A stretch of 53,502 nucleotides of DNA from Terriglobia bacterium (GTDB taxonomy: Bacteria > Acidobacteriota > Terriglobia > JAIQFV01). A model generated the notes under the pieces. It had not been told where the DNA came from and searched no databases. It saw only the letters and a list, made by a program, of their open reading frames with translations. A program made the translations under genes and the position numbers. Where the stretch lies: NCBI GenBank assembly GCA_020073085.1, contig JAIQFV010000024.1, positions 1 to 53,502 of the forward strand, read 5' to 3'. Shown piece by piece: positions 1 through 53,502 of this stretch. Position 1 is the first letter of the stretch, and the number at the start of each line of letters is the position of its first letter.

Positions 1-132
1 TTGGAGAGTGCTGTCGAACTGTTGGAACACGGCATTCGGCAATTGTTTGAGGCAGCCGACACCACGAAGCCCATGACGAGGCGCCGAAGGGGTGTACCCG
101 CGAATCGGCGGAAGGCGCGACCGCGCAAGTAG
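1..132 (+). CDS. 3' end of an unidentified gene (partial)
   Basis: An open frame enters from the left edge in frame 1 and stops at TAG 130-132, giving the last 43 residues of a protein. The visible part is a short helical stretch (ELLEHGIRQLFEAAD) and then a very basic tail rich in Arg, Lys and Pro. Such tails are common at the C-termini of nucleic-acid-binding or membrane-surface proteins, but no family can be named. It counts as coding only because the frame is open from the edge and the composition changes at the stop. Confidence 0.4.
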   Translation: MESAVELLEHGIRQLFEAADTTKPMTRRRRGVPANRRKARPRK

Positions 133-616
133 TCACCGAGCACCGCCTGTTGCAGCCTCTATCCACTTGCGTTGGGTCATGATTCTGGCCTGTCCTGAGG
201 CTCGAATCGGACTGTCTCGACAAGCGGGGATTTCGGCAGAATCCGACGCCGATTCCAATCCGTCCTTGGTGGCCACAGGCCGTTTGTGGTTCACATTCCT
301 CAACCACCGCCGCGGCAGGTCCGGTAACACTCTTCCGCTAGGGCAGGGTGTGTGAAGCGCAGAACCTGATCATCGAACATACTAGGGACAGGTACCTATT
401 TCCGGCGGGAGATAGGTGTGATGGAATTGTCCCGTTGTCGGAACCGATCCCATCTCCCGCTACAACTCGGTCCTGAAAAACAGGGGGTTTTGCAGCAAAA
501 TCGAATAAATAGACCCTCAAATACGAAGAGCTAGCAGTCCCTAGAGCGTGTTTCATAAACCCCGAAGCGTCAGCGATGCATTTCAAGTGAATCAGACCCG
601 AAAAAGGAGATTCCTA
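133..616. other. intergenic stretch without a convincing gene
   Basis: Short open frames on both strands here overlap one another and lack a ribosome binding site and recognisable domains. The only structure seen is the palindrome at 385-433, listed separately. The 3' part is the leader of the secreted protein gene starting at 617. Confidence 0.5.
385..433. repeat. REP-like extragenic palindrome
   Basis: GGGAC (385-389) pairs with GTCCC (429-433), and inside them ACCTAT (394-399) pairs with ATAGGT (412-417), giving a nested imperfect hairpin of about 49 bp. The GGGACAGGTACCTATTTCC type of arm resembles short palindromic elements scattered in many bacterial genomes near IS200/RAYT-type transposases. 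That comparison is from memory, and no such transposase is in the window. Confidence 0.45.
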
Positions 617-1870
617 ATGAAAAGGCTGTTGAATAGAGCTCCTCTTATTGTGTTTCTGTTAACGATGCTTTTCAGCGCGGCAGGCTCGGCGCAAGAGCCT
701 GGTAAAAGTCCGCTGCCCCTTCAGGGCCCAACCGATATGCCAGCCCCGAATCCCAAGGGAAGCAATCCGAAACCCGGGGATGCCGAAAAGACTCTTCTCG
801 CTGCGTTCAACAACTACGAAGTCGTTGGCATGAGCGCCGCGCACGGCAATAAGGATCTCGACGATTTTATTCTCCACCTCATCCGCAATCCCGCCTTTCC
901 GAGCAAGGTCAACGTGGTCGCCGTGGAATGCGGCAATTCGCTATACCAGCCCGCCCTTGACCGATACATTGCGGGCGCCGATGTGCCATCGTCCGAAATA
1001 CGGCAGGTTTGGCGCAACACCACCCAGCCAATGTGTGGCTTGTCCGGCTTTTACGAGGCGTTTTTCCCTTTGGTTCGCAGGATCAATCAAACGCTGCCAT
1101 CGGAAAAGAAGCTCCGCGTGCTGGCGTGCGACCCTCCCATTGACTGGAGCAAAATAAAGAGCCCCGAGGACTACGGACGAGGACAATACCTGATGCGCGA
1201 CGTCAGCATTGCCTCTGTGATGGAAAAGGAAGTGCTCTCGAAAGGCCGCAAGGCGCTCATGCTCTTTGGCACAGCACATCTTTTTCATGTGGGAAACACA
1301 GCAGTCGGACTCTATGAGAAAGTTTATCCGGGCGTGACCCTGGTGATTGCCGATCACACAGGATTCGGTAACTGGACACCTCTGGCGCAGTACAACGGGG
1401 AGTTTGAAGCGCGAATGGCGTCCTGGCCCGTTCCATCGCTCGTACAGATGAAAGGCACCTGGCTGGCAGACTTACTGGACCTGACTCACACTACGGGGAA
1501 CGTCTTCTTCGGGGTGGCAGATAGCGGCAAGCTTCCGGCAGGCCCGGTTCCACCGAAAGGTACCTTCTCAGAAATGCCGGTCGAAGCGGAAGCCAGATTC
1601 TCGAAAATGGTGGATGCTTATCTCTATCTTGGCCCCAGGGATTTGTTGCTGAATGAACCAACGCCAGCGGAAATTGTCATGGACAAAGATTACATGACCG
1701 AACTCCAGCGAAGAGCAGCGATCATGGGAGGTGGACCGATGGCAGACCAGGCGAATCCAGAAAAACTTTCCAAGCGTGATTCCAATCCGTTCTTCTACGA
1801 CCCGGACGAACTCCAGAAACTAATGCATCCTCTCGGCAGCAATTCACCGCCGTCAGGCAAGGAGAACTAA
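617..1870 (+). CDS. secreted EreA/ChaN/TIKI-superfamily-like protein
   Basis: 417 residues from ATG 617, chosen because AAAGGAGAT lies just upstream and a classical signal peptide follows at once (MKRLLNRAP, then a hydrophobic run ending in SAAGSAQE); an in-frame start at 548 would bury the signal. After a Pro-rich linker come a GMSAAHG block near residue 72, an AVECG strand, an acidic site in LACDPPIDW, an RD helix and KALMLFGTAHLFH near residue 215. This Gly-His / Glu / Asp / Gly-x-x-His spacing resembles the erythromycin esterase (EreA), ChaN and TIKI/TraB group of metal- or haem-associated hydrolase folds. The superfamily is inferred from motif order; substrate unknown. It acts outside the cytoplasm and stands alone, followed by a hairpin at 1875-1940. 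Confidence 0.6.
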   Translation: MKRLLNRAPLIVFLLTMLFSAAGSAQEPGKSPLPLQGPTDMPAPNPKGSNPKPGDAEKTLLAAFNNYEVVGMSAAHGNKDLDDFILHLIRNPAFPSKVNVVAVECGNSLYQPALDRYIAGADVPSSEIRQVWRNTTQPMCGLSGFYEAFFPLVRRINQTLPSEKKLRVLACDPPIDWSKIKSPEDYGRGQYLMRDVSIASVMEKEVLSKGRKALMLFGTAHLFHVGNTAVGLYEKVYPGVTLVIADHTGFGNWTPLAQYNGEFEARMASWPVPSLVQMKGTWLADLLDLTHTTGNVFFGVADSGKLPAGPVPPKGTFSEMPVEAEARFSKMVDAYLYLGPRDLLLNEPTPAEIVMDKDYMTELQRRAAIMGGGPMADQANPEKLSKRDSNPFFYDPDELQKLMHPLGSNSPPSGKEN

Positions 1871-1874
1871 TTTT

Positions 1875-1940
1875 CGGGTCTAAATTTTCAATGGTTCTCC
1901 TGCACAGGAATCAAGATTGAAAATTTAGATGTGTGACCCG
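1875..1940. repeat. nested palindromic element after the secreted protein gene
   Basis: CTAAATTTTCA (1880-1890) is perfectly complementary to TGAAAATTTAG (1918-1928), flanked by CGGGTC / GACCCG. The loop holds a second hairpin, TCCTG (1898-1902) with CAGGA (1905-1909). No T-run follows, so it is a mobile palindrome or mRNA 3'-end stabiliser rather than a standard intrinsic terminator. Confidence 0.5.
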
Positions 1941-2139
1941 AATAGCGCTTCCTGGCGTGCGCGACACGAGAATGTTATGACATATGAACAGTTTCGGGAA
2001 AACCTGTATCATTCAGCGCTAGACGAAGGGGAGCGGCAGCTTGTGCGACATTAGATATGTCACCCCTAAAGGGGTTCAACCCAAAGAGCAGGAGCAGCCG
2101 ATCTATAGAGATTCCACTCCTACGGAGTTGAGTCATGGC

Positions 2140-2450
2140 CACATCGGGAGGATCGTTCAGATCCAGCCTGCCGCCCGACAAGGCCTGACCGCAAATCCCC
2201 GCGGATGGTCCGCCTAGGCGGAGGGGATCGTTCAAGCGCAGCCGATCTCCGGCTGCCGCGCCTTCGCTCCAATCCCCCCAATGGCCCGCTAGGCGGAGGG
2301 GATCGTTCAAGTTCAGCCTACCGACGATCGGCGCATCTTCACCCCAATCCCCCCGATGGCCCGCCTAGGCGGAGGGGATCGTTCAAGTTCAGCCTACTGG
2401 CGCCTTCGGCTTTCCAACCTCCAATCCCCCCAATCGCAGTTGGGGGATAC
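2140..2450. repeat. 75-bp tandem repeats with CCGCCTAGGCGG palindromes
   Basis: At least three clear units and two decayed ones. The core is CCG(C)CTAGGCGG followed by AGGGGATCGTTCAAG and an AGCCTACC-like end, with AATCCCCCCAATGGC leading into the next. Palindrome cores begin at 2210, 2286 and 2361 (spacing 76 and 75). The first and third are perfect 12-bp palindromes; the second lacks one C. Open frames across this block on both strands are by-products of the repeat. They sit downstream (3') of the minus-strand oxidoreductase gene. Confidence 0.75.
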
Positions 2451-2511
2451 TTCAGGTCCGACCTACGTTGCCTGACGAGCATGCTCGTTGAATCACCCCT
2501 TTTACTATCCA

Positions 2512-3642
2512 TCAGGCGGGCCAACGGTCTTGTTCTTGCACTCGCCGGAGCCGGTCTCGGAGTGAAATCATCCTTTCGCAAACGATTCGCCAGTCTTTGA
2601 GATCGTATCCCTGCGAATACTCAAACCCGGCGGAGGCGAGGCTTTGACCAGCCTTGCCCACGAAACGCACGCCTGATTTCAGATCGACACCGTCCAAGTG
2701 CTCACCCGCTCTGTTCTGCGCAATCGCTTCCTCTAAGGGAATCGTGGAAGGCAGCTCCAGCACGAACTTCCCGTTCCGGATATGGAAGGGATACCCTCCC
2801 GGCAGACCGCCGACCCCGGGGACGCTGCGGCGAAGCGATCGGCCGGTCAGTAAAGACATCATGATTGAGACCGCAGTCGCGGCCGTCACTTGATTCAATT
2901 CATCGTGGATCGGCCCCAGATTGGGCCGAAATGCGAAACTGTCGATCTCTTGATCGTCAACCCAGACACGCGGTCGCGCCCGAAGCCGCTTTCCCTTCAG
3001 CCAAGGGCCGAGGTGGCCATGGTGCGCTATGACGCGAACGTCCTCGCTCTTCACCTTTTCATGAGATCGGCAGAACGCTTCCACAATCGCGGAGTTGCCG
3101 ATGCCACAGGTGGTGCGGAGGCCCAGCCGGTGGAGCACCGGATTCACACCATCGGGATAACTCGCATTCACGAGGGCCGCTTCGCTGTCCGCAGCACCAC
3201 GGCTAAGCTCTGCCGCCAGGGCCAACTGCAGAGGGAGGGTGATCCCGAACCCGGCAGCGGCCACCATCTTCGTCCAGCCGCTTGGCCGTTCGACTGCTTC
3301 CCATGGGGATTGGAGGGAAGCCACGTGAAGGATGACTTTCGGTTTGAGGGCCCGGATCGCCCGGGAAAAAGCCTGAGCACTAAATTGAGGAATCTCAAAC
3401 GGCACGAAGGTGACCGCTGTACCGAATGTGATAGATCGTGCGTTGGCGATATGGGCCAATTGCGCCATCTTGAGCGTGGATCGACCGACAATGGCAATTC
3501 GAAGTCGTCCGATCGACGCCTGGGAAAGCGAGTTTACGACTGCTGTCGCCAGCGAGCCTGTACCTACAATCAGAATGTCGGCTGTCTTCATAAGCTCTGG
3601 TAACGTGGATGGGGCAAAGAAGGAGTCTGCCCGTGCCATCAT
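2512..3642 (-). CDS. NAD(P)-binding Rossmann-fold oxidoreductase, unassigned
   Basis: 376 residues from ATG 3642. The N-terminal part carries the dinucleotide-binding signature ILIVGTGSLATAVV, then a VGRSTLKMAQLAHI segment typical of the second strand of a Rossmann fold and VILHVASLQSPWE at the fourth strand. A later NASYPDGVNPVLHRLG, GIGNSAIVEAF and VIAHHGHLGPWL look like the substrate part of malate/lactate- or saccharopine-dehydrogenase-like enzymes. The reaction cannot be named. The start overlaps the stop of the upstream Fic fragment by 4 nt (ATGA), suggesting past translational coupling. An internal ATG at 3591, immediately before the Rossmann motif, is an equally reasonable start. The 75-bp repeats lie just after its stop. 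Confidence 0.65.
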   Translation of the reverse strand: MMARADSFFAPSTLPELMKTADILIVGTGSLATAVVNSLSQASIGRLRIAIVGRSTLKMAQLAHIANARSITFGTAVTFVPFEIPQFSAQAFSRAIRALKPKVILHVASLQSPWEAVERPSGWTKMVAAAGFGITLPLQLALAAELSRGAADSEAALVNASYPDGVNPVLHRLGLRTTCGIGNSAIVEAFCRSHEKVKSEDVRVIAHHGHLGPWLKGKRLRARPRVWVDDQEIDSFAFRPNLGPIHDELNQVTAATAVSIMMSLLTGRSLRRSVPGVGGLPGGYPFHIRNGKFVLELPSTIPLEEAIAQNRAGEHLDGVDLKSGVRFVGKAGQSLASAGFEYSQGYDLKDWRIVCERMISLRDRLRRVQEQDRWPA

Positions 3643-4059
3643 AAAGCAAGAGCATAGCTTGTACTTCGGCCCCCTGCCGCGCTGCGCCCCAGGATGCCCC
3701 GTCCGATGAGTTCCAGAATGTCGCGGTACGCCGTGTCATGAGACGAGTCCGTCAGCTTCGCCCATTGGGTCGTCGTGAGCTTGCCCTCGAACCCATCGAG
3801 CAGCTTGTTCAGCACCCGACGCTGGCGGTCGTTCAAAGGAGGCTCGCCGACCCGCTCCCAGAACCGCGCTTTGGCCAGCACACCGCGGAGCAGCGTCTCC
3901 GACCCATCGATGGAGCGGCCAAGACAGCCCAGGAACCACACCTGCCACCGCGTAATGTCTGTCCCGCCATTCTGCGTCTCTTCCAGAATGTCGTAATAAT
4001 CGTTGCGCTCCTCCCCGATCTGCGCGGCTGATTGCCATCGACTCTTCTCCTCAACTTCG
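3639..4059 (-). pseudogene. C-terminal remnant of a Fic/DOC family protein
   Basis: The frame encodes only the end of a Fic protein: a SAAQIGEERNDYYDILEETQ helix, the ITRWQVWFLGCLGRSI segment and a C-terminal winged-helix region (LNDRQRRVLNKLLDGFEGKL, then a DILELIGRGIL helix and GGRSTSYALA). Standard Fic proteins of this class have about 370 residues with the catalytic HxFxDGNGR loop ahead of this part. That half is absent, and the frame runs instead into a perfect palindrome at 4062-4102. The open frame from 4100 therefore starts in repeat sequence, and I take it as a truncated gene. An AMP-transferase activity is not possible from what remains. Confidence 0.7.
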
Positions 4060-4061
4060 CG

Positions 4062-4102
4062 GGGTGGCGCCCACATGCGCTTTTTGCATGTGGGCGCCAC
4101 CC
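4062..4102. repeat. perfect 17-bp inverted repeat truncating the Fic gene
   Basis: The arm GGGTGGCGCCCACATGC (4062-4078) is mirrored exactly at 4086-4102 across a 7-nt loop GCTTTTT. A single-arm copy (GCATGTGGGCGCCACCC) occurs at about 4269-4286. Its position exactly where Fic homology ends suggests insertion or recombination at this palindrome removed the Fic catalytic half. Confidence 0.7.
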
Positions 4103-4355
4103 AGCCCGATAGGTGCTGCAGGTGATGTAGTGAAGATTGCTCTCTTCATAAAAGCAACGATGGTTGAACATGATGATCATTCCCGGGGGGAGGGTTTAAG
4201 AAACAAGGGAGTAAAAACACTAGCAGGGGCTGCGGGGTTGCATCGCATCCGCCTGGGCGGACAAAGAGCGCATGTGGGCGCCACCCGGCCTCAGTTCGCA
4301 GGCATTGCAAAGAACGCAATGCCTGCGGCACCCGGTTTACGGCACTTGTCACAAA

Positions 4356-4396
4356 ACAAAAAAGCTCAGCTCCGCATGGGGGAACTGAGCTTTGAA
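4356..4396 (-). terminator. intrinsic terminator, duplicated copy
   Basis: On the minus strand AAAGCTCAG (complement of 4385-4393) pairs with CTGAGCTTT (complement of 4361-4369), followed by a T-run. It is the same structure as the terminator of the intact tRNA-fMet, here behind the truncated tRNA copy. Confidence 0.6.
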
Positions 4397-4398
4397 AT

Positions 4399-4460
4399 TG
4401 GTTGCGGGAGCCAGATTTGAACTGACGCCGCGGTTCTATGGGCCCGACGTGCGAGCGGGA
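4399..4460 (-). pseudogene. truncated initiator tRNA copy
   Basis: The minus strand reads the T-arm and acceptor 3' half of tRNA-fMet almost perfectly (GTTCAAATCTGG, GCTCCCGCAACCA) and retains a CAT-like anticodon loop. The anticodon stem and D-arm are scrambled and the 5' acceptor strand is missing, so it cannot fold as a tRNA. It lies 176 bp from the intact gene and shares its 3' flank, consistent with a tandem duplication or an integration scar at a tRNA gene. Confidence 0.65.
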
Positions 4461-4531
4461 ACCTCAGTTCGCAGGCATTGCGCTCTCTGCAATGCCTGCG
4501 GCACCCCGATTTACGGCGCCTGTCACAAAAC

Positions 4532-4573
4532 AAAAAAAGCTAAGCCTCCGCATGGGGGAACTGAGCTTTGAAA
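4532..4573 (-). terminator. intrinsic terminator of tRNA-fMet
   Basis: On the minus strand AAAGCTCAG pairs with CTTAGCTTT (one G-T pair) around a loop containing CCCCATGCGG, followed by seven T residues, immediately downstream of the tRNA CCA end. Confidence 0.75.
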
Positions 4574-4574
4574 T

Positions 4575-4651
<77 letters not shown>

Positions 4652-4675
4652 TCACTGAACTGTGCGATCAGGGAA

Positions 4676-4705
4676 AGGATACACTCGCCTGAGAAAATTC
4701 GTCAA
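4676..4705 (-). promoter_or_regulatory. sigma-70-type promoter for tRNA-fMet
   Basis: On the minus strand TTGACG (complement of 4700-4705), an 18-nt spacer, and TATCCT (complement of 4676-4681), with the tRNA 5' end 24 nt further on. Spacing and boxes fit a housekeeping promoter. Confidence 0.65.
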
Positions 4706-4718
4706 GGGTAAAAAAAGT

Positions 4719-4867
4719 TGCCAGTGGTCAGTTCTCAGTTGTCAGTAGAACAAATAACCAAGGCTCTTGTGCGTCTTGACAAGGGGACTTCTTCACCACG
4801 CTAATGGGCTGACCGCGAAGGTTTGCAACTGAGGACTGGGAACTGACCACTGGCCACTGACAACTGC
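4719..4867. repeat. inverted pair of short heptanucleotide arrays (CAGTKGT type)
   Basis: Left arm 4719-4748 reads CAGTGGT-CAGTTCT-CAGTTGT-CAGT. Right arm 4825-4867 is the reverse-complement type (AACTGAG-GACTGGG-AACTGAC-CACTGGC-CACTGAC-AACTG). Both arms have a 7-nt period, and in RNA they could pair over most of their length. The right arm ends at the stop codon of the pseudopilin gene at 4870. Confidence 0.7.
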
Positions 4868-4869
4868 TT

Positions 4870-5310
4870 TCACCAGCTGCTGTAGGCCGTGCCGTCGATG
4901 GAGCTGCCGTTGGCCCCGCTGTGGACGTCAATAATCCCCGATTCGGTCTGGCCGGGGTTGGTGACGGAGTCGTCGAAATCGACTTTCCAGCTCTGATTGG
5001 AATTGGTGAAGGGGTCTTTGGGGATCTGGCGGATGTATCCGGAGGTCACCAGATCTTCGAGCGATTGAGGGGCCTTCTGCTTGTCAACAGTGTACTGGTC
5101 GATCAGGGAACGCAGATTGTGCAGGTCGTCCTTGAGCACTGCCTCCCTGGCGCGGGTAATGGATTGTCGATAACTGGGCAAAACGACGGTCGCCAGGATC
5201 ATGATGATGGAAACAACAATCAACAGCTCCAGCAGCGTGAAACCCCGCCTCGCCCGCGGCTGTTCCCGGAGCGGTGACCGGTATCGATTTTTCAACTTGG
5301 CCTGAGCCAT
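4870..5310 (-). CDS. GspG-like pseudopilin
   Basis: 146 residues from ATG 5310, preceded on the minus strand by GAAGGTG; the open frame extends upstream but into the preceding gene. A basic leader ends in RRG, followed by FTLLELLIVVSIIMILATVV, the type IV prepilin signal: cleavage after G, methylated F+1, E at +5. The soluble part (DDLHNLRSLIDQYTVDKQ, QIPKDPF and a C-terminal YSSW) matches the short GspG major-pseudopilin plan, where IPKDPF and a terminal W segment are typical. It is the last of three genes in the order secretin, pseudopilin, pseudopilin. It would assemble in the inner membrane into a short pilus that drives export or fibre growth. Confidence 0.85.
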   Translation of the reverse strand: MAQAKLKNRYRSPLREQPRARRGFTLLELLIVVSIIMILATVVLPSYRQSITRAREAVLKDDLHNLRSLIDQYTVDKQKAPQSLEDLVTSGYIRQIPKDPFTNSNQSWKVDFDDSVTNPGQTESGIIDVHSGANGSSIDGTAYSSW

Positions 5311-5320
5311 CACCTTCGCC

Positions 5321-5836
5321 CTACCAATCGGAGTACTTGGTCCCATCCAGGGCAGTGCCCTGATTCTTCGTAAAGACATCAAACACGTTCTGACCGCCCC
5401 AGGACGAGGAATCGGGGTCATCCTGATAGGAGCGCAATCCCCAATCCGTGTTGCCCATCATGGGGTCTTTGGGGATCCGCCTCAAAAACTTGATCTTCTT
5501 GTCCACCGTGTTCATCAGCTCGACGCCGTCCACCAGCGTCTGAAGGTCGGGCGGGTACCCTTCAGTATCCAATTTCTTTTCGATCATGTTCTGATCCGAA
5601 GCCATCTTGTATTTGTCGATGGCGTCCCTCATTTCGCGAAGGGCGCGCCGGAGCTCGATCTCGCGTTCCCGCTGGATGGTCACCCGCGCCAGGGGAAGCG
5701 CCGCGGTCGCCAGGATCGACATGATAGTAAAGGCGACAATCAGCTCGACGATCGTAAAACCCTGCCGGCGTCGACTCTCCGAAGACCTGGGATGCCTCAC
5801 GCTTACATACCTTCCATCCGGGAGTTTATGACTCAT
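5321..5836 (-). CDS. GspG-like pseudopilin, second copy
   Basis: 171 residues. A prepilin leader (ESRRRQG) precedes FTIVELIVAFTIMSILATAA with Glu at mature position 5. The soluble domain keeps IPKDPMMGNTDWGLRSYQDD and ends YSDW, the same ending as its neighbour 10 nt downstream, so the two are paralogues. Lying 7 nt after the secretin gene, it is almost certainly cotranscribed. Compared with the other copy it has an insertion around residues 75-110 (QNMIEKKLDTEGYPPD). Which is the major and which a minor pseudopilin cannot be told. Confidence 0.85.
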   Translation of the reverse strand: MSHKLPDGRYVSVRHPRSSESRRRQGFTIVELIVAFTIMSILATAALPLARVTIQREREIELRRALREMRDAIDKYKMASDQNMIEKKLDTEGYPPDLQTLVDGVELMNTVDKKIKFLRRIPKDPMMGNTDWGLRSYQDDPDSSSWGGQNVFDVFTKNQGTALDGTKYSDW

Positions 5837-5843
5837 CCGGAGA

Positions 5844-8198
5844 TTATTTCACAACCACCTGGCCGGGCGCGGCGATCGCCGCGATTCGTCCGCCATTGGC
5901 GTCCTTTGGAAACATCTGCGTAAAAGCCAGGGTCGTCTGACCCGGGGCCACCGGATCAAAGACCATCGTGAGCAGGCTACCCGAACCGCTGACCGCAGCG
6001 ACCTCGGGAGGGCGTGACAAGGTGATCACGACGGTCCCCGCCTCGTTGTCGGGTCGTTGAACCAATGCGATCGGTTCATCGTCCTTGCCAAGGAATCCTC
6101 CCTCGGAGGCGTCCTTAAGCCGCATCACCTTGGGATCCCAAACCAGCGCAAACGTACAGCCATAGAGATTTTGAATGTTGTCCACATTGACGGTGAGCAT
6201 AAACGGCCTGCCCATGGGAAACGAGCCAGCGACCGGGTTGATCCTGAAGGCGGCACCCTGACCCGCAGTCGGAACAGGGGATGTCGCTTGTCCTGGGGCA
6301 GGAGAGGGAGTCGTGGGCGTCGGAACGGGAGCCTGAGCGCGCGGCGGGGTTTGCACCGGAGGTGGAGCCACTGGGGGCGCGGCCGCCACATCGCCCAGTC
6401 GAGGCACTTTGTTCTTGTACTGAATGACCGTGTCGGTCCCGACGTAGAGGCCCCGGAGATTGATCTCATCATACGCGGGCAGGCGCACGATGTGGGGCGT
6501 CATGACAATGATAAATTCCTGGGTGTTGCGCTCGGTGTGTTCGTTCGAAAAAAGGAATCGAAGGATGGGGATCTGGGACAACCCGGGAACTCCCGAAACC
6601 ACCCGCCGGTCGTCGTCAGAAATAATCCCCGCGAGAACGTTCGCCTCACCTTCCTTCAGGGTAATTTCGTGCTCCACGGACCGGTTATTAAAGATCGGTT
6701 CGAGCAGGCCGTTGAAATTCTGCTGGCCCGCGATAGAAGATATTTCCACTTTCACGGTCAGCGTGATTTCCCGGTCGAGATGGACCTTAGGGGTGATGTC
6801 CAGATTCACACCCACGTCCTGATACTGGAATTGGCTGAAGATATTCCCGGCGGTGGCGCCACCCCCGGTAAAGGGAGTGAAGCTGCCCGTCGAGATGGGC
6901 ACCTTCTGCCCAATTCGGATCTTGGCCAGCTTTCCATCGGAGGCACGCAGCTGGGGGTTTTGAAGCACCCGGGCCCTCGTATCGGAGAGCAAGGCCTGGG
7001 CTGTCGCGGAGGGAATCACTACGCTGAAGCTTCCTCCAGCCAGATGTCCCAGCCGGTTGACCGGGACTGTCCCGGGGGATGCTGAGGTGGTGGTGCCGCC
7101 GGTCGTGGTTCCCGAAGTCGTCCCGCCCGTGACGGTTGCGTTCCCGGTCAGCGCATTATTGAATGAGGCGGACGTTCCCACTCCGGCGCTGCTCCCGAAG
7201 AAAGGGCTGATCCCAAGGTCCCGGATGCGGTCCCGATCGGCCTCCATTACCGCAACGTCAATAATAACTTCGGGCTTTGCCTTGTCGATCGATTGCACGA
7301 TCTTTTCGGCGATGGCGACCTTGTCCGGGGTATCGCGAATGATAATGGCATTGAGGGCATTGGACTGGACGATGTTTCTCAGGGAAAGCAACTGACGAAG
7401 CGCATTCACGGTTTCGGTCAGGTCGGTAGCCGCCAGCGAGTTGGAGAGATAGATCGTCTTGATGACCTGATCCTCATAATCCCGGCGTTTGCTCTGGTTG
7501 TCGGGGATCACCAGCAAGGTGTTGGCGCTCAGCGGCTTCCAGAACGTCCTCGTCTTAATCTGCATGATTTCGAGCGCTTCCAACAACGTCACGTTATTCA
7601 GTTCGATGGTAAGGCGTTCCTGACCCTGGGCGCGCTCCCAGTCGGGGTCGAAGACCACGTTGATGCCGGCCAACTTCGAGATCGTTTCGTACACGCGTTT
7701 GCTGGTGTCGGTGACTTTAAGCGTGATCGGCGTGGTGATGACCGGAGAAAGCTCAACGGCGCGCGAGGGATTGGTCTCATTTTGTTTCATCAGGCTCTGA
7801 ATCTCGGGAACCTGCTTGGCGGGACTGGGATTCTCAAGGAACCCTTTGACGCGAGCGTAATCGTCGCGGGCGACATCGTTCGCTCCGTCGATGGTGAAGG
7901 CCTTTTCGTATTCAGCCATGGCCTCCGCATACTTCTGGGCTTTTTCAAGTTTCTGCCCGTTCTCGTAATGAATTATTCCGGCTTTCAGGCGGGCACGATC
8001 ATAGTAGACCTTGTACAGGAGATTGTTGGGATTCTTCTCCAGAGCCTTTTTGAAATCGATCATCGCCTGGTCGAAATTCTTTGCCGCTTCCTGCTCTTTA
8101 CCCCTTCGAAACTCAGGGTCCCCGCCGCATCCCGACAGCCCGGCGGCAAGACTAACGAGGATCAGTACGGAAAACCATCTCAAGGGTTGAAATCTCAC
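5844..8198 (-). CDS. lipoprotein secretin with TPR and C-terminal cohesin-like domain
   Basis: 784 residues from GTG 8198, with GGAGC 8 nt upstream. A signal peptide ends in the lipobox LSGC (Cys24). Domains in order: TPR-like helices about 28-120; an STN/N0 domain about 155-235 (KLAGINVVFDPDW); a Secretin_N domain about 245-330; the secretin beta-barrel core about 400-580 (VLQNPQLRASDGK, PGLSQIPILRFLF, EFIIVMTPHIV); a Pro/Thr-rich linker about 605-645; and a terminal beta domain (FMLTVNVDNIQNLYGC, FALVWDPKVMRL) resembling cohesin. The secretin forms the outer-membrane channel of a type II secretion or type IV pilus-like machine. The cohesin fusion is unusual and could bind a partner at the channel. 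It heads the operon with the two pseudopilins; no ATPase or GspF is in the window. Confidence 0.88.
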   Translation of the reverse strand: MRFQPLRWFSVLILVSLAAGLSGCGGDPEFRRGKEQEAAKNFDQAMIDFKKALEKNPNNLLYKVYYDRARLKAGIIHYENGQKLEKAQKYAEAMAEYEKAFTIDGANDVARDDYARVKGFLENPSPAKQVPEIQSLMKQNETNPSRAVELSPVITTPITLKVTDTSKRVYETISKLAGINVVFDPDWERAQGQERLTIELNNVTLLEALEIMQIKTRTFWKPLSANTLLVIPDNQSKRRDYEDQVIKTIYLSNSLAATDLTETVNALRQLLSLRNIVQSNALNAIIIRDTPDKVAIAEKIVQSIDKAKPEVIIDVAVMEADRDRIRDLGISPFFGSSAGVGTSASFNNALTGNATVTGGTTSGTTTGGTTTSASPGTVPVNRLGHLAGGSFSVVIPSATAQALLSDTRARVLQNPQLRASDGKLAKIRIGQKVPISTGSFTPFTGGGATAGNIFSQFQYQDVGVNLDITPKVHLDREITLTVKVEISSIAGQQNFNGLLEPIFNNRSVEHEITLKEGEANVLAGIISDDDRRVVSGVPGLSQIPILRFLFSNEHTERNTQEFIIVMTPHIVRLPAYDEINLRGLYVGTDTVIQYKNKVPRLGDVAAAPPVAPPPVQTPPRAQAPVPTPTTPSPAPGQATSPVPTAGQGAAFRINPVAGSFPMGRPFMLTVNVDNIQNLYGCTFALVWDPKVMRLKDASEGGFLGKDDEPIALVQRPDNEAGTVVITLSRPPEVAAVSGSGSLLTMVFDPVAPGQTTLAFTQMFPKDANGGRIAAIAAPGQVVVK

Positions 8199-8344
8199 AA
8201 AAATTGCTCCATGGATAAAAGGTTTCCTGCCAGTGATTGGGGTATGCGTTGTGATTTATCCTTCGATGAGAGCGCGTTAACTGTCTTGCTAACATCAATT
8301 TTGACGAAGAATATCACGGAAAAGTTTGCCTCACAACAAATTCT

Positions 8345-8374
8345 TTGACACTCTGCGCGGCGCCGCGCTACACT
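8345..8374 (+). promoter_or_regulatory. sigma-70-type promoter for rmlA
   Basis: TTGACA (8345-8350), an 18-nt spacer and TACACT (8369-8374). The spacer contains a GC-rich palindromic run (GCGCGGCGCCGCGC) that could be an operator. The start codon at 8441 is about 60 nt beyond the expected transcription start. Confidence 0.65.
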
Positions 8375-8440
8375 GCGAGCGCCTCCAGAAAGCGCAAAGG
8401 CGCTCATTTTTTGCATGTTAGATCCATTGTGGTGAGGACT

Positions 8441-9187
8441 ATGAAGGGTGTGGTGTTGGCAGGCGGACTCGGGACCCGGCTTTATCCTTTGACTCGCGTT
8501 ACGAACAAGCACTTGTTGCCGGTGTACAACAAGCCCATGATCTACTATCCCATTCAAACACTGGTAGATGCAGGGATCACCGACATCATGATTGTGACGG
8601 GCGGCAACCATGCGGGCGAGTTTCTCAAGCTCCTGGGGAATGGCAAGGAATTCGGGTTGCGGCATATAAATTACACGTACCAGGAGGGCGAGGGGGGCAT
8701 TGCGCAGGCCTTGTCCCTGGCGGAATTTTTTGCTGACGGGGACTCGATCTGCGTCATTCTGGGTGATAACCTCCTGGAGAAGTCCATTCGGGCCTCGACG
8801 GAGTGCTTTCAGAAACAAAAACAGGGGGCGCGAATCCTTCTGAAGGAAGTGACGGACCCGGGACGATTTGGGGTGGCACACCTGGACGGCAATCGCGTCG
8901 TCGCCATCGAAGAAAAACCCAAGGTCCCCAAGTCAAACTATGCCGTCACCGGCGTTTATTTTTACGATGCGGAGGTGTTTGAGATCATCCGCACGCTCAA
9001 GCCTTCGGGACGCGGCGAACTGGAAATCACCGACGTCAACAATGCCTACATTGCCCGGGGCACGATGGCCTACGACATCCTGGAGGGTTGGTGGACTGAT
9101 GCGGGGACCTTTGAGTCCCTGTTGCGCGCCAACCAGCTCGTCGCACAACCGCGTGTCAGTGCGGCGGTGAACACAGCCGAGTTGTGA
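8441..9187 (+). CDS. rmlA: glucose-1-phosphate thymidylyltransferase (short RmlA type)
   Basis: 248 residues from ATG 8441, preceded by GGTGAGG; an upstream in-frame ATG at 8345 lies inside the promoter and is rejected. It makes dTDP-glucose from dTTP and glucose 1-phosphate, the first step of dTDP-rhamnose synthesis. Visible motifs are the nucleotidyltransferase signature GGLGTRLYPLT with K following (NKHLLPVYNKPMIYYP), GDNLLE for metal and nucleotide, EEKPKVPKSNYAVTG and GWWTDAGT. At 248 residues it is shorter than enterobacterial RmlA (about 290), lacking the C-terminal helical extension, as in many short homologues. rmlB (22074) and an rmlC-like gene (20957) lie further along. Confidence 0.88.
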   Translation: MKGVVLAGGLGTRLYPLTRVTNKHLLPVYNKPMIYYPIQTLVDAGITDIMIVTGGNHAGEFLKLLGNGKEFGLRHINYTYQEGEGGIAQALSLAEFFADGDSICVILGDNLLEKSIRASTECFQKQKQGARILLKEVTDPGRFGVAHLDGNRVVAIEEKPKVPKSNYAVTGVYFYDAEVFEIIRTLKPSGRGELEITDVNNAYIARGTMAYDILEGWWTDAGTFESLLRANQLVAQPRVSAAVNTAEL

Positions 9188-9314
9188 AAGCCGCCCGCGC
9201 GTCTCATTCCGGATTCGCGGACCTTGTTTTTCATGCCTGGCTGCAGGGAAGACCCCTCCTTCGGCATCTTGACGGATGCCCGAGACCCCGCGCTTCCAAT
9301 GAACCCGCAAGCGC

Positions 9315-10757
9315 ATGAACTCCAATCCCAACGTCGGCAGCATGCTCAAACGAAAGAATAGGATCACCGCGATCGTCCTGGCGCTGTTGGAGAGCGCCTT
9401 GAGCGCCTTGAGCTTCGTCATCGCCTTCGGGGTCCGCCGGGCATTGCCGTTCCAGCGGGAGATTTACCCCCTGGGTGAGTACAGTAGTTTGCTGGCGGCG
9501 ATTCTGATTCTGTGGGCGATCATCGCCGTCCTGCTGGATGCTTATCGCGTCGTGGAACGGCAGGAGAACATTGTCAGCGTCCGTAAAGCAGTCCAGCAGG
9601 TTGCGATTGGAGGCGGCCTGGTGTTTGTTATGGTGGCCGCCCTGAAGCTGGACCTGAGCCGTTCGCTCATCGGTATCTTCCTCATCATCAACCTCCTTTC
9701 ACTTTCCGTCTTTCGCGTCTCCACGAAGCGGCTGCGGCGGGCTGTGCGCAAACGATTCGGGGGATTCCAGTACTTTATTGTCGTCGGGACCAGCGACGAA
9801 GGCCTGGCAATCGCGCGAATGATCCACGATCACGAAGTTCTAGGGGCCAAACTCTCAGCTATCGTCCGCGTCTCGAATGGGGAAGAGAACATCGAGAAGG
9901 CCCAGGCCATCTGTCCTACCCTGAAGACAATTGAAGAGCTCCCCGAGCTGGTCCATGGGCGCGTGGTTGATGAGATCATCTTCGCCGTGCCGAAGGAAAA
10001 ACTGGCCGGCCTGGAGGAAATCTTCCTTCTCTGCGAGGAGGAGGGGGTCAAGACCCGGATCCTGTTGAACCTCTTCCCTCATGTCATCTCGAGAATGCAG
10101 TTGGACTGGTTGGAATCGACGCCGTTGCTGACCTTTTCGACCACTCCCGACAACGAATACCTCCTCTTCTTGAAACGCAGCTTTGATTTTTGGGGGGCGT
10201 TGGTTTTGGCAGTTATTTTTTCACCGCTGATGCTGGTGGTGTCTCTCCTCGTCAAGCTCACTTCGCGTGGACCGGTGATCTTTCGGCAAACACGATGCGG
10301 ACTGGGGGGACGGCAATTCACGCTTTACAAGTTCCGTTCCATGGTGGAGGGGGCCGAGGCCCAGAAGTCGGGGCTCGAAGCGCTGAACGAACTGGATGGG
10401 CCGGTCTTCAAGGTTTCCAATGACCCGCGCTGCACCCCGGTGGGACGCCTGCTTCGGAAGCTTTCCATCGATGAGTTGCCTCAATTGATCAATATCCTGA
10501 AGGGGGACATGTCGTTTGTGGGACCGCGGCCCCCTCTGCCTGATGAGGTGGCAAAGTATCGCCGGTGGCAGCGCCGGCGTCTGCGCATGCGTCCCGGATT
10601 GACTTGTCTGTGGATCCTGGAAGGCCGGAGCAATCTGAATTTCGAGCGGTGGATGCAACTGGATCTGGAGTACATTGACAACTGGTCGATATTCCTCGAT
10701 TTGAAGATTCTCCTCAAGACGGTTCCAATCGTCCTTTCCATGCGCGGCGCACACTGA
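9315..10757 (+). CDS. polyprenyl-phosphate sugar-1-phosphate transferase (initiating PHPT)
   Basis: 480 residues. Four to five N-terminal membrane helices (about 15-130), a CoA-binding-like Rossmann region (about 145-260, YFIVVGTSDEGLAIARM), one more membrane helix (about 285-310), then the catalytic bacterial sugar-transferase domain: RQTRCGLGGRQFTLYKFRSM, SIDELPQLINILKGDMSFVG, PRPPLP, RPGLT and a terminal DLKILLKTVP. This is the WbaP/WcaJ architecture. The enzyme moves a hexose 1-phosphate from a UDP-sugar to undecaprenyl phosphate at the inner face of the membrane and so starts repeat-unit or chain assembly. It is the only initiating transferase seen in the window, 127 nt after rmlA. The sugar cannot be told. 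Confidence 0.9.
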   Translation: MNSNPNVGSMLKRKNRITAIVLALLESALSALSFVIAFGVRRALPFQREIYPLGEYSSLLAAILILWAIIAVLLDAYRVVERQENIVSVRKAVQQVAIGGGLVFVMVAALKLDLSRSLIGIFLIINLLSLSVFRVSTKRLRRAVRKRFGGFQYFIVVGTSDEGLAIARMIHDHEVLGAKLSAIVRVSNGEENIEKAQAICPTLKTIEELPELVHGRVVDEIIFAVPKEKLAGLEEIFLLCEEEGVKTRILLNLFPHVISRMQLDWLESTPLLTFSTTPDNEYLLFLKRSFDFWGALVLAVIFSPLMLVVSLLVKLTSRGPVIFRQTRCGLGGRQFTLYKFRSMVEGAEAQKSGLEALNELDGPVFKVSNDPRCTPVGRLLRKLSIDELPQLINILKGDMSFVGPRPPLPDEVAKYRRWQRRRLRMRPGLTCLWILEGRSNLNFERWMQLDLEYIDNWSIFLDLKILLKTVPIVLSMRGAH

Positions 10758-11070
10758 GCTGGCTCATTTCATCCCTCCCTCCCCACCCCCACCCGAATTC
10801 AATGCCGAGATTCCGCGGGAATATCCTTGTCCGGTGTGATAAAATTTGTGAAGGCGGCCTTGGCGGGGCATTAACCGGAAAGGCGCTGAAGAGGTCGATC
10901 TGGCATTCCGGCCCTTCGAATAGGATCTTCAGTGGTAACTCTTCGAAGGATCTGAAGACAATCTGGGGCGTGATCTTGCGAGGGACGGGGTATCAGATCC
11001 GACCGGGCCAGAGGCCGTCCGGGGAAGCAATCAGGGGCGGATGTCGCAGTGCCAGGAGGGGAGAATTATC
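10758..11070 (+). other. intergenic leader without a supported gene
   Basis: 313 nt between the PHPT gene and the STN-domain gene. TGTGATAAAAT near 10838-10848 looks like an extended -10 element, but no matching -35 is seen. A frame from 10802 overlaps the next start and has no domain or ribosome binding site, so it is not called. No known riboswitch consensus was recognised. Confidence 0.4.
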
Positions 11071-11781
11071 ATGAGGATTAAATCAGCTCTTAAGAGCTGG
11101 GTGGGTTGTTTGATTTGTTTTGGAATGTTGGGTGCTGTCCCGGTTTACTCCCAAACGGCCGCCTCCCCCGTGCTGTGGCAGGATTCAAAACTGTCGGTTC
11201 AGTTTGACAACGCCACGATTTCGCAGGTTCTCAATGCCATTTCACGTGCCACCGGGATCAAACTCTCGGTTGATCCAAGCGTGGCCAACGTTCAGCAGAG
11301 TATTTCCTTCAGGGACCTCTCACTTCGGGAGGGAGTCTTGAAGGTTCTCGAAGGCAGCGGAATTGATTTCATCGTTGTGGGAACCCCTCAGTCTCCTCAA
11401 AGCGTTAGTCAAGTGCTCCTGCTTGGGCTTTCGCCGAAGGGCCCGGTGATTCCGTCGGTTGCCAGTGTTCCCGCTGCGCCTGCGGGACAATTTCAGAGGC
11501 CGAATCCGTTCGCCTCGGCGACCCCCCAGAATCCCTTTTCCGGGCAAGCCGCCCCGGAGCAGGCAGGACCTCCCCAAGCAGATTCGGGAGGTTTTCTGCC
11601 ATTTCCTGAGGCAAGTGACAATCCGAATGGGACAAATCCCCAAGCCCCGCCTGCTCAGAATCCGGTGCCACCGAATCCCTTTAATCCAAACCCGTCTGCC
11701 AACCCCCCTGCTCAGCCGCCTTCTCCTACGGCGCCTGTGCCGGATCGACGGGCGCCGGGAACGCCCCCGGTTCGTCGGTAA
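11071..11781 (+). CDS. exported STN (secretin N0)-domain protein with Pro-rich tail
   Basis: 236 residues from ATG 11071, with GGAGGGGA upstream. A signal peptide (CLICFGMLGAVPVYSQ) is followed by one STN-type domain about residues 30-105 (SVQFDNATISQVLNAISRA, KLSVDP, SISFRDLSLREGVLKVL), the fold found at the periplasmic tip of secretins and TonB receptors. The remaining 110 residues are Pro/Asn/Gln-rich and look disordered. No barrel domain follows, so it is not a secretin itself. It may be an accessory that docks in the periplasm with the secretin encoded at 5844, inferred from the shared domain only. Confidence 0.65.
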   Translation: MRIKSALKSWVGCLICFGMLGAVPVYSQTAASPVLWQDSKLSVQFDNATISQVLNAISRATGIKLSVDPSVANVQQSISFRDLSLREGVLKVLEGSGIDFIVVGTPQSPQSVSQVLLLGLSPKGPVIPSVASVPAAPAGQFQRPNPFASATPQNPFSGQAAPEQAGPPQADSGGFLPFPEASDNPNGTNPQAPPAQNPVPPNPFNPNPSANPPAQPPSPTAPVPDRRAPGTPPVRR

Positions 11782-12061
11782 CCGATTTTCCTGAAATGTT
11801 TTCTTTGTCCTGCGGTAGAATGAATACCGAAGCACGGCCTTTGACTATTCAGCCACGGTTGGGGTGAACTCACCCTTACTACCGTCTCTCAGTGATCCCT
11901 TTCTAACCCGGATTCCGAATTTGAGGCTTACGTTTGGATGCTGCCCTCTCGAAGAGCGCCGCGAAGGTCAAAAGGGGGTTAGGCGAAGGAGCGGAATGAA
12001 TGCAACCATTCCTCTGCCTTTTGGGGGAGAGGGGCGTGCTGAAAGTTGGGATTAGGACCTC

Positions 12062-12532
12062 ATGCAGCATACGTTCGAGAACAAGGTATTTGCCTTTAAC
12101 CGGGCAGCTTCCCACAACTATTTTCTCTTCGACCGGTATGAGGCCGGCATTGCACTGCGTGGAACGGAGGTGAAATCGATCCGGGAAGGCCGCGCCAATC
12201 TGAAGGACAGCTATGCGCAGGTGAAAGCCAATGAAGTGTGGCTGCTTAATTGTCATATCAGCCCCTATTCTCACGGCAACCGGCAGAATCATGATCCCTT
12301 GAGGGCGCGGAAATTGTTGCTGCACAAGAATGAGATTCGACGCCTCATTGGAAAAACCGTGGAACGGGGATTCACATTGGTCCCCTTGCAACTGTATTTG
12401 AAGAAGGGAAGGATCAAGTGTGAATTCGCACTGGCCAAGGGCAAGCACACGCACGACAAGCGCGAGACCCTGCGGCGTAAAGAGTCGGATCGGGAGGCCC
12501 GTGCCGCCATGCGACGGCGAGGAAAGAATTAG
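12062..12532 (+). CDS. smpB: SsrA-binding protein SmpB
   Basis: 156 residues, the normal length. SmpB binds tmRNA and delivers it to stalled ribosomes. The OB-fold core carries AGIALRGTEVKSIREGRANL and SYAQVKANEVWLLNCHISPY, then DPLRARKLLLHKNEI, LVPLQLYLKKGRIK and the basic C-terminal tail (GKHTHDKRETLRRKESDREA) that enters the decoding centre. The ATG at 12062 directly follows GGACCTC with no strong Shine-Dalgarno sequence. It is followed 89 nt later by pepA. The tmRNA gene is not in the window. Confidence 0.95.
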   Translation: MQHTFENKVFAFNRAASHNYFLFDRYEAGIALRGTEVKSIREGRANLKDSYAQVKANEVWLLNCHISPYSHGNRQNHDPLRARKLLLHKNEIRRLIGKTVERGFTLVPLQLYLKKGRIKCEFALAKGKHTHDKRETLRRKESDREARAAMRRRGKN

Positions 12533-12621
12533 ATCGGGGCCGGTGATCTCCACGATGACCATCAAGAAGTGGAAACATAAACTGAAGCACACACACTCTC
12601 TTATTTTGGAGAATCGTATTT

Positions 12622-14112
12622 ATGAAATTTGATCTGACGTCCAAGAAGTTCAGTGATTTGCAGGTCGAAGCCCTGGTGGTCTACGTATTTGAGAAGGAAC
12701 CCGAGTTGAAAGGGAGCATCCGCGATGTGGATCGGGTGACCGGCGGCCTGATTACGTCTCTCTTGTCGAGCAAGGAGCTGACCGGGAAACTCTTTGAGTA
12801 CGCCTACGCCCGAAACCCGCAAGGACTTCAAGCAAAGCGGATCTTTGTTTTCGGGGCCGGGAAGAAAGAGGCTTTTGATCTGGGACAATTGCGAAAACTG
12901 GCGGGAGCGATTGCGCGAACCCTGCGCTCAAAGTCGATTTTGGATTTTGGCCTCCTCAAGCGCAGTGCCTTTGACAGTGCGGAGGCTGCGCAGGCGGTGG
13001 TCGAGGGAATCATCCTGGCCCACTTCGATATTGATCGTTACAAGACCGACAATGAGCCCAAGAATCCGATCCAGACGGTGTGGCTGGTGGGCGGAGACAT
13101 GGCGAGGAAGTCCGCTATCCTTCAGGCCATCGAGCGGGGGCAGATTATTGCGGAATCTCAAAATTTTGCGCGCGAACTGATCAATGAACCTTCGAATAAA
13201 CTCACGCCGACGCGACTCGCGGAACGGGCGGCTGCCATGGCCGTAGAATTCGGCTTGCACATCGAAGTCCTGGAACAGAAGGAGATGGAGAAGTTAGGGA
13301 TGGGCGCTTTATTGAGCGTCGCCCGCGGCAGCGAGGAACCTCCCAAACTGATCGTCTTGACCTACGACCCTCCGGGCGTCGAACATCCTTCCAAGACGAT
13401 CGGGCTGGTGGGGAAAGGGATTACGTTCGATACCGGAGGCATCTCCTTGAAACCTCCTGAGGGAATGGAAAAAATGAAGTATGACATGAGCGGCGCTGCC
13501 TCTATGATCGCCGTGATGCGGGCCCTCGCGCTGTTGAAACCCAAGACCAAGGTGATTGCCACAGTCCCGGCCACGGAGAATATGCCCGGCGGGAAGGCCC
13601 AGAAGCCCGGGGATGTTCAAAGCGCCATGTCTGGAAAAACCATTGAGGTCATCAACACCGACGCTGAAGGCCGGTTGGTCCTGTCCGATGCCATCTGCTA
13701 TGTAAAGAAGCTGGGAGCGACGCACCTGATCGACATGGCCACCTTGACCGGCGCCGTGTCGATTGCCCTGGGAGATGTACGGGTGGGCGTCATGGGGAAC
13801 CACCAGAAGTGGATGAACGCGTTCCTCCGGGCGGCAGAGGAGTGTGGGGAAAAGATGTGGCAGTTGCCCATGGACGTCGAGTATGGAGACTTAGTCAAGA
13901 GCAAGATCGCTGATTTAAAAAACACGGGAGGCCGCTATGCCGGAACCATTACGGCGGCCAAGTTTCTGGAGGCTTTTGCCGAGGACACGCCCTGGATCCA
14001 CCTCGATATTGCCGGCACGGAGTGGCTCGAGGAGGCCAAGCCCTATTGTTGCGAAGGCCCCACGGGCGTTGGCATCCGCTCGGTCATTCAGACCGTGTGC
14101 GGGCAGAAATGA
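12622..14112 (+). CDS. pepA: leucyl aminopeptidase (M17)
   Basis: 496 residues, typical for cytosolic M17 enzymes, with a TTTTGGAG binding site. The N-terminal macro-like domain covers about 1-160. The catalytic domain holds the two-zinc site: VGKGITFDTGG (Lys265, Asp270), KYDMSGA, then NTDAEGRLVLSDA (345-357) with the bicarbonate-binding Arg351. It removes N-terminal residues from peptides in the cytoplasm and forms hexamers in the family. The partners smpB and pepA next to each other suggest a protein-turnover pair. Its stop is immediately followed by the heptanucleotide array at 14113-14640. Confidence 0.95.
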   Translation: MKFDLTSKKFSDLQVEALVVYVFEKEPELKGSIRDVDRVTGGLITSLLSSKELTGKLFEYAYARNPQGLQAKRIFVFGAGKKEAFDLGQLRKLAGAIARTLRSKSILDFGLLKRSAFDSAEAAQAVVEGIILAHFDIDRYKTDNEPKNPIQTVWLVGGDMARKSAILQAIERGQIIAESQNFARELINEPSNKLTPTRLAERAAAMAVEFGLHIEVLEQKEMEKLGMGALLSVARGSEEPPKLIVLTYDPPGVEHPSKTIGLVGKGITFDTGGISLKPPEGMEKMKYDMSGAASMIAVMRALALLKPKTKVIATVPATENMPGGKAQKPGDVQSAMSGKTIEVINTDAEGRLVLSDAICYVKKLGATHLIDMATLTGAVSIALGDVRVGVMGNHQKWMNAFLRAAEECGEKMWQLPMDVEYGDLVKSKIADLKNTGGRYAGTITAAKFLEAFAEDTPWIHLDIAGTEWLEEAKPYCCEGPTGVGIRSVIQTVCGQK

Positions 14113-14640
14113 GGGGAGGTGTCAGGTGCCGGGTGTCAGGTGTCAGGGGAGAGGCGGGAGGTTATAGGTAATAGGGAAGGAAGCCGGAAGTCAGAGGCCG
14201 GAAGCCAGAGGCCAGAAGCCGGAAGTCGGAGGCCGGAAGCTGGAAGTCGGAGGGCAGAAGCAAAAGCCCTGTTCTTGACTGTGGTTTCCAGGCCTCCTCT
14301 TTGTTTGGAATTTGGAAATTGTTTGGAATTTGGAGTTTTGACTTGTTTCTTGAACTTTGAACTTGGAACTTTGAACTGGGTTTTTGGACTTTGGACTGAT
14401 TTTTGAACTTGAAACTTTGAACTGTGTTTTTGGACCTTGGACCTTGGACTTTGGACTGATTTTTGAACTTTGAGCTTTGAACTTGAAACTTTGAACTGGG
14501 TTTTTGGACTTTGGACCTTGGACTTTGGACTGATTTTTGAACTTTGAACTTTGAACTTGAAACTCTGAACTGTGTTTTTGGACTTTGGACCTTGGACCTT
14601 GGACTTTGGACTGATTTTTGAACTTTGAACTTTGAACTTT
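14113..14640. repeat. composite heptanucleotide array (GTGTCAG, TAATAGG, RGARGYC, TTTGAAC/CTTGGAC)
   Basis: Starts as GTGTCAG-GTGCCGG-GTGTCAG-GTGTCAG, passes TAATAGG-GAAGGAAGCC, continues as RGARGYC units to about 14262, then a less regular link, then 14336-14640 as TTTGAAC, TTGAAAC, TTTGGAC and TTGGACC units. The CTGAT phase breaks begin at 14396, 14456, 14530 and 14611, spaced 60, 74 and 81, so the spacings differ by 14 and 7. Open frames here (Lys/Ser/Gln-rich on minus, Glu/Ala/Ser-rich on plus) are artefacts of the 7-nt period. The array ends exactly at the ATG of the next gene. Confidence 0.9.
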
Positions 14641-15354
14641 ATGCCCCACGACACTCATTTTTTCGGCAAAGGGATTTTCCATGCACTGGACGGGAAGCTC
14701 CAGGAGTTTCGCGAGAAGAGAGTCGATCCTGAGATAAACGGCCGATATGAGTTGATTCTTTCGACCGAGTGGGCCTCCAACGACTGTCAGCTGGATGAAG
14801 TACCGGCATCCCAACTGGAAAGGGCCATTGAAAATCATCAAGACGCAACCGCCCTCCTCATGTCACGCCCTGAGGCGATTGTCCAAGTCCTCCCTCTGAT
14901 CAAGGACGTCCATTCGATGATGATGGAAGGTCTCAGTGATGAGGCCGGGCAGTTCCGCAGCGGTGGAATCGCCCCGCTCTCCGTCGATCACCAGCCGCCC
15001 GATGCCGACGGGATTGAGGCGGCGATGGGTCGGCTTGAGGAGTGGGTTTCGGCGGACAGCTTCCTGGAATTGCATGCCGTTCAACGGACTGCTCTGGTGC
15101 TTGTCCGTCTTCTCGATATTTATCCATTCACCGACGGGACCCCTCGCACCTGTCGCGTTATGGCCAGCTCCTGCTTGATTTCGGCTGAATTTCCTCCGGC
15201 GATTTTTCAATTCAGGGAGGCCTCCTTGTATCAGCAGGCCATTCATTCGGGCTTGGCGATGGATACGACCGGGCTGACGGCCCGAATCGCTGCCTCCGTC
15301 GTCCGCACCTTGGACTATTGCCTCACGGGAACCCTTCCATCCCCGGTAACTTGA
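14641..15354 (+). CDS. Fido-fold protein with degenerate Fic catalytic motif
   Basis: 237 residues from ATG 14641, the first base after the repeat array; there is no ribosome binding site, and a TTG at 14632 lies in the repeat. The order resembles Fic proteins: a helical N-terminus, FRSGGIAPLSVDHQ at the substrate-flap position, MGRLEEWV, HAVQRTALVLVRLLDI, then YPFTDGTPRTCRVMAS at 161-176 where active Fic enzymes have HPFxDGNGRxxR. The catalytic His is Tyr161, and the N and second G of DGNGR are Thr and Pro. The Asp and Arg positions remain. AMP transfer is unlikely; it may be a pseudoenzyme or a decaying gene. Family call is inference from motif order. Confidence 0.6.
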   Translation: MPHDTHFFGKGIFHALDGKLQEFREKRVDPEINGRYELILSTEWASNDCQLDEVPASQLERAIENHQDATALLMSRPEAIVQVLPLIKDVHSMMMEGLSDEAGQFRSGGIAPLSVDHQPPDADGIEAAMGRLEEWVSADSFLELHAVQRTALVLVRLLDIYPFTDGTPRTCRVMASSCLISAEFPPAIFQFREASLYQQAIHSGLAMDTTGLTARIAASVVRTLDYCLTGTLPSPVT

Positions 15355-15378
15355 CACCCCGTTTATTCGGAGTAGAAT
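15351..15378 (+). promoter_or_regulatory. sigma-70-type promoter for the riboswitch-controlled transport operon
   Basis: TTGACA (15351-15356), a 16-nt spacer and TAGAAT (15373-15378). It overlaps the stop of the Fido-like gene and sits about 35 nt before the riboswitch aptamer. Confidence 0.7.
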
Positions 15379-15414
15379 GGGCGGGCTCGATAGCAAGGTA
15401 AGCAAGTGAGATGT

Positions 15415-15552
15415 GAGATCCGTGCCGCCTAAATCCGCCGACTGCGGATGTGGGGGAACCGTAGAAGAGGGGTGAATCCCCGGCCTTTGAGCCGGGGAAG
15501 AGTACTTTCAAGCTCGAACCCGTCAGCTAACCCCGCCGGCGAATGAAGATTC
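15415..15552 (+). ncRNA. c-di-AMP riboswitch (ydaO-yuaA class)
   Basis: The aptamer shows the class-specific segments in order: GCCGCCTAAATCCG at the 5' side, GGGGGAACCG (15452-15461), GGGGTGAATCCCC (about 15469-15481), a variable hairpin CCCCGGC...GCCGGGG, and the hallmark CGAACCCGTCAGCTAAC (15515-15531) followed by CCCCGCCGGC closing the base. The ydaO RNA class senses cyclic di-AMP and generally shuts off downstream potassium and amino-acid transporters or cell-wall genes when the ligand is bound. It is followed by a terminator at 15568-15589 and a transporter gene, the standard arrangement. Confidence 0.9.
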
Positions 15553-15567
15553 CTGGGATCTTTACCT

Positions 15568-15589
15568 GATCGGCGCGATCGATTTTTTT
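15568..15589 (+). terminator. riboswitch expression-platform terminator
   Basis: GATCG (15568-15572), loop GCG, CGATC (15576-15580), then GA and seven T residues. An outer pair GATTCCTG / CAGGAATC (15548-15555 with 15589-15596) encloses it and could be the alternative fold. Being just downstream of the aptamer, it fits a transcriptional OFF switch. Confidence 0.7.
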
Positions 15590-15815
15590 CAGGAATCAAA
15601 AAATTTGGAAGGGCATGATTGAAATCAGGGAATCCATATGTCCACAGCCACCCTGTGGATTTTTTTTGCCTATTCACTGAAGCAGCTCGGGGTGGCTCGA
15701 GACGATCCCCGGGGGCTCTTTTCCAGATGGCCGAACGCAGAGGGGTGCCGGCCTTCCCATTCTTGCTTTGGAGCGCACCCGTGTTCAATTCTAGATCCCG
15801 AGTAAGGAGTTGCCC

Positions 15816-17417
15816 TTGAGCACTCATGCGCCACAGGCTCCAGGTGAAGCCGTCGAGCTCCGGCGTGATGTGACCATCTGGGGGTCCTTCATGTGGGGCT
15901 ACGCGGATGTCGGGGCCGATATCTACACGGCCCTCGGTCTGGTCATTGCGGCCTCGCAGGGGATGGCGAGCGTGGCGTTTGCCATCGCTGGGCTGGTTTA
16001 TATCTGCATCGGACTGGCTTACACCGAGCTTGCCTCGGCATATCCTGTGGCGGGCGGCGGCCATTACTTCGCACTGCGCGGTCTCGGCGATTTCTGGGGA
16101 TTTGTGGCGGGCTCCGCCCTCCTGCTCGATTATACAATTGATATTTCACTCTTTGCCGTGGCCTCCGCAGGGTATTTCCTTTCTTTCTGGTCCAAGATCG
16201 TGACGCATGCCGACCGGGTCAAGCACAATATCCAGTTCACCGCGAACTTTGTTGTGTACGACTGGGTCATGGTCGTGGTGGCGCTGGGCTTGATCCTGTT
16301 TTTGGTCTGGCTCAACATCCGCGGAATGAAGGAATCGTCCCTGTTCAACGAGATTCTCGGAGCAATCGATATCGTGACGGAATCCATGCTGGTCATGTGC
16401 GGCTTTCTTTTTGCCTGGAAGCCGGAGCTGATCATTTCTCAATTTCTCGAAACGTGGCGGCATTTTGATCTGCATCAATTTGCCTACGGGACCTCTCTGG
16501 GCATCATCTGTTTTGTGGGTCTGGAGTCGATCTCCCAGGCAGCGCAGGAGACCCGCCGTCCTGCCACCATCATTCCCCGGACTTCCATTACCCTCATCTT
16601 CACCGTCTTCATTTTTGCCGTGGCGTTCTCCAACCTGAGCCTCGGGGTTTCCAGCTGGCAAAGTTTCAGGGATCACCTGGAGGACCCGGTGGCCTTTCTG
16701 GCGACGCTCATCCCGTTCATTGGGATCATTGCCGGTCCCTTTGCCGCATTTCTGGGCATGACCATCCTCGCGATCTCCGCCAATTCAGGGATCATGAGCG
16801 CCTCCCGGCTCACTTTTTCAATGAGTCAACTGAAACTGTTGAGCCCCTGGTTTGATAAAGTCCATCGGCGATACCGCACGCCCGCACGGACCATCATGTT
16901 CTTCTCGGGCTTAGGCATCTTGTTCGTTGTCGCTTCGGCCTTTACGCCCCAAATCATCGACACCCTGGGCAACATGTATGCTTTTGGCGCGACCCTGGGG
17001 TATATCATCGTGTTCATCTCATTGATCAAGCTGCGATTCGCCGATCCTTACACACCGCGGCCGTACAGGGTCCCGCTGAACCTCCCTTGGAAGCGTGATG
17101 AGGGTCGGGCGATTCAGATCCCGATCCTGGGCTTTATTGGTGCGTTGGGCGTGAGCATGATATTCTTTTTTGTAGTCTACACTCACGCCATTGGGCGCAT
17201 CGCAGGGCCGGCCTGGGTCATTCTGTGTTTATCGTATTATCTCTATTATCGCCGGAGGATTGGATTGCCCATTCTGGGAAGCGTCAAGCACAACTGGGAG
17301 CAGGAGCAAATCCAGGTGCTGACGTCGGCGGAGGAATTTGATTTGCTGGAACAATACAAGCTGGCACTCCTCGAGCGCGACAAGATGCTCCGGAAGAGAG
17401 CTGAGACAACGCCGTGA
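15816..17417 (+). CDS. APC-superfamily permease, probable KimA-like K+ or amino-acid importer
   Basis: 533 residues from TTG 15816, chosen because AAGGAG (15804-15809) lies 6 nt ahead; the TTG at 15810 would touch it. About twelve membrane helices follow, beginning IWGSFMWGYADVGADIYTALG with the Gly-rich unwound first helix of APC transporters, then ELASAYPVAGGGHYF, a conserved family segment. The hydrophilic C-terminus (about 60 residues) is cytoplasmic. The founding ydaO gene of Bacillus, under the same riboswitch class, encodes the APC-fold potassium importer KimA. With a Usp protein and a TrkA-type protein downstream, potassium is the likelier substrate here (inference). An amino-acid substrate is the alternative. 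Confidence 0.85.
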   Translation: MSTHAPQAPGEAVELRRDVTIWGSFMWGYADVGADIYTALGLVIAASQGMASVAFAIAGLVYICIGLAYTELASAYPVAGGGHYFALRGLGDFWGFVAGSALLLDYTIDISLFAVASAGYFLSFWSKIVTHADRVKHNIQFTANFVVYDWVMVVVALGLILFLVWLNIRGMKESSLFNEILGAIDIVTESMLVMCGFLFAWKPELIISQFLETWRHFDLHQFAYGTSLGIICFVGLESISQAAQETRRPATIIPRTSITLIFTVFIFAVAFSNLSLGVSSWQSFRDHLEDPVAFLATLIPFIGIIAGPFAAFLGMTILAISANSGIMSASRLTFSMSQLKLLSPWFDKVHRRYRTPARTIMFFSGLGILFVVASAFTPQIIDTLGNMYAFGATLGYIIVFISLIKLRFADPYTPRPYRVPLNLPWKRDEGRAIQIPILGFIGALGVSMIFFFVVYTHAIGRIAGPAWVILCLSYYLYYRRRIGLPILGSVKHNWEQEQIQVLTSAEEFDLLEQYKLALLERDKMLRKRAETTP

Positions 17418-17449
17418 CCGCCTCAGGCAGCCAAGGTCGAGGATCCGTG

Positions 17450-17722
17450 ATGAAAGATATTCAAAGCAGTCCGGTTGAACCCGGGGGCAGGCTCCCCTGG
17501 TCGGATCGGTTCAAATGGTTGAATGCCTATATTTTCATCCTCTGTGGTATCGTGATGATTTATCGCACCTACCGCTCACCCGCGACCTGGCTGGTTATGC
17601 TCACCGGCATTTTGTTCCTTGTATTCGGTGTCTATCGACTGCGGCTAATTCGCCGTGTACTGGATAGAGAGCACCCTTTGCCGATGGCAAGGGAGAAGGG
17701 CCGCGTGTCTTCCCGGTTTTGA
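17450..17722 (+). CDS. small two-helix membrane protein
   Basis: 90 residues from ATG 17450 (GAGGATCC upstream); a GTG at 17414 overlapping the previous stop is an alternative. After a polar N-terminus come two membrane helices, YIFILCGIVMIYR and TWLVMLTGILFLVFGVYRL, joined by a short TYRSPA turn, then a basic tail. No family recognised. Lying 32 nt after the permease and 7 nt before the Usp gene, it is probably cotranscribed with them and may be a small subunit or anchor of the transport module. Confidence 0.6.
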   Translation: MKDIQSSPVEPGGRLPWSDRFKWLNAYIFILCGIVMIYRTYRSPATWLVMLTGILFLVFGVYRLRLIRRVLDREHPLPMAREKGRVSSRF

Positions 17723-17729
17723 CAAGACC

Positions 17730-18323
17730 ATGCCTCCATCACTCGCTTTACATCCCCTGGGTATCTTCATCGCAGTCGTCTTCTTCGTCTCGATGTCCTC
17801 GATCCTGTGGTGGATGCTTCATCCGCCACCCCAGCTTGAGGCGGCAGTTGCGAAAGCGCGCCGCTCCATCAGCGCCCTGCGCCGCATCATGGTCACAACG
17901 CGCGGCATGCGGTACGATGACCGGGCCGTCGAACTGGCGTGCCGGTTAGGGCAAGAGCAGAAGTCGGAGATTGTTGTTACTTACATCATTGAGGTGCCTC
18001 TGACGCTGCCGCTGGGCATCACGCTGGACCAGGAAGAAACCAAGGCGCAGGAAGCGGTGACCCGGGCCGCGAATATCGTGAAGCTCCACGCGCTGCCGGC
18101 CAAGAAGAACATCGAGCGCGATCGCGAGGCGGCGCGCGGAATTTTGCGGGCGGCCAAGGAAATGGATGTCGACCTCCTGATCCTCTCCATTGATCCGCAC
18201 AAGACCGCCCTGAAGAAATTTGCCGGAAAGACGACAGAACGGATCCTGAGCGACGCGCCCTGCGAAGTCATCGTGGACCATATTCCGGTGAGCGAGTTAG
18301 CCCTGAGCCCGCCGCAGGCCTGA
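17730..18323 (+). CDS. membrane-anchored universal stress protein (UspA family)
   Basis: 197 residues from ATG 17730; the longer open frame overlaps the preceding gene and is rejected. One membrane helix (about 9-30, IFIAVVFFVSMSSILWWML) is followed by a Usp domain about 48-190: RRIMVTTRGMRYDDRAVELA, strand EIVVTYIIEVPL, VDLLILSIDP and SDAPCEVIVDH. The ATP-binding Gly-x2-Gly-x9-Gly-Ser signature is not visible (the segment is DPHKTALKKFAGKTTE), so it is likely of the non-ATP type. A Usp domain tethered at the membrane beside a permease and a TrkA protein suggests a regulatory role in ion transport. Confidence 0.75.
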   Translation: MPPSLALHPLGIFIAVVFFVSMSSILWWMLHPPPQLEAAVAKARRSISALRRIMVTTRGMRYDDRAVELACRLGQEQKSEIVVTYIIEVPLTLPLGITLDQEETKAQEAVTRAANIVKLHALPAKKNIERDREAARGILRAAKEMDVDLLILSIDPHKTALKKFAGKTTERILSDAPCEVIVDHIPVSELALSPPQA

Positions 18324-18402
18324 GGCCTGGGTTTTCGGAGACCCCGAAATCCCCGGGTTTTCACGGCGTCGTGGGAGCCGAGAAAGGGAACGGAAAGAAT
18401 TC

Positions 18403-19557
18403 ATGCGAATCCTCATTGTGGGTTTTGGACGGGTGGGGACCCAGCTTGTCCAGCAACTCAACCCCAAGGAACACGAGGTCATCGTCATTGACCAGGAGCG
18501 CCATCTGGCCGATCACCCGCTGGCTTCAGTGCCCACCCGCCTCATTATTGGCGACGCGATCGATGCCGAGGTGCTACGCGAAGCGGGCATTGAAGACGCG
18601 GAGGTTCTGTTTGCGACGACGCGCGACGAAAACACCAATCTGATGGTCGCCCAGATGGCTCGAATAGTCTTCAATGTTCCCAAGGTGCTCGCCATGATAT
18701 ACGACCCCAGCCGCGAATTGAGTTACCACGAGGCCGGGATCGAGACCTTTTGCCTGACCGTGGCGGGTGCTCAGTACCTGGCCTCCCAAATCACGAAATC
18801 CCCGCTGTCGGATCTCAAGGGGGCCTGGAAGAAGGCGCACGACGAGATGATCAAGCAGGTCAAGGAGCCCGTCAAGAGCGTGGCGACGCAGGGGGGAAAT
18901 TATTACATCATCATCCTGGGCGGGAGCCTGGTGGGGTATTACCTCGCCCGGAATTTAATGGCAAAAGGGCATGAGGTGACCATCATCGAGGACGACCCGG
19001 AAAAATACAACGCCATTATTCATCAGATCGACTGCAACGTTATTTTTGGAGACGGGTCCACCACACCCATCCTCGAACAGGCGGGCGCGAACCGGGCGGA
19101 TGTATTCCTGGCAGTAACGAACCACGATCACGACAACCTGATTGCCTGCCAGGTGGCGAAATCCCGGTTCGGCGTCAAGAAGACCATCGCCCGCGTGAAG
19201 AACCCGAGGAATGAGCCGATCCTTCAACGGCTGGGCGTGGACGTGACGGTCAGTTCCACCGGCATCATCGCGCAGATGATCGAGCGGGAACTACCGATGA
19301 GCACCATCAAGACGCTCCTGGACTTTAAGGCAAGCCAGTTGGAAATGGTGGAATACGATTTGGAAGACAAGTCTCCGGTGATTGGCCGGCAGATCCGGCA
19401 GCTCACGATGCCCAAGGATTCCAATATCGTCACCATCTTGCGCGCCAAGGATGCAGTCGTACCGCGCGGCGATACCGTTTTTGCCCGGGACGATGTGGTC
19501 CTGGTCCTCATGAAGGAAGCCGTTGAACCCGAGGTGAGACGGGTCTTGTTGGGATAA
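18403..19557 (+). CDS. TrkA-type potassium regulator with two RCK units
   Basis: 384 residues. The first TrkA-N Rossmann domain opens with ILIVGFGRVGTQLVQQL and holds GDAIDAEVLREAGIEDAEVL. A linker leads to the second NAD-binding domain at about 168 (YYIIILGGSLVGYYLARNLM, GDGSTTPILEQAG). The C-terminal RCK_C domain covers about 305-384 (MPKDSNIVTILRAKDAVVPR, DTVFARDDVVLVLM). The two-domain plan is that of TrkA, which gates TrkH-type potassium channels by NAD(H) binding; some RCK_C domains bind c-di-AMP. No TrkH channel gene is in the window, so it may instead regulate the riboswitch-controlled permease. AAAGGGAACGGAAAGAATTC precedes the start. Confidence 0.88.
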   Translation: MRILIVGFGRVGTQLVQQLNPKEHEVIVIDQERHLADHPLASVPTRLIIGDAIDAEVLREAGIEDAEVLFATTRDENTNLMVAQMARIVFNVPKVLAMIYDPSRELSYHEAGIETFCLTVAGAQYLASQITKSPLSDLKGAWKKAHDEMIKQVKEPVKSVATQGGNYYIIILGGSLVGYYLARNLMAKGHEVTIIEDDPEKYNAIIHQIDCNVIFGDGSTTPILEQAGANRADVFLAVTNHDHDNLIACQVAKSRFGVKKTIARVKNPRNEPILQRLGVDVTVSSTGIIAQMIERELPMSTIKTLLDFKASQLEMVEYDLEDKSPVIGRQIRQLTMPKDSNIVTILRAKDAVVPRGDTVFARDDVVLVLMKEAVEPEVRRVLLG

Positions 19558-19563
19558 CCGCTC

Positions 19564-20661
19564 ATGCAGATTGCGATCATGGGCATCCGGGGCATTCCGG
19601 CGAACTATGGCGGGTTCGAAACGTTCGCCGAGGAGTTGGGCTGGCGACTGGCTGCGCGGGGGCATGAGGTCACCGTCTACGGCCGGTCCCATTACGTCGA
19701 TCCCAACCTTACTTCCTACCGCGGGGTTCACCTCACCGTCCTGCCGACAATCCGGACCAAGTACTTTGATACAGTTGTCCATACCTTTCTTTGTGCCCTC
19801 GATTCCCTCAGTAAGAACTACGACTGCGTGCTGATCTGCAACGCCGCCAACGCCCTTTTTTCCTGGGTGCCGCGTCTCACTGGGGCGCGGGTGGCACTCA
19901 ACGTGAATGGGTTGGAACGCAAGCGCAAAAAATGGAATGCGGCCGGGCGTTTTTACTACCGTATTTCCGAGCGGCTTTCCACCCTGCTCCCCGACGCTAT
20001 TGTGACCGACGCCGTGGCCATTCAGGAATACTACCTTTCCCGCTACGGCGCTGATTCAACCTTCATCCCTTATGGGGCCACCGTGGAGCATGACGCGAGC
20101 GAGGGGACCCTCACCCGCCTGGGCCTCGAGCCGAAACGCTATTTCCTTTATGTGAGCCGTCTCGAGCCTGAAAATAATGCCCATCTTGTCATTCGCGCGT
20201 ATGAAAAGGCCGACACCCGGCTGCCGCTGGTGATCGTGGGCGATGCCCCCTACAGCGCCGACTATGTGTCCGGTCTGAAGACCACCCGGGATCCCCGCAT
20301 CCGTTTTGCAGGCGCCGTCTACGGCCTGGGCTATCATGAACTGCAGGCGAATGCGCTGTGCTATATTCATGCCACGGAGGTGGGAGGCACCCATCCCGCC
20401 CTGGTGGAGGCGATGGGCCACGGCAACGCCGTCATTGTTCACGATACCGCTGAAAATGAGGAGGTCGTGGGGGAGGCGGGGATTCTCTTGGACATGAACG
20501 AGGAGGCGAAGTTGGTGGAGGCGTTGCAGGGGATGGCCGACGGGAAATTCGACGTGCACCGGCTTGGCATGCTGGCACAACAGCGCGTCGAGAGCGGTTA
20601 TTCCTGGGATGCCATCACTACGGCTTACGAAAAACTGTTTGACTCCCTCATGAGAAACTAG
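19564..20661 (+). CDS. GT4 glycosyltransferase with DUF1972-type N-terminus
   Basis: 365 residues, 6 nt after the TrkA stop, so probably on the same transcript. The N-terminus IAIMGIRGIPANYGGFETF is the characteristic opening of DUF1972 glycosyltransferases. The acceptor half has LNVNGLERKRKKWN. The donor half has RYFLYVSRLEPENNAHLVI, and ATEVGGTHPALVEAMGHGNA provides the Glu-x7-Glu-like nucleotide-sugar motif. Many members are rhamnosyl- or mannosyltransferases of polysaccharide synthesis; the actual sugar is unknown. It opens the glycan region and acts in the cytoplasm at the membrane surface. Confidence 0.85.
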   Translation: MQIAIMGIRGIPANYGGFETFAEELGWRLAARGHEVTVYGRSHYVDPNLTSYRGVHLTVLPTIRTKYFDTVVHTFLCALDSLSKNYDCVLICNAANALFSWVPRLTGARVALNVNGLERKRKKWNAAGRFYYRISERLSTLLPDAIVTDAVAIQEYYLSRYGADSTFIPYGATVEHDASEGTLTRLGLEPKRYFLYVSRLEPENNAHLVIRAYEKADTRLPLVIVGDAPYSADYVSGLKTTRDPRIRFAGAVYGLGYHELQANALCYIHATEVGGTHPALVEAMGHGNAVIVHDTAENEEVVGEAGILLDMNEEAKLVEALQGMADGKFDVHRLGMLAQQRVESGYSWDAITTAYEKLFDSLMRN

Positions 20662-20787
20662 ATACTTTAACTGTCTTGGGATTTATACACCGCTGAGACG
20701 CAGAGGACGCTGAAGTTGTGGGGTTAAAGCTCCGGTAGCCTAGGCATCTTTTTTGCCGGGCGCTTTTGCGGGCATTCACACAAGATC

Positions 20788-20814
20788 CCCCGGTGAGAAG
20801 AGCGCTCACCGGGG
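20788..20814. repeat. perfect 10-bp palindrome between GT4 and rmlC-like genes
   Basis: CCCCGGTGAG (20788-20797) and CTCACCGGGG (20805-20814) flank a 7-nt loop. A weaker pair, CGCTGAGACGCAGAGG near 20691 and CCTCGGCGTCTCTGCG near 20912, encloses it, so most of the 295-bp gap is a mosaic of extragenic palindromes. No T-run follows the hairpin. Confidence 0.55.
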
Positions 20815-20956
20815 CTACCAAATCATGTATTTTGCGTGAGTGCTGCGAAAGGCCCACGGCACAGAAATCCGCTCCGCAGCGGGCACAGGGGTTACCAAAT
20901 GAGTCGGCGACCTCGGCGTCTCTGCGTTAATAAATGTCCTAAAATAAGGAGAATTA

Positions 20957-21412
20957 ATGATAGACGGGGTTCGAGTCAAGGCGTTGAAGGTTATTCCTGA
21001 TGAACGGGGCCGGTTAATGGAAGTCCTGCGCAATGATGACGATATTTATATCAAGTTCGGCCAGATCTACGTCACGACGGCGTATCCCGGGGTCGTAAAA
21101 GGGTGGCATTATCACAAGAAGCAGATCGATAATTTTGTGGTTGCCCGGGGGATGATGAAGCTGGTGCTTTACGATTCGCGGAAGAAGTCCAAAACTTATC
21201 GCGAAATCAACGAATTCTTCATGGGGGAGCACAACCCGATCCTGGTGCAGATTCCGGCGTGGGTGTTTCATGGATTTAAGTGCATCAGCGAAACCGAGTG
21301 CATCGTCATTAACGCACCGACCGAGGTCTATCATTACAAGAACCCGGATGAATTTCGCGTCCCGTACAACAGCCGGAAGGTTCCGTATGATTGGGATATT
21401 CAGATGGGGTGA
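20957..21412 (+). CDS. dTDP-4-dehydrorhamnose 3,5-epimerase-like cupin
   Basis: 151 residues with a strong AAGGAG site. RmlC epimerises carbons 3 and 5 of dTDP-4-keto-6-deoxyglucose. The cupin core shows DERGRLMEVLR, VVKGWHYHKKQIDNFVVARG (catalytic-His region), LVQIPAWVFHGF and the C-terminal TEVYHYKNPDE / PYDW elements typical of the RmlC family. It is shorter than classical RmlC (about 180), so a relaxed epimerase or a 3- or 5-only epimerase is possible. It pairs functionally with rmlB (22074) and rmlA (8441). A terminator-like hairpin follows at 21689-21714. Confidence 0.8.
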   Translation: MIDGVRVKALKVIPDERGRLMEVLRNDDDIYIKFGQIYVTTAYPGVVKGWHYHKKQIDNFVVARGMMKLVLYDSRKKSKTYREINEFFMGEHNPILVQIPAWVFHGFKCISETECIVINAPTEVYHYKNPDEFRVPYNSRKVPYDWDIQMG

Positions 21413-21414
21413 AT

Positions 21415-22018
21415 GAGGTTTCGGGTGTCAGGCCGAAGGTCCGCCGGCTTTTTGGCGGCTGCCAGGGGGTAGGTAATAGGTGATAGGTAATAGGTGATAG
21501 GTGGTAGGGGAAGGAAGCCAGAAGCCTGAGGCCAGAAGCCAGAAGCCTGAGGCCAGAAGCCAGAAGCCTGAGGCCAGAAGCCAGAGGCCAGAAGCCAGAG
21601 GCCAGAAGCCTGAGGCCAGAAGCCAGACGCCGGAAACCTGAAGTTAGAAATCAGAGCTCGGAAGCCTGAAGCCGGAATTCTTCTGTAGGGGCGCACTGAT
21701 GTGCGCCCTCTTTTAAGTCGGAAGTGAGATAAAAGACAACAGAAGTCAGAAGTCGGTGGTTAGAGGTCAGAAATCGTAGGTTGGAAGTGTGAAGCCGGAA
21801 GCCCGATGTCGGAATTTAGAAATCAGATTCCTGACCGGATAACTAAGAACATAAGAATGAAGAGTCGACCTCTTACTCGGGAGCGAGTAGAACTTCTATC
21901 CGACTTCTGACTTCCGACGTCAGGCTTCTGGTATCCGGCCTCTTGCTTCCGACCTCTGGCGTCGGACTTCCGACTTCCGGTTTCCGGCGTCTGGCTTCTG
22001 GCCTCTGGCTTCGGTTGA
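21415..22018. repeat. composite heptanucleotide arrays in inverted arrangement
   Basis: The plus-orientation part (about 21470-21668) reads TRRTAGG units, the junction TAGGGGAAGGAAGCC, then RGARGCC units. A decayed continuation runs 21715-21832. After a unique piece (about 21833-21892), a minus-orientation array (21893-22016, GACTTCY/GGCYTCY units) follows. The two orientations could pair in RNA. An intrinsic-type hairpin sits within the first part. Frames read through it encode only repeated peptide and are not genes. Confidence 0.88.
21689..21714 (+). terminator. probable intrinsic terminator after the rmlC-like gene
   Basis: GGGCGCAC (21689-21696), loop TGAT, GTGCGCCC (21701-21708), then TCTTTT. 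It lies inside the repeat array, 277 nt after the rmlC-like stop. Confidence 0.55.
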
Positions 22019-22073
22019 GGTCTCAGGGCCACCGCAAGAAAGTATTCGTAGAGCATTTGGCTGGATCGAACTC

Positions 22074-23081
22074 ATGAAAATCCTCGTCACCGGCGGAGCA
22101 GGCTTCATCGGATCGAATTTTATTCGGTTCATGCTCGAGAGCTATACTGATACAGAGATTGTGAATCTCGACAAGCTCACTTACGCCGGAAACCTCGATA
22201 ACCTCAGGGACCTGGAGACGCATCCTCACTACACCTTTGTCCGCGGCGACATTTGTGATCGCACCCTTGTTGAAAAGCTTGTGTCCGCCGGGCTGGACGC
22301 CGTGGTGAATTTCGCCGCCGAAACTCACGTGGATCGTTCCATTGAGGATGCGCGGTCGTTTATTGAAACCAATGTTTTGGGGACCCATTGTCTGCTTGAA
22401 GCAGCCCGCGGGAACAAGGTCGCTCGATTCCTCCAAATTTCCACCGATGAAGTTTACGGCTCACTTCCCGATACCGGCTTTTTCACTGAAGAGACTTCGC
22501 TCCGTCCAAACAGCCCTTATGCGGCATCAAAGGCTGCCTCGGATTTATTGGTGAAGGCCTACGTGCACACCTTCGCGTTTCCGGGCATTATCACGCGTTG
22601 TTCCAACAATTATGGTCCGTATCAATTTCCCGAGAAATTTCTTCCCCTGATGATCAACAACGCGCGGCAGGGAAAACCCTTGCCTGTTTATGGGGATGGC
22701 CTTTACGTCCGGGACTGGTTGTTTGCCCGCGACCATTGCCGGGCCATTGATCTCGTGCTGCGCCGGGGTCGGGCGGGCGAGGTCTACAACATCGGCGGAA
22801 ACAATGAATGGCGAAACATCGATATCGCCAAATTAATTCTCCGCCACCTGGGGCAGCCGGAGTCGCTTCTCACTTTTGTGAAAGACCGGCCCGGCCATGA
22901 CCGGCGTTATGCTATCGATGCCAGCAAGATTTTTCGTGAGCTGGGCTGGAAACCCGAGACCCCGTTTGAAGAAGGGCTCCGGGCGACCATCGGCTGGTAT
23001 CTGGAGAATAAGACCTGGCTTGACAAAGTCACGAGTGGTGAATATCGGAATTACTATGAGCGCATGTACAGCAATCGTTAA
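22074..23081 (+). CDS. rmlB: dTDP-glucose 4,6-dehydratase
   Basis: 335 residues, the usual RmlB length. It converts dTDP-glucose to dTDP-4-keto-6-deoxyglucose with tightly bound NAD. Extended SDR motifs: TGGAGFIGSNFIRFML at the N-terminus, FAAETHVDRS, STDEVYG, and the catalytic YAASKAASD (Tyr-x3-Lys). GRVYNIGG-like VYNIGGNNEW and DRPGHDRRYAID are the dehydratase-specific C-terminal elements. It follows the repeat arrays with no strong ribosome binding site and is followed 12 nt later by the ABC ATPase, with which it should be cotranscribed. Confidence 0.95.
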   Translation: MKILVTGGAGFIGSNFIRFMLESYTDTEIVNLDKLTYAGNLDNLRDLETHPHYTFVRGDICDRTLVEKLVSAGLDAVVNFAAETHVDRSIEDARSFIETNVLGTHCLLEAARGNKVARFLQISTDEVYGSLPDTGFFTEETSLRPNSPYAASKAASDLLVKAYVHTFAFPGIITRCSNNYGPYQFPEKFLPLMINNARQGKPLPVYGDGLYVRDWLFARDHCRAIDLVLRRGRAGEVYNIGGNNEWRNIDIAKLILRHLGQPESLLTFVKDRPGHDRRYAIDASKIFRELGWKPETPFEEGLRATIGWYLENKTWLDKVTSGEYRNYYERMYSNR

Positions 23082-23093
23082 AAAGGGCAGGCT

Positions 23094-24374
23094 ATGATTG
23101 CCGTTCGCGCGGAACACCTTTCGAAGAGCTATCGCATTTATTCCAAGCCCTCGGCGCGTCTGCAGGAACTCCTCTCGTTCAACCGGCTGAATCGCCATAA
23201 GGATTTCTGGGCGGTGGAGGATGTCAGCTTCGAGGTGGAGCGGGGCACGACCGTTGGCATCATCGGCGTGAATGGCTCGGGGAAATCCACACTGCTTCAG
23301 CTCGTGGCCGGCATTTTGCAGCCCTCCCGCGGGACGGTGACGACTCAGGGGAGGATCTCGGCCTTGCTGGAGTTGGGTTCAGGTTTTAATCCGGAATTCA
23401 GCGGCCGGGAAAACGTTTTTATTAATGGGGCGCTACTGGGATTGAGTCGCGGTGAGATCGAATCCCGGCTGGGCTCCATCGAGCGGTTTGCGGAGATCGG
23501 CGAGTTCTTCGACCAGCCGGTCAAGACCTACTCGAGCGGCATGTTTGTGCGGCTGGCGTTTGCCGTGGCCATCAACGTCGAGCCGGAAATCCTGATCATT
23601 GACGAGGCGCTTGCCGTGGGCGACGGCATCTTTCAGCATCGCTGCATGCACAAGATCCTGCAGCTGAGGAACGAGGGGAAGACAATCTTCTTTGTGTCCC
23701 ATGATAACTCCGCCATCAAACGGCTCTGCGACGAGGTGATCCTCCTCGACGGAGGCCGGCAGGTGGCGTCGGGCGACGCGGATTCGATGGTTCAGAAATA
23801 TCTGGAGCTCATGTATACCCGGGAAAAGCGCTATGCCGCCGAGTTCAGCTCAAAATCGAATGGAGATTTCGGGGAGTCGAAGAACTTCTTTGATATTCCG
23901 CCGGAGGCGGTGGTCTCCACGATCCCCAACGTGGACCATCGCTTTGGAGACGGCCGGGCCGAGTTGCTGGGCATCGAGATTTCGGGCGAGGAGGGAATTC
24001 CGAAAAGGAGCTTTGCGCCCGGCGAGCGGATGCAGGTCAAGATCTCCGCGCGGTTCAAGGACGCCCTGGAAACACCCATCATTGGATTCATCATCCGCGA
24101 CCCCTTGGGGGTTGATTTGTCGGCCACCAACACTGACTATGACAATGCGCCGCTGGGCCGGGTCAAGCCCGGGGAAATTCGCACGGCGGATTTTGAAGTT
24201 CAGCTGCCGCACCTCCGGCCGGGAAATTATTCTATCTCCCCCGCGGTCGCTGAGGGAACCGCCTTCCGTCACACCATGTGCGACTGGATCGACAATGCCG
24301 TGGTCTTTTCCATTGAAACCGGCGAATTGATCCACGGTTTGATGCGGTTCAACATTTCAGTTAAAGTGCATTAG
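23094..24374 (+). CDS. polysaccharide ABC exporter ATPase, Wzt type with C-terminal binding domain
   Basis: 426 residues. The ATPase domain covers about 1-245: Walker A GVNGSGKST (about 58-66), the KpsT/Wzt-type RISALLELGSGFNPEFSGREN, signature YSSGM, Walker B EILIIDEAL and the switch His in VSHD. The C-terminal 150 residues form a separate beta-rich domain (AELLGIEISGEEG, RMQVKISARFKDAL, FSIETGELIHGLMRFNI) like the Wzt carbohydrate-binding domain, which recognises a finished, capped glycan before export. The permease Wzm is not in the window, so the transporter is incomplete here. The next gene is a candidate chain terminator. Confidence 0.9.
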   Translation: MIAVRAEHLSKSYRIYSKPSARLQELLSFNRLNRHKDFWAVEDVSFEVERGTTVGIIGVNGSGKSTLLQLVAGILQPSRGTVTTQGRISALLELGSGFNPEFSGRENVFINGALLGLSRGEIESRLGSIERFAEIGEFFDQPVKTYSSGMFVRLAFAVAINVEPEILIIDEALAVGDGIFQHRCMHKILQLRNEGKTIFFVSHDNSAIKRLCDEVILLDGGRQVASGDADSMVQKYLELMYTREKRYAAEFSSKSNGDFGESKNFFDIPPEAVVSTIPNVDHRFGDGRAELLGIEISGEEGIPKRSFAPGERMQVKISARFKDALETPIIGFIIRDPLGVDLSATNTDYDNAPLGRVKPGEIRTADFEVQLPHLRPGNYSISPAVAEGTAFRHTMCDWIDNAVVFSIETGELIHGLMRFNISVKVH

Positions 24375-24401
24375 TTGCGCTGTGCCTGTGCGGTGAATTC
24401 T

Positions 24402-25565
24402 ATGACAGACTCGACCAAGACAGACTTGACATTTACCGGCGAGCGGTTTGTTCCCGGTGAAGGCGGGGCGCGGATCGCCTACGAGCATTATCACCGCTAT
24501 TTTTTTGCGCAGAGCCTTGCCCATGGAAAGGTGGTCCTGGATCTCGGCTGCGGCGAAGGCTACGGCGCGAGCCTGCTCGCGGAAGTTGCCGAACACGTCA
24601 CTGGGATCGATCTTTCGCCGGAGGCGGTTGAACACGCCCGCTTGCGCTACCCACGGGCGAATCTGAACTTCCTGTCTGGCGACTGTCGAAAGACCGGTTT
24701 GCCCGAACGGCACTTTGATCTTGTCGTCTGTTTCGAGATGATCGAGCACATCGCCGAGCACGAAGAGCTCTTGCGGGAGGTTCATCGACTGCTCAAGCCG
24801 GGCGGGGTGTTCGTGGTTTCTTCTCCGGACAAGGAGTTCTATTCCGATCGGGAAGGATTCGAAAATCCGTTCCACTTAAAAGAACTGTATCTCCGGGGTT
24901 TTGATGGTTTGCTGCGGAAGAATTTTTCACACGTTATCCTGTTTGCCCAAAGCCTGTGCCTGGGGTCCGTGTTGTGGAGAATCGCGTCGCCGTCAAAGGA
25001 CGTCGAATACCGGCCTGAACTCATCGAGGTTGAAGCGAAACGGGAGAAATCGTCCCTCCGTCTGGCGCGGGTCGAAGGACACACCAAGTATGCCGTTGCG
25101 GTGTGCTCGGCGGAGCAGCTGGGACCTGAAGTGGAAGGCCTGGGGCTTTCCTGTTTAAACGACAACACCGAAACAGTTGCCAAAGAGCTGGAACAATATA
25201 ATCGGGAACTCCTTGCGATGATCGACTCGTTGCATGGCCACCTCCGCAATGTCGGAAACCTGCTCATTGACAAGGATAATCGGATCGCCCAGCGGGATCT
25301 GGCCATCCAGGAAAAAGAAAATCATATCGCCGTGCTGCATCAGGTGATCGAAGGCAAGGATCGGACCATCACGGACAAGGATCAGGCCATTGTCGCCCGC
25401 GATCTACTTATCCAGGACAAGGAGGCGCGGATCATGGGCTTGGAGCAAGCAGTCCAAATCCTGCGCGATTTCGAGATCAAGGTCAAGAGCACCCTGATGT
25501 GGCGAGCCTACCGGGCATTTGTGCGCCCTTTGCGACTGCTATTCAGGCGCGGACCAGCCTCTTGA
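24402..25565 (+). CDS. SAM methyltransferase with C-terminal coiled coil, WbdD-like design
   Basis: 387 residues from ATG 24402; the open frame from 24375 has no better start. A class I methyltransferase covers about 1-230 (VLDLGCGEGYGASLLAEV, GIDLSPEAVEHA, FDLVVCFEMIEHI, LLKPGGVFVVSSPDKEF). From about 260 to 360 runs an uninterrupted helix rich in D/K/E/I/L with repeated IxDKDxxIxxRDLxIQ units, a predicted coiled coil. It ends in a basic amphipathic segment (RAFVRPLRLLFRRG) that could touch the membrane. In O-antigen systems exported by Wzt with a binding domain, WbdD caps the chain by methylation and its coiled coil sets chain length. The neighbourhood and domain order match, but the kinase domain of WbdD is absent. 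Confidence 0.75.
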   Translation: MTDSTKTDLTFTGERFVPGEGGARIAYEHYHRYFFAQSLAHGKVVLDLGCGEGYGASLLAEVAEHVTGIDLSPEAVEHARLRYPRANLNFLSGDCRKTGLPERHFDLVVCFEMIEHIAEHEELLREVHRLLKPGGVFVVSSPDKEFYSDREGFENPFHLKELYLRGFDGLLRKNFSHVILFAQSLCLGSVLWRIASPSKDVEYRPELIEVEAKREKSSLRLARVEGHTKYAVAVCSAEQLGPEVEGLGLSCLNDNTETVAKELEQYNRELLAMIDSLHGHLRNVGNLLIDKDNRIAQRDLAIQEKENHIAVLHQVIEGKDRTITDKDQAIVARDLLIQDKEARIMGLEQAVQILRDFEIKVKSTLMWRAYRAFVRPLRLLFRRGPAS

Positions 25566-25593
25566 AGAACCACTCCGCTCGTTCAATCGATTT

Positions 25594-26805
25594 GTGACAA
25601 GAATATCCATTGTCATCCCCACGAAGAACGCAGGGCCTGAATTTGAGACCACCCTTGCGCGCCTGAGAAGCCAGGAGAGCGATGCCGAGACCGAATTGGT
25701 GATCATTGATTCGGGGTCGACAGATTCAACCGTTCCCCTCGCCGAGCGCTTGGGGGCAAACGTGTTGCACGTTCAGCCCAGTTCGTTCAACCACGGAGAG
25801 ACTCGAAATCGCGCCATTCAGGAAGCGAGCGGAGAAATCATTGTCCTGACCGTTCAGGACGCCGTGGCGGCAGACACACAATGGCTGCGCCGGCTCACGG
25901 AGTGGTTCTCAAGCGATGCCCAAGTGGCCGGCTCCTTCGGAATCCAGGTGGCGCGGCCGGACGCCGATTTACTCGCCACCTGGGAAGTCGAGACGCACAA
26001 TAAGATCTTTAATAAGGGAACCCGGGTCAAATCGCTCTCCTCCTGGGACGACTTCTTGCGTCGGGATTTCATGGGACGCTTTGACCTCGCCCTCTTCGAT
26101 AACGTGAGTTCAGCCATCCGAAAGTCGGTGTGGCAGCAGATCCCCTTCAGGCCGGCTGAATTCGCCGAAGACATGGAGTGGGCGCTCGAGGTGATGAGGG
26201 CGGGTTACCGGATCGTGCACGAGCCCAAGGCGGCGGTGATTCACTCCCACACTCGGCCGGCCCTATACCGGTTGAAGCGGCACTTTGTGACTACCAAGCG
26301 AGTGATGCAAGTGCTGGAGTCTGAAGCGGAAGACTATTCACGCTACACGGATGTGACGCTGTTCAATGATATGCTGGCATTCGCTATACAAGTGGAGGAG
26401 TTGATCCAACGGGCACAAGACTCCTCGCCGGGGATGACCGTGGAGGTTCCACCACTCGAGTTCCGCCCCCTGAATGCCGTTACTCCCGCGATTGACAAGG
26501 AAGGACCGGGAATTGCAGCGGTCTTGAAGAAACTGTTTGGCCGCCTGACATCAGGGCGGGTGGTTGTTCCCCCGGGTGTGCCTGCGAGTGAGGATCCCCT
26601 GCGTGGGAGCTTCAACTTTACCATGAAGGAATTGCTGAGGCGGTACCCTTCGTTGAAGCAGGAAGAACTCCAGTTTTTGTTTCTCAATGTGGCAGCACGT
26701 GCCGCCGGGGACGTGCTGAGTAAATATTATTATTGGTGCAACAAGAACCAGAAGCTCAGCGAGTCCATGAGAATGCTTGGCGCCAGCCTTTCCCAGGGAA
26801 TTTAG
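25594..26805 (+). CDS. GT2 glycosyltransferase, probable rhamnosyltransferase
   Basis: 403 residues from GTG 25594, just before the GT-A strand ISIVIPTKNAG; the open frame extends back over the previous gene. Family motifs are IDSGSTDSTVPLAE (DxD-like region), SSFNHGETRNRAI (typical of rhamnosyl-transferring GT2 enzymes), VQDAVAAD and the acceptor-side AEDMEWALEVMRAGYRI. A C-terminal extension of about 170 residues (from LFNDMLAFA) is helical and unassigned. Given rmlA, rmlB and an rmlC-like gene nearby, dTDP-rhamnose is a reasonable donor (inference). It lies between the methyltransferase and a GT4 gene in one direction with short gaps. Confidence 0.82.
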   Translation: MTRISIVIPTKNAGPEFETTLARLRSQESDAETELVIIDSGSTDSTVPLAERLGANVLHVQPSSFNHGETRNRAIQEASGEIIVLTVQDAVAADTQWLRRLTEWFSSDAQVAGSFGIQVARPDADLLATWEVETHNKIFNKGTRVKSLSSWDDFLRRDFMGRFDLALFDNVSSAIRKSVWQQIPFRPAEFAEDMEWALEVMRAGYRIVHEPKAAVIHSHTRPALYRLKRHFVTTKRVMQVLESEAEDYSRYTDVTLFNDMLAFAIQVEELIQRAQDSSPGMTVEVPPLEFRPLNAVTPAIDKEGPGIAAVLKKLFGRLTSGRVVVPPGVPASEDPLRGSFNFTMKELLRRYPSLKQEELQFLFLNVAARAAGDVLSKYYYWCNKNQKLSESMRMLGASLSQGI

Positions 26806-26824
26806 ATATGCCGTTGAAGGCCTC

Positions 26825-28090
26825 ATGAAAATTCTTCAGGTGATTCACCAGTACCTGCCGAAGCATCAAGCTGGAAGCGAGATTTACACCCATTCTCTTT
26901 CAAAGGCACTGAAGCAACTCGGACACGAGGTCAGGGTCTTTGCCTTTGAGTATGGAGGCGGGCCCGACGGCGGACAGGCCCGCTGGGAAGAGTATGATTC
27001 CATTCCCGTCTACCGTGTTCATCACACTCCGGACGCCTGGGGTCGCCTCTACTGGATCGGACAAGCCGCCTATTCGTTCAAAGACGATTGGGTGGGGATG
27101 CGGTTTGGAGAGATGCTTAGGGAGTTTCGACCCGAAATCGTCCATGCTCAGCATTTGCACAATGTCTCCGGAGCCATCGTCCGCCACGCCAAACAGGCCC
27201 GAATTCCCGTGGTCATGACCTTGCATGATTATTGGCTCATGTGCCCGAGGATTAACCTGTACGACTACCAGAAACAGATTTGTACACATTCCTATGGCGG
27301 GTGGCGTTGTGGGCGCTGTATGGAACTATCCCCCCAGATGGGTCTTGACGCCCGGCTCTCGCACCTTTTTGCCCCGTTGTTTGCCTACCGTCGCCAGTAT
27401 CTTCGGACGGTGATTCGAGAGATTGATTTGTTTATTTCCCCCTCGAATTTCTTGCGCCAGCATATGATTGAGTTTGGAATCCCTTCACGGAAAATCATCG
27501 CCTCCGATAATGGCTACGACGTCACACGATTCCTCGGGTACCAGAAGACTGAATCGTCCCAATTCCGGATCGGTTACATTGGATCCCAAATGGAACACAA
27601 GGGGATCCATCTTCTCATTGAGGCCTTCCGTCGACTGGAGGGGAACGCCGTGCTTAAATTCTATGGCGATACTATGGTTCAGCCGGAGTACGGGAGGCGT
27701 ATCAGGGGGATGGCGCAGGGGGACCCTCGAATCCTCTTCTGCGGCCGGTTCGAGAATGACCGGATCGCCAAAGTACTATCAGAGATCGATGTCCTTGTGA
27801 TACCCTCGCTGTGGTACGAAAATTCTCCTTTAACCATCCACGAAGCCTCCTTGGCTCGAGTCCCCGTGGTAGCGGCGGGCTTGGGTGGAATGGCCGAGTT
27901 TGTTCAGGACGGCGCGAATGGACTTCATTTTGAGTTTGGGAACAGTGAAGACCTCTACCGAAAGCTGTCGATGTTGGAGCAAGATCGGTCTCGGGTGGCC
28001 GCCCTCGACCAGTTTCCCGCAGTGAAGACGATTGAGGAGAATGCAGTGGAAATGGAACACCTCTATGAGACGCTTAAACGATCGGTATAA
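26825..28090 (+). CDS. GT4 glycosyltransferase with CxxC insert (1 of 3 related)
   Basis: 421 residues from ATG 26825, where MKILQVIHQYLPKHQAGSE begins the first Rossmann domain; upstream frame overlaps the GT2 gene. The acceptor half has EIVHAQHLHN and TLHDYWLMCPR followed by a small Cys-containing insert (GGWRCGRCMEL). The donor half has IGYIGSQMEHKGIHLL and SLWYENSPLTIHEASLARV, giving the Glu-x7-Glu motif. It transfers a sugar from a nucleotide sugar with retention; the sugar is unknown. It shares the HDxWxxC / CxxC / WYEN layout with the genes at 32660 and 41168, so the three are paralogues. Confidence 0.87.
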   Translation: MKILQVIHQYLPKHQAGSEIYTHSLSKALKQLGHEVRVFAFEYGGGPDGGQARWEEYDSIPVYRVHHTPDAWGRLYWIGQAAYSFKDDWVGMRFGEMLREFRPEIVHAQHLHNVSGAIVRHAKQARIPVVMTLHDYWLMCPRINLYDYQKQICTHSYGGWRCGRCMELSPQMGLDARLSHLFAPLFAYRRQYLRTVIREIDLFISPSNFLRQHMIEFGIPSRKIIASDNGYDVTRFLGYQKTESSQFRIGYIGSQMEHKGIHLLIEAFRRLEGNAVLKFYGDTMVQPEYGRRIRGMAQGDPRILFCGRFENDRIAKVLSEIDVLVIPSLWYENSPLTIHEASLARVPVVAAGLGGMAEFVQDGANGLHFEFGNSEDLYRKLSMLEQDRSRVAALDQFPAVKTIEENAVEMEHLYETLKRSV

Positions 28091-29279
28091 TCGGCTGAAG
28101 GAGTTGAATGCCCGTTACGTGGACGAGCAGGAGTGCTCCCGCGCGGTGGTGTGTCACGGGCTGCCGGTTCACTTCACGGTCGAGAATACGAATCGCTGCA
28201 ATCTGCGATGCCCGCACTGCCAGATTCACAGTCCGGAGTACAACTACACTTACGCAAAACGGCATGTGGATATGGAGATGGCCTTGTTTGAAAAGCTGGC
28301 TCGAGAGACTTTTCCTTGGGTGAAGCGGGTCTGCCTTTCCGTTTCTGGAGAGGCGATTATGTCGAGAAATTTTGATGCGGTGTGCGATGTGCTGGAGGCT
28401 TATGGGGTGGGCCTGGAAATCAATTCGAATGGCACGTTGCTGACAGAAAGGAACGTCCGGAAAATGCTGGGCTTGCTCCAGTGGGTCACAGTCTCCTTTG
28501 ATGGGTTTCGAAAGGAGACCTTTGAAAAATGGCGCGCTGGGGCGGACTACGATCGAGTGATTGACAATGTCAAATCCCTGAATCGGCTTCGAGAAAGGCT
28601 TCCCGTAGGCCTTCGGCCGCATTTGAATTTCACGTATGTTCTCATGCGAGAAAACATCGAGGAATTTCCGGCGTTTGTAGATTTGGCCCACACGCTCCAG
28701 GCGGATTCAATTGCCGGAACTCATGTGGTGGTCTTCGACGAACACATGCGTAACCAGTCGTTGATTTATCACAAGGCCTTGGCGAATGAATGCCTGGGGC
28801 GAGCCCGAAGGCGGGCTGCCGAGATCGGACTGACTGCTTACCTCCCACCCGAATATGATCTGGCGGATGGCGCAACAGTCAGTCGCCTCCGAGCCGCATC
28901 CCGCGCGAGCGGACCCCCGCTGGATTGTTCCTTTCTATGGCGACGGAGTTACCTCGAACTCGATGGGGATGTTCCTACCTGTTGCGTCTCCGGTCGGCCG
29001 GTCGTGGATAATCTGAAAGAAAAGAGTTTTTGGGACATCTGGAATGGCCAAAATTACCGCTGGATGCGGGCCAGCCTGGGCAGTCAGAAGAAACTCGCGT
29101 GTTGTGCGAACTGCTGCATTGATCCTTTTCATATTCAAAGTGGCACCGAGCGGGCCTTCATTATTCCACAGAACAAAGCGAACAGCCGAAGTCAAGATGA
29201 GTTGTTGACGATGGTCCCCGCGGGAGGCCGATCATCATACGATGGTCCGCCGGGTACCGTCCTCCGGGCGAGTCTTTAA
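28065..29279 (+). CDS. radical SAM/SPASM protein in the glycan locus
   Basis: 404 residues from ATG 28065, overlapping the GT4 gene by 26 nt; ATG 28041 is an alternative. The radical SAM cluster motif is NRCNLRCPHC (CxxxCxxC), preceded by VHFTVE. SINSNG-like EINSNGTLL and VTVSFDGFRKETFEKWR are conserved barrel strands. The C-terminal part has the SPASM-type cysteines: CSFLWRRSYLELDGDVPTCC, then KSFWDIWNG and CANCCID. Such proteins bind a second iron-sulfur cluster and modify peptides or sugars. Overlap with a glycosyltransferase suggests a role in sugar modification or a glycopeptide. Substrate unknown. Confidence 0.85.
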   Translation: MRRLNDRYNRLKELNARYVDEQECSRAVVCHGLPVHFTVENTNRCNLRCPHCQIHSPEYNYTYAKRHVDMEMALFEKLARETFPWVKRVCLSVSGEAIMSRNFDAVCDVLEAYGVGLEINSNGTLLTERNVRKMLGLLQWVTVSFDGFRKETFEKWRAGADYDRVIDNVKSLNRLRERLPVGLRPHLNFTYVLMRENIEEFPAFVDLAHTLQADSIAGTHVVVFDEHMRNQSLIYHKALANECLGRARRRAAEIGLTAYLPPEYDLADGATVSRLRAASRASGPPLDCSFLWRRSYLELDGDVPTCCVSGRPVVDNLKEKSFWDIWNGQNYRWMRASLGSQKKLACCANCCIDPFHIQSGTERAFIIPQNKANSRSQDELLTMVPAGGRSSYDGPPGTVLRASL

Positions 29280-29541
29280 GTGTCAAATGTGACCGACCTT
29301 GGCGCTCCTCCCATGGGCGCAACTCCTTCTTTCCTCCGAAGAAACCTTTTCAACCGTTCGTTGAGGCCCCCGATTGCCACCCCCGCAGACACCAGGCTGC
29401 AAGGCTGCCGAATTGATGGAGGGCTCGGCGGGAAATTGACCCATCCAGATTCGATTCGAGAATCGGCATTTCTCAACTGAGAAGTGCGCCGGCGCCCCTA
29501 AAAACGCCAATGGGAGTGTCGGCCATAGTTTCCGGTGGATA

Positions 29542-30519
29542 TCATCCAAGCGACCCCGTGACGAAAGCTGGGGATTTGTCTTTGGATCCTAAGGTTTTTT
29601 GGGACGCTACTATCAATGCGAAGTCACTGCCGATGAGGCCGGCGTCTTCGAGAGTGTTTTCGAGGTATGCCAGCACATCAAGCCAGGCCCTGTGTTCCGC
29701 TTGCTTCTCATCGAAGTTGCCCGCAATGTTCTCCAATATGAATTGAAGCAGGGTTCCCCCATACGGTTTGAATTCGATGATGCGAAAGAAGCGTTGCAGG
29801 AGGGGGAGTATATCGGAGGACCGGACGGCCTCGGAAGGATCGTTGTCATCAAACCAGGAGAGGGGGTGGATTTGATGCCCGCTCTTTATCTCCGTGGTCA
29901 CCTTTCCTTCACGAATGATCCGGCGTAAATCTTGTGGCAGGATATTCAAGAGATCATTAATCAGCTTTATTTGGATCGGCGGAAGTTGAAATCGCGTGGG
30001 ACCGATATATTCGTTCAAGATGAAATAGCCTGATGGTTTCAATCCGTTTCGTACTCCTTCAAATACTGCTTCTAAAGCTTGAACATGATGGATGCTCATT
30101 GAGGCAAAGACAGCTTCATACCGGTTTATCGGCACCTGTAATTGGTTCAAATCCGCAACCGCATAATTGATCCGAGGGAGAAGGCCTTCAATTTCAGCGG
30201 TCTTCCTTGCGGTCTCAATGGCTCCCGAGGAGGCATCATAAGCATCAAAAATAGCGACCGCCCCGGCATGAAGTGCATAACGTTCCAATCCTCCGTCTCC
30301 ACAGCCCAGCGAGAGAGCACGGTTTACAGGGGTGGGGAAGTATTGTTGGAGGATGTACCTGAACCAGTCGAGCGATTCATCCCCCGTCGTTCTCCGGTTG
30401 ATATGCCTCTTGATATGTTCATGCTCCATCCAAGCAATGAGGGATCTCTGTTCCAACTCTTCGGGGGATTGATCCCACCATTTTGAGACCTTGCTGAGGG
30501 ATGAATCATCGCTTTTCAT
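29542..30519 (-). CDS. class I SAM-dependent methyltransferase, opposite strand
   Basis: 325 residues, ATG at 30519 with GGAGG upstream on the minus strand. Motif I is ALSLGCGDGGLERYAL, motif II FDAYDASSGAIETAR, then YAVADLNQL and FASMSIHHVQALEAVFEGV, and a post-motif LKPSGYFILNEYIG. The first 30 residues (VSKWWDQSPEELEQRS) form a helical lead. It is the only gene in the core glycan locus read on the minus strand, convergent with the radical SAM gene. Lower GC than its neighbours in its N-terminal half suggests a separately acquired gene. Acceptor unknown, possibly a sugar or lipid. Confidence 0.8.
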   Translation of the reverse strand: MKSDDSSLSKVSKWWDQSPEELEQRSLIAWMEHEHIKRHINRRTTGDESLDWFRYILQQYFPTPVNRALSLGCGDGGLERYALHAGAVAIFDAYDASSGAIETARKTAEIEGLLPRINYAVADLNQLQVPINRYEAVFASMSIHHVQALEAVFEGVRNGLKPSGYFILNEYIGPTRFQLPPIQIKLINDLLNILPQDLRRIIREGKVTTEIKSGHQIHPLSWFDDNDPSEAVRSSDILPLLQRFFRIIEFKPYGGTLLQFILENIAGNFDEKQAEHRAWLDVLAYLENTLEDAGLIGSDFALIVASQKTLGSKDKSPAFVTGSLG

Positions 30520-30935
30520 TCTGAACGCTTGCCTCCTCTCTGAGCTTCGGCGGGGCCCGAGGTGAAGTTCAGGCGCGTGAAGAAGCCAGAATCCCTTCTG
30601 TCATCTGGGCCCGTCAAATCTTTGTCACCCTGCAGTTTCTATTGAGTCGCACCTAAGAGCTCCACCCGGTTGGGATAGGGCTTTTGTTGAAAGTATCGCG
30701 AACAAGAGGACCCTCATGTGGATGATATGGTAAAATCCGCTCGAAGGTCTTTCCTGAGCAAGAAGCATGTGGGATCGCCGACTCTCGCACCTGCTTGGTC
30801 CGCTGGCGTTTGCGTGTCCGCTTAGATTCCTGTGGCTCCCCGGTTCGTGGGGGCCTCACAGGGTCGATCGAATGAGCCAGGCAGCGCACCCATGGTCTCC
30901 AGCGATCCGAGACAGGATTGCCCCCCGAACCTGAG
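30520..30935. other. divergent intergenic region without a supported gene
   Basis: 416 nt between the minus-strand methyltransferase and a plus-strand membrane transferase. TGGTAAAAT at 30728-30736 looks like an extended -10 box for the plus strand, but no -35 matches. Short frames here have no support. Confidence 0.4.
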
Positions 30936-32597
30936 ATGACATTCAAAAAGACTGCGAACCGAAATTATAGCATGTCCACCAGGGCCGTATACCTGTGGGC
31001 ATTCCTGTTGTGGGTCGCGTTTGCAGCCGTTGATGTCTGGTGGATTCTTTATGACCGACAACCTCAAGGGTGTGATCAGGCGGGTCACCTAATTCGAGCC
31101 GCTGCTTTTGCTCATTCGCTCCATCCATTTTCACTCAATGACCTATTAAAATCCTGGAACACTGAGGTCGGCCAGGGCGGAGAGTATACGTATCCGCCGT
31201 TGTACCATCTGGTGACCGGAGTTTTCATATGGGTGCTTGGTCGGCCGCCAATTGCGGCGGTGGCGACAAATGAGATCGCTCTGTGGTTTCTCCTGGTCAG
31301 CGTAATTCAACTGGGAAGACGTGCCTTTACCCTGTCCGTAGGAGTGGGATCCGCCGTTTTGGTCGCGCTATACGCCACGTTGGCGCAGTTTCGCCACGAG
31401 GCCTTCGTTGATTTTGCATTGGTGGGGATCACTTCTTGGAGTGCCTGGCAGCTGGTGAAGACCGAAGCGTTCTCCCGACGTCGAGCTTCGATCGGTGTCG
31501 GAATCTCGATTGGCCTGGCTCTCTTGGTGAAACAGGCAGTCGTTATTTTTCTTGCCCCCCCGGCTCTGTATGTGCTGTTTCAACATCGGGGGGACCAGAT
31601 TCGAAACCGGTGGGTGAACGTACTCTGTGCCGCCGGATCGGGTCTGCTTGTGGCGTCTACCTGGTATGGGCTGCACTGGCGTGCGGTCATGGCGAATCTC
31701 GCGCTCAATCAACGGGTGGCCCCCATCGAGGGAGATCCCATGCCGTGGACATTGATTGGGGCGATCTACTATCCCTGGGTCATGAGCTGCATCCAGATCG
31801 GGTTCCCGTTGTTTGTCGTCGCCATCGCATCTGCAATGGTTTGGTTATTTAGAAAGAGACAGCAAACAGCAACAACGAACGAGAAACGGCTCTGCCGCGG
31901 CGTCATTGTCACTTGGATCGTCGGGAGTCTCCCCGTCTTGACTTTTCTCCTGCTTAATAAAGACATGCGCTATTCCTTGCCAGTTCTCCCGGCCGTCGCC
32001 TTGCTAACGTGCAGCCTCTTGACCTGGATCTCGAGACGCCCCATCCGGATCGCAGGGTGGCTCCTGCTGATGCTCTCTGCATTCCCATATTACACGTTCG
32101 TAATGTTCGCTTGGCCGCCCATTCGCCAGGAGATTGGATTCTATACAGGACAAACCCACTGGCTGGTCTGGTCAGACAATAACTATTTCGGGATGGGGCC
32201 GAAAAAGGAAGACTGGCATATCCCAGAAATGCTGACCCGGATGCGGTTAGAATCGCCTCAGTCGACCCTCCTGAAACCCATCCATATCGCGATACTTCCC
32301 TTCCTCCTTCGATTCAATCCAAATTCGGTGACCTTGGAGGCGATTGAACGGGGGATTCCCGCTCAGGTCACCGCGATTGGAAATGACACGCCGGCCCTGA
32401 CCCCAGAGGATTTGCGTCCTTTTGATTTTCTTCTTGTGAAGACGGGAGATCTGGGTTTGCCCTTTGCAACGGAACGCGCTCAGGAGATCCAGAATCTGGT
32501 TTCTCTTCACCCGGACAATTTTGTGCCGCTGGCAACATATGCTTTGCCGGATCATTCCACGGGGACGCTTCTTCGGGTCGTGCGGGAAAAGGAATAG
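30936..32597 (+). CDS. GT-C-like membrane glycosyltransferase (PMT/ArnT-like)
   Basis: 553 residues from ATG 30936; the TTG at 30918 and ATG 30972 are alternatives. Ten to twelve membrane helices occupy the first 400 residues. The first periplasmic loop has RQPQGCDQAGHLIRAAAF, with an Asp at the place of the catalytic Asp in GT-C enzymes, and GGEYTYPPLYHLV. A soluble C-terminal part of about 150 residues follows. GT-C enzymes use polyprenyl-phosphate sugars on the outer face of the membrane. The gene at 34068 shares the layout (FDQAG near the N-terminus), so the two form a divergent pair. Specific sugar unknown. Confidence 0.72.
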   Translation: MTFKKTANRNYSMSTRAVYLWAFLLWVAFAAVDVWWILYDRQPQGCDQAGHLIRAAAFAHSLHPFSLNDLLKSWNTEVGQGGEYTYPPLYHLVTGVFIWVLGRPPIAAVATNEIALWFLLVSVIQLGRRAFTLSVGVGSAVLVALYATLAQFRHEAFVDFALVGITSWSAWQLVKTEAFSRRRASIGVGISIGLALLVKQAVVIFLAPPALYVLFQHRGDQIRNRWVNVLCAAGSGLLVASTWYGLHWRAVMANLALNQRVAPIEGDPMPWTLIGAIYYPWVMSCIQIGFPLFVVAIASAMVWLFRKRQQTATTNEKRLCRGVIVTWIVGSLPVLTFLLLNKDMRYSLPVLPAVALLTCSLLTWISRRPIRIAGWLLLMLSAFPYYTFVMFAWPPIRQEIGFYTGQTHWLVWSDNNYFGMGPKKEDWHIPEMLTRMRLESPQSTLLKPIHIAILPFLLRFNPNSVTLEAIERGIPAQVTAIGNDTPALTPEDLRPFDFLLVKTGDLGLPFATERAQEIQNLVSLHPDNFVPLATYALPDHSTGTLLRVVREKE

Positions 32598-32659
32598 ACT
32601 CAAACTCTGGAGTGCCTTTTGGCAAGGTGATTCAGCGGATCCATTGGGGAGTCGAGATT

Positions 32660-33991
32660 GTGCGAATCTGTTACTTAATTCATGTGTTTCCCCCGGAGTC
32701 GTGGGGGGGATCGGAAAACTATGTTTTTCGGCTGGCGCAGCAGCTGCGCCTTCAACATGAAATTCGCGTGCTCACTCGAACCCACCGATCGGATGAACCA
32801 GAGTATAAGATTTTCCGAGAGAATGTCGACGGTTTGGAGGTGTTTCGGCTCAATAATAATTTTCGGGATGTGGATCGATTCGAACGGATTTACTGGAATC
32901 CCAAGGTCGACGAAATCATGGAAACTTTCTTGGGGGAGTGGCGTCCGGATATCATCCACGCCCACCATCTAACATGTCTTTCGACCAATCTCGTCAATAT
33001 CGCCCATCGACATTCGATCCCCTTCGTCCTCACGCTTCACGATTTCTGGATGATGTGTCTGAGGGGTCAGCGACTGCATCCCACGCTCCGTTTATGCGAG
33101 GAAGTCCTTCCTTCGGTGTGTGGCCAATGTGTGAAGCCCTGGATGGATGGGGCGTACGCCAAAGCCATCACGGATCGATTTGGATCCGACAAGGATCAGA
33201 GAAATCTTTTAAATCGAGCACGGCGCAAGCTGTTCAAATTCCTGACACGCCCCAACCCATCCCGGGAGATTGAAGCCTTCCATCAACATAGCCGCCGCAT
33301 CTTGAAGGAAGCGGATCTTCTTATCTCCCCATCCGTATTTCTTCGGGACGAATTTGTGAGGTTCGGCTGTGACCCGGAGAAAATCCTCCTTTCAGACAAC
33401 GGGATTGATCCCGGCCTCGTCGGCCGCGAGGACTGCCAACCGTCCAGCAAGGTTCGTTTTGGGTTCGTCGGGACACTCATTCCCTCCAAAGGGGTGCATG
33501 TGCTGGTGGCGGCATTCAGGCAAATGCCTCCGGGGAGAGCGGAACTCAAGATCTTCGGAGGAGCCGCAGAATTCGAGGGATTTCCGGACTATTTTGAAAA
33601 TCTGCAACGGCAGGCACAGGGGCTGCCCATCGAGTTCAGAGGGAAATTTGCGAACAAAGAAATAGGGAGGGTTCTTTCAGAGATCGACGTTTTGATCGTC
33701 CCATCGATTTGGTTCGAGAACGCTCCGCTCACCATCCGAGAGGCGCTGCTGGCCCAAATCCCTGTCATCACGGCCGACCGCGGGGGGATGGCGGAGTCAG
33801 TGCAGGATGGCGTGAATGGGCTGCTGTTTGAGATGGGAAATCCGAAGAGCCTGGCAAACGCCATGCTCCGGCTAGTGGAGGAGCCGGCTCTCCTAGAGGA
33901 ACTTGGTTCCGCTGAAACGCCGGTTAAGACTATTGCCGACAACGCCCGAGAACTTGAGGAGATTTACGCAAGACTGTGCAAGATGCAGTGA
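32660..33991 (+). CDS. GT4 glycosyltransferase with CxxC insert (2 of 3 related)
   Basis: 443 residues from GTG 32660, where GGGGAG lies 7-8 nt ahead and RICYLIHVFPPESWGGSE starts the fold; GTG 32612 is less likely. Motifs: DIIHAHHLTCLS, TLHDFWMMCLRG, the Cys insert LPSVCGQCVKPW, FGFVGTLIPSKGVHVL and SIWFENAPLTIREALLAQI (Glu-x7-Glu), then GGMAESVQDGVNGLLF. It lies between the two GT-C-like genes. Retaining transfer from a nucleotide sugar in the cytoplasm is the family activity. Confidence 0.87.
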   Translation: MRICYLIHVFPPESWGGSENYVFRLAQQLRLQHEIRVLTRTHRSDEPEYKIFRENVDGLEVFRLNNNFRDVDRFERIYWNPKVDEIMETFLGEWRPDIIHAHHLTCLSTNLVNIAHRHSIPFVLTLHDFWMMCLRGQRLHPTLRLCEEVLPSVCGQCVKPWMDGAYAKAITDRFGSDKDQRNLLNRARRKLFKFLTRPNPSREIEAFHQHSRRILKEADLLISPSVFLRDEFVRFGCDPEKILLSDNGIDPGLVGREDCQPSSKVRFGFVGTLIPSKGVHVLVAAFRQMPPGRAELKIFGGAAEFEGFPDYFENLQRQAQGLPIEFRGKFANKEIGRVLSEIDVLIVPSIWFENAPLTIREALLAQIPVITADRGGMAESVQDGVNGLLFEMGNPKSLANAMLRLVEEPALLEELGSAETPVKTIADNARELEEIYARLCKMQ

Positions 33992-34067
33992 CTCCATTGC
34001 CGATTAACGGCCCTTTTTTGGCTGACAACGGACACCGTCAAGCCTCCCCCTCAGGAGCGAATCAAGG

Positions 34068-36293
34068 ATGGAATTCTGGCCCAAACAGTCCACCCCCTCC
34101 CGTGCCTCCCTATGGCTTTGGATTTCGACCTATCTCGTGGTCCTTCTATACACGGTTGCCTTCAGTAGCCTGATCCTCAAACACAAAGCTCTGCCTTATT
34201 TTGATCAAGCCGGCTACATCGCCAAGGTGTACAGAATTTCCGACAAGGTCATGCATGCTGAATCATTCCTTACTCTGGTTAATCCAAACACATATCTGTC
34301 CGTCAAACCGCGTCAATTACCGGCCCTGATGCCGTTTCTGGCGGCGGTCATTCTGGGTGGAAGGGCGCATCCGCCCTCAATCGCGCTCTTCTGGTTGGGA
34401 CTGAGAATCTGCGCGTTAGTCCTTGCATTGCATCTTTTGGCCAGACTCGTCAATTCATCCCGTTTTGTACTGCCTGCCGCGCTGGTGATTCTGGGCGGCT
34501 TACCTGCTCTGTGGCTCGAAACAGGGATGTACATGATGGATCAAAATTTCGCATTCTTTGGCTTGTTGACTTTTGCGCTTCTCCTTTGGGACCTGCGCCT
34601 TCACATACCTCTTACCGCAGCGATGAGCGTACTCAGCACGCTCATCCTTTGTTTGATCAAGCCGATGGCATTATCGTTTGTTTTTCCCCTGTATTGCATC
34701 GTCGGCGTGACCGGTTTGCATACCTTCCGGCGTCTCCTCAGTCGCGGGGAAGCCGCCGTTCTCGATGCCCCCAGTCGTGAAGTGCGGCGCCAGTTCTTGG
34801 GGTGGTCGATGTCATACCTTTTTTTAGGCGTTGCGGTCCTCTTCCTTTGGAGATCACCTTACGGTCAGGCCGTCATCAAACAATTTCAGTTGGGCGAGAG
34901 GGGGTATTGGCGCTGGAGTTTGAGTACCGAACAATTTCTCATTTACGTAAATATGATTCTCCCGGTGTGGTTATGGGTGCTGGTAGTTTGCAGGGTTATA
35001 ACGAAGAGGAGCCAATCGCTTCATGGCTGGCTTACTCTCTCGACTGCCGCTTCCTTCTTATGGTGGATGGGTTTCAATCTTTTTTTGACATACACCACAG
35101 ATCCCAGGATCCTCTATGCCATATGTCCCTTCGTGGTGACAGCGGCTCTCATCATTGTGTGCTGTGATCGAAGATGGACGGCTGTGGCGACCGGCCTGGC
35201 GGGCATTTTCTTTGCGATGGGGATTGGACAAGCATACGGTCGCATTCAATTCCCACGCTTTGCGCGCACTTTGCTTTCAGTGGCCCCATTGTCTTTTCAG
35301 CAGACTCCCGTAACCGAGGAGGTGGGTTTGCTTCGAGTAGCAAAGGATCTCCAGAGCGAACTCCACGGCGTGCCAGGCTCTCAGAGGGGCGCGGAGGTCA
35401 TGACGGTCGTCCAGGATGCGTTTATTGAGCCGATGGGACTTGAGCTTGCCATGCGCGAAATCAACCATGATACGTGGTCCGACGTTGCTATTTTGCCGGC
35501 GCCATTCACCAGTTCGAATTTTGATCTGACGTCTATTTTCAACGTCCGATGGTTTCTCACAAAAGAAAAAGAAAAGGCCCTCCCTCTGCCGGGTGATATC
35601 TGGACCTCGCTCTATGCATTAGACTCCCTCATTACTGATTTGCACAGCCCCCTGCACCCTTTTTTTGAAATCCGGTTTCGGGATGTGGTCAAACAGCCTG
35701 GCCTGCAGGATACAGTAACGTTATGGCACTTAAAGGAAATGCCCCCAGCTCAATCTCTCTTGGAGGCCATGCTCTGGGTCAAACCGCAATTTCAGGGAAC
35801 GCCCGGCGCCTCAGCCCACGAACGGCGGATTAGGTGGCTCGACCGCGCCGTTGTGCAGGGAACATCTGTCGACATGATCGATTCAACAACCGCGCAAGGG
35901 ATCATCAATTCGAGTGATGTCGCTTTTCATGGCATCAGGTTTGGCGATCAGTTCCTCTTACGAGGAATGCATCTGGAAAGGCTGCCGGAGGGAGTACAGA
36001 TGGAGTTAGTCTGGGAAGGCCTGAAAGACGAGAAGCTTGAATTCATTAACTTCGTCCACGTTTTGGACAGCTCGGGCAAGATAATCAGCCAAGCGGATTA
36101 CCCGCAAGATGTTCTACACGCCGAGATCAAGAAAGGTCTGATGTGGCGCGATCGCGTAAAACTTTCCACTCAACAATTGGCAGGTGCACGGCATATTGGG
36201 CTGGGGATTTGCCTTCCTCCCGATCCTCCGCTAAGGATCGATCATGGGCCCACTGACTTAGATGGGCATCGCCTCCTGATAGGACTCCGCTAA
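34068..36293 (+). CDS. large GT-C-like membrane protein
   Basis: 741 residues from ATG 34068 (CAAGGATGG). About eleven membrane helices in residues 15-420, with ALPYFDQAGYIAKVYRI in the first outer loop, the same acidic motif as in the gene at 30936. PRQLPALMPF follows in the next loop. The C-terminal 300 residues are soluble and presumably periplasmic, with a beta-rich end (FHGIRFGDQFLLRG, QMELVWEGLKDEKLEF, HVLDSSGKII), perhaps a carbohydrate-recognising domain. Function by analogy: sugar transfer from a polyprenyl carrier to the growing glycan or a protein. Not assigned to a named family. Confidence 0.68.
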   Translation: MEFWPKQSTPSRASLWLWISTYLVVLLYTVAFSSLILKHKALPYFDQAGYIAKVYRISDKVMHAESFLTLVNPNTYLSVKPRQLPALMPFLAAVILGGRAHPPSIALFWLGLRICALVLALHLLARLVNSSRFVLPAALVILGGLPALWLETGMYMMDQNFAFFGLLTFALLLWDLRLHIPLTAAMSVLSTLILCLIKPMALSFVFPLYCIVGVTGLHTFRRLLSRGEAAVLDAPSREVRRQFLGWSMSYLFLGVAVLFLWRSPYGQAVIKQFQLGERGYWRWSLSTEQFLIYVNMILPVWLWVLVVCRVITKRSQSLHGWLTLSTAASFLWWMGFNLFLTYTTDPRILYAICPFVVTAALIIVCCDRRWTAVATGLAGIFFAMGIGQAYGRIQFPRFARTLLSVAPLSFQQTPVTEEVGLLRVAKDLQSELHGVPGSQRGAEVMTVVQDAFIEPMGLELAMREINHDTWSDVAILPAPFTSSNFDLTSIFNVRWFLTKEKEKALPLPGDIWTSLYALDSLITDLHSPLHPFFEIRFRDVVKQPGLQDTVTLWHLKEMPPAQSLLEAMLWVKPQFQGTPGASAHERRIRWLDRAVVQGTSVDMIDSTTAQGIINSSDVAFHGIRFGDQFLLRGMHLERLPEGVQMELVWEGLKDEKLEFINFVHVLDSSGKIISQADYPQDVLHAEIKKGLMWRDRVKLSTQQLAGARHIGLGICLPPDPPLRIDHGPTDLDGHRLLIGLR

Positions 36294-36498
36294 CTGACCA
36301 TGGGGCGTCAGATTTTCGGCTGTTTCATTCAACTGAGTCGAACTGGGATCGCGCCTAATAGCTTCTCTGCGGATTGACATCACCGGCAATCACATCAATA
36401 ATACATTATCCTAAGCGTTGTCACTCTGAACTCGCCTTGGACGCCATCACGCTTTACAAGGCATTACCGAAGGGAAACACTTCAGAAGGGTGTGTTGA

Positions 36499-37470
36499 AT
36501 GCGAATACTGGTTACCGGCGGAGCTGGTTTTTTGGGATCTCATCTGTGCCAGCGATTGCTCCAGCAGGGAGATGAAGTCATCTGCGTGGACAACCTCTTC
36601 ACCGGGTCGAAACGCAACATCGAGGGTTTGTTCGTCAATCCTAACTTCGAATTTGTCCGGCACGATATTGTCCATCCGATCCTCCTCGAGGTGGATCGGA
36701 TTTACAACCTGGCGTGTCCGGCCTCGCCGATTCAATACCAGTACAACGCCATCAAGACGGTGAAGGCGAATGTCGTCGGCACTATGAACATGCTGGGGAT
36801 GGCCAAGCGGGTCCGGGCTCGCATTCTCCAAGCGTCCACATCGGAAGTGTACGGCGATCCCAATGTGCATCCGCAGCGGGAATCGTACTGGGGACACGTT
36901 AATCCCATCGGGATTCGAAGCTGCTATGACGAAGGCAAGCGCGTGGCGGAAACCCTCATGATGGATTATCACCGCCAGAACCACGTGGACATCCGGATTG
37001 CACGGATCTTTAACACCTACGGCCCGCGCATGTCGCTGAATGATGGCCGGGTGGTTTCGAACTTCATTGTGCAAGCCCTCCAGAACAAGCCCATCACGGT
37101 GTTTGGCTCCGGCTCGCAAACGAGGTCATTTTGCTACGTGGATGATTTGATCGACGCGCTGATCCGCTTCATGGGTTGTGAACACTTCATGGGCCCGGTC
37201 AACCTGGGAAACCCGCATGAATTTACGATCCTGGATCTTGCGAAAAAGGTCATCACGCTCACGGGATCACGATCGAAGATTGTGCGCAAACCTCTGCCCC
37301 AGGATGATCCACGGCAGCGGTGCCCGGATATCTCGTTGGCCCGCAAGAAACTCCGTTGGAAACCCACCACCTCGCTCAGCGAAGGACTCAAGAAGACGAT
37401 CGGATACTTCGAAGAGGAGCTGACGAACCTCAACGCAGAGGCGCGGAGAGCGCAGAGGGAAAATAGGTAA
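36499..37470 (+). CDS. UDP-glucuronate decarboxylase (UDP-xylose synthase type)
   Basis: 323 residues. Extended [22 protein letters not shown], then the UXS-diagnostic [59 protein letters not shown] (Tyr-x3-Lys) and [11 protein letters not shown]. The enzyme makes UDP-xylose from UDP-glucuronate through a 4-keto intermediate. The last 14 residues ([14 protein letters not shown]) are encoded by a CGCAGAGGCGCGGAGAGCGCAGAGG stretch resembling the scattered extragenic CGCAGAG repeat, so the native C-terminus probably ended earlier and was extended by repeat sequence. No UDP-glucose dehydrogenase is in the window to supply the substrate. Confidence 0.9.
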
Positions 37471-37622
37471 AAAGCGAAAACAATTATACGAGTGGGCAAG
37501 GGCGGATACGATCCTCTTTAAGCTACAAAGTCCTGGTGATGTGATATGCATATTAGGTTCTGCGTTCTTTGCGCCGCGGCGTTAAATATTTGGGTTCCGT
37601 CCACGATATTGAGGACAGGTAG

Positions 37623-38600
37623 ATGAAAAAGGTCTTGGTCACGGGTGGGGGCGGTTATATTGGGAGTCATGTCGTCAAGGCGCTTCTCGAGGCGGGCGAC
37701 GAGGTGGTCACCTTCGACAACCTGTCGGAAGGACATCGCGAGGCGGTCGTTGGCGGCGATCTGGTCCAGGGCGATCTGAGCGACGGGCCCCTCCTGCAAT
37801 CACTATTTTCAAAATATGAGTTTGATGCCGTGATGCACTTCGCGGCGAATTGCCGCGTAGGCGAATCGGTGGAGGATCCCGAGAAATACTATAAAAACAA
37901 CGTCAGCAATCTCCTCAACCTTTTAGCGGTCATGCGAAGGCATCGCGTCAAGCGGATCATTTTCTCATCCACTGCTGCGGTTTATGGAGATCCCGCGGCG
38001 ACCCCGATTGCAGAGTCCCATCCCCTGAAGCCCATCAACCCTTACGGCTTCACAAAGTTCGTTGTTGAGAACATCTTGGGAGACTACTCACGGGCTTATG
38101 GATTGAGATCCGTGTCCCTGCGCTACTTCAATGCCGCAGGTGCCGATCCATCGGGCCGGTTGGGTGAGTCGCATGATCCGGAAACCCATCTCATCCCACG
38201 GGTTCTCGCAGTGGCGTCGGGTCGTCTTGCCGAAGTAGAAGTGTTCGGCACGGATTATCCAACGGAGGATGGGACCTGCATCCGCGATTACATCCACGTG
38301 AATGACCTTGCCCTGGCCCATCTCGCAGCACTGGAGCATCTCCGCGGGGGGGGCGAGAACCTGATCGTTAATCTGGGGAATAGCCGGGGCTACTCGGTCA
38401 AAGAAATCATCCGGGCAGCGGAAGGGATCACTCAGCGGAAAATCCGGGTTGTCCACTCCCCCCGCCGGGCGGGTGACCCTCCAGTCCTGGTGTGCGATAA
38501 CTCTCAGGCAAGACGGCAACTCCATTGGCAGCCGAAGATCTCCTCCCTGGAAGAGATCATCCAGACCGCATGGAATTGGGAGCAAAATCGGAGATACTGA
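37623..38600 (+). CDS. galE: UDP-glucose 4-epimerase
   Basis: 325 residues. It interconverts UDP-glucose and UDP-galactose (or the N-acetyl forms). Motifs: TGGGGYIGSHVVKALLEAG, FDNLSEGH, MHFAANCRVGESV, SSTAAVYGDP, the catalytic NPYGFTKFVVE (Tyr-x3-Lys), LRYFNAAGADPSG and GTCIRDYIHVNDLA. GTCIRDYIHV is specific for GalE among epimerases. ACAGGTAG precedes the start. Its 152-nt upstream gap has CGCCGCGGCG-type repeat sequence, and a short heptanucleotide pair follows at 38671. Confidence 0.92.
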   Translation: MKKVLVTGGGGYIGSHVVKALLEAGDEVVTFDNLSEGHREAVVGGDLVQGDLSDGPLLQSLFSKYEFDAVMHFAANCRVGESVEDPEKYYKNNVSNLLNLLAVMRRHRVKRIIFSSTAAVYGDPAATPIAESHPLKPINPYGFTKFVVENILGDYSRAYGLRSVSLRYFNAAGADPSGRLGESHDPETHLIPRVLAVASGRLAEVEVFGTDYPTEDGTCIRDYIHVNDLALAHLAALEHLRGGGENLIVNLGNSRGYSVKEIIRAAEGITQRKIRVVHSPRRAGDPPVLVCDNSQARRQLHWQPKISSLEEIIQTAWNWEQNRRY

Positions 38601-38670
38601 GGCTGGATGTTATAATGAAGCGGGATACTCTATATTAATGCAGGGTTAATTTGGCAATTCTGAAGTTACT

Positions 38671-38780
38671 GAGGTCAGAAGTCGGAAATCGGAAGTCAGA
38701 CATGGCATTGTCGAGCTCTTGAATGCGAAGCCGGTCTACGGCGTCCGGCTTCTGACCTCCGACCTCTGACTTCCGACTTC
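38671..38780. repeat. short inverted pair of RGARGYC heptanucleotide arrays
   Basis: Plus arm 38671-38700 (GAGGTCA-GAAGTCG-GAAATCG-GAAGTCA) and minus arm 38744-38780 (TCCGGCT-TCTGACC-TCCGACC-TCTGACT-TCCGACTTC) flank 43 nt of other sequence. The arms are complementary enough to form a hairpin between the two epimerase genes. Confidence 0.75.
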
Positions 38781-38837
38781 ATTATCCGGAGCGTCGCTTC
38801 CTCTGGCTAGAGTTACGGCACGAAAGGTGGACAGTTT

Positions 38838-39782
38838 GTGTCTTCGAGCAATAATGTCCGCTGCTTGATTCTCGGGGGTGGGGGTTTCATGGGCTCCCAT
38901 CTGGCCGAGGAGTTGCTGGCAGCGGGATATGTCGTCAGGGTCTTCGATCGCGCCAATCGCGACCGACGCAACTTGGCATCGATTGCGGACCAAATCGAAA
39001 TTATTGAAGGGGATTTTTCAAACCGGGCCGACCTTCAGGCCGTCGTTTCGGGAATGGATTTCGTGTTCCATCTCGTTGGGACCACCCTTCCCGCCAGTTC
39101 CAATTCGAATCCGGCGTATGACATCGAGTCCAATGTCATCGGGTCCGTCCGGCTGTTCGAGCTCTGCCATAAGGAGAAAGTCCGAAAAATTGTATTCGCC
39201 TCCTCGGGAGGTACTGTCTATGGAATTCCGCAGCGTCTCCCGATCGATGAATCCCACCCCACCCTTCCCCTGTGTTCCTATGGCATTTCGAAACTGGCCA
39301 TCGAAAAGTATCTACATCTTTTCTACCATTTGTATGGGATAGATTATGCGATTCTGCGCATCTCTAACCCTTATGGCGAGCGACAAAGGCTCGACGCTTC
39401 TCAGGGAGTGATTGCCGTGTTCCTGGGATGCCTGGCCCACCACCTTCCTATTCATCTCTGGGGGGACGGGTCGGTGACTCGCGATTTCCTCTACGTGGGC
39501 GATGTGGTCCGTGCCATGCGGTTGGCAATGGAGTATTCCGGTGATCGAAAGATCTTCAACGTTTCGTCGTGCCGCGGGGTCTCAGTGTCAGAACTCCTGG
39601 AAATTTTGCTGAGGGTGACAGGAGCCCATCCTGAGATTCTCAGGGAACCGGAACGGTCTTTTGATGTGCCCAAGAATATCCTGGATAATGCGGTGATACG
39701 AGAAACCCTGAATTGGACGCCTGAGGTGGACCTGGAGGAGGGGATTCGATGCACCTGGGAGTGGGTGAAGAAGCAGGTGTGA
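38838..39782 (+). CDS. NAD-dependent sugar epimerase/dehydratase (extended SDR)
   Basis: 314 residues from GTG 38838, with AAAGGTGG upstream. LILGGGGFMGSHLAEELLAAG is the NAD site; ASSGGTVYGIP and CSYGISKLAIEKYL give the Ser and Tyr-x3-Lys catalytic set. SNPYGERQR and LWGDGSVTRDFLYVGDVVRA are typical of the UDP-sugar 4-epimerase group. It lacks the GalE-specific GTCIRDYIHV form, so a different nucleotide sugar is likely. Third consecutive SDR gene after UXS and GalE. A composite repeat array starts immediately after its stop. Confidence 0.85.
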   Translation: MSSSNNVRCLILGGGGFMGSHLAEELLAAGYVVRVFDRANRDRRNLASIADQIEIIEGDFSNRADLQAVVSGMDFVFHLVGTTLPASSNSNPAYDIESNVIGSVRLFELCHKEKVRKIVFASSGGTVYGIPQRLPIDESHPTLPLCSYGISKLAIEKYLHLFYHLYGIDYAILRISNPYGERQRLDASQGVIAVFLGCLAHHLPIHLWGDGSVTRDFLYVGDVVRAMRLAMEYSGDRKIFNVSSCRGVSVSELLEILLRVTGAHPEILREPERSFDVPKNILDNAVIRETLNWTPEVDLEEGIRCTWEWVKKQV

Positions 39783-40160
39783 GGTGGTAGGTGATAGGGA
39801 ATAGGTGGTAGGGGAAGGAAGCCGGAAGCCAGAAGCCAGAGGCCGGAAGCCAGAGGCCGGAAGCCGGAAGCCAGAGGCCGGAAGCCAGAGGCCGGAAGCC
39901 AGAAGCCAGAAGCCGGAAGCCAGAAGCCAGAAGCCGGAAGCCAGAAGCCGGAAGCCAGAAGCCGGAAGCCAGAAGCCGGAAGCCAGAAGTCAGAAGTCAG
40001 AAGTCAGAAGTCGGAAGTCAGAAGTCAGACCTGAAAAAAGGGGAATTGTAGGCTTTAAACTTTGAACCTTGAACTTGGAACTTTGAACCGGTTTTTTGGA
40101 CCTTGGACTTTGGACCTTGGACTTTGGACAGTGTTTACTAAACTCTGAACCTTGAATTGG
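39783..40160. repeat. composite heptanucleotide array, plus orientation
   Basis: Order: GGTGGTA/GGTGATA-type units, junction TAGGGGAAGGAAGCC (about 39810-39825), RGARGCC units then RGARGTC units to about 40030, a linker AGACCTGAAAAAAGGGGAAT, then TTTGAAC/TTGAACC and CTTGGAC units to about 40160. A 55-bp stretch (40022-40076) recurs identically in reverse complement at 49566-49620. Frames through the array encode only repetitive K/P/E/A/S peptide. Confidence 0.92.
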
Positions 40161-40177
40161 GTCTCTAAAAGAAGCGG

Positions 40178-41158
40178 GTGAATAGGGTAGTGAGAGAGAT
40201 TGCAGAAAAAAGGCCGGTCCCTTCCGATGCGGCCTTGCCCGTGAGTTGTCTGGTATGTGGACTTGGGGACTTCGAGCTCACTCTGCAGAAGAATGATTTC
40301 GAAATCTTCCGATGCCGGCGGTGCGGATTCGAATGTGTCGCCCCCATGCCCGACGATGACTTCCTTCAGCGGTTCTATGAGCAGCAGGAATATTTTCAGA
40401 GTGACGGTGTTTTCGGGTATTCGGATTACGAGTCCAAGCGAGATTTTTATCTGGGTCTTTTCCGCAATCACCTCCGGATCTTGAAGGGCCACAGTGAACC
40501 GGGGCGACTGCTCGACCTCGGCTGTGGCAAAGGAGATTTTCTGAGTTTGGCCCGCGAAGCCGGTTGGGAAGTTTATGGGGTGGAGATCTCCGACTCCTGC
40601 CGCCGGGAGGCCGAACGTCGAGCAGGAGTTCAGGTTTACTCTTCACCCCATGGTCTATCGGACAAACGCGAGTTTTTTGATGTGATCACCATGTGGGAGG
40701 TCATTGAGCATTTGCCGCGGCCCGACACGGTCTTAAACGAAGTTCTGCCCTTGCTGCGCACCGGGGGACTTCTCGCCATGACGACTCCGAACACGCGGAA
40801 CATGACGACGCTTCGTTCGCCGGCCCGGTGGACGGAGTATAAGCCGCCTGAACATCTGCTCTACTTCGATTTTGACACGATTCACCGCTACCTCTCTGAA
40901 AAGTTCAGACTTCAGGTGGTAGAAGTGAAAGGGATTCACCCGGACCTCCGGCTGGCGTCATCGGGCTGGATTGAGGGGATTCTGGGCTGGGCGTCGAGAT
41001 TGCGCTCCCGCCATAATACCCGTCTCGATCCCCGGTGGTGGATCTATGCGGCGCTCGTCCGGGTGTTCAAGGAAGTGCCGCGCCGATTATCGATGGCGTG
41101 GGGAATGCTCGATCCAGAGCTTATTCATACCGGAATCTTTGTGCTGGCCAGGAAATAG
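40178..41158 (+). CDS. methyltransferase with N-terminal zinc-ribbon (C-methyltransferase-like)
   Basis: 326 residues from GTG 40178. An N-terminal four-Cys knuckle (CLVCG at about 24, CRRCG at about 46) precedes the SAM domain: LLDLGCGKGDFLSLAREAG, YGVEISDSCRREAERR, FDVITMWEVIEHL, LRTGGLLAMTTPN. This layout is common in methyltransferases of deoxysugar and surface-glycan clusters. An RWTEYKPPEHLLYFDF segment follows, a conserved part of that group. It lies 9 nt before the next GT4 gene, so the two are cotranscribed. Acceptor unknown. Confidence 0.85.
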   Translation: MNRVVREIAEKRPVPSDAALPVSCLVCGLGDFELTLQKNDFEIFRCRRCGFECVAPMPDDDFLQRFYEQQEYFQSDGVFGYSDYESKRDFYLGLFRNHLRILKGHSEPGRLLDLGCGKGDFLSLAREAGWEVYGVEISDSCRREAERRAGVQVYSSPHGLSDKREFFDVITMWEVIEHLPRPDTVLNEVLPLLRTGGLLAMTTPNTRNMTTLRSPARWTEYKPPEHLLYFDFDTIHRYLSEKFRLQVVEVKGIHPDLRLASSGWIEGILGWASRLRSRHNTRLDPRWWIYAALVRVFKEVPRRLSMAWGMLDPELIHTGIFVLARK

Positions 41159-41167
41159 AAGGGGCCG

Positions 41168-42562
41168 ATGAAAATCCTTTACGCCTCGCATCTCTTTTTG
41201 CCGAAGTATTATGGAGGGACGGAGGTCTATACCTATAACATCGCCTCGGAAATGAAACGCCGCGGCCATGATGTTCATGTGCTGGCGTGCGAGTCCTTCA
41301 AGACGGGCAAACGCAATGAAGTTCGCGCCAATGATGATGTCTATGGCGATTTGAAGGTCCATCGGGTGTTTCTGAACATCATGCTCATGGACGATCCGGT
41401 CCGCGCGGAATATTTCAACCCTTATGTGGAGCGGCATTTAATTGACTACTATTCAAAGATCCGTCCCGATATCATCCATGCCCATCATTTCGGTTATCTT
41501 TCAACCGCCGTTTTTACCGCGGCGCAAAAGCTCCACATCCCCACCGCCTTTACGGCCACCGATTTCTGGCTGGTCTGTCCCAACTCACAATTGCTGCGGT
41601 GGAACGGGACCTTGTGCGAAGGCCCCACCAATATCGCCGATTGCCTTCGCTGTTACACCCATCTCTCGAATCGCGCCCGGAAATATCGCTGGCTGACGAA
41701 GGCCCTGCCCGACGAGATTCTGAATAGGCTGGTTCGGGCTGCCATCCACCTGGCTTCAAAGCCGATCTGGCAGTTTCGCGTCTTAAAAGCGGCGGGCTCG
41801 CGTGCCGAGTGGAACCGGGAGGTTTTCAACTCAGTCGGACTCTTCATCTCTCCTTCAAAATTTCTGGAATCGATGTTTGTCCGGAACGGACTGAACAATC
41901 CCGGCCAGTTGAATATCCCCTTCGGGGTGCGGTCGCCGCTGTTGGAGACCAGCAGTCAGAAGACCCCTTCGCCCATTCTGCGATTTGGTTTTATCGGAAC
42001 CATTTCAAAACACAAGGGGCTTCATATTTTGATCGAAGCCTTCCGGGAACTCAGTCAGGACGAGCCGGCGAAATTGAGGGTGTACGGCAGCCTGGAGTTC
42101 GATCCGCCCTACGGGTCGAAAATCCGGCAATTAGCCACGGGTGACCCGAGAATTGAATTTGCCGGCACTTTCCCGCATCAGCAGATGACCGAGGTATTTC
42201 GCGAGATCGATGTGCTCATCGTGCCCTCAAACTGGTATGAGAATACACCCCTGGTGGTTTATTCTGCCCTGGCAATGGAAACCCCCGTGATCTGCAGCAA
42301 CCTGGGCGGGATGGCCGAGATTGTCCACCATGGCGAGAACGGGTTGACGTTCGAAGCGGGGAGTCCGCGGGCATTGTGCGGTCGAATGCACGAACTCCTG
42401 AATGACCGGTCACTGGTTGAACGGCTTCGCCCGGACCGGACGAAGGTCCATACCGTGGAACACAATGTCGACCAACTGGAAGGGGCCTACGCAGACCTTC
42501 TCGGACGCGAGATGACCTCGAATTCCCCGATTATCCGGAGTGCGGCCGTGGCTCCGCGCTGA
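41168..42562 (+). CDS. GT4 glycosyltransferase with CxxC insert (3 of 3 related)
   Basis: 464 residues. MKILYASHLFLPKYYGGTE opens the first domain; DIIHAHHFGYLS, TATDFWLVCPN and the insert NIADCLRCYTHL match its two paralogues. The donor side has FGFIGTISKHKGLHIL and SNWYENTPLVVYSALAMET. Here the second Glu of the Glu-x7-Glu motif is Ser, unlike in the paralogues at 26825 and 32660, which may weaken or change donor binding. It is preceded by GGGGCCG and begins a four-gene run of transferases. Confidence 0.86.
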   Translation: MKILYASHLFLPKYYGGTEVYTYNIASEMKRRGHDVHVLACESFKTGKRNEVRANDDVYGDLKVHRVFLNIMLMDDPVRAEYFNPYVERHLIDYYSKIRPDIIHAHHFGYLSTAVFTAAQKLHIPTAFTATDFWLVCPNSQLLRWNGTLCEGPTNIADCLRCYTHLSNRARKYRWLTKALPDEILNRLVRAAIHLASKPIWQFRVLKAAGSRAEWNREVFNSVGLFISPSKFLESMFVRNGLNNPGQLNIPFGVRSPLLETSSQKTPSPILRFGFIGTISKHKGLHILIEAFRELSQDEPAKLRVYGSLEFDPPYGSKIRQLATGDPRIEFAGTFPHQQMTEVFREIDVLIVPSNWYENTPLVVYSALAMETPVICSNLGGMAEIVHHGENGLTFEAGSPRALCGRMHELLNDRSLVERLRPDRTKVHTVEHNVDQLEGAYADLLGREMTSNSPIIRSAAVAPR

Positions 42563-42588
42563 GCCGGGCCGGAGTGCGATCACCCCCC

Positions 42589-43575
42589 ATGAGCGACCTG
42601 ACCACTGATATCGTGATCGTGACATGGAATAGCGCACGCACTCTGGAGGGATGCCTGTTGGCGCTGCGCCGAAACCGGCCATCCGCCTCGCGACTCGTGG
42701 TTGTCGAGAACTCCTCTCAGGATTCCACGCTTGAAATCCTACGATCCCATCAGAATGAGATCGCGACCCTGATCGAAAATCCGCTGAACCGGGGATTCGC
42801 TGCAGCCTGCAATCAGGGGGCGAACGCCGGAAAGTCCGAGGCCATCCTTTTCCTGAACCCTGACTGCGAGGTCCAGGCGAACGCCATCTCCGCCCTCAGC
42901 GCGGTGCTTCAGGAAGATTCCCGGGTGGCGGCCGTGGGCGCAAGGCTTGTCGGGTCGAATGGCGTCCCTCAGGTGGGATTTGCCCTCCGCTCTCTCCCAC
43001 GCCCGGTCGATCTGTGCTTTGAAGCCCTGTTGGTGAACCAGATCTTCCCGCACAACCACTGGAACAAACACTATCGCCTTTTTGATTTCTCATTTGATAA
43101 AAGCGCTGAGGTCGAACAGCCGGCGGGAGCTTGTTTTATGATCCGCCGATCCATCTTTGAAGAGGTGGGTGGATTCGACGAGCGGTTTCATCCGGCTTGG
43201 TTTGAAGATGTCGACCTGTGTCAGCGTCTGAAGTCAAGAGGCGAGGCGATCGCCTATTGCCCCGCCGCTGCGGTGGCCCACAGCGGCGGGTCGAGCATCC
43301 AGTCGATGGCCGCCGGGCGTGCTTCGGAATACTTCTTCCGAAACATGCTTCGGTACTCCGGGAAGCACTTTGGCCGCGCCCGGACCCTGTTGTTGAGGGC
43401 GTCGTTGGCGGTCGGAATGGTGGCGAGAATGTTGATCGTTGCCGCGTGGCCGTCAGCCTGGCAGCGTCGTCAACCGTCTGCGCCCCGCGGCAGGATCGAG
43501 CGGCGGGAGCGAGGGGCGTTACAGCGGGCGTACTGGAATGTCGTGAGAGGGGCGATATGGCAATGGCGCCCCTGA
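42589..43575 (+). CDS. GT2 glycosyltransferase, WbbL/rhamnosyltransferase-like
   Basis: 328 residues from ATG 42589 (GTG 42574, with GGAG nearby, is an alternative). Motifs: TDIVIVTWNSARTLEGCL, VVENSSQDST, NRGFAAACNQG, LFLNPDCEV, GACFMIRRSIFEEVGGFDER and AWFEDVDLCQRL. These are the standard set of WbbL-type transferases, which add rhamnose to lipid-linked sugars. The C-terminus ends in a hydrophobic segment and a basic tail. The stop overlaps the next start by 19 nt, implying coupled translation. Confidence 0.87.
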   Translation: MSDLTTDIVIVTWNSARTLEGCLLALRRNRPSASRLVVVENSSQDSTLEILRSHQNEIATLIENPLNRGFAAACNQGANAGKSEAILFLNPDCEVQANAISALSAVLQEDSRVAAVGARLVGSNGVPQVGFALRSLPRPVDLCFEALLVNQIFPHNHWNKHYRLFDFSFDKSAEVEQPAGACFMIRRSIFEEVGGFDERFHPAWFEDVDLCQRLKSRGEAIAYCPAAAVAHSGGSSIQSMAAGRASEYFFRNMLRYSGKHFGRARTLLLRASLAVGMVARMLIVAAWPSAWQRRQPSAPRGRIERRERGALQRAYWNVVRGAIWQWRP

Positions 43576-44597
43576 TCACAATCTCTCTGGTGACCTTTAA
43601 TTCAAAGAGTGAAATCGCGCGCTGCCTTCAGTGTCTGGCCGACCAATCCTTCCAGGATTTCGAGGTCCATATCTGGGACAACGCCTCCACCGATGGCACA
43701 GCTGAATTTCTGAATGATCTCTCCCGCTCCCGGCTCTCCCTTTTCTGCTCGAAAGACAATGTAGGTTTTTGCGCCGCGCACAACCACGCCATTGCGGAGT
43801 CAGAGGCGGAATTCGTCCTGGTGTTGAACCCGGATTGCTACCTCGAGAGCCATTACCTTGAGACCGCCTGCCAGGCGGCGAGGAAGAGTCCGCGCATTGG
43901 GGCGGTCGCCGGGAAGCTCTATCGGCTCCGCACTCCGGCGGAGGATTTCGAAGTGGCGCGGAGGGCGGGCATTCTCGACTCGACTGGAATTTATTTCACG
44001 CCGTCGTTCCGGCACTTTGACCGGGGTTCCAACGAACTCGGGAGGGACCGCTTCAATGCGGAGGAGTGGGTCTTCGGGGTGACCGGGGCAGCGGGCCTTT
44101 ACCGTCGCGAGATGCTGGAGGATATCCGGATCGACGGCGAGTATTTTGATGAAGGTTTTTTCGCCTACCGGGAAGACGCTGACCTCGCCTGGCGCATGCA
44201 GAGTGCCGGCTGGCAATGCCTGTACGTGCCTCAGGCCGTGGGCTACCATGTTCGCAAGGTGTTTCCTGCGGGCCGATCCCGGGTCGTCGAAACGATTAAC
44301 ATGCATTCGGTGAAAAACCGCTTTTTATTTCGTCTCAATAATGTGGCATGGCCGACGTGTTTTCGATTCCTCCTTCCCATGTTGATCCGGGATTTAGCCG
44401 TCCTCGGATACACGATCCTGTTTGAGCATTCATCCCTGCCCGGGTTGAGTTATGTTGCGCGGAATTTTCGCGCCCGCTGGAAAAGACGGCAGAGGATTCA
44501 AAGGAAGCGAACGGTCAGCCTCTCATCCCTGCACCGGTGGATTCACTGGCGCCCTACGGCGTTTCCAAAGGAGACGGCTCTGCAAGATGGTATGTAG
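43557..44597 (+). CDS. GT2 glycosyltransferase, paralogue of the preceding gene
   Basis: 346 residues from ATG 43557. GAGAGGGG lies 5 nt ahead, and the GT-A strand ITISLVTFNSKSEIARCL starts directly after; the long open frame upstream is a shadow of the previous gene. DNASTDGTAEFL, NVGFCAAHNHAI, LNPDCYLE, GAAGLYRREML and FFAYREDADLAWRMQ match the WbbL-like family. An additional C-terminal helix (FRFLLPMLIRDLAVLGYTIL) is membrane-associated. It is the last plus-strand gene of the glycan locus, followed by a palindrome at 44615. Confidence 0.87.
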   Translation: MAMAPLITISLVTFNSKSEIARCLQCLADQSFQDFEVHIWDNASTDGTAEFLNDLSRSRLSLFCSKDNVGFCAAHNHAIAESEAEFVLVLNPDCYLESHYLETACQAARKSPRIGAVAGKLYRLRTPAEDFEVARRAGILDSTGIYFTPSFRHFDRGSNELGRDRFNAEEWVFGVTGAAGLYRREMLEDIRIDGEYFDEGFFAYREDADLAWRMQSAGWQCLYVPQAVGYHVRKVFPAGRSRVVETINMHSVKNRFLFRLNNVAWPTCFRFLLPMLIRDLAVLGYTILFEHSSLPGLSYVARNFRARWKRRQRIQRKRTVSLSSLHRWIHWRPTAFPKETALQDGM

Positions 44598-45495
44598 GCA
44601 CGTTCGGGAAGCGGGGCAGGCGTCCTCGCCTGCCTGAAACCTGAATTTCGAATTTAAGGACGTCAATGGAGCGTTAGGCTCTTCGATTCAAATCGATTGG
44701 GATGGACTGAAGGAAGGATGGAATTGTTGCGCCCTTGAAGGGATTGGAAAAAGAGGGAGAGACGTCTGTTCTGTTGTGCATGCTTTTCGGGCCAGCAGCT
44801 GTCGCTTTAGGCCCGAAGGGCTGTCAGAGTGTAGCCCCACCTGAAGCTCCGCGTTCTTCGCGGAGCGAGGGCGGGGTACCGAGGGGAGAAAATAGGAGAG
44901 CCCCGCTTGCGGGGCGAAACATTGCCCTCAGTTCCAAGTATACCAAACGTCCTATGTGAGGCCCTTCACTAGGATGGATCTCGCCCAGCCCTGCGGGAAC
45001 GTGATTTTTCAACAGTGTTCCAACGGCCAGGAAGATCTCCAAAGTCCCCACATCGCCCGGTGAATCCAACCGGTGGAGTTGATCTCCACTCATTCGTGAA
45101 ACGAGAAGGTTAACGGGGGGGTCGAAAGAGAGCATTGCGGAGACGAACAAGACAGGGAATTGTTTTAGGGTCGTCCGAGGATCCATTCGGCAGATTCTTT
45201 CGCCCCGCAAGCGGGGCTCTAATGTCATTGTGCAGACCGGGACCCCACCCTTGCTCCGCCCCGCATAGAACGCGGGACGGAGCTTCCCGCCACGGCGGAT
45301 CTTCGACAGGTGGGGTTACACTCTGACAGCCCTTCGGGCCTAAAGGGACAAAAGCCTTACTCGAAAAGCATCTACTAATGGGAATTGACTCTCCCTCCGA
45401 CATGGATCATGGCCTTCAACTTCAGAATTCGGGCTAAGACTTTGGGGTCGGATGTTCCGGGCCAGCCGTCCACGTCTGCCCCACGCGACTGGATT
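44598..45495. other. gene-poor stretch holding a hairpin and a nested inverted-repeat element
   Basis: About 900 bp between convergent glycosyltransferase genes. It contains an 8-bp perfect hairpin (GGCAGGCG/CGCCTGCC, 44615-44634), which may end the plus-strand operon although no T-run follows, and the inverted-repeat element at 44780-45371. The remainder shows no supported gene. Confidence 0.55.
44780..45371. mobile_element. MITE-like element with nested inverted repeats
   Basis: Outer arms 44780-44843 and 45307-45371 are imperfect inverted repeats of about 64 bp; a near-perfect core is TTTAGGCCCGAAGGGCTGTC plus AGAGTGTARCCCCACCTG. Inner arms 44898-44919 and 45198-45219 are a perfect 22-bp inverted pair (GAGCCCCGCTTGCGGGGCGAAA type). 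The core between them (about 280 bp) carries an open minus-strand frame (FVSAMLSFDPPVNLLVSRM...) with no recognised domain. No transposase and no clear target-site duplication are seen, so it is a non-autonomous element or a large structured repeat. Confidence 0.6.
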
Positions 45496-46620
45496 TCACT
45501 GGCAGGTGAGTTGATACAACCGGAGCGTCTCCCGGGCCGCCGTGATCCAGGAAAACTTCTTGACCTGTTCGAAGCCCTTTCGAACGAGTTGTTGGCGGAG
45601 ATTTTCGTCACAGAGGATCTGTCTCATCCCCCGGGCCACTTCAAACACATTTTCCGGGTTGACCATCACCGCGGCATCGCCGACCACTTCGGGCAGCGAA
45701 GATGTGTTTGAAGTCAGGACGGGGGTTCCGCACGCCATCGCCTCCAGCGGGGGGAGTCCAAACCCCTCGTAGAGAGAGGGAAACACGAAGGCGCTGGCAT
45801 TCTCATAGAACACCTTGAGAATTTCGTATGGGACGAACCCGAGAAATCGGACTTCGCTCTGGACACGGCTGATGATGACGGTGCGCCGCAAGGCCTGGTG
45901 CGAGGCCAGTTCGTCACCGATGATCAGGAGCTTCAACCGCGAATAGGTGGGATGGTCTCTCAATTCGGTCCGCGCCACGGCAAAGGCTTCGATCAGGCGC
46001 GTCACGTTCTTGTGCGTGCGCACGTTGCCGGCGTAGAGGAGATAGGGATCGTGGATCTGGTAGCGTTCCAGGACGCTCCGGGTGTCGAGGGAAGGCTGGA
46101 GGGTCGAAAGGCGCTCATCCAGGGCGTGATGAATCACGGTAATTTTATCTTCCGGGATCTGGTACAGCCGGACGACGTCCCGCTTGGTGGCTTCGGAAAC
46201 GGCAATGATGTGTTCGGCGCGCTGCAGTCGCCGCCGCTTGGAATAGAGTCGGGCCTCCCGGATCCAGCTGAATTCTGTCCCCCGGGGATAAAGGATGTGG
46301 ACGCAATCGTGGACCGTCACCATGTAACGGCAGGGCAACCGCCGCGGGACGTCATCATGGGGGATATGACAGACATCGACGCCCTGGCGTCTGAGGAAAC
46401 GCAGGACCTCCGCGTGGTTGAACTCGCCGCGCCTCCGCTCCTTGAAGCGGATCCGCTGGAAATTTTCGGCCGTGGGAAGCGCGGTGGAATTGGTGGATTC
46501 ACTCTCGAGGAGAAAGTACGTGTTGGTGGAATCAATCTTCGCCAGGTGGCTGACTAAATTCCGGATGTAGGTCCCGATGCCGAAATCGTTTATCTTGCCG
46601 AGTTCCAGCGCCACTTTCAT
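45496..46620 (-). CDS. GT4 glycosyltransferase, mannosyltransferase-like
   Basis: 374 residues from ATG 46620 (MKVALELGKINDFGIGTYI); ATG 46629 is close by, and the longer frame reads into the palindromic upstream region. Motifs: VCHIPHDDVPRRLPCRYMVT with VHDCVHILYP, HIIAVSEATKRDVVRLY, LLYAGNVRTHKNVTRLIEAF and SLYEGFGLPPLEAMACGTP (Glu-x7-Glu), then SSLPEVVGDAAVMV. This is the classical retaining GT4 of polysaccharide synthesis, not of the CxxC subgroup. It faces the plus-strand locus in convergent orientation and has its own upstream region. Confidence 0.88.
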   Translation of the reverse strand: MKVALELGKINDFGIGTYIRNLVSHLAKIDSTNTYFLLESESTNSTALPTAENFQRIRFKERRRGEFNHAEVLRFLRRQGVDVCHIPHDDVPRRLPCRYMVTVHDCVHILYPRGTEFSWIREARLYSKRRRLQRAEHIIAVSEATKRDVVRLYQIPEDKITVIHHALDERLSTLQPSLDTRSVLERYQIHDPYLLYAGNVRTHKNVTRLIEAFAVARTELRDHPTYSRLKLLIIGDELASHQALRRTVIISRVQSEVRFLGFVPYEILKVFYENASAFVFPSLYEGFGLPPLEAMACGTPVLTSNTSSLPEVVGDAAVMVNPENVFEVARGMRQILCDENLRQQLVRKGFEQVKKFSWITAARETLRLYQLTCQ

Positions 46621-46952
46621 GCGGCGCATGTTAGCGCATGGGATGCAGACAGGGAATGGTTTTTTTGAATTGGGGTGAGAGGGGATTCCACCGCAAGAGA
46701 CGCGGAAGACACCCAGTCTCGTGGATAAACGCAAGGACTCTTTGCGTCCTCAGGCGCTTATCAACGGAATTCACGGCGATAGAGGCAAAACAATTCATCA
46801 TTAGGAGGCCAGGAATACAGGAAGTTAAAAACCTTCTCTGTGAAAACAATGTGACTCTCCCGCAGTGGCGCACTTTCCACAAATGAACGGTTCCTCGGTT
46901 TCCTGGCTTCCTAATCAAATCTGTTTTGGTTCCGGTTCGTCCGGGTTAGGGC
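46621..46952. other. intergenic palindromes between GT4 and the polymerase gene
   Basis: No gene is supported. An inverted repeat ATTAGGAGGCCAGGAA (46800-46815) with its complement at 46899-46915 (one mismatch) brackets 83 nt. A CGCAA/TTGCG hairpin lies near 46721. These resemble the CGCAAGAGACGC-type extragenic repeats seen near 20691 and 37440. Confidence 0.5.
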
Positions 46953-49364
46953 CTACTTTGCGATCTTTGCGGTTTGCTTTTCCCGGGGGTTGAACTCGAT
47001 CAGCATTTCTTTTGAATAGGGGAGGGGAGTTGGGATCAGAGTCCTGCCGTTTCCACTTGTGACCCGCCGGTCGTGTTCGGGCAGGGCCTTTCGCGCAAAG
47101 TGTTTTTTCAGCCGGTCAAAAGTCCAGCCGAAGTGGATCAACAAGCTTTCCGCGGCCTTGAACAAAAACTCCTCATATTTTTTCTGGTCGTAGGTCACGG
47201 TGCCGTCCAGGTGAGCCAGGGCTTTGGCGCGGTCACAGGGCAGTGCGGCGTCCGCATCCGTGATAATGCACTGAATGCGTTCCCCCGGGCTGAGTGAAAC
47301 TCCGCGGGCCGTCAGTTCCTGGCTCACGATCGCCGTCAGGGAGGCCACCCGGTAATCGAGCGGATCGCGGCTGATCCGGAGGGAGATGGCCAGATCTTCG
47401 GGGTCCATCTGTCCGCCGCGCAGGTCAGCGAGCCGCGCTTCCACCTCCTTCAAAATTTCGGGCACCCGCGTGTCACATTCCTGGCGCGACCGGCAGGGGG
47501 ACCACAACTCCAGCGCGCGCGCTTGAAACTGCTTGATGAACATCGGGGTGTCGGAGCGGCGCAGCTCGATGCCGCGCACTTTCAGTTCGCCCGATTCGAA
47601 CAGGCCAAAATAGCGGTTCGGGACGCTGACCCGGGCGTCGCGGCGCGAGGGCAGGAAGGCCACCCAGCGATACACGCCCTCCAGCGCGATGGGGATGCGG
47701 GTCCGTTCCGTGATGTGGCAGGCCAGTTGTTCGAAATCTTCGGTCGTGGCGCCTGGTTTTTGCACCCACAGGGCATCGGTCAAGGCGTGCAGCATGTGGT
47801 AGCCGGCGCGCTCGGCCACTTCCTTGGCGATCAGCAGGATTTCCCGCCCATACGCGGTAGTGCTTTCGTGCGCCTCGATACGCCCGAAGCGCGCATTCTT
47901 ATAGCCGAGATACCCGAAGCAGGTGACCAGCACCCATTTCAGGGCCGTCTGTTTGCGGTCGTTGATCTCGAAGTCGGCGCGGGTGAGCGCCGCGCGTTTT
48001 TTCTGTTTATAGAGGCGGCGCTTTTCGAGGATGAGGTCGAGCGCTTTGGGCACCAGACCCCGCCGCCGCTGGCACACGCGATAACCCGTCTCCGGAACGC
48101 GCGGGGCGTCCGGGCAACAGGGGCAGTTGATCGTTTCCGGGCTGAGGTTGTAGTCGCGCATGAGCGTGGGATACATGGAGGCAAAATCGAGTTCGGCGAC
48201 CTGATCGTGAAACCCCAGCACCGGTGCGTAGGTCAGGCCGCCCTTGTCGATGGTCAGCAGCTCCAGGCCGTCTTTGAAATCCTCGGCCACATGCTTGCGG
48301 TAGGGAATCAAGTGGTTGTCGCGCAGCGCCACTTCCACCTGCATGGAGGAAATGCATGTCCCTGTGGAGAGGCGGGCCAGCCGTTGCACCGGGATCTTCG
48401 AAAGCCGTGCCAGCTCGAACAATCCTTCCAGCCCGCTTTCGTGGGTGATAAAAGAGTTGCGCCGGTCGATGTGCCAGCGGCCGCGCAGGGTGTGAATGGC
48501 GTCGATGTGCACAATCCGTCCGTAACTGAAATAACTGCGCTCCTTTTGAACGGGGGCCGGCGGCTCGCCCTGGCGGTCGAGTTTCAAGGGGGTCCGCTCC
48601 TGCCGCGCCAGGCGGTACAACTGCGGCAGGATGTAGGAATCCCCCCAATCCGTGAGCACCAGATGCGGGTCGGCGCGCTCGACCAGTTTGTTCAAATGCG
48701 TAATGAGACGATCCCCGTCCAGAACGATCTCGCGATCGTCCATGAGGGCGACCAGGTTTTTTCTGCCCCCATGCGCCGGGTTGTGGGAACAGTTTTCCAG
48801 CTTGAGATGCAGCACCCGCAAGGGCGGAAGCAGGTAATCACACTCGCGCGCGCAATCCTGCAGCTCGAATCCCAGGATGCGGGGAGGCGCCCCCGGCGGC
48901 GCCGCGGGATCCACCACCGCTTCCAGCCCCACCTTCGCCAGGGGAAACAGTTCCGATTCGTAAAAAAATAATTGGGGAAGGGGAATGTCACAATTATAAA
49001 TTTCCACTCCCCTGAAATCGCTGTCGGGGGACCTTCGCGCTTCCTGATCCGGCATGCTGCTTTGACGCAACAGCGCCTGCACGAGCGGGCTGTAGTCGAG
49101 CGGATTGGCCGTCCGCACCGAAACGACCGAAACCCAATCGTTGGTGTAAAACTCGCGCTTTTCGGCGACATCGAACCGGACCGGGATGTGTTGTCGTTCG
49201 ATCCAGCGGACGGCGTTCTTCAGGGTGCGGTCCGTTCCATGCAGGAAAAAGGACGGTTGAAAAGGATAAGAAAAATTCAGGGAGCGGCCGGCGGGGTCAA
49301 TGATCCAAATCGTCAAACCCTGTGGCGTAGGGTAGACATCGAAAATCCAACCGGTGTGTAGCAT
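46953..49364 (-). CDS. family B DNA polymerase with degenerate exonuclease site
   Basis: 803 residues from ATG 49364; the frame upstream is repeat sequence. Motif A is ELDFASMYPTLM (391-402, Asp393); a Cys cluster CPCC...C follows at 414-431. Motif B is KQTALKWVLVTCFGYLGY (471-488). Motif C is HALTDALWV (526-534): consensus YxDTDS has become ALTDAL, losing the first Asp but keeping the second (Asp530), the usual metal ligand. In the exonuclease region Exo I reads LHLKLEN (185-191), with Lys in place of the catalytic Asp, so proofreading is probably lost. The whole is close in length to Pol II (783) and resembles PolB2-type proteins. Low-fidelity or translesion synthesis is a reasonable inference. 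The partner genes lie upstream at 50356 and 50644. Confidence 0.88.
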   Translation of the reverse strand: MLHTGWIFDVYPTPQGLTIWIIDPAGRSLNFSYPFQPSFFLHGTDRTLKNAVRWIERQHIPVRFDVAEKREFYTNDWVSVVSVRTANPLDYSPLVQALLRQSSMPDQEARRSPDSDFRGVEIYNCDIPLPQLFFYESELFPLAKVGLEAVVDPAAPPGAPPRILGFELQDCARECDYLLPPLRVLHLKLENCSHNPAHGGRKNLVALMDDREIVLDGDRLITHLNKLVERADPHLVLTDWGDSYILPQLYRLARQERTPLKLDRQGEPPAPVQKERSYFSYGRIVHIDAIHTLRGRWHIDRRNSFITHESGLEGLFELARLSKIPVQRLARLSTGTCISSMQVEVALRDNHLIPYRKHVAEDFKDGLELLTIDKGGLTYAPVLGFHDQVAELDFASMYPTLMRDYNLSPETINCPCCPDAPRVPETGYRVCQRRRGLVPKALDLILEKRRLYKQKKRAALTRADFEINDRKQTALKWVLVTCFGYLGYKNARFGRIEAHESTTAYGREILLIAKEVAERAGYHMLHALTDALWVQKPGATTEDFEQLACHITERTRIPIALEGVYRWVAFLPSRRDARVSVPNRYFGLFESGELKVRGIELRRSDTPMFIKQFQARALELWSPCRSRQECDTRVPEILKEVEARLADLRGGQMDPEDLAISLRISRDPLDYRVASLTAIVSQELTARGVSLSPGERIQCIITDADAALPCDRAKALAHLDGTVTYDQKKYEEFLFKAAESLLIHFGWTFDRLKKHFARKALPEHDRRVTSGNGRTLIPTPLPYSKEMLIEFNPREKQTAKIAK

Positions 49365-49376
49365 GGGAATACAGTC

Positions 49377-50355
49377 CCAAGTCCAAAGTCCAAGGTCCAA
49401 AAGAACCAGTTCAAAGTTCCAAGTTCAAGGTTCAAAGTTTAAAAACACAGTCCAAAGTCCAAGGTCCAAAGTCCAAAAGAAGCAGTTCAAAGTTCCAAGT
49501 TCAAGGTTCAAAGTTTAAAAACACAGTCCAAGGTCCAAAGTCCAAAAGAAGCAGTTCAAAGTTTCAAGTTCAAGGTTCAAAGTTTAAAGCCTACAATTCC
49601 CCTTTTTTCAGGTCTGACTTCTGACTTCTGACTTCCGACCTCTGGCCTCCGGCCTCTGGCTTCCGGCTTCTGGCTTCCGGCCTCTGACTTCCGGCCTCTG
49701 GCCTCCGGCCTCTGGCTTCCGGCCTCTGGCTTCCGGCCTCTGGCCTCCGGCCTCTGGCTTCCGGCCTCTGGCTTCCGGCCTCTGACTTCTGACTTCTGAC
49801 TTCCGACCTCTGGCTTCCGGCTTCTGGTTTCCGGCCTCTGGCTTCCGGCCTCTGGTTTCCGGCTTCTGGTTTCCGGCCTCTGGTTTCCGGCTTCTGGTTT
49901 CCGGCCTCTGACTTCTGACTTCTGACTTCCGACCTCTGGCCTCCGGCTTCTGGTTTCCGGCCTCTGGCTTCCGGCTTCTGGTTTCCGGCCTCTGGCTTCC
50001 GGCCTCTGGTTTCCGGCTTCTGGTTTCCGGCCTCTGACTTCTGACTTCCGACTTCTGACTTCCGACCTCTGGCCTCCGGCCTCTGGCCTCCGGCCTCTGG
50101 CCTCCGGCCTCTGGCCTCCGGCTTCTGGTTTCCGGCCTCTGGTTTCCGGCCTCTGGTTTCCGGCTTCTGGTTTCCGGCCTCTGACTTCTGACTTCTGACT
50201 TCCGACCTCTGGCCTCCGGCCTCTGGTTTCCGGCTTCTGGTTTCCGGCCTCTGGCTTCCGGCCTCTGGCTTCCGGCTTCCTTCCCCTATCACCTATGACC
50301 TACCACCTACCCCCTGACACCTGACACCCGACACCCGACACCCGGCACCTAACAC
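49377..50355. repeat. largest composite heptanucleotide array, minus orientation, within the polymerase cassette
   Basis: In plus-strand order: TCCAAAG/TCCAAGG and TTCAAAG units to about 49590, the shared linker (49566-49620), about 95 units of GRCYTCY (49613-50282), the junction GGCTTCCTTCCCCTA, then CTATCAC/CTACCAC and CTGACAC/CCGACAC units to the end of the small gene at 50356. A recurrent block TCTGACTTCTGACTT starts at 49613, 49781, 49907, 50033 and 50180. The spacings are 168, 126, 126 and 147, all multiples of 7, so phase is kept over 570 bp. A minus-strand frame of 233 codons here encodes only repetitive K/P/E/A/S peptide. Confidence 0.93.
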
Positions 50356-50619
50356 CTATTCCCTAAAACCTTCCTCTTTCTGTTCCAATTCCAGCCGGCG
50401 GATGCGCTTCATCATTTCAATCAGCATGGCGATCAGGACCGCCTCCATGGGTGCCGGTGTGGAGGCATAGGCCATGGGTGCCGTGTGGAATCGAGCGAGC
50501 GCAAAGAGCTCGTCGAGCACTTTTTGATCTTCCTGGCGCAAGGCGCGGCGAAATTTCGACCAGTCATCGTCCTGGATTTTTTGCAGAAGCTGGGTGGAGG
50601 TAATGACTGTTCGACCCAT
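50356..50619 (-). CDS. small protein of the polymerase cassette
   Basis: 87 residues from ATG 50619 (AGGTGATT upstream); ATG 50628 is an alternative. It begins GRTVITSTQLLQKIQDDDW and FRRALRQEDQKVLDELFALA, a helical segment, then PMEAVLIAMLIEMMKRIRRLELEQ, an amphipathic helix. No family recognised. It lies 24 nt after the RecA-like gene and ahead of the polymerase gene, so a shared transcript is likely. It may be a connector or regulator of the other two. Its stop abuts the heptanucleotide array. Confidence 0.6.
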   Translation of the reverse strand: MGRTVITSTQLLQKIQDDDWSKFRRALRQEDQKVLDELFALARFHTAPMAYASTPAPMEAVLIAMLIEMMKRIRRLELEQKEEGFRE

Positions 50620-50643
50620 GGGAATCACCTGTAAAATATGGCC

Positions 50644-51429
50644 CTATTGAAACAGTCTCAGCTGGCGCGAATAGCGCATGGGCCCAACGGGCGCGGCGTT
50701 CAAGGTCCAGGTCTGTTTGAATTCCTCGGGCTGTTCCAGGCGCAGGACCATCTCCATCGGGGTGTGCTGTTCGCAAGCCAGCCGGAAGATCGCGTCCCGT
50801 TTGAGCGCTTCGAGGTATTGGGAACGCTGTTTCACCGCCGGCTGAGGACAGGCCAGCAACACCTTCAGGCCGCGCCGGGCGAGGTCACGTAACGTGGACT
50901 CAAATTTCTTGAACAGTTTATTGGCTTCGAACAACGGCACGTTTTCGTCGTAGAAAGTGGCCAGAGGGTCGAGCGCCACCACCAGCGGGGAATGATATTT
51001 CTCTGCCGTCTTTTGCACGCGTTCTGCCAGGGACACCATCTGGTGGCACGTGAAGGCGCGCGAAATTTTCATCAGCCGGAGAAACTCCTCGGGCCGGCGG
51101 GCGAAGTGCCGGGCCATGCGTGTGTACAGATACAGGTTGAAGCCATTGTTTCCATCCACGAGGATCACGGGGGTTCGCGTGATCAACGGGCGCGACAATA
51201 TTTTCTGCGTCAACTCCAGGACATAGGCCTCGCCATAAATCAGGTAAAGCCCCTCCTGCGGTTTCATGGACTCCCAGGCCACATACAATTGCCCCAGCGA
51301 AAACCGGGGGGCCCCAAGCGAGGGCCTCAGCGCGGGGAGCGGAACGGCAGCCGGGTCGCCGGCGCGAGCGGGGGCGATTGGAACCGCGCTCGCCACCGAA
51401 CCGGATTGAGATTTTTCGAGAGCGTTCAT
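50644..51429 (-). CDS. RecA/Rad55-fold protein lacking a P-loop
   Basis: 261 residues from ATG 51429, with GGAAAG upstream; a start at 51555 would run through the promoter. After a Pro/Ala-rich N-terminus the core follows RecA strand order: GLYLIYGEAYVLELTQKIL where the Walker A loop GxxxxGKT should be (no Gly-Lys-Thr/Ser), TPVILVDGNNGFNLYLY, a helix FLRLMKISRAFTCHQMVSLA, then SPLVVALDPLATFYDEN with the Walker B strand and GLKVLLACPQP. ATP binding in the usual way is unlikely. RecA-like proteins without a working P-loop accompany error-prone polymerases (ImuA beside ImuB-DnaE2). Here the partner is a family B polymerase, so a comparable scaffold role is inferred. Confidence 0.72.
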   Translation of the reverse strand: MNALEKSQSGSVASAVPIAPARAGDPAAVPLPALRPSLGAPRFSLGQLYVAWESMKPQEGLYLIYGEAYVLELTQKILSRPLITRTPVILVDGNNGFNLYLYTRMARHFARRPEEFLRLMKISRAFTCHQMVSLAERVQKTAEKYHSPLVVALDPLATFYDENVPLFEANKLFKKFESTLRDLARRGLKVLLACPQPAVKQRSQYLEALKRDAIFRLACEQHTPMEMVLRLEQPEEFKQTWTLNAAPVGPMRYSRQLRLFQ

Positions 51430-51441
51430 GGGTTCTTTCCT

Positions 51442-51486
51442 TTCGCCATGCAGAAGCAGTATAGGCGAACAAAAAGCGAAAGTCAA
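51442..51486 (-). promoter_or_regulatory. promoter with candidate operator for the RecA-like/polymerase cassette
   Basis: On the minus strand TTGACT (complement of 51481-51486), a 17-nt spacer, and TATACT (complement of 51458-51463). An inverted repeat TTCGCC (51442-51447) and GGCGAA (51464-51469) brackets the -10 box and could be an operator. It does not match a LexA box that I know. Confidence 0.68.
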
Positions 51487-51507
51487 GGGAAGGTCACGAT
51501 TATTTAC

Positions 51508-51536
51508 TTGACACAGGGTATGGGTTGTGCTACCTT
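51508..51536 (+). promoter_or_regulatory. possible divergent promoter, plus strand
   Basis: TTGACA (51508-51513), a 17-nt spacer and TACCTT (51531-51536). It points towards the transposase, 158 nt ahead, and is back to back with the RecA-like promoter. It may have served a gene now displaced by the insertion sequence. Confidence 0.45.
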
Positions 51537-51551
51537 CTAGGCGTGATGATA

Positions 51552-51695
51552 TCAAACCCTATGCTTACCAACACTTTCAGCCCTCTTGAGTTCTTGTTGA
51601 ATGTAATTGATTGCTTCTTTGGGGAAAAGTTTATTCAAAATACTTCTCGCGCTCTTCTCTTTCTTAGATGCAGTTTTGCCTTTAGGAGATGCCAT
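51552..51695 (-). CDS. possible 47-residue Lys-rich ORF (uncertain)
   Basis: ATG on the minus strand at 51695 to TGA at 51552. The peptide starts MASPKGKTASKKEKSARSIL and contains FPKEAINYIQQELKRA, with natural-looking composition. GAGG lies 11 nt upstream on that strand. It is fully antisense to the transposase leader, and its start codon overlaps the transposase start, which argues against both being used. No family recognised. Confidence 0.25.
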   Translation of the reverse strand: MASPKGKTASKKEKSARSILNKLFPKEAINYIQQELKRAESVGKHRV

Positions 51696-52584
51696 GAATG
51701 ACAACCTCACTGAGATGATTGAGAAATACGGAAGCGAGGATAAGTGCCGCGCTCACCTTGAGCAATTGCGCTGGCCTAATGGCGTGGAATGCCCTCGATG
51801 CAAGGCTACCCAGGTATCGCACATACATGCCAGACATCAATATGACTGCGACAAGTGCCGCTATCAATTCTCTGTGCTCACTGGCACGGGTTTTAGTGAT
51901 ACTCACTTGCCGATCTGGAAATGGTTTCTTGCCGCCTACCTCATTTGCGAATCCCGCAAGGGTGTGTCTGCTAATCAGATTAAGCGAGTGCTGGGGATTA
52001 GCTATAAGTCGGCTTGGTTTCTCTGCCATCGAATCAGAAACGCCATGAAAGAGACCAACCCCGCAAAGCTCACAGGAACAGTTGAGATTGATGAAACCTA
52101 TATCGGTGGTGAGCTTCCCCATAGCGAGGGCGGTATGTATGATAACAAGTCCATCGTTCTCGGTATGCGCCAAAGGCAAGGCAATCTCCGAATGGTTAAA
52201 ATCCCCAACGCCAAAGCCCGAACACTTCGCAGGAGCATAGTTCCCTATATCAGCCGCGACGTTGAGCGAGTCATTACCGATGAACGGTCCGCTTACATCC
52301 CGGCCATTGGCCCACTCTATCCTAGAAAGCTTAAGAGAATTCGCCATGCAGAGAAGTACGTTGATGGAGATATCCACACCAATACGGTTGAAAATGCGTT
52401 CTCATTGCTCAAGCGTGCCGCCTTTGGGACGTACCACAAACTCAGCGACAAGCACTTGCAATCCTACCTCGATGAAATGACTTTCCGATTTAATCGCCGC
52501 GAAGACCCCAACCTTTTTTCTGAAACATTGAGCCAACTTTTGACAACCAAAAATCTCACCTTCGAAGAATTAACAGCAGACTGA
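51694..52584 (+). mobile_element. IS1595-type transposase (ISXO2-like DDE domain)
   Basis: 296 residues from ATG 51694, with TTAGGAGA upstream. An N-terminal zinc ribbon (CPRCKATQ... CDKCRYQFSVLTGT) is followed by VLGISYKSAWFLCHRIRNAM and the ISXO2-like catalytic domain: EIDETYIGG (first Asp), VITDERSAYIPAI (second Asp) and HTNTVENAFSLLKR with FGTYHKLSDKHLQSYL, where the third acidic position appears as Glu or Asn-type (DDN/E group). Length and motifs fit a complete IS1595-family enzyme. Lower GC than neighbours. Terminal inverted repeats and an 8-bp target duplication could not be identified, so the IS borders are undefined. Confidence 0.9.
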
Positions 52585-52599
52585 CGGCGGTGATATAAT
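52570..52599 (+). promoter_or_regulatory. promoter-like element at the transposase 3' end
   Basis: TTAACA (52570-52575), an 18-nt spacer and a perfect TATAAT (52594-52599). It overlaps the last codons of the transposase and points into the structured stretch beyond. Confidence 0.5.
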
Positions 52600-52603
52600 A
52601 AAT

Positions 52604-52980
52604 AGCGAACGGGATTTTTCCCGTAAGGAGGCCCACTTGAGGAAGCTCACTTCCTACCTTATGCGAATTCCCCGTCGCTATTCATGCAGACAGTGAGGGG
52701 TACGACCGCGCCGGACACGGTCATAAACACTGTCTTGCCTCACGCTCTAGACGTGAGCACCGAGGACCATTACCCACCATTTCGTGCAGAGAAGCACGCG
52801 CTACCAAAAACACATGGCGGATGTGGTTCGCGCAATCGACCGCGCAATCGGCTGGGTGGCAAACTCGGTCGTCGGAAGTCTGTTAAGGCCCAGCCTAGGT
52901 AAAACAGATGAAATCCGCCGTTAAGGGGCCGTTGGCATTCGTACAGTGTCGCGGCCCTGGAATTTAATCTCCCCACTAAT
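52604..52980 (+). other. degenerate or structured sequence behind the transposase
   Basis: Hairpins ACGGG/CCCGT (52609-52624), AGGAAG/CTTCCT (52640-52655) and CTCACG/CGTGAG (near 52740-52758), plus GGCGGAT/ATCCGCC enclosing GGCTGGG/CCCAGCC (52816-52920). Two tiny frames lie in it. One is a 19-codon TTG start at 52637 with a strong AAGGAGG 5 nt upstream, ending at 52696. The other is 36 codons from ATG 52814 (MADVVRAIDRAIGWVANSVV...). They may be pieces of one frameshifted passenger gene or an RNA element. Confidence 0.35.
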
Positions 52981-52997
52981 TTTTCCAGATCCGTAAA

Positions 52998-53366
52998 TCA
53001 CTTGAGGCGTGTAAAATCCTTTTCCTCTGTTCCAAGATTCCTGGTATCCGCCTTGAAAACACCGTCCTTTGTTCTCACCCACAATTCATAATTAATAATT
53101 CGTTTCTTCTTGTCCTCACCGGAAACATATAGCTCAAACGGAATTCTCATCTCTCCGTTGTTTCCAAGTTTTTCAAGTAATTCCTTGTCTATCCCCTCCG
53201 CATCCAAGTGATACGCTCCTTCATTTGGGGTAATAGTGACTGGAGGGCTATCAATGCTTCTTCGCCCGGAGCCCAATCTGTCTCCCCATAGGTATAAATT
53301 GGTCTTGCCGCGATTAATTATATTGAACGCCTTGTTTGCATAGAAAACATCTATCGATGGAATCAC
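52998..53366 (-). CDS. hypothetical protein, start uncertain
   Basis: 122 residues from GTG 53366. The frame stays open upstream to about 53420 with coding-like residues (GLESQLIWTAV) but no ATG, so the true start may be further upstream or lost. It reads as a compact beta-rich domain (FNIINRGKTNLYLWGDRLG, PPVTITPNEGAYHLD, RIPFELYVSGEDKKKRIINY, DGVFKADTRN). No family recognised. Its codon use is AT-richer than the glycan genes, like the IS region. Confidence 0.55.
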   Translation of the reverse strand: MIPSIDVFYANKAFNIINRGKTNLYLWGDRLGSGRRSIDSPPVTITPNEGAYHLDAEGIDKELLEKLGNNGEMRIPFELYVSGEDKKKRIINYELWVRTKDGVFKADTRNLGTEEKDFTRLK

Positions 53367-53388
53367 TGCTGTCCAAATTAGCTGAGAT

Positions 53389-53502
53389 TCAAGACCCTGA
53401 GCCGCATGAATGTTGGTTCAAACTGTTGTGATTTTCGATTTTCAAGTTCAGGTCTCCCATTCTGCTGTCCCAGTTAGCGATAGGAAAATTCCAGTTGTTG
53501 GA
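53389..53502 (-). CDS. C-terminal fragment of an unidentified protein (partial or frameshifted)
   Basis: A minus-strand frame open from the right edge ends at TGA 53389 (NNWNFPIANWDSRMGDLNLK...). It overlaps the upstream extension of the next frame at 52998 in a different phase. Either this is the end of a separate gene, or the two are one gene split by a frameshift near 53400-53420. Confidence 0.35.
   Translation of the reverse strand, partial: SNNWNFPIANWDSRMGDLNLKIENHNSLNQHSCGSGS

Follow-up and report, generated by a model that had tools for sequence, protein, structure and literature searches.

The closest described system is the PolB2 mutasome of archaea and bacteria, which according to Timinskas et al. 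2025 (PMC11791011) is formed by a family B DNA polymerase (PolB2), a small protein (PPB2) and a RadA-like protein (iRadA). As set out in that source, the bacterial genes follow the order iRadA-PPB2-PolB2, PPB2 carries an MGRT arm, PolB2 has an inactive exonuclease and an altered DxD motif, and iRadA is devoid of both the ATPase residues and the N-terminal domain. Moreover, clamp-binding motifs (canonical QLxLF in bacteria) are present in a fraction of the members and are commoner in bacterial iRadA than in PolB2, while the PolB2-PPB2-iRadA complex is a structure prediction, namely a heteropentamer with a PPB2 trimer, for which parallels to Pol V and Pol zeta were drawn. Regarding regulation, the main text of PMC11791011 goes no further than noting an enrichment of lexA genes in the vicinity in bacteria, and operators, promoters and Acidobacteria do not come up in it. 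Bacterial homologues of PolB2 had been noted in 2008, with the altered DxD as a PolB2 hallmark (PMC2527604), and Dpo2 (PolB2) of Sulfolobus islandicus is described as inducible by damage and as the sole agent of targeted mutagenesis (PMC7390963).

The window analysed here is a stretch of 53,502 nucleotides from a Terriglobia bacterium (Acidobacteriota), in which a preliminary description had singled out three minus-strand genes as a cassette not described as such. The genes are all real and conserved, as judged from their open reading frames and homologue alignments, while the claim of novelty falls, since PMC11791011 describes the exact trio in archaea and bacteria. The trio agrees with the PolB2 mutasome in every defining feature tested, and the locus is very probably an SOS-controlled PolB2 mutasome operon. 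Its features, in window positions, are the following:

50644..51429, minus strand: iRadA, 261 aa, with a RadA/Rad51 fold, without Walker A and without the RadA N-terminal domain (ORF, regex, AF2 model and profile)
50650..50664, minus strand: QLRLF at the iRadA C-terminus, a canonical beta-clamp binding motif (read from the sequence; canonical QLxLF in PMC11791011)
50356..50619, minus strand: PPB2, a small protein of 87 aa with an N-terminal MGRT (alignment of 11 homologues)
49365..50355, no strand assigned: heptamer-type tandem repeat arrays filling the PPB2-PolB2 gap, 991 bp (sequence periodicity)
46953..49364, minus strand: PolB2, a family B DNA polymerase of 803 aa (Pfam DNA_pol_B, 4.8e-28; alignment of 12)
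47775..47786, minus strand: altered polymerase motif C, ALTD, with the first Asp of DxD lost (alignment; PolB2 hallmark in PMC11791011 and PMC2527604)
51458..51486, minus strand: sigma-70-type promoter TTGACT-17-TATACT (sequence match; kept upstream of related operons)
51462..51480, minus strand: predicted LexA operator TTCGC-N6-TTCGCCTA, within the promoter spacer and -10 box (shared with lexA; looser form in acidobacterial loci)

The likely starts are ATG codons for iRadA (51429), PPB2 (50619, 24 nt past the iRadA stop) and PolB2 (49364); a TTG start for PolB2 at 49400 was rejected because its extra residues correspond to repeat DNA. Thus, the order iRadA-PPB2-PolB2 is found at the locus, with PPB2 and PolB2 as neighbours 991 bp apart. 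The three reading frames are intact and, in alignments, their proteins are 90-95% identical to those of a sister species. An RNA family search of the window returned nothing at the PolB2 operon locus.

Concerning the polymerase, the Pfam match to DNA_pol_B was accompanied by NCBIfam type B polymerase matches under their cut-offs (PRK05761.1-2, 385.5 against a curated 516). The model NF004416 matched 5 out of 14 control genomes, E. coli among them, above the cut-off in none, and because of these below-cut-off matches it does not discriminate between PolB2 and the remaining polymerases of family B. When aligned with 11 homologues, the window PolB2 showed LKLE at the Exo I site (residue 187) in place of the expected DIE, which bears out the damaged exonuclease motif previously noticed, and HALTD in motif C (residues 526-530, ALTD being 527-530) instead of YGDTD, a change that the preliminary description leaves out, while D393 of motif A (ELDF) and D530, the second aspartate of motif C, were retained. 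The loss of the exonuclease active site together with the replacement of the first Asp of DxD is what characterises PolB2 of the mutasome; the intact proofreading exonuclease and the YGDTD of E. coli Pol II were both missing from the window PolB2. Its AF2 model, built from 12 sequences, had a pLDDT of 74.3 and a pTM of 0.56. The 87-residue protein encoded downstream of the RecA-like gene was identified as PPB2, with MGRT invariant in 11 out of 11 aligned homologues.

The gene at 50644 had been read as encoding a RecA-fold protein with no P-loop. No Walker A motif was detected in it by regex, and sequence searches gave weak or no matches: phmmer against the PDB sequences produced a single chance-level match (E 0.33), Pfam nothing above cut-off, and NCBIfam only weak RadA matches far under cut-off (E 0.0015), so that a fold comparison was needed. 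The AF2 model (65 sequences, pLDDT 81.3, pTM 0.75) matched Dmc1, Rad51 and RadA, with a best Foldseek E of 1e-11 and a best VIA-align Z of 20.9 (rmsd 2.4 over 191 residues). An unrelated fold had been named beforehand as the outcome that would count against the reading; structure prediction gave the RadA fold. The alignment with RadA 2zub (Z 20.4) begins at 2zub residue 92, and since the fold matches begin at residue 44, the RadA N-terminal domain is absent in iRadA. A RadA/Rad51 fold with neither the ATPase motif nor the N-terminal domain is that of the mutasome iRadA, as is the clamp-binding motif in its C-terminal end (QLRLFQ). Furthermore, the window iRadA was 21-27% identical to ten usual acidobacterial iRadA when aligned and 43-47% identical to a lone iRadA of another genome of the class, from a related genus (G002), the QLRLF end being common to the iRadA of the window, that of the sister species and the lone one.

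A P-loop-less RecA-fold protein adjoining a polymerase, with SOS-type control, would also be compatible with a cassette of the ImuA/ImuB/DnaE2 kind, ImuA being its RecA-like part, to which the preliminary description had drawn an analogy. However, the polymerase belongs to family B, the small protein has the MGRT of PPB2 and the trio has no Y-family gene, the sole Y-family match of the genome (PF00817) beginning about 130 bp past the lexA stop, on another contig than the operon. Membership of ImuA-ImuB-DnaE2 was discarded on the polymerase family and on this position beside lexA, and such a reading is hardly credible. The idea of a damage-inducible mutasome made of a PolB and a RecA-like protein pointed to the right kind of system, but the ImuA/ImuB/DnaE2 analogy is looser than the published ones with Pol V and Pol zeta.

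The preliminary description had also made its case depend on the RecA-like and PolB genes occurring together elsewhere, which they do. With the window iRadA as the only query, matches were found in 20 out of 101 genomes (its own counted), and tblastn on 22 short loci, two of them being the window, gave a match to the polymerase for 18 loci and to the small gene for 16. One iRadA match (G011, E 4.5e-4) was set aside as probably false, because its open frame resembles NadD and no iRadA profile match was found in that genome. Named genomes were scanned with the alignment of the polymerase, which yielded at least 592 candidate stretches, at least 570 of which encoded relatives; the 80 best loci were retained, spanning Acidobacteriota, Nitrospirota, Nitrospinota, Chloroflexota and Bacteroidota/Ignavibacteriota, among others. 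Of these best 80 loci, 72 had the complete trio with its order unchanged; in seven of the eight incomplete ones the PolB2 frame starts no more than 441 bases from the contig start, and the eighth had no detectable iRadA despite 4 kb available (L047). A literal MGRT appeared in 67 out of 78 PPB2 matches of the best 80 loci, the other 11 mostly showing a VGRT or LGRT start, MGRN, or truncation. In the named genomes, the PolB2 of Terriglobia bacterium isolate SRVP_39 (L037) was 94% identical to that of the window. In 151 genomes of the class searched with profiles (E cut-offs of 1e-30 for PolB2, 0.001 for PPB2 and 1e-5 for iRadA), PolB2 was present in 30, PPB2 in 28 and iRadA in 35, and all three genes in 28 (that is, in every genome with PPB2). 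PPB2 without PolB2 was found in none of the 151, the two genomes with only PolB2 (G022 and G143) held polymerase fragments close to contig ends, and seven genomes had an iRadA match without PolB2.

A strong promoter had been proposed at 51458-51486. The motif is present there and is conserved upstream of related operons, many acidobacterial operons sharing an upstream sequence that resembles TTGACTTTCGCTTTTTATTCGCCTATANT, but the match by itself is weak: TTGACT-17-TATACT was the only sigma-70-type match in 49000-51700, and because shuffles averaged 0.6 matches, the weight of the promoter rests on that conservation. The element TTCGC-N6-TTCGCCTA, taken as a predicted LexA operator, had only two copies in the 5.79-Mb genome, one in the promoter of the PolB2 operon and the other before lexA (at a distance of 61 nt or 106 nt, according to which start codon is taken), which was the only gene found in the genome with a LexA DNA-binding domain (PF01726); the reversed control of the pattern had none in the same genome. 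Moreover, the sister species had two strict copies, before lexA and before its PolB2 operon, and G002 had three, before lexA, its PolB2 operon and its lone iRadA. Altogether, seven out of seven strict copies in these three genomes preceded lexA in three cases, an operon led by iRadA in three and a lone iRadA in one. An operator shared with lexA and lying within the promoter would, judging from sequence, place the operon in the SOS (LexA) regulon.

Alternatively, the mutasome could be constitutive or under another damage regulator, with the repeat at lexA being a coincidence or the site of another protein. The strict pattern does have chance matches, as it was found 228 times in the 151 genomes and its reversed control 55 times, which means that a good part of the matches must be chance. 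A total of 52 operator-site loci were examined (32 as returned and 20 hand-chosen, two being the same site), with the downstream genes assigned by Pfam in 10 and by BLAST similarity in the rest. The downstream gene was lexA in 12 loci and iRadA in 5; Y-family polymerases accounted for 7, DinB-superfamily proteins for 4 and a uracil-DNA glycosylase for 1, while 23 had no recognisable SOS-type gene (1 DNA methylase, and 22 not identified or chance-like). Upstream of iRadA, the looser TTCG[CT]-N6-TTCG[CT] was found in 18 out of 20 acidobacterial loci, one out of two Nitrospinota and none of 47 others, compared to at most 0.05 per group in mononucleotide shuffles; one acidobacterial locus that was too short, and ten others without iRadA or enough upstream sequence, were left out. 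Hence, the repeat is seldom found in the operons of other phyla (1/49), and its role as a LexA operator is a prediction from the sequence; these points, with the chance matches and the 23 loci, favour the alternative. Against it stand the mere two copies in 5.79 Mb, the lexA, iRadA and Y-family genes behind the sites and the 18 out of 20 acidobacterial loci, and it is thus considered quite improbable compared to SOS control of the operon.

The alphaproteobacterial-type LexA box is the direct repeat GTTC-N7-GTTC, of which exact copies were found upstream of iRadA in none of the 20 acidobacterial loci. Among other LexA box types, GAAC-N4-GTTC occurred upstream of iRadA in 3 out of 14 Chloroflexota loci and GTTC-N7-GTTC in 1 out of 19 Bacteroidota/Ignavibacteriota loci, the remaining types looked for being found in none of the loci tested. 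Mazon et al. 2006 reportedly published a LexA box of Acidobacterium capsulatum tied to alphaproteobacterial lexA, so a LexA box in Acidobacteriota is not new; a literature search on acidobacterial LexA boxes gave nothing beyond it. The box is alike in its acidobacterial host, and the alphaproteobacterial GTTC-N7-GTTC has the same 11-base period, but the window repeat, TTCGC-N6-TTCGCCTA, is not an exact GTTC-N7-GTTC. A LexA operator for the PolB2 trio was not found in print, nor in the main text of PMC11791011.

Solitary iRadA genes behind a LexA-type operator, with no PPB2 or PolB2 beside them, were found in two genomes, G002, where the protein ends in QLRLF, and G107, which is 95% complete and gave no PolB2 or PPB2 match. 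It is conceivable, though rather unlikely, that in Terriglobia iRadA serves both as a subunit of PolB2 and as an SOS effector in its own right. If so, solitary iRadA-type proteins may work with the clamp, or with some other polymerase, in the absence of PolB2, and these genes offer a way to probe the role of iRadA without its polymerase. In six genomes of one further family, a related RadA-like frame overlaps or abuts the 3′ end of lexA.

The PPB2-PolB2 gap, on which the preliminary description is silent, is unusual in the window. At 49365-50355, 70% of the bases match the base seven positions on, compared to 26% in the polymerase gene. The window gap of 991 bp compares with one of about 321 bp in the sister species and with an approximate median of 0 across 78 loci; in 16 out of 21 acidobacterial loci, PPB2 and PolB2 overlap by about 97-103 bp (positions from profile matches). 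With 991 bp of repeats inserted, PolB2 could become uncoupled from the other two genes. A decaying operon, in which repeat expansion has moved PolB2 away from iRadA and PPB2 and the whole system is heading for loss, would be consistent with this gap and with the lone G002 iRadA, 43-47% identical to that of the window, but it is improbable given that the frames, promoter and operator are intact and that protein identity to the sister species is 90-95%. Furthermore, in a quick tree of 84 bacterial PolB2, the window and the sister species were placed apart from the other 21 acidobacterial sequences, the nearest by path being Nitrospinota. Holding all 23 acidobacterial PolB2 together was marginally rejected by an AU test run after the tree was seen (p 0.04). 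The window polymerase is divergent, and a separate origin for it is marginally suggested.

Regarding the function of the SOS-controlled PolB2 mutasome, a mechanism may be proposed from what was observed here (the genes and their motifs, the fold of iRadA, the conserved linkage and a predicted operator shared with lexA), in which the complex (a prediction), the translesion role and the mutagenesis are taken from PMC11791011 and PMC7390963. LexA would sit on the direct-repeat operator within the promoter, repressing the operon, and DNA damage would clear it, allowing iRadA, PPB2 and PolB2 to be made. PolB2, lacking proofreading, would then extend primers past lesions, probably in an error-prone manner. 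iRadA, with no ATPase, would dock on PolB2 like a RadA protomer, and its C-terminal QLRLF may bring PolB2 to the beta clamp in this organism, while a single MGRT arm of the PPB2 trimer would reach in between PolB2, iRadA and the DNA.

In comparison with known systems, the trio itself is already described (PMC11791011), which rules out an undescribed cassette, and the predicted LexA operator and the SOS-linked solitary iRadA genes are by-products of the analysis. The window locus resembles the PolB2 mutasome of PMC11791011 in its components, gene order, MGRT, dead exonuclease, DxD, P-loop-less iRadA and clamp motif, but differs from it in a PolB2 placed by the tree outside the main acidobacterial clade (a separate origin being marginally supported, AU p 0.04), in the repeat array within the operon and in the explicit prediction of a LexA operator. 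A recently named and little-tested family B mutasome is thereby extended to a divergent acidobacterial lineage, with a concrete predicted operator by which LexA may control it; therefore, a simple reporter would make mutagenesis induced by damage testable in a group of soil bacteria. The Sulfolobus islandicus Dpo2 (PMC7390963) is likewise of the PolB2 type and damage-inducible, as is predicted for the window, although the window system is bacterial and LexA-type control is expected. Finally, E. coli Pol V (UmuC-UmuD'2-RecA) also combines a polymerase with a protein of the RecA family and with a small arm protein that is oligomeric, a parallel drawn in PMC11791011, but it has a Y-family polymerase, an active RecA and an unrelated small subunit.

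Genes for iRadA, the RadA/Rad51-fold protein without a P-loop, were also found on their own at two loci:

L024:6527-7341 (G002:C2), solitary iRadA gene with C-terminal QLRLF
L174:3954-4754 (G107:C72), second solitary iRadA gene

The former, in a related genus, was accompanied by a predicted full LexA-type promoter/operator and was adjoined by neither PPB2 nor PolB2, a complete PolB2 operon being present elsewhere in the same genome (G002). With the latter, the looser element TTCG[CT]-N6-TTCG[CT] appeared at position 3956 of L174, and a genome-wide search of the 95%-complete G107 returned no PolB2 or PPB2 matches.

Moreover, in six genomes of one family of the class (f3), a short iRadA-like frame overlapped or abutted the lexA 3′ end:

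L032:6897-7526
L175:2812-3198
L176:764-1282
L177:360-857
L178:2815-3291
L179:2482-2964

No Walker A was found by eye in these six frames, which could encode a SulA-like or iRadA-like SOS protein.

Heptamer-type tandem arrays (units GGAAGCC, TTGAACT and TTGGACC) occurred at several places in the window, which also held a riboswitch and a transposase-like gene:

14179-14640, array
21470-22014, array
39818-40129, array
49371-50357, array within the PolB2 operon
15416-15552, + strand, c-di-AMP riboswitch (Rfam RF00379, 74.5 bits)
51607-52584, + strand, transposase-like gene adjoining the operon promoter, presumably of family IS1595

One frame of the operon-internal array was open over 233 codons, probably by chance.

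PolB2 was additionally encoded on two IMG/VR contigs filed as viral (L117 and L118), one of them also encoding PPB2, and both polymerases were placed among Chloroflexota in the PolB2 tree; the contigs represent mutasomes carried by viruses, or else DNA of bacteria that was misfiled. Finally, a single open frame in an acidobacterial MAG (L089:7094-7996) matched both iRadA and PPB2; PMC11791011 describes fusions of this type as well.
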